Below are positions 1-16,492 of a stretch of DNA of 16,492 nt, in pieces. Made by a program: the position numbers and the translations under genes. Under the pieces are notes generated by a model, which was not told the DNA's origin, searched no databases, and was given only the letters and a program-made list of their open reading frames with translations. The DNA comes from Nitrospirae bacterium GWC2_42_7. GTDB taxonomy: Bacteria; Nitrospirota; Thermodesulfovibrionia; Thermodesulfovibrionales; UBA6898. The DNA is taken from the NCBI GenBank assembly GCA_001803645.1, contig MHDW01000158.1:1-16492 (forward strand), written 5' to 3'. Positions within the stretch are counted from its first letter, which is position 1. Each line of letters starts with the position of its first letter.

Positions 1-1698
1 GATGCTCAAATCATCAGGGAAAAGTTTGTGCAGCCTCTCAAGTATCTTCTGTGCTTCAACCATTAACCCTTGTCTTGCATAAAAATCAGCCTCTGAGATC
101 TCCTCTTCAAAGTCTTCTATAGTCCTTTCTCCTGCCGAATCGGTAAATTTCTCTTCCGGAGGGGCAGCATGAGATGTCGGTTCAAACGCTGACTTACCGG
201 CCCTTTCCAACAGTCTGGGATCATCAGGATATACCGCTTTAGCGTCGCTCAACATCTTTTCGGAGTTTTCATTGTCCCCGGTCCTGGCATACAGTTCATT
301 TAAGATCAGACATTCCGTAACAAAGGACTCATTATCAGAAGTATCCATATAAATAGATTTCAATCTTGTATGCATGTCTATATTTTCAGGCTCTCTCAGT
401 TTCAATCCTTCAAGAAGCCTTTTAGCTTCGCTTAAAAGACCATATCTGGAGAAAATATCAGCCTCAGTGAATATTTCATCAACTGTCCTCTCTCCCTTAA
501 CTGAAATTTGCTCAGTAACAGCCTCTTGCCCGGTCTCAGGGACCCCGATAATTTCATCTATCTTGGTCTGCAAATTAGCATTGCCAGGGGTTATCTCAAG
601 AGCTTCCCTGTAACATGACAGGGCTTCATCCTTCATTTCCTTTTCAGTAAGCAGGGCATCGCCCAAAGATACAAGCTCAGAGGAAACTTTGTCATTCTCA
701 CCAAGCTGCCTGTAAAGGGAGACGAGTCTCTTGCCGGTCTCAAATTTTTCGACATCCTTGAAATCCTCCAGAAATTCTATAGCAACTTCGAATTTCTCTT
801 CGAGGATCATTTCATCAAGTACCGGCAGATATTCCTTCCATGCCTTCTCTTTCTGCCCTTCCTTCAAATAGATCTCGCCGAGAAGTCTTCTGGCCTTGAT
901 ATTTGAAGGTTCTTTCTCTGTTATTCTGCAAAGATAGTCCTTTGCGCTTCCGGCATCACCCTTTACTATAGAGAGTTCAGCACACCTTAGTGTGATGTCA
1001 GTCTCCTCCGGGAAAAGCTTATCAGCCCCTTTAATTTGCTCAATAGCGCGGTTTATTTCTCCTGTCTTTTCGTAAATATAACTGATGCCGAGCACAGCTT
1101 CTTTGTTTAAAGGCTGAATACCAAGGATCTTCTGATAATATTCCATGGATTTCTGAAAATCCTTTTTTTCGTCATAAAGCCTGGCAATATATATATACTC
1201 TTTTAATGCATCGGTCTTAAGCCCTTCCTTCAGGAATATCTCTGCAACTTTGTTTCTTAGAGGAACATTAGAAGGAGAGAGGGATAATATTTTTTCGTAG
1301 ATATCAAGCAGTTGGTCTTTCTTGCCTTCCTTTTGCATGCTGTCAGCTGTGGCAAGATAATATTTTATCGCATCAGTTGCCAATCCCTTTTCTTCACTCA
1401 ATTCCCCGAGTGAATACAGAGCCCCTGAATCGCTGGGATTTATGTTCAGAACTTTTTTGTAGAGCGCTAAGGCTTTTAGGGAAAAACCTTCATGTCTGAA
1501 AAAATTTGCTGCCTTACTGAAGGAGTCAACCGCATTTTTCTGATCGCCTTTTTTTAGATAAAGGTCGCCTATCGTATTATAGGTATTTCCGTCCGGATAC
1601 TCTTTTATGAGTTTCTCCCATTCAGAAATAGCCTTATCAATCTGCCCCTTTGATAAATACTTCTGGGCTTCTTTAATTACTGAGGTTCTATCCACCAT
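1..1698 (-). CDS. Long tetratricopeptide-repeat protein (C-terminus outside window)
   Basis: Open frame of 566 codons from ATG at 1698 to the left edge, with no stop, so the C-terminus is missing. The N-terminus (MVDRTSVIKEAQKYLSKG) has no signal peptide or membrane segment, which suggests a cytoplasmic protein. Most of the visible part is back-to-back TPR helices (for example DKAISEWEKLIKEYPDG, GDLYLKKGDQKNAVDSF, LALYKKVLNINPSDSGAL). From about residue 400 a longer module starts with ERTVDEIFTEADIFSRYGLLSEAKRLL-like sequence and recurs about 120 residues later (ERTIEDFEEEISEADFYARQGL), separated by acidic and proline-rich linkers. This resembles the TPR part of FimV-like or motility scaffold proteins, but no specific partner can be named. 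It is transcribed divergently from panC. No strong Shine-Dalgarno precedes the ATG. TPR assignment is secure; function is unknown. Confidence 0.85.
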   Translation of the reverse strand, partial: MVDRTSVIKEAQKYLSKGQIDKAISEWEKLIKEYPDGNTYNTIGDLYLKKGDQKNAVDSFSKAANFFRHEGFSLKALALYKKVLNINPSDSGALYSLGELSEEKGLATDAIKYYLATADSMQKEGKKDQLLDIYEKILSLSPSNVPLRNKVAEIFLKEGLKTDALKEYIYIARLYDEKKDFQKSMEYYQKILGIQPLNKEAVLGISYIYEKTGEINRAIEQIKGADKLFPEETDITLRCAELSIVKGDAGSAKDYLCRITEKEPSNIKARRLLGEIYLKEGQKEKAWKEYLPVLDEMILEEKFEVAIEFLEDFKDVEKFETGKRLVSLYRQLGENDKVSSELVSLGDALLTEKEMKDEALSCYREALEITPGNANLQTKIDEIIGVPETGQEAVTEQISVKGERTVDEIFTEADIFSRYGLLSEAKRLLEGLKLREPENIDMHTRLKSIYMDTSDNESFVTECLILNELYARTGDNENSEKMLSDAKAVYPDDPRLLERAGKSAFEPTSHAAPPEEKFTDSAGERTIEDFEEEISEADFYARQGLMVEAQKILERLHKLFPDDLSI

Positions 1699-1756
1699 GC
1701 ATACCGTTCTAAATATTATCATATATACTAAAAATGTGTCTATAATCAGACCGTCC

Positions 1757-1783
1757 AAACCTCTTTATAAAAAAGGTTTTTTT
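1757..1783 (+). terminator. Terminator-like hairpin in the panC leader
   Basis: AAACCTCTTT (1757-1766) pairs with AAAAAGGTTT (1770-1779) with one mismatch and a three-base loop, and the T run extends to 1783. It is AT-rich and therefore weak. The gene to the left is divergent, so on the plus strand it could act only on leader or read-through RNA entering panC. A TATAAT at 1741-1746 lies just upstream but lacks a convincing -35. Confidence 0.35.
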
Positions 1784-1878
1784 GAGTTTGAAACCCTGCC
1801 TTTGAAAAACAAAAACCGCCATATTGAAAATCGAAAGACTGAAATAATCATAGTTTTTGGGTTAACATAAAATAACTT

Positions 1879-2727
1879 ATGGAAATAATTAGAATTCCGA
1901 GAATAGCACTTGACACTTGCAGAAAACACCTTCTTAAAGGAAGATCCATAGGTTTTGTACCTACAATGGGCGCTCTGCATGAGGGACATCTAAGCCTTAT
2001 TAGAAGGTCCCGGTCTGAAAATGACATAACTGCAGGAAGCATCTTTGTCAATCCCATGCAGTTTGGCCCTTCTGAAGACTTTGATAAATACCCGAGGGAT
2101 ATAGAAAATGACATCAGAAAAATGCGCGATGAAGAAGTGGATATATTATTTATGCCGGATAGATCAGTCATATATCCCGAAAGGTTCTCTACATATATAA
2201 ACATCGGGGAACTGTCCGGAAAACTCTGCGGCAGGTTCAGGCCGGGGCACTTCACAGGAGTTGCCACTATTGTCTCAAAACTCTTTAATATCATAAATCC
2301 GACAAGAGCCTATTTCGGGCAAAAAGATTTTCAGCAGACAGTCACAATTAAGAAAATGGTTAAAGACCTTAACTTTAATATTGATGTGGTTGTTTGTCCT
2401 ACGGTCAGAGAACCTGATGGACTGGCTATGAGTTCCAGAAACACCTATCTGAATGAAGAGCAACGGAAAGCAGCCTCTGTTATATTTAAATGCCTTACAA
2501 AAGCATCAGATATGATAAAATCTGGTATAATAAATCCGGAACAAGCAAAAGAGCTGATGTTAAAGGCAATTTCTGAAGAGGCGTTAATTACAGATACGGA
2601 TTATGCCTCTGTCTACGATCCTGAAACATTAGACGAGATAACCGAGATGAGTGGAGACGTACTATTAGCAGTGGCGGTTCAAGTAGGGACAACACGTTTA
2701 ATTGATAATGTCCTCATCAACATGTGA
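1879..2727 (+). CDS. panC: Pantothenate synthetase (pantoate--beta-alanine ligase)
   Basis: Condenses pantoate and beta-alanine with ATP to give pantothenate, the precursor of coenzyme A, through a pantoyl-adenylate; cytoplasmic. At 282 aa it has the normal family length. Signatures are in order: GFVPTMGALHEGHLSLI near residue 24 (nucleotide-binding HIGH-like motif), FVNPMQFGPSEDFDKYPR, MPDRSVIYPE, FRPGHFTGVATIVSKLFN, YFGQKDFQQ and REPDGLAMSSRNTYL. ATG at 1879 matches the usual N-terminus (MEIIRI followed by the GFVPTMG strand), although no Shine-Dalgarno is visible. The downstream frame is coupled: panC ends in TGA at 2725-2727, overlapping a possible GTG start at 2724. No panB or panD is in the window. 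Family assignment is very secure. Confidence 0.97.
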   Translation: MEIIRIPRIALDTCRKHLLKGRSIGFVPTMGALHEGHLSLIRRSRSENDITAGSIFVNPMQFGPSEDFDKYPRDIENDIRKMRDEEVDILFMPDRSVIYPERFSTYINIGELSGKLCGRFRPGHFTGVATIVSKLFNIINPTRAYFGQKDFQQTVTIKKMVKDLNFNIDVVVCPTVREPDGLAMSSRNTYLNEEQRKAASVIFKCLTKASDMIKSGIINPEQAKELMLKAISEEALITDTDYASVYDPETLDEITEMSGDVLLAVAVQVGTTRLIDNVLINM

Positions 2728-2744
2728 AAACGGAGGTTCGAGAA

Positions 2745-3086
2745 ATGCTTCAAAGAGTACATGTCCAGATACTGGACCACTCAGCAAATGATATAATTTT
2801 AGCAGACAGGGAATTCCAGCAGCCCATAACAAATAAATACCTTGCGGATGAACTTAAAAGCGAGCTGAATTCTTCATATCCTTCGATGGTTTCAGTCGAA
2901 TACATTGATCTTTTCATGCACGAGGATGATGAATATTTTATTGACATAATGGAGCTTTTGAGGCAGGGGGCTATAACCGCTCCTGTGATCCTGATAAATG
3001 GGATACTGAAAATTCACGGGGGGATCCCGCCGTCAGTCATAAAAAAAGAGGTCGAAAAACTGATCTTCTCAGGCCCGGTGCATTAA
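2745..3086 (+). CDS. Cysteine-free thioredoxin-fold protein, YuzD-like
   Basis: A 113-aa soluble protein with a thioredoxin-like layout: a beta strand (VHVQILDH), a helix (NKYLADELKSELNSSYP), a second strand (VSVEYIDL), an acidic helix, then TAPVILINGILKIHGG, which looks like a cis-proline loop followed by the last hairpin, and a C-terminal helix (PPSVIKKEVEKLI). The pattern recalls YuzD-type disulfide oxidoreductase-like proteins, but the redox motif is absent and there is not one cysteine. I prefer ATG 2745 because GGAGG at 2732-2736 sits eight bases upstream; an in-frame GTG at 2724 overlaps the panC stop as GTGA and would add seven residues. It is probably co-transcribed with panC. No enzymatic role can be assigned; a binding or scaffold role is inference. 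Confidence 0.75.
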   Translation: MLQRVHVQILDHSANDIILADREFQQPITNKYLADELKSELNSSYPSMVSVEYIDLFMHEDDEYFIDIMELLRQGAITAPVILINGILKIHGGIPPSVIKKEVEKLIFSGPVH

Positions 3087-3162
3087 GCTGTTCTGTTGAA
3101 CAGCAGAGCAACAGCGCAGTAGAACAGCAGTTATATGTGACTACTGCGCTACTGGTCTGCTG
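3087..3162. repeat. Nested hairpins between convergent genes
   Basis: GCTGTTC (3087-3093) pairs with GAACAGC (3098-3104) around a four-base loop directly after the upstream stop. A larger cruciform overlaps it: CAGCAGA (3101-3107) with TCTGCTG (3156-3162), and AGCGCAGTAG (3113-3122) with CTACTGCGCT (3141-3150), separated by symmetrical five-base internal loops. There is no T run on either strand, so it is not a typical intrinsic terminator. It may be a REP-like palindrome or a bidirectional 3'-end structure. Confidence 0.6.
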
Positions 3163-3171
3163 CACTTAAGT

Positions 3172-3921
3172 TTATATAAACTGACCTTCTTCTATGTTCC
3201 CGCCTTCAACAATAAGGTCGCCTGTCAGCTGTTGCATTAAAAAATAATTAATCCTTTGTTTTACATCTTCTGGCACCTCAATGAATCTAATGCCCATCCC
3301 TGGTTCAGGTTCTATTTCATTGTTTAGTTCATTCATATAAACGACCGTTCCTTTCAACTCAACAGGGTCTTCCTGATCAACATAAAATGCAATGTCCATT
3401 TCTTTTCCTGCTCCAAAAGGTGCGATTGTCCTCAAAAACATCCCGTCTGCAGAGAGATTCGATGCAAACAACTCACGTTTTTCATCATCACATTCTATAA
3501 CTGCTTTTACAAGAAGTGAGGCGCGTATATTCATGCGGTTATTACTACCTTTCATACACTTCCTGATAGCACCGTATAATTCCTTAATGTTGACGGGTTT
3601 CTTCAGAAAACCGCAGCAACCCAGACTCATAAATTCATTGCGTGTTGCCTCACTGCCTGAGGAAGTAAGAATAATGACCGGCGTATTTCCGATTTCCTCA
3701 TCTTTCCTTATTATGCTCAGGCATGATGAGCCGTCTATTCTGGGCATCAGATAATCAAGAACAATAAGGGAAGGTTTTTTCTCCTTGGCCAGTTTTATTG
3801 CTTCCACACCATCCTTAGCAACATATATATGATATCCGAGACGCTTGACCAATAGACCCACATACATAAGAAAAGTCTTGCTGTCGTCTGCAAGAAGGAT
3901 AGAATTATTGTTATTCTTCAA
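3172..3921 (-). CDS. Response regulator: REC receiver domain + PilZ domain
   Basis: 249 aa, two domains. Residues 6-122 are a complete receiver: acidic pair D12/D13, phospho-acceptor D56 (IVLDYLMP), T86 (IILTSSG) and K108 (FLKKPV). Residues 128-235 are a PilZ domain with RxxxR (RMNIR, 129-133) and NxSxxG (NLSADG, 155-160), the two c-di-GMP-binding motifs, plus a GMGIRF strand near the end. It should therefore join a phosphorelay input to c-di-GMP binding; there is no DNA-binding domain, so output is probably by protein contact, for example with motility or pilus parts. The start is TTG with GGAGG seven bases upstream. No cognate kinase is adjacent. A near-consensus promoter lies upstream. Domain calls are secure; the target is unknown. 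Confidence 0.92.
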   Translation of the reverse strand: MKNNNNSILLADDSKTFLMYVGLLVKRLGYHIYVAKDGVEAIKLAKEKKPSLIVLDYLMPRIDGSSCLSIIRKDEEIGNTPVIILTSSGSEATRNEFMSLGCCGFLKKPVNIKELYGAIRKCMKGSNNRMNIRASLLVKAVIECDDEKRELFASNLSADGMFLRTIAPFGAGKEMDIAFYVDQEDPVELKGTVVYMNELNNEIEPEPGMGIRFIEVPEDVKQRINYFLMQQLTGDLIVEGGNIEEGQFI

Positions 3922-4027
3922 ATCTCAACCTCCATTAGTTCTTTTACTGCAAGCATCAATAAACCGGTTTCAATAATACAGGGCTAACTGTGTCCCTGTT
4001 AAGGATGCTCAGATTTTCACCGGCCAT

Positions 4028-4050
4028 TATAAGATAATATTAGTCTTATA
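4028..4050. promoter_or_regulatory. Inverted repeat over the REC-PilZ promoter (operator candidate)
   Basis: TATAAGA (4028-4034) and TCTTATA (4044-4050) form a perfect 7-bp inverted repeat with a nine-base spacer that contains the palindrome TAATATTA. The repeat lies across the -10 box and most of the -10/-35 spacer, a position where a bound dimer would block RNA polymerase. No regulator is identified. Confidence 0.4.
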
Positions 4051-4059
4051 GAGTGTCAA
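4031..4059 (-). promoter_or_regulatory. Sigma-70-type promoter for the REC-PilZ gene
   Basis: Read on the minus strand: a perfect TTGACA -35 (4059-4054), a 17-base spacer, then TATCTT (4036-4031) as -10. Transcription would start near 4024, giving a leader of about 100 bases before the TTG start at 3921. Confidence 0.6.
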
Positions 4060-4199
4060 GCTAATTCTGAATGTTAATTTCTCAGATACAGCTAAAATTT
4101 CTTGAAATCCTTGCATAGTAAAAGTTTTGTAATCTTTCTGCCTGTGTGTTTTAGATGCCTTCTGTATTTACGGGAGTTCTGTCTGCTAAAATATTTCAG

Positions 4200-6158
4200 G
4201 TGAAAAAGTACTATATTCATAAAGAAACTCCCAAACTCACTGTAGATTACAATAAAGACCTTAACCCTGACCAATACGCAGCTGTGATGCATCAGAACGG
4301 CCCGGCGCTCGTTCTTGCAGGAGCAGGCACAGGCAAAACAAGGGTTGTGACGTACAGAGTTTCGAGGCTTATCGAAAGTAATATCAGGGCAGAAAATATA
4401 TTGCTGCTGACCTTCACAAACAAGGCTGCAAAAGAGATGATGAGAAGAGTCGAGCTGCTGATAGGCAGAAACATCTCCGGTCTGTTCGGAGGGACATTCC
4501 ATCATGTCGCCAATCTGCTGCTCAGGCAGCATTATCTTCTTGCAGGTTACAGACAGGGCTTTTCAATTCTTGACAGGGAGGACTCAAAAGAGCTTTTTGA
4601 GGCCTGTATTTCCGATATCACCAAGAAAGAGACTGTCCTGCCAAAAGGCACTGTATTTGCAGAAATATGCAGTCTATCAAAAAATACCGGGGTCAGTATA
4701 TCAGATGTGATCCTCAGGAGGTTCCCTCATTTTGTCAGCGCTCTGGATAATATAGAAAAGATCGCAGCCCTTTATGAGAAAAAAAAGCTCCTGCTTAATC
4801 TCATGGATTTCGACGACCTTCTTCTCTGCTGGAAAAAGATCTTTGAGGAGAACGAAAAGATACGTGAATATTATTCTTTGAAGTTCAAATACATCCTTGT
4901 GGATGAATACCAGGACACAAACAGGCTTCAGGCAGATATTATTGACCTCTCAACAGGAGGAGAAAAGAACCTGATGGTTGTCGGCGATGATGCTCAGTCC
5001 ATTTATTCTTTCAGGGGTGCTGATTTCGAGAATATATTGAGATTTCCTGACAAACACAATGACACCGTCATATACAAACTCACTACAAACTACAGGTCAA
5101 CCCCTGAAATATTGAACTTAGCAAACAACATTATTTCTAATAATGTAAGGCAGTTCAGCAAGGAGCTGATTTCCGTCTCAGCACATGGTGAACTCCCCGG
5201 CATTGTTCCTTTAAATAACGTATTTGAACAGGCAGAATTCGTCTCTTCTGTGATAATGGATATGAACACTGACGGCCTGTCGTTTAATGAAATTGCTGTG
5301 CTTTACAGGTCGCATTACCAGTCAATGGAACTTCAGATGGAATTTCAACGAAGGGGCATACCCTTTGAAGTAAGGTCAGGCCTTAAATTCTTTGAACAGG
5401 CGCATATTAAGGATATCCTGTCATTCTTGAGGGTTGTTGTTAATCCTTACGATGAAATAAGCTGGAAAAGGATATTAAAGCTCATCCCCGGCATAGGCAA
5501 TATCACAGCAGGAAAGCTATGGAATTACATTCAATCCAAGACCGCACCACTTGATTCAATTTCAGAAGCTGGCAGGATAATTCCCAAAAAGGCCATGTCA
5601 GGATTCACTCTCCTTCTTGATATGCTGAAAGACCTGAGAGATGAAAAATACCTTTCCAGCCCTTCAGGCGCTGTTGATCATGTTTTAAGGCATGGTTATG
5701 AGGATTATCTCTACAGCCGTTATCCTAATGCCGAGATGCGCATCGAGGACATTGAACAGATGACAAAGTTTGCCTTGAAATATGATTCTCTCGAAATATT
5801 CCTGAATGACCTTACACTTCAGGGTGTAACAGACACTGAAACAGAAGAAGCTGAAGATTTTGACGGAAAGGTAATTTTATCTACAGTGCATCAGGCAAAG
5901 GGGCTTGAATGGGAAGCTGTATTTATAATAGGGCTGAATGACAACAAGTTCCCATCCATAAAATCGCTCAAGAACGGCGGTGAAGAAGAGGAAAGAAGAC
6001 TTTTTTATGTCGGGGCAACAAGGGCAAAAAAAATACTTTATCTCTGCTATACTGTTACGTCGGATGACTGGAGTATGATCGGATTCATAAGGCCTTCAAG
6101 GTTCATAAAAGAACTGCCAAAGGATTGTTTTGAGGAGATAATAGTAGAAGAGGTATAA
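4200..6158 (+). CDS. UvrD/Rep/PcrA-type superfamily 1 ATP-dependent DNA helicase
   Basis: Unwinds DNA 3' to 5' using ATP in repair or replication restart. All SF1A motifs are present (residues counted from the GTG at 4200): Q motif LNPDQ, Walker A AGAGTGKT (40-47), motif Ia TFTNKAAKEM (from 71), motif II DEYQDT (235-240), motif III GDDAQSIYSFRGAD (262-275), motif IV TNYRST, motif V VILSTVHQAKGLEW (558-571) and motif VI EEERRLFYVGATRAK (596-610). At 652 aa it is slightly shorter than UvrD/PcrA and ends soon after motif VI, with no obvious C-terminal Tudor-like tail. I prefer GTG 4200 because KKYYIHK...DYNKDLNPDQ matches the usual N-terminus of this subfamily; ATG 4155, directly after an in-frame TAG, would add 15 residues. 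Neither start has a strong ribosome-binding site. Which of UvrD, Rep or PcrA it replaces cannot be said. Confidence 0.93.
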   Translation: MKKYYIHKETPKLTVDYNKDLNPDQYAAVMHQNGPALVLAGAGTGKTRVVTYRVSRLIESNIRAENILLLTFTNKAAKEMMRRVELLIGRNISGLFGGTFHHVANLLLRQHYLLAGYRQGFSILDREDSKELFEACISDITKKETVLPKGTVFAEICSLSKNTGVSISDVILRRFPHFVSALDNIEKIAALYEKKKLLLNLMDFDDLLLCWKKIFEENEKIREYYSLKFKYILVDEYQDTNRLQADIIDLSTGGEKNLMVVGDDAQSIYSFRGADFENILRFPDKHNDTVIYKLTTNYRSTPEILNLANNIISNNVRQFSKELISVSAHGELPGIVPLNNVFEQAEFVSSVIMDMNTDGLSFNEIAVLYRSHYQSMELQMEFQRRGIPFEVRSGLKFFEQAHIKDILSFLRVVVNPYDEISWKRILKLIPGIGNITAGKLWNYIQSKTAPLDSISEAGRIIPKKAMSGFTLLLDMLKDLRDEKYLSSPSGAVDHVLRHGYEDYLYSRYPNAEMRIEDIEQMTKFALKYDSLEIFLNDLTLQGVTDTETEEAEDFDGKVILSTVHQAKGLEWEAVFIIGLNDNKFPSIKSLKNGGEEEERRLFYVGATRAKKILYLCYTVTSDDWSMIGFIRPSRFIKELPKDCFEEIIVEEV

Positions 6159-6167
6159 TATCAAAAG

Positions 6168-6218
6168 CAGAATCCAGTAGTCAGGACAAGGAATAAAAAC
6201 ATTTCATTCCGGATTCTG
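6168..6218. repeat. Imperfect inverted repeat between helicase and membrane-protein genes
   Basis: CAGAATCC (6168-6175) is inverted as GGATTCTG (6211-6218), with an inner pair GGAAT (6190-6194)/ATTCC (6206-6210). The following bases repeat ATTCTG-like units (to about 6232). This may be a decayed palindromic intergenic repeat; there is no T run, so it is not a clear terminator. Confidence 0.4.
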
Positions 6219-6243
6219 AATTCTGTATTCCTGAAAGGATAAA

Positions 6244-7326
6244 ATGACTTACTCCGAAACCATAAAAAACAGCTTCAATCTGATCAACAGGAACTGGCAG
6301 CTCGTTGCTATACAGTTCGGCATGATGGTGATAAACTTCCTTGGCTTCCTTATAATGATCGGTATCCCCCTCGGCATTGCTTTCATTATTTTCGGCCTTG
6401 ATCTGACAGGGCTTGCAGAGACAAAGGATATCGCGGGACTATTTAGCGACCCTGCTAATCTTCTTTCAAAATACTCAGGACTTATCATTATTGTTCTTTC
6501 CAGTTTTTTATTTTATATGGTCTTTGCCACGACCCTGTACTTATATGTCATGGGCGGTTCTGTCGGCGTCATTGGAAGAAGCATAATCGAACCTTCTTTC
6601 AGGTTCAGCATGAAGGGATTCTTTGCTGAAGCCAAAAAGATATTTTTTCCTCTGATGTGGTTTTCTCTTTTCATGGGATTGATCTTGATCGTTATAGTAT
6701 TAATCTTTACCGTTATTGCTTTTGTTCTCGGGCTGTTAGGCGGGGGCATAACTGCGATAGTGTCATTTGCAAAAAGCCAGGACTCAACACTTGCACTCTT
6801 TCTCGGTATCTTCTTTACTATGATACTTGCGCTTATCGGATTGATTATATTCTTTATAACACTTGCCATTACCACCTACGGCATGGCAGCGCTCTTTTTT
6901 AAGCGTGAAGGGGCGATCAAAGCCTTTACTTCTGCTGTAAGTTTCCTATGGAACAACCAGCCTTCATTCTGGCTTTATGTCCTGCTTTTTTCCGGATATA
7001 TTATCGCGAGTTTCTTTTTGATGCTGATAACATTTCCATTTAAACTTATCCCGATAATAGGAACTGTTGTATCTTTCCCCATGCAGATAATGTCGTATGT
7101 AGCCCAGAGCTATTTCGTACTAATAATATTCGCTGCTGTATTCGTCTTCTATTTCGATGCTGAAATTAAAAAACCGGAAGTTCTGTCACCGTCTACTGAT
7201 CCGGCTGCTTCTGAAGTACCTGAGTCCCCTGCTGATATGAATATGCAATTGGATGATATTTCTGAAGTTCAAGCTCCTCAGCAAGAAGAGACTCTTCAAG
7301 AGAAGGATGCGAAAGGACAAGGCTGA
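6244..7326 (+). CDS. Polytopic membrane protein with acidic, proline-rich tail, function unknown
   Basis: 360 aa with about six hydrophobic segments: residues roughly 20-50, 78-110, 133-165, 183-215, 240-268 and 280-304, separated by short loops. Residues after about 305 form a soluble, low-complexity tail rich in E, P, S and Q. The start MTYSETIKNSFNLINRNWQLVAIQ, an amphipathic helix ahead of the first membrane segment, is typical of a widespread family of uncharacterised inner-membrane proteins. There are no catalytic or transporter signatures I recognise. ATG 6244 has AAGGA at 6235-6239. It lies 85 bases after the helicase gene on the same strand and may be read through from it. Its last 134 bases overlap the 3' end of the convergent LipM-like gene; the overlap codes only the variable tail. 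Confidence 0.85.
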   Translation: MTYSETIKNSFNLINRNWQLVAIQFGMMVINFLGFLIMIGIPLGIAFIIFGLDLTGLAETKDIAGLFSDPANLLSKYSGLIIIVLSSFLFYMVFATTLYLYVMGGSVGVIGRSIIEPSFRFSMKGFFAEAKKIFFPLMWFSLFMGLILIVIVLIFTVIAFVLGLLGGGITAIVSFAKSQDSTLALFLGIFFTMILALIGLIIFFITLAITTYGMAALFFKREGAIKAFTSAVSFLWNNQPSFWLYVLLFSGYIIASFFLMLITFPFKLIPIIGTVVSFPMQIMSYVAQSYFVLIIFAAVFVFYFDAEIKKPEVLSPSTDPAASEVPESPADMNMQLDDISEVQAPQQEETLQEKDAKGQG

Positions 7327-8020
7327 CCCCGAAGGTTTCTTTAAAAGATTCAGAGATGTTTTCCTTGAAATCATCCTCATTAATGTCAGGCAATAATTCT
7401 TTTAACCCTGTCATATAATTACTTGCCGGAGATGTTCTCTCCTCTCCGAATATATTCCGCAATAGATCTTCGTTGTACAAAAATGGAATGCAGCCCTGCT
7501 GAAGCAGTCCGTTAACCCAGCGTTTCTGGGCAGAACCGACTATCTTTTTGTTCTGTATCATAATTTCCCCAAATGAACTTGAATTGAAGCAGACGGGGCT
7601 TTTCGCAAGGATCCGTCCCTTTTCCCTCTTCTCCTTTGATACTGCCTGAATACCGGTATTTTCGAACGCAAGGATAAAGGCCTTGCTTATTTTTTCATAA
7701 CTATCGAAAAGTCCTTTTGAAAAAAGCCCCTTATCAGTCCTGACAGAGAAACTGTAAGTTAATTCTTTGTCATGCAGTATGGCTCTCCCACCCGTAGGTC
7801 TTCTGACGATCGGTATTTTATTGGTTTCGCAATAACTGATGTTGATTTCAGATGTCTTCTGGAAATGTCCAAGGCTGAGTGAAGGTTTGTCCCAGCCATA
7901 CAACCTTAGGGTCGGAGGTGAAAAGCCTTTTCTTACACAGGATGCAATAGCTTCATCAAGTGCCATATTAAAAGAAGCACTGCAATTTCCTGAATCGATC
8001 AGCCGCCATGTCTTTTCCAT
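7193..8020 (-). CDS. Lipoate/octanoate acyltransferase, LipM-like (LplA/LipB family)
   Basis: 275 aa, the size of LipM. Family motifs: LRLYGWDKPSLSLGHFQ (residues 38-54), IVRRPTGGRAILHDKELTYS (71-90), then KSPVCFNSSSFGEI (140-152) and KKIVGSAQKRW (158-168), followed by LLQQGCIPF. The GGRAxLHDxELTYS form and the Cys in the CF motif (C144) match octanoyltransferases of the LipM type, where that cysteine forms the acyl-enzyme, better than ATP-using LplA. The expected role is moving octanoate from acyl carrier protein to the lipoyl domain of GcvH or 2-oxoacid dehydrogenases; a lipoate ligase is the alternative. ATG 8020 is the first start after an in-frame stop; no clear Shine-Dalgarno. Its 3' end overlaps the convergent membrane-protein gene. 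It lies 86 bases after the globin-sensor gene. Confidence 0.85.
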   Translation of the reverse strand: MEKTWRLIDSGNCSASFNMALDEAIASCVRKGFSPPTLRLYGWDKPSLSLGHFQKTSEINISYCETNKIPIVRRPTGGRAILHDKELTYSFSVRTDKGLFSKGLFDSYEKISKAFILAFENTGIQAVSKEKREKGRILAKSPVCFNSSSFGEIMIQNKKIVGSAQKRWVNGLLQQGCIPFLYNEDLLRNIFGEERTSPASNYMTGLKELLPDINEDDFKENISESFKETFGVSLVLSHPSLEESLLAEELELQKYHPIAYSYQQGTQVLQKQPDQ

Positions 8021-8052
8021 AAAAAAGAATAAATCGGAGCACGTGCTTTAAT

Positions 8053-8084
8053 CAAGTAAAGTTCGAACAACTTAAAATTACTTG
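8053..8084. promoter_or_regulatory. Hairpin upstream of the LipM-like gene
   Basis: CAAGTAA (8053-8059) and TTACTTG (8078-8084) are inverted, enclosing AAGTT (8059-8063)/AACTT (8069-8073) and an 8-bp palindrome GTTCGAAC (8061-8068). It lies in the 86-base gap between the globin-sensor stop and the LipM-like start. No T run follows on the minus strand. It could be a leader hairpin or operator. Confidence 0.3.
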
Positions 8085-8106
8085 TGGGAATTTCTTTTAT
8101 CCAATA

Positions 8107-9252
8107 TCAGTCTGCAGATGGAAGTATTATAACCGCCTTTGTCCCCTGCCCGGGGACAGGACTGATAGAAAGTTTTGAATAGTTCTTCATGGCCGCAAGC
8201 CTTGCTATTGGAAGCCCAAAACCTGTTCCTTCCTGTTTTGTTGAAAAAAATGGAGAATAAATCTTCTCCGAATCTTCATCTCTCAATGGGATGCCGGTGT
8301 TAAATATTTCGATCCTTACTCTTCCTGGAAGAAAAGGGTCTGAACTCGATGTTATCCTTATATAAGGGTCATCAGTGCCCACAGCCTCAAAGCTGTTTTC
8401 AAGCATATAATAAAACATACTTTCTATATCCTTGATATCAACAAGTATATTAGCTGCTTTTTTATCAAGATCAATCTCTACTTTAATTGCGCTAAATCCT
8501 GCTCGGGATTTAAGAAGCCCGACAACTTTTTCTATAATCACTTCGAGCGATGTCACGGTTAGTTCAGGTTCCTTCTGGGATATATCTGCAAAAATGCTTA
8601 TGTCCTTTATCATCTTTTCGCATGCGGAACTGTCGGTAAGGACTGATTCGTAAACATCATAAAGGGGATCTCCAATGCCGGCTTTCCTCTGGAGCCTCTT
8701 TATATTTCCCCCTATAACCACGATCTTATTTCTTATCCTGTCAGCAACTCCTCTGATTATGTTCATATCGCATCTTGCGTGTGCTGAAATATATGCATCC
8801 GTTTCCACAAGGATACAGAAGTCAAACAACCTGTTAACTGCCGCTGAAACAACGCCCTGCTTTTCTGAAGGTATCTCACTGAAGATTATCTGCTCGCAAA
8901 ACTGTCGCGAAATGGAGAAACCGAGATTTGAATATCTCTGGTCAAGGTTTATCTCAACATGCCTGATGCCTATTCTCCAAAGGTATTCCATGAAATCTTC
9001 CCCTGAATTCCATTTAAACAGGGATTCAAACCAGCCTGCCCATGCCTTTTTAAGCGAACCCGGGGTCTCGTAATGTTTCAAATACATGCTCGTCTCTGGG
9101 ATATCAAGGAAGAAATCATAAAGATAAACCGAAAAATCTTCTTTCCTTTTTATGAATATATTTCTATATGGGGCAAGAGCTGCAAACTCTTTTTCGCCAA
9201 GCCCGATCTTTTCCTTAAAAAGAAGCAGTTTTTGATATGGAACAGGGACCAC
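8107..9252 (-). CDS. Globin-coupled sensor histidine-kinase-like protein lacking the phospho-acceptor His
   Basis: 381 aa. Residues about 15-150 are a protoglobin/globin-coupled sensor: Y45 (LYDFFLDIPET) fits the distal B10 tyrosine, W71/W74 (KAWAGWFESLF) lie in the conserved helix, and H98 (RIGIRHVEINLDQRYSNLGF) is the expected heme-proximal histidine. O2, NO or redox sensing is therefore likely. Residues 160-225 align with a dimerisation helix, but the usual AHEIRNPL box reads ADRIRNKI: D171 replaces the phospho-acceptor His. The ATPase domain follows with N286 in the N-box (MLENSFEAV), a variant G1 box (FNTGIP, normally DxGxG) and an intact G2 box (EGTGFGLPIA, 341-350). GTG start with GAGGAG six bases upstream. 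It sits between the CooT-like and LipM-like genes. Domain calls are strong; whether it can transfer phosphate is doubtful. Confidence 0.9.
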   Translation of the reverse strand: MVPVPYQKLLLFKEKIGLGEKEFAALAPYRNIFIKRKEDFSVYLYDFFLDIPETSMYLKHYETPGSLKKAWAGWFESLFKWNSGEDFMEYLWRIGIRHVEINLDQRYSNLGFSISRQFCEQIIFSEIPSEKQGVVSAAVNRLFDFCILVETDAYISAHARCDMNIIRGVADRIRNKIVVIGGNIKRLQRKAGIGDPLYDVYESVLTDSSACEKMIKDISIFADISQKEPELTVTSLEVIIEKVVGLLKSRAGFSAIKVEIDLDKKAANILVDIKDIESMFYYMLENSFEAVGTDDPYIRITSSSDPFLPGRVRIEIFNTGIPLRDEDSEKIYSPFFSTKQEGTGFGLPIARLAAMKNYSKLSISPVPGQGTKAVIILPSAD

Positions 9253-9365
9253 GTTTTTCTCCTCAGTGTTCTAAGTTAAAGATATCACCAAAATCTATTT
9301 TTTCCAAACATAAACACCATCATGCATTTTCGCAGGGCTCTGACAGGGATCAGATAGAATACTGC

Positions 9366-9554
9366 TTACTTCTTCTCAAGCAATATTCTGCCTTTTAGAA
9401 ATAATATCTCTTTTATCTCGCCCTCAAAGATCTTCTGCTCACCAAAAAGGTTCTTCATAAAGATCTTCCCGTTTTCGGGTTTCATTATATCCACACTTTC
9501 GAGGTAAAGCTCTTCAGTGCCATTTTTGTAAACATATGCATTCGTCTCACACAT
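9366..9554 (-). CDS. CooT-family small nickel-binding protein
   Basis: 62 aa beginning MCETNAYVYKNGTEELYLESVD, with NLFGEQKIFEGEIKEI in the middle and a short basic end. This is the compact all-beta CooT family. In characterised CooT the cysteine right after the start methionine binds Ni(II), and that Cys2 is present here. CooT was first described as an accessory protein for nickel insertion into carbon monoxide dehydrogenase, but most family members, like this one, have no CODH genes nearby. ATG 9554 has AAGGAG at 9567-9562, seven bases upstream, and a near-consensus promoter. The gap to the globin-sensor gene is 113 bases, so the two may share a transcript. Family call is good; the client enzyme is unknown. 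Confidence 0.85.
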   Translation of the reverse strand: MCETNAYVYKNGTEELYLESVDIMKPENGKIFMKNLFGEQKIFEGEIKEILFLKGRILLEKK

Positions 9555-9578
9555 TTTTATTCTCCTTTGTATATTCTG

Positions 9579-9607
9579 AGTATAAGAAATCAGAACCTCT
9601 ATGTCAA
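9579..9607 (-). promoter_or_regulatory. Sigma-70-type promoter for the CooT-like/globin-sensor cluster
   Basis: On the minus strand: TTGACA (9607-9602), 17 bases, TATACT (9584-9579). Both boxes are at or near consensus with ideal spacing. The start would be near 9572, about 18 bases before the CooT-like ATG. Confidence 0.7.
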
Positions 9608-9646
9608 AAGAATATTATTTCAGTAAAGTTTCAATGGACCGGGGAA

Positions 9647-9785
9647 CATAACTCCCCCTTCCCCTGCTTAAGGCACCTACTGTTGGCTCTTATCTTAAGA
9701 GGGGGTGCCAAAGGCTGGGGCGTTAACTTAAGAGGGTGGTTCATATTCCTCCCCTTAAGATAAGGGGAGGGGAGGAGGGGTTATG
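9647..9785. repeat. MITE-like palindromic element with imperfect terminal inverted repeats
   Basis: About 139 bases. The left end CATAACTCCCCCTTCCCCT (9647-9665) is inverted imperfectly as AGGGGAGGAGGGGTTATG (9768-9785). Inside are a perfect 10-bp hairpin with a three-base loop, CCTCCCCTTA (9748-9757)/TAAGGGGAGG (9761-9770), and GGCACC (9672-9677)/GGTGCC (9704-9709). CTTAAG-containing units recur within it. The strong C-rich/G-rich strand bias differs from its AT-rich surroundings. It contains no gene, so it would be non-autonomous. Confidence 0.55.
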
Positions 9786-9989
9786 ATCCTTCCACGTTTC
9801 ACCAAAAGAATGCACTTATCTCACGATCTTCCTGTTGAAAAAAGAATTTGATTGTGATAAAGTTCTTTATATTCGTTTGGCGCTGATGGCTTCTCGTTTG
9901 AAATAATTCCTAAACATCGTTAGAACAATATAATTTTGAACAACTGCCAGTATTAAGCAGAAAAACTTTCCTTGTTTTTGAGGTAAACG

Positions 9990-10005
9990 CAGGTTTTTTA
10001 ACCTG
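9990..10005 (+). promoter_or_regulatory. Hairpin just upstream of the ntrB start
   Basis: CAGGTT (9990-9995) and AACCTG (10000-10005) form a perfect 6-bp stem with a TTTT loop, 12 bases before the ntrB ATG, where no Shine-Dalgarno is visible. It may affect translation or bind a regulator. Confidence 0.3.
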
Positions 10006-10017
10006 ATCCATAAGATA

Positions 10018-11049
10018 ATGATTTCGCTCGATTCGATCATAAACAGCCTTGAAGAAACTATTATACTTTTTGATAGAAGCCTGAAGATAACCTATTTAAA
10101 TAAAACAGGTGAAGAGCTTTTTCAGAAAAGCACAAAGGACATCCTCGGGAAGAAACTGCCGGAGATAATCAAGGATACGGATCCAATCTCCCCTTTGATC
10201 GATAAAGTGATAGCCGAAGGAAGATCTTTCAGGGTAAAGTCAGCGACCTTAAACACAGGGCAGGGTATCAATATTGATTTCAATCTGTCGCCATTTTTTA
10301 TAAACAGCAAAATAGAAGGCGCTGTCCTGTCAATATCCAAAAATATTAATCTTATTGAAAGAGAAGACTACAGTTTTGACTCGATCGATTATCTCATCGG
10401 CTCCATTGCTCATGAAATAAAAAACCCTCTTGGTGGTATAAAAGGCGCTGCTCAGTTGCTGCGCAATAACACGCAAGGTGCGTGTATTGACGACTGTGTT
10501 GACCTTATCATTAAGGAAACTGACAGGCTGAATTTGATCCTTCAGGATTATTTGACTGCATGTAAGAAACCTACACTTAATGCTCTGAACATACATGAAG
10601 TTATGGAAAAAACACTGACCATTATGAATATAACAATAAAAAAAGCAGGAATTTCATTAAAAAGGGTGTACGATCCCAGCCTGCCTCAAATCAGGGGAGA
10701 TGAGGGAAAACTCCTGCAAGTCTTCTTAAACATTGTAAAAAACGCCGTTGAATCTATGAAAAAAGGCGGAAGACTTGAAATATCTACTCATCCTTCGGAT
10801 GAATTATTCAAAGAAAATGATAAGATCAAGCGGATGGCGCTTATTTCTATCAAAGATACAGGCAAAGGCATTGCTGAAGATGACTTAAAAAAGATCTTTC
10901 TGCCATTTTATACAAAAAAGAAATACGGCTCTGGCATAGGTCTTGCTCTCTCAAATAAGATCTTAAGAGACCACAAGGGCTTCATAAAGGTTAAAAGCCA
11001 GAAAAATAAGGGCACCTGCTTTTATATTTATCTGCCTTTCGAGAAATAA
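10018..11049 (+). CDS. ntrB: Nitrogen-regulation-type sensor histidine kinase NtrB (PAS-HisKA-HATPase)
   Basis: 343 aa, cytoplasmic, close to the usual NtrB length. Residues 1-110 are a PAS domain (LEETIILFDRSLKITYLN...GEELF). The H-box SIAHEIKNPLGGIKGAAQLL (H132) is nearly identical to the NtrB signature. The ATPase has N242 (NIVKNAVESM), G1 DTGKGI (280-285), the F-box FLPFYTKK and G2 GSGIGLALS (304-312). It should phosphorylate, and under nitrogen sufficiency dephosphorylate, the NtrC encoded next. Stop TAA and the ntrC ATG overlap by one base (TAATG), indicating coupling. No glnA, glnB or amt gene is in the window, so the nitrogen role rests on sequence resemblance. No Shine-Dalgarno precedes ATG 10018, but an in-frame stop at 9979 limits upstream choices. 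Confidence 0.88.
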   Translation: MISLDSIINSLEETIILFDRSLKITYLNKTGEELFQKSTKDILGKKLPEIIKDTDPISPLIDKVIAEGRSFRVKSATLNTGQGINIDFNLSPFFINSKIEGAVLSISKNINLIEREDYSFDSIDYLIGSIAHEIKNPLGGIKGAAQLLRNNTQGACIDDCVDLIIKETDRLNLILQDYLTACKKPTLNALNIHEVMEKTLTIMNITIKKAGISLKRVYDPSLPQIRGDEGKLLQVFLNIVKNAVESMKKGGRLEISTHPSDELFKENDKIKRMALISIKDTGKGIAEDDLKKIFLPFYTKKKYGSGIGLALSNKILRDHKGFIKVKSQKNKGTCFYIYLPFEK

Positions 11050-12440
11050 TGGACAAACGAATATTAATAATTGACGACGATGAAAGTATAATCTGGGTTA
11101 TCAAGAAAGCACTTGAGCCCTTTGGTTACAGCATTATATCAAGGACAAAACTCGCTTCAGGATTAAGAGCGGTGCAGGATAACCCTAACGTAATTCTTCT
11201 TGACCTTGTTCTTCCTGACGGGGACGGGCTTGAAGGCCTAAGAGAAATCCGCTCTTTAAATCCTGATGCTATTGTTATCATGGTCACAGCCCACGCAAAG
11301 ATGCAGAGCACGATAACAGCTATGAAAGAAGGTGCCTACGACTATCTCGAAAAACCCTTTGATATTGAAGAACTGAAAATAGTTGTTGAGAAGGCCTTCA
11401 GAGATCTCTCTTTAAGAGAAGAATTAAAGCAGCTCAAGAAAGCTTCTTTAGAAACTGAATCTCCCCAGATGCTCGGGAAAAGCCCTGGAATGTTAAAAGT
11501 ATTCAAGGATATCGGCAGGGCTGCTCCAAAAGACATCACTGTTTTGATAACAGGCGAAAGCGGCACAGGAAAAGAACTTGTGGCAAAGGCTATTCATTAT
11601 AACAGTAAGCGCTCGCTAGGTCCGTTTGTTGCAATAAATTCAGCATCTCTGCCTAAAGAACTGCTTGAGTCAGAACTGTTCGGTTATAAGAAAGGGGCTT
11701 TTACCGGAGCTTTAAAGGAAAAAGCAGGCAAGATAGAAACAGCCAACAGCGGGACTTTATTCCTTGATGAGATCTCGGAAATGGACTCAGGCCTTCAGGC
11801 AAAAATACTACGCTTCATTCAGGAGAATGAATTCACCCCACTGGGCAGCAATGAAATAGTTAAAGCAAATGTTAGAATTATAGGCGCTACCAACAAGAAC
11901 CTCTCCGAAGCCGTATCAAACGGCAGTTTCAGGGAAGACCTGTACTACAGGTTCAATGTTGTTCAGATAAAAATACCGCCTCTCAGGGAAAGGCAAGAAG
12001 ACATTCCCCTGCTCATAAAACATTTTCTGAGGGAAACATCTGAAAAACTTGAAACAGGAGAAAAAGCACTCTCCAAAGATGCAAGAGCTCTGCTCCTAAA
12101 ATATGACTGGCCCGGCAATGTACGCGAACTCGAAAATGTAATAAAAAGAGCATGCGTTCTTTCAACAGGATCTGTTATCGAAAAGAAAGACCTTCTGCTC
12201 GAAGAAGATAGTTCATATACTGTAAAGGATTTCCTGGAAGAAAAACTGAAACGTTATCTGAAAGACATGACAAAGGTGTCGAATTTCAATCTTTACGACG
12301 CAGTGCTCTCAGAAGTTGAAAAAGCCCTTATCTCTATAGTCCACAGGGAAACAAACAACAACCAGCTTAAAACAGCAAAGGTGCTCGGTATAAACCGTAA
12401 TACTCTGAGGTCTAAAATCAATAAATATAAAATAAAATAG
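11049..12440 (+). CDS. ntrC: Sigma-54-dependent response regulator NtrC (REC-AAA+-Fis)
   Basis: 463 aa, very close to NtrC length. Receiver 1-118: D10/D11, phospho-site D52 (VILLDLVLPDGDG), T80 and K102 (YLEKPF). AAA+ domain about 140-375: Walker A GESGTGKE (169-176), the sigma-54-contacting loop GAFTGA (216-221), Walker B GTLFLDEIS (235-243), sensor I GATNKNL and PLRERQEDIPLL, and arginine-finger region WPGNVREL. The C-terminal Fis-type helix-turn-helix is NNQLKTAKVLGINRNTLRSK, ending at residue 463. It activates sigma-54 promoters after phosphorylation by its partner kinase. Translationally coupled to ntrB. I found no clear -24/-12 element in the window that would mark a local target. Confidence 0.92.
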   Translation: MDKRILIIDDDESIIWVIKKALEPFGYSIISRTKLASGLRAVQDNPNVILLDLVLPDGDGLEGLREIRSLNPDAIVIMVTAHAKMQSTITAMKEGAYDYLEKPFDIEELKIVVEKAFRDLSLREELKQLKKASLETESPQMLGKSPGMLKVFKDIGRAAPKDITVLITGESGTGKELVAKAIHYNSKRSLGPFVAINSASLPKELLESELFGYKKGAFTGALKEKAGKIETANSGTLFLDEISEMDSGLQAKILRFIQENEFTPLGSNEIVKANVRIIGATNKNLSEAVSNGSFREDLYYRFNVVQIKIPPLRERQEDIPLLIKHFLRETSEKLETGEKALSKDARALLLKYDWPGNVRELENVIKRACVLSTGSVIEKKDLLLEEDSSYTVKDFLEEKLKRYLKDMTKVSNFNLYDAVLSEVEKALISIVHRETNNNQLKTAKVLGINRNTLRSKINKYKIK

Positions 12441-12443
12441 ATT

Positions 12444-12586
12444 ATGCTTAACAAAGAACTTCTTGATATGCTCGCCTGCCCAAAATACAAAGGAGATGGC
12501 CTGATCTGCAAGAACTGCAGGTAATCTATCCTATACGTCAAGACATACCTGTAATACTGTCGAATGAAGCTGCTGCCATTTCCTGA
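12444..12586 (+). pseudogene. Broken Trm112/YcaR-like small zinc-ribbon gene
   Basis: ATG 12444 opens MLNKELLDMLACPKYKGDGLIC (continuing KNCR) and stops at 12522-12524. Shifting to the -1 frame at 12521 continues VIYPIRQDIPVILSNEAAAIS and stops at 12584-12586. Together they read like a Trm112-family protein, whose usual order is a LLxxLACPxCxG start, an LIC segment, then YPIRDGIPVML and an EA end. Three lesions are visible: the second cysteine of CPxC is Tyr, about eight to ten residues are missing between the two halves, and the frame shifts by one base. It starts four bases after ntrC with no ribosome-binding site. Trm112 proteins are about 60 aa partners of methyltransferases or glycosyltransferases. 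A sequencing indel could explain the shift but not the other two changes. Confidence 0.7.
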
Positions 12587-12605
12587 TAGACTGCGATAAA
12601 ACTTC

Positions 12606-12634
12606 TTGTTGTATTTCTTGTATTATGGTATAAA
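12606..12634 (+). promoter_or_regulatory. Extended -10 promoter for the MshEN-PilT gene
   Basis: TTGTTG (12606-12611), 17 bases, TATAAA (12629-12634) preceded by TGG, an extended -10 (TGn). Start near 12641 would give a leader of about 57 bases ending in the GGAGG at 12686-12690. Confidence 0.5.
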
Positions 12635-12697
12635 TATTTCATCAAGCAAGATTCACTAATTCTCAGTCATCCCTTAAAATTTGACGGAGGCAAGAAA

Positions 12698-14272
12698 ATG
12701 GCAGCGGATAACAGGAAAGATAAAAAACCGATGATCGGGGAGATACTCGTACAATACGGGGTAATCACACCGAACATGTTGAAGAATGCGCTCAGACACC
12801 AGTCACAGGTGGGCGGACAGATAGGTTCCATTTTGATAGAAATGGAATATTTGACAACTGATAATCTTCTTGAATTTCTTTCCAAACAGTTAGGCGTTCC
12901 TTCGGCCAACCTGTTCAAGCTCGATATTCCTCAGAATGTCCTCAAGGCCCTGCCCTTCGCAAAGATAAAGGAATACAAGGTCATTCCTCTGGAAGTAGAT
13001 GAAAAGTTCACGCTTGCCATGGTAAATCCACAGGATTATGTGGCTATTAAGGATATTGAATTTATTCTCGGCAAAAGAGTAAATCCTGTTGTAGTTACAT
13101 CCCAGCAGATGAATGCAGCCATAAAAAGCCTTGAATCCTGCGGTCTTGAAGCTATTAGAGGCGAAGAAATGGAAAAAAACTGCAAAGCCACACGGCAAGA
13201 AGTTGCAGGCGATATTAAAATACTGCTCAAGCAACTTTCTGATACAAAGGCCACTGACCTGCAGCTTACCGCAGGTGTCCCGCCAAGTCTTAAGATGAGC
13301 ACTGAACTTCAACGGTTGAACATGCCTCCTCTTACGCCGGAAAATATGAAGATCTATGCTAACGCCTTAATTCCGGAAGAACATGCTGCAAGATTCGAAG
13401 CAGAAAGTGACCTTGATTTCGCATTCACAGATATGGAATTCGGCAGATTCAGGGTGAACATTTATAAACAGAGAAATTCTGTATCCATCACTCTCCGCCG
13501 TATACCTGACAGTATACCTGACCTGAAAGAACTCGGGCTTCCTGAAGACTTCGAGAATTTTGCATTAAAACCGCAGGGACTTATTTTGATCACAGGGCCG
13601 GCCGGCCACGGTAAATCAACGACAATGGCAGCTTTGGTTGATATTATCAATACAAAAAGAAAGTGCAACATAATAACCCTTGAAGACCCGATAGAATACC
13701 TGCATAAACATAAGAACAGCAACGTAAATCAGAGAGAGATCGGCATGGATACTGCTTCCTTCCATGAAGGACTCAAACACATTTTCAGACAGGACCCTGA
13801 CGTTATCGTTATTGGGGAGATGCGCGACCCTGACAGTTTCAAAATTGCCCTGCAGGCAGCTGAAACAGGCCATCTGGTTTTAAGCACTCTTCATTCAAGA
13901 AATGCTACATCAACTATAGACCGGGTCATTGATATCTTTCCACCAGACCAGCAGGCACAGATAAAGACTCAGATCGCAGACTCACTTATTATGATCCTGT
14001 CACAAAGACTGGTTATGAAAAAAGACAAAACAGCACCTGTTCTGGCATATGAAAAACTTGTTAACTCATATAAGATCAAGAATTTCATCCGTGAGGGCAA
14101 GACACATCAGATAAGGACTCAGATGCAGCTGCCGGGCGAAGATTATTCTTCTATTGATGTAAGTCTTGCAAAGCTATGTCTAGCTGGGACGATATCCCTC
14201 GAAGAAGGCCTGAAACATGCTGATAATACTGCATTCTATCAGGATACGGTTAAAAGCCGGGGAATAAAATAA
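12698..14272 (+). CDS. PilT-type pilus retraction ATPase with N-terminal MshEN-like domain
   Basis: 524 aa, against about 350 for ordinary PilT. The C-terminal half is PilT-like: Walker A GPAGHGKST (300-308), Asp box NIITLEDPIEY (324-334), Walker B VIVIGEMRD (369-377), His box AETGHLVLSTLH (388-399), and KIKNFIREGKTHQI (459-472), the PilT retraction signature (usually AIRNLIREGK). The GspE/PilB zinc tetracysteine is absent. Residues 12-35 and 41-64 are two 24-residue MshEN repeats with the standard five-residue spacer, the c-di-GMP-binding unit of MshE, but the lead Arg of each is replaced (M12, Q41) and the second Gly is E50. GGAGG lies seven bases before ATG 12698. Cytoplasmic base of a type IV pilus machine; other pilus genes are not in the window. 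It ends six bases from the convergent phosphofructokinase gene. Confidence 0.9.
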   Translation: MAADNRKDKKPMIGEILVQYGVITPNMLKNALRHQSQVGGQIGSILIEMEYLTTDNLLEFLSKQLGVPSANLFKLDIPQNVLKALPFAKIKEYKVIPLEVDEKFTLAMVNPQDYVAIKDIEFILGKRVNPVVVTSQQMNAAIKSLESCGLEAIRGEEMEKNCKATRQEVAGDIKILLKQLSDTKATDLQLTAGVPPSLKMSTELQRLNMPPLTPENMKIYANALIPEEHAARFEAESDLDFAFTDMEFGRFRVNIYKQRNSVSITLRRIPDSIPDLKELGLPEDFENFALKPQGLILITGPAGHGKSTTMAALVDIINTKRKCNIITLEDPIEYLHKHKNSNVNQREIGMDTASFHEGLKHIFRQDPDVIVIGEMRDPDSFKIALQAAETGHLVLSTLHSRNATSTIDRVIDIFPPDQQAQIKTQIADSLIMILSQRLVMKKDKTAPVLAYEKLVNSYKIKNFIREGKTHQIRTQMQLPGEDYSSIDVSLAKLCLAGTISLEEGLKHADNTAFYQDTVKSRGIK

Positions 14273-14278
14273 GAGACA

Positions 14279-15520
14279 CTATTCGACAAGATAAAAAAAC
14301 TTTTCTCTGAAATCAGCAACAGTAAGATTGGCTGCACCAGCAAGCTTAGATAGATTCTTTGTGCTGAAATCTTCTTTTTCGAGCCTCAACATATATTGTC
14401 TTCCGACCTCATAAGCTTCAGATTTTATGTCAACAAGCTTCACCTTTGTTTTTCCTGTAACAGGATCAGCCATCTCAACAAACGAAACCGGTCTGAGCTT
14501 GCCTTCATCAAAAACGATCATGGCAGCTGTACCGCCATTAATGAGGAATCTGACCGCACCATATCCCAAGTCCCTTGTGTATTCAATGTCGTATGGTATG
14601 GGGTCAGCAGCTCTTAGTTCATAACCGACACGTTTATCCACTATCGTCACATGTAAATCTCTTGATTCAAGGCTTTTCCTTATTATATGCTTCATGATCC
14701 TGCCGAGCTGTATCTCTGAAAATCTCATTCTACCGGCTTCGTCCTTTTCTATGCCTTCACAGGTCTCAATATCTTTGATGTCAAATTTGCTGGATATGCC
14801 TTCTGCAAGTATGGCCACCCCGTGGTTCTTGCCCATTGAAAGTCTTTTGATAATAGAGCCCTCGATCATATCAGCGACCTTCTGCAGGGGAAGCTTCTCT
14901 TCCACAAACTCCTCAGGGATCAATGTAATGGCAGCGCCAACAGCCTTTCCGATGCCTAGCGCAAGATGTCCTGAGTTTCTGCCCATAGTAGTAATTAAAT
15001 ACCACCTTCCGGTTGTCTTCGCATCCTCCATTATATTTTTGACTACTTTTACTCCCCAGTGGCGGGCTGTTTCATATCCGAAAGAAGATTTTCCACCGGG
15101 GAGATAAAGATCGTTATCAATTGTCTTGGGCACATGAACTACCGAGAGTTTTCCCCTTGATTCCCTCTCTATCCAACGCGCCATAAATGCTGTCCCGTCA
15201 CCGCCAATAGTTATAAGGTAGCGCACATTAAGTGACTTCAGAGTATTCAGAAGAACTTTGAATTTCTCTTTTGCAGAATCTATAGGGTCCCTTGAAGTCT
15301 TGAGGATCGAACCACCGGAAGTATGGATCCTCGAGACTTTTTCGATCGTCAGCGGGATACCGCATTTTTTATCACCGGCAAAAAGACTTTTAAAACCGCC
15401 TACAATTCCTATTATCTCCTTGCCTGAGTTGACAGCCTCTATAGTTGCTGCGCTTATTACACCGTTAATGCCTGGAGCAGGACCGCCCCCGACAACAATA
15501 GCTACTACCTCTTTTTTCAT
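14279..15520 (-). CDS. 6-phosphofructokinase (ATP/PPi donor uncertain)
   Basis: 413 aa. Phosphorylates fructose 6-phosphate to the 1,6-bisphosphate in glycolysis, or works reversibly if PPi-linked. Motifs: GGGPAPGIN (11-19), SGGSILKTSRDP (68-79), GGDGT (106-110), PKTIDND (131-137, catalytic Asp), MGRNSGHLAL (179-188), AEG (239-241) and GYELRAADPIPYDIEYTRDLG (from 299). PPi enzymes usually carry GGDD with PKTIDND and simple bacterial ATP enzymes GGDG with PGTIDND; this protein has Gly with Lys, the pairing seen in plant- and trypanosome-type ATP enzymes. ATP is therefore the better guess, though the overall length and the C-terminal GYELRAADP segment resemble the PPi clade. It is coupled to the aldolase gene by an ATGA overlap (15517-15520), so product and next enzyme are made together. 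Confidence 0.92.
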   Translation of the reverse strand: MKKEVVAIVVGGGPAPGINGVISAATIEAVNSGKEIIGIVGGFKSLFAGDKKCGIPLTIEKVSRIHTSGGSILKTSRDPIDSAKEKFKVLLNTLKSLNVRYLITIGGDGTAFMARWIERESRGKLSVVHVPKTIDNDLYLPGGKSSFGYETARHWGVKVVKNIMEDAKTTGRWYLITTMGRNSGHLALGIGKAVGAAITLIPEEFVEEKLPLQKVADMIEGSIIKRLSMGKNHGVAILAEGISSKFDIKDIETCEGIEKDEAGRMRFSEIQLGRIMKHIIRKSLESRDLHVTIVDKRVGYELRAADPIPYDIEYTRDLGYGAVRFLINGGTAAMIVFDEGKLRPVSFVEMADPVTGKTKVKLVDIKSEAYEVGRQYMLRLEKEDFSTKNLSKLAGAANLTVADFREKFFYLVE

Positions 15521-16492
15521 AGCTCCTTGAGTATATCCTCAGGAATATCTTTTTTGATGATCACAGGCTTTACTGTTTTATTTACTATTTCCATGGTATT
15601 TACAACCTTTAATTTGTCGAATAACAGCCCGAATTTGTCCTGAAGCTCTGCCATGATAGGCTCTCTTACTTCTTTCTTGAGGTCCCACCATTTCTTCTTT
15701 ATAGCGCCAAAGCCTTTTTTCCTTGTGCTGTAGATGAACTGCTCTTCTGTCTGGCCTTCCTTGCGTTCCTTCGCAAATTCAGTCTTGATATAATCGTAAA
15801 CTTCATTCCTGAAGTCTGCCGGAAGATGTTGGCTGTCGTAAATTATATTCTGGAATCCTGTTGCAAGATGCACCTCTGAGGTCCCTGTCTCAGGGAACAT
15901 ATGAAATGCCTCGTCAGGCAATGTTGATGCACCGTGCTGAACAGCGCCTGAAAGACCATATTCCTTTCTGGCGAGGTCTGACATCTGCCTTAGTGTATCG
16001 AAATCGATCTTGACCTTGGCAAGAGTTCCGTCAGGCAGTACAACGCCTCCGTGTGCTGTGCCTGTCTGAACACTGAGTTTGCTCAGGCCCTTGCCGAGTT
16101 TGAAGGTCTCATTAAAACCATCAAGATAAGCTTTAAGCTCATCAGGATTGCTGTTCTTTTTGCCTATCTCTCCTATCTCTCCGCCAATAGAGACCTCTAT
16201 CCCTTTGGGCTGTAGTCCCCTGATAATTGCTGCAAGTTCAGCAGTCTCAGCGAAATTAGGCCTCTGCTGCTCCTTGTTTGTCGGTTTATCAAGGTCAACA
16301 AGAGTGGATGAATCAATATCTATGTTGTAGAATTCAGCCTCTATGGCCTCAGCGATCAACCCTTTGATATACCCTGTTTCTGCGGCAGGATCGCCCAGAT
16401 AATTTTTTCTTACGAGCTGGAAATGATCCCCCTGTATAAAAACAGGCCCTTTATAGCCTTCTCTTACTGCTGCAGCCAGAACAACCGCTGAA
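15517..16492 (-). CDS. Class II fructose-1,6-bisphosphate aldolase (N-terminus outside window)
   Basis: The frame is open to the right edge, so at least 325 residues are visible and the start is missing; the TTG at 16359 is internal. Cleaves fructose 1,6-bisphosphate to glyceraldehyde 3-phosphate and dihydroxyacetone phosphate, or the reverse, with a divalent metal. The visible part shows VFIQGDHFQ (Asp-His of the active site), GGEIGEIGKK (acidic strand), VQTGTAHGGVVLPDG and GLSGAVQHGAST (two further metal-ligand histidines), and HLATGFQNIIYDS (phosphate-binding region). The C-terminal extension (FGAIKKKWWDLKKE onward, over 100 residues) is longer than in E. coli FbaA and fits the long-form family of environmental bacteria. 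Overlaps the phosphofructokinase gene by four bases, a glycolysis/gluconeogenesis pair. A related tagatose-bisphosphate aldolase activity cannot be excluded. Confidence 0.88.
   Translation of the reverse strand, partial: SAVVLAAAVREGYKGPVFIQGDHFQLVRKNYLGDPAAETGYIKGLIAEAIEAEFYNIDIDSSTLVDLDKPTNKEQQRPNFAETAELAAIIRGLQPKGIEVSIGGEIGEIGKKNSNPDELKAYLDGFNETFKLGKGLSKLSVQTGTAHGGVVLPDGTLAKVKIDFDTLRQMSDLARKEYGLSGAVQHGASTLPDEAFHMFPETGTSEVHLATGFQNIIYDSQHLPADFRNEVYDYIKTEFAKERKEGQTEEQFIYSTRKKGFGAIKKKWWDLKKEVREPIMAELQDKFGLLFDKLKVVNTMEIVNKTVKPVIIKKDIPEDILKEL

Follow-up and report, generated by a model that had tools for sequence, protein, structure and literature searches.

Aspartate in place of the phospho-acceptor histidine throughout a clade of globin-coupled kinase-like proteins

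What can a heme-sensing histidine kinase fold still do once the residue that carries its phosphate has been replaced? The question is raised by a gene in the window, by which we mean the whole 16,492-nucleotide stretch of DNA analysed here (contig MHDW01000158.1 of Nitrospirae bacterium GWC2_42_7, a draft genome of 2.58 Mb that is 71% complete). The first-pass annotation had read this gene as a globin-coupled histidine kinase with an intact frame through globin, helix and ATPase domains and with an aspartate, encoded by GAC, at the acceptor position; the minus-strand ORF bears out both points (Table 1). Pfam identifies the N-terminal globin as Protoglobin (PF11563) with 46.7 bits against a cut-off of 25. 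The genome holds one protoglobin match, and its 33 matches to the whole protein at E <= 0.001 score 56.4 bits or less, apart from the protein itself.

Table 1. Features of the globin-coupled pseudokinase gene and its surroundings. Positions are those of the window unless another locus is named; counts are of clusters listed in the protein searches.
Feature	Position	Strand	Details and evidence
Globin-coupled pseudokinase ORF	8107..9252	-	381 aa, GTG start; ORF list, Pfam domains
Protoglobin domain, residues 12-157	8782..9219	-	Pfam PF11563; model matches 2w31, 5ohe
Tyr45 codon, distal heme-pocket position	9118..9120	-	Tyr in 162/206 of the D group, His in 30
His98 codon, proximal heme-ligand position	8959..8961	-	His in 206/206 of the D group, 114/114 of the H group
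DHp helical hairpin, residues 158-226	8575..8781	-	AlphaFold2 helices; alignment to kinase DHp domains
Cys161 codon, just N-terminal to the H-box	8770-8772	-	Cys in 206/206 of the Asp group, 113/114 of the His-type clusters
Altered H-box, residues 168-182, GVADRIRNKIVVIGG	8707..8751	-	sequence and family alignments
Asp171 codon GAC, phospho-acceptor His position	8740..8742	-	D 206, H 114 in 320 clusters
Asn175 codon, His+4, phosphatase position of HisKA kinases	8728..8730	-	role from PMC3510030, in excerpt
HATPase_c domain, residues 272-379, N/G1/F/G2 boxes	8116..8439	-	Pfam PF02518
CooT-family gene, 62 aa	9366-9554	-	PF10133, 76.7 bits; CO dehydrogenase accessory; immediately upstream of the pseudokinase
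Lipoate-ligase-type gene	7193-8020	-	downstream of the pseudokinase
NtrB/NtrC-type pair	10018-12440	+	divergent from the pseudokinase
UvrD-type helicase, 360-aa membrane-type protein, lipoate-ligase block	4155-8020		window
~155-aa uncharacterised protein	L030 7464-7928		relatives in L036, L037, L038, L045, L090; next to or near the pseudokinase in one subclade
Interrupted relative (G057:C21)	L093 8392-9000 + 7821-8336		frame broken between first DHp helix and ATPase part

An AlphaFold2 model built from an 83-row alignment (A2) reached a mean pLDDT of 92.2 and a pTM of 0.79. In this model a continuous helix (residues 129-190) runs from the globin into the first DHp helix, the second DHp helix spans residues 196-226, and the predicted fold is that of a DHp-CA kinase core. 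Structure matches relate its N-terminal part to the globin domains of GsGCS and AfGcHK and its C-terminal part to the kinase cores of ZraS, HK853, DivL and others; none of the 50 matches listed is a solved chain spanning globin and kinase core. By the fold match, His98 would be the counterpart of AfGcHK His99. The HisKA family (PF00512) gave no match to the window protein at E <= 0.1; for the same family the Asp-type cluster P0047 lies below the cut-off and the His-type cluster P0082 above it, and some other Asp-type clusters (e.g. P0046, P0074, and P0091) carry a precomputed PF00512 assignment. In three clusters (P0050, P0051, and P0058) a HAD hydrolase stands N-terminal to the Asp-type globin in a single 587-aa chain, as seen in a protein search that admits sequences up to 1.75 times the query length and in Pfam runs on P0050 and P0058. 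Many of these proteins are labelled signal transduction histidine kinases in their source records, a name that would mislead about mechanism.

The altered H-box departs from that of ThkA (ARVAHEIRNPITIIGG in the phmmer alignment) at more than the acceptor: Asp occupies the His site, Arg stands at His+1, where active kinases have an acid, and Lys at His+5, where they have Pro. The first-pass annotation had asked whether Asp171 is conserved in homologues and held that it would be a local accident if close relatives all had His; the 64 best matches of the window protein all have Asp. Three protein searches, with the window protein, the His-type P0082, and the Asp-type P0109 as queries, gave 340, 409, and 573 matches, the best 120 of each of which comprise 320 distinct clusters, the window's included. 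When all of these were aligned, fragments included, residue 171 was Asp in 206, His in 114, and nothing else, in a ratio that reflects the choice of queries. A scan of genome contigs found no match with a single protein as query and succeeded with an alignment (A1, Asp-type rows only), yielding 31 named loci, which overlap in part with the listed clusters; 23 of these loci have Asp and 8 have His. Apart from L034 (Syntrophus), L039 (Syntrophobacterales), and L040 (Syntrophorhabdaceae), the Asp loci all bear Nitrospirota titles, and the His loci are titled Desulfonatronum, Desulfonatronospira, Desulfonatronovibrio, Desulfovibrio, and Syntrophobacteraceae, most titles being those of metagenome bins.

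Matches at E <= 1e-60 occur in 22 of 395 genomes evenly sampled from the window's phylum, and matches at E <= 1e-20 in 16 of 61 genomes in a search of relatives, its own genome being counted in both. One of the latter 16 matches (G034, 74.9 bits) covers only residues 165-380 and for that reason probably represents a kinase of the ordinary sort. Judging from draft genomes, the gene has a patchy distribution. One genome (G194) has two Asp-type copies (L091 and L092), and the interruption in L093 may reflect either a pseudogene or an assembly error.

Conservation within the Asp group is selective. Among the 205 D rows longer than 330 aa, with a median pairwise identity of 0.47 in a random sample of 2,000 pairs, 20 columns are invariant: W71, W74, G95, H98, V99, F112, R116, E150, T151, A153, C161, D171, R174, N175, I180, D217, N286, F335, G342, and G344, the last four being ATP-site residues. 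Neither Glu nor Asn nor Gln occurs at position 171 in any of the 205 rows. Asn at His+4 (N175) and His98 are each found in all 320 listed clusters. The first-pass annotation had named both heme ligands as kept; at position 45 the listed D clusters have Tyr in 162 of 206 and His in 30 (Table 1). At His+1, the 206 listed D clusters have R in 172, K in 26, A in 5, T in 2, and M in 1, and the H group has Gln in 114 of 114. His98 is also the only invariant His of the D group; apart from it, His reaches half of the rows at column 120 only (109 of 205), so the family has no common substitute acceptor. His158, which had been suggested as such a substitute, was ruled out, being His in 14 of the 206 listed D clusters. 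Cys161 might possibly act as a redox or thiol switch.

For a comparison at matched diversity, we set 45 D sequences against 40 H sequences (mean identity 0.47 in each). Constraint at His+1 is looser in the D group. At His+5, Pro is found in 40/40 H sequences, whereas the 45 D sequences have P 28, K 9, and R 8; in the second helix, Glu at position 207 (40/40 H) gives way to E 27, Q 10, and D 6 in the 45 D, and Arg at position 210 (40/40 H) is kept in 19 of 45 D. ATP-site residues are conserved in both groups, with a mean entropy over the N-box stretch of 1.15 in D versus 0.78 in H. The helix-1 docking set, whose positions follow kinase-receiver structures, is conserved in D as well, if more loosely (0.62 versus 0.32 in H). 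The common T/G pair at His+7/+11 became M/W in 44 of the 205 long D rows, and a receiver partner, if there is one, may therefore not be constant. Loosening is thus greater at positions tied to kinase activity than at the heme position, the Asp, the Asn, and the core of the ATP site. The His-type sisters themselves may be poor kinases, considering that the E372Q variant of CrdS is kinase-dead (PMC3510030, in excerpt) and that Gln occupies His+1 in every listed H cluster; if so, loss of kinase activity would have preceded the Asp.

How often did the replacement arise? In a maximum-likelihood tree of 98 representatives chosen by identity cut-offs (58 D and 40 H), computed with residues 163-183 omitted, a single branch splits D from H with an SH-aLRT support of 100 (quick method), which amounts to one change. 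In a second tree of 53 rows over the DHp-CA part, including 13 outgroup kinases, the D sequences form one group (support 95) nested within the family that bears His; the His rows do not lie on one side of a branch, no starred branch forces that arrangement, and support is weak for 33 of the 50 inner branches. The best reading is that Asp derives from His and arose once. The codons at position 171, CAC or CAT in the 8 His loci and GAC or GAT in 24 Asp genes (window included), fit a single-base step from His to Asp. GAC prevails among the latter (22 against 2 GAT; 302:225 over all their Asp codons), but this skew carries no inference, since other conserved Asp residues range from 18:6 (residues 104 and 217) to 7:17 (residue 162) and the rows are not independent. 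Compared with its nearest named relative (L025, 73% identical), the window gene has a dN/dS of about 0.10 by NG86 (0.167/1.725) and 0.13 by YN00 (0.172/1.277), values that are rough because dS exceeds 1. They indicate that purifying selection is acting on the gene, in agreement with the earlier view that selection preserves a predicted heme-sensing and nucleotide-binding fold without the acceptor His. A local mutation, a sequencing error, or a decaying gene, for which the one interrupted relative in G057 might be cited, is rejected by the presence of Asp in so many listed clusters and named loci and by the low dN/dS, and has a negligible chance of being the explanation.

Thirty-two loci, and then 8 more, were examined for an operon partner. 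No gene is linked to the pseudokinase family-wide in these 40 neighbourhoods, the commonest neighbour cluster occurring in 6 of the 32 loci. ORF calling was crude: of the 32 loci, L032, L052, and L054 did not enter the cluster of the family itself, the pseudokinase in L090 went unlabelled, and the lipoate ligase of the window was discarded as overlapping. When 11 window genes were compared in six frames with the 39 other loci, the CooT gene was found in none of them, so that any link to CO would be peculiar to the window genome. The NtrB/NtrC-like pair recurs in L040 alone, at a distance of 5 kb. The block of helicase, 360-aa protein, and lipoate ligase is also present in L027 and L028, 1.4-3.7 kb from the gene, and the helicase additionally in L053. 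In L027 and L028 the pseudokinase is flipped relative to this block as compared with the window, and the pseudokinases of the three loci share just about 48-49% identity. The block is a chromosomal neighbourhood common to three loci and not an operon.

Receiver domains were detected in 8 of the 40 neighbourhoods, seven by phmmer on called ORFs and that of L093 by tblastn. With three seeds and limited flanks, no receiver gene emerged as a consistent neighbour in the 40, and receiver partners may be encoded elsewhere. In four loci (L030, L036, L038, and L045) a PAS-GAF kinase and the ~155-aa protein precede the pseudokinase on the same strand; this kinase keeps the His in its own H-box (Pfam was run on the L030 copies), and the ~155-aa protein has no Pfam match in its L030 copy.

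Taken together, sequence comparison suggests that the protein probably reads or removes a partner's phosphate rather than passing phosphate on. Most likely it is a pseudokinase of the orphan type, gated by heme, with a receiver domain as its target. Our best guess at the chemistry is phosphatase action through a D-x-x-x-N pair. The shape of the DHp hairpin would be set jointly by the nucleotide (ATP or ADP) in the HATPase domain and by gas binding or a redox change at the heme. The hairpin would dock a phosphorylated receiver domain encoded elsewhere and strip it of its phosphate, with Asn175 placing the water and Asp171, a helical turn ahead, serving as the acidic partner; the two residues are spaced like the D-x-x-x-Q pair of NarX. 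Such a protein would be a heme-gated one-way phosphatase, unable to donate phosphate. The explanation as a whole, an old clade of globin-coupled orphan pseudokinases with one fixed H-to-D change whose members work in this manner, is the one we favour, tentatively and at somewhat less than an even chance.

The preference for a phosphatase rests on CrdS, in which the His+1 acid is needed for kinase activity only and the His+4 Asn for phosphatase activity only: E372A loses the kinase and keeps the phosphatase, N375A loses the phosphatase, and H371A keeps it, with a CrdA~P half-life of 2.6 min versus 53.5 alone and 0.7 with the wild type; in NarX, DxxxQ is required for phosphatase activity (PMC3510030, in excerpt). 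What the Asp clade lacks is exactly the pair tied to kinase activity, while the phosphatase residue is retained. Several observations weaken this reading. The His-bearing sisters conserve N175 just as well, and its retention may be simple inheritance; the acid of NarX stands at His+1, which puts the register off by one residue; loss of the His in PleC abolished phosphatase activity too (PMC3510030, in excerpt); and a receiver gene is not consistently linked. DivL, whose acceptor is replaced, has neither kinase nor phosphatase activity and binds and stabilises DivK~P (PMC4211667, in excerpt), which likewise speaks against a phosphatase and leads to its main rival. A reader or adaptor of the DivL kind would bind a phosphorylated receiver or another kinase, with an affinity set by the state of the heme, and relay a conformational signal without chemistry. 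We consider this unlikely on balance but a serious contender: a DivL orthologue has Ala at the site, whereas Asp is never replaced here, and the four loci with an operon-like kinase gene are near relatives of each other, the arrangement being absent from the other 27 named loci.

A one-step conversion of the kinase fold into a carboxylate enzyme, with Asp171 taking a direct part in chemistry, seems possible to us, if doubtful; Asp171 would either accept the ATP gamma-phosphate, which would make the protein an aspartyl autokinase gated by heme, or provide the acid of a D-x-x-x-N receiver-phosphatase centre at the former His site. Its first form, in which Asp171 would autophosphorylate on its carboxylate and the acyl phosphate would be passed on or hydrolysed, would make sense of an invariant Asp next to a conserved ATP site; yet Asp is shorter than His, and we know of no precedent for an Asp at the acceptor site serving as phospho-acceptor. 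Moreover, the His+1 acid needed for autophosphorylation of CrdS and HK853 (PMC3510030, in excerpt) is Arg or Lys in 198 of the 206 listed clusters, and we rate this variant as highly improbable. The same basic neighbour would partly offset the charge if the carboxylate instead imitated phospho-His, locking the DHp domain in a phosphotransfer-like state that titrates unphosphorylated regulator under heme control. Strict conservation of Asp fits a need for negative charge, and DesK H188E, with a carboxylate at this site, served as a phosphomimetic in the crystallised phosphotransferase complex (PMC5231405, in excerpt), but Glu, the residue used in DesK, is absent from the long D rows; such a phosphomimic is rather improbable. 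Somewhat less probable again is an output outside two-component signalling, in which the kinase core would merely transmit the heme signal to a different effector. The fusion to a HAD hydrolase and the absence of a consistently linked regulator from the 40 neighbourhoods point that way, although the fusion is known from three clusters and the receiver-docking helix stays conserved.

Returning to the putative heme-gated phosphatase, the residue expected of a dedicated receiver phosphatase, an amide or hydroxyl at His+4 of the HisKA helix, is present as N175 but unspecific, being shared by the His-type sisters. The pseudo-histidine kinases considered here for comparison are individual cases, DivL among them. 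The Asp group is an entire clade, with 206 listed clusters from bins of Nitrospirota and Desulfobacterota, and it retains one specific replacement no less strictly than the heme-ligand position. Together with the His-keeping sister group it forms a matched pair in which to ask what a histidine kinase fold does once phosphotransfer is lost, and which also bears on how heme sensing is coupled to such a fold in poorly cultured bacteria.

Among characterised proteins, the nearest counterparts are AfGcHK of Anaeromyxobacter and NmpU of Myxococcus xanthus, both of which autophosphorylate (AfGcHK at His183) and hand the phosphate to receivers, in the case of NmpU to NmpT and NmpS (PMC8697598, PMC6211767, and PMC11841059, each in excerpt). 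The window protein shares with this kind an HATPase_c domain with N, G1, F, and G2 boxes; judged by the published descriptions, it differs in having Asp where they have the acceptor His, and no consistently linked receiver of the NmpT/NmpS type was found within the limited flanks of the 40 neighbourhoods. With CrdS, HK853, and NtrB of the HisKA type it has in common the H-box frame, Ile/Val at His+2, and Asn at His+4, whereas these have His followed by an acid and the Asp clade has D followed mostly by R or K. NarX (HisKA_3) similarly has an acid followed four residues later by an amide on its DHp helix (PMC3510030, in excerpt); its acid adjoins an intact His, while here the acid stands in the place of the His and Asn serves as the amide, a likeness that does not imply family membership. 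As in pseudo-histidine kinases such as DivL of Caulobacter, the acceptor His is replaced and the fold kept, here throughout a clade, but DivL has Tyr (Ala in one species), PAS sensors, and a cell-cycle role in place of Asp and a globin. ChrS of Corynebacterium glutamicum is another heme-responsive histidine kinase described in a pseudokinase form, which appears to be a variant of one kinase (PMC9491836, in excerpt). Globin-coupled histidine kinases with an active His and pseudo-histidine kinases are both known; of an Asp-type globin kinase, no description was found among the titles and abstract beginnings listed in searches of the open-access literature.
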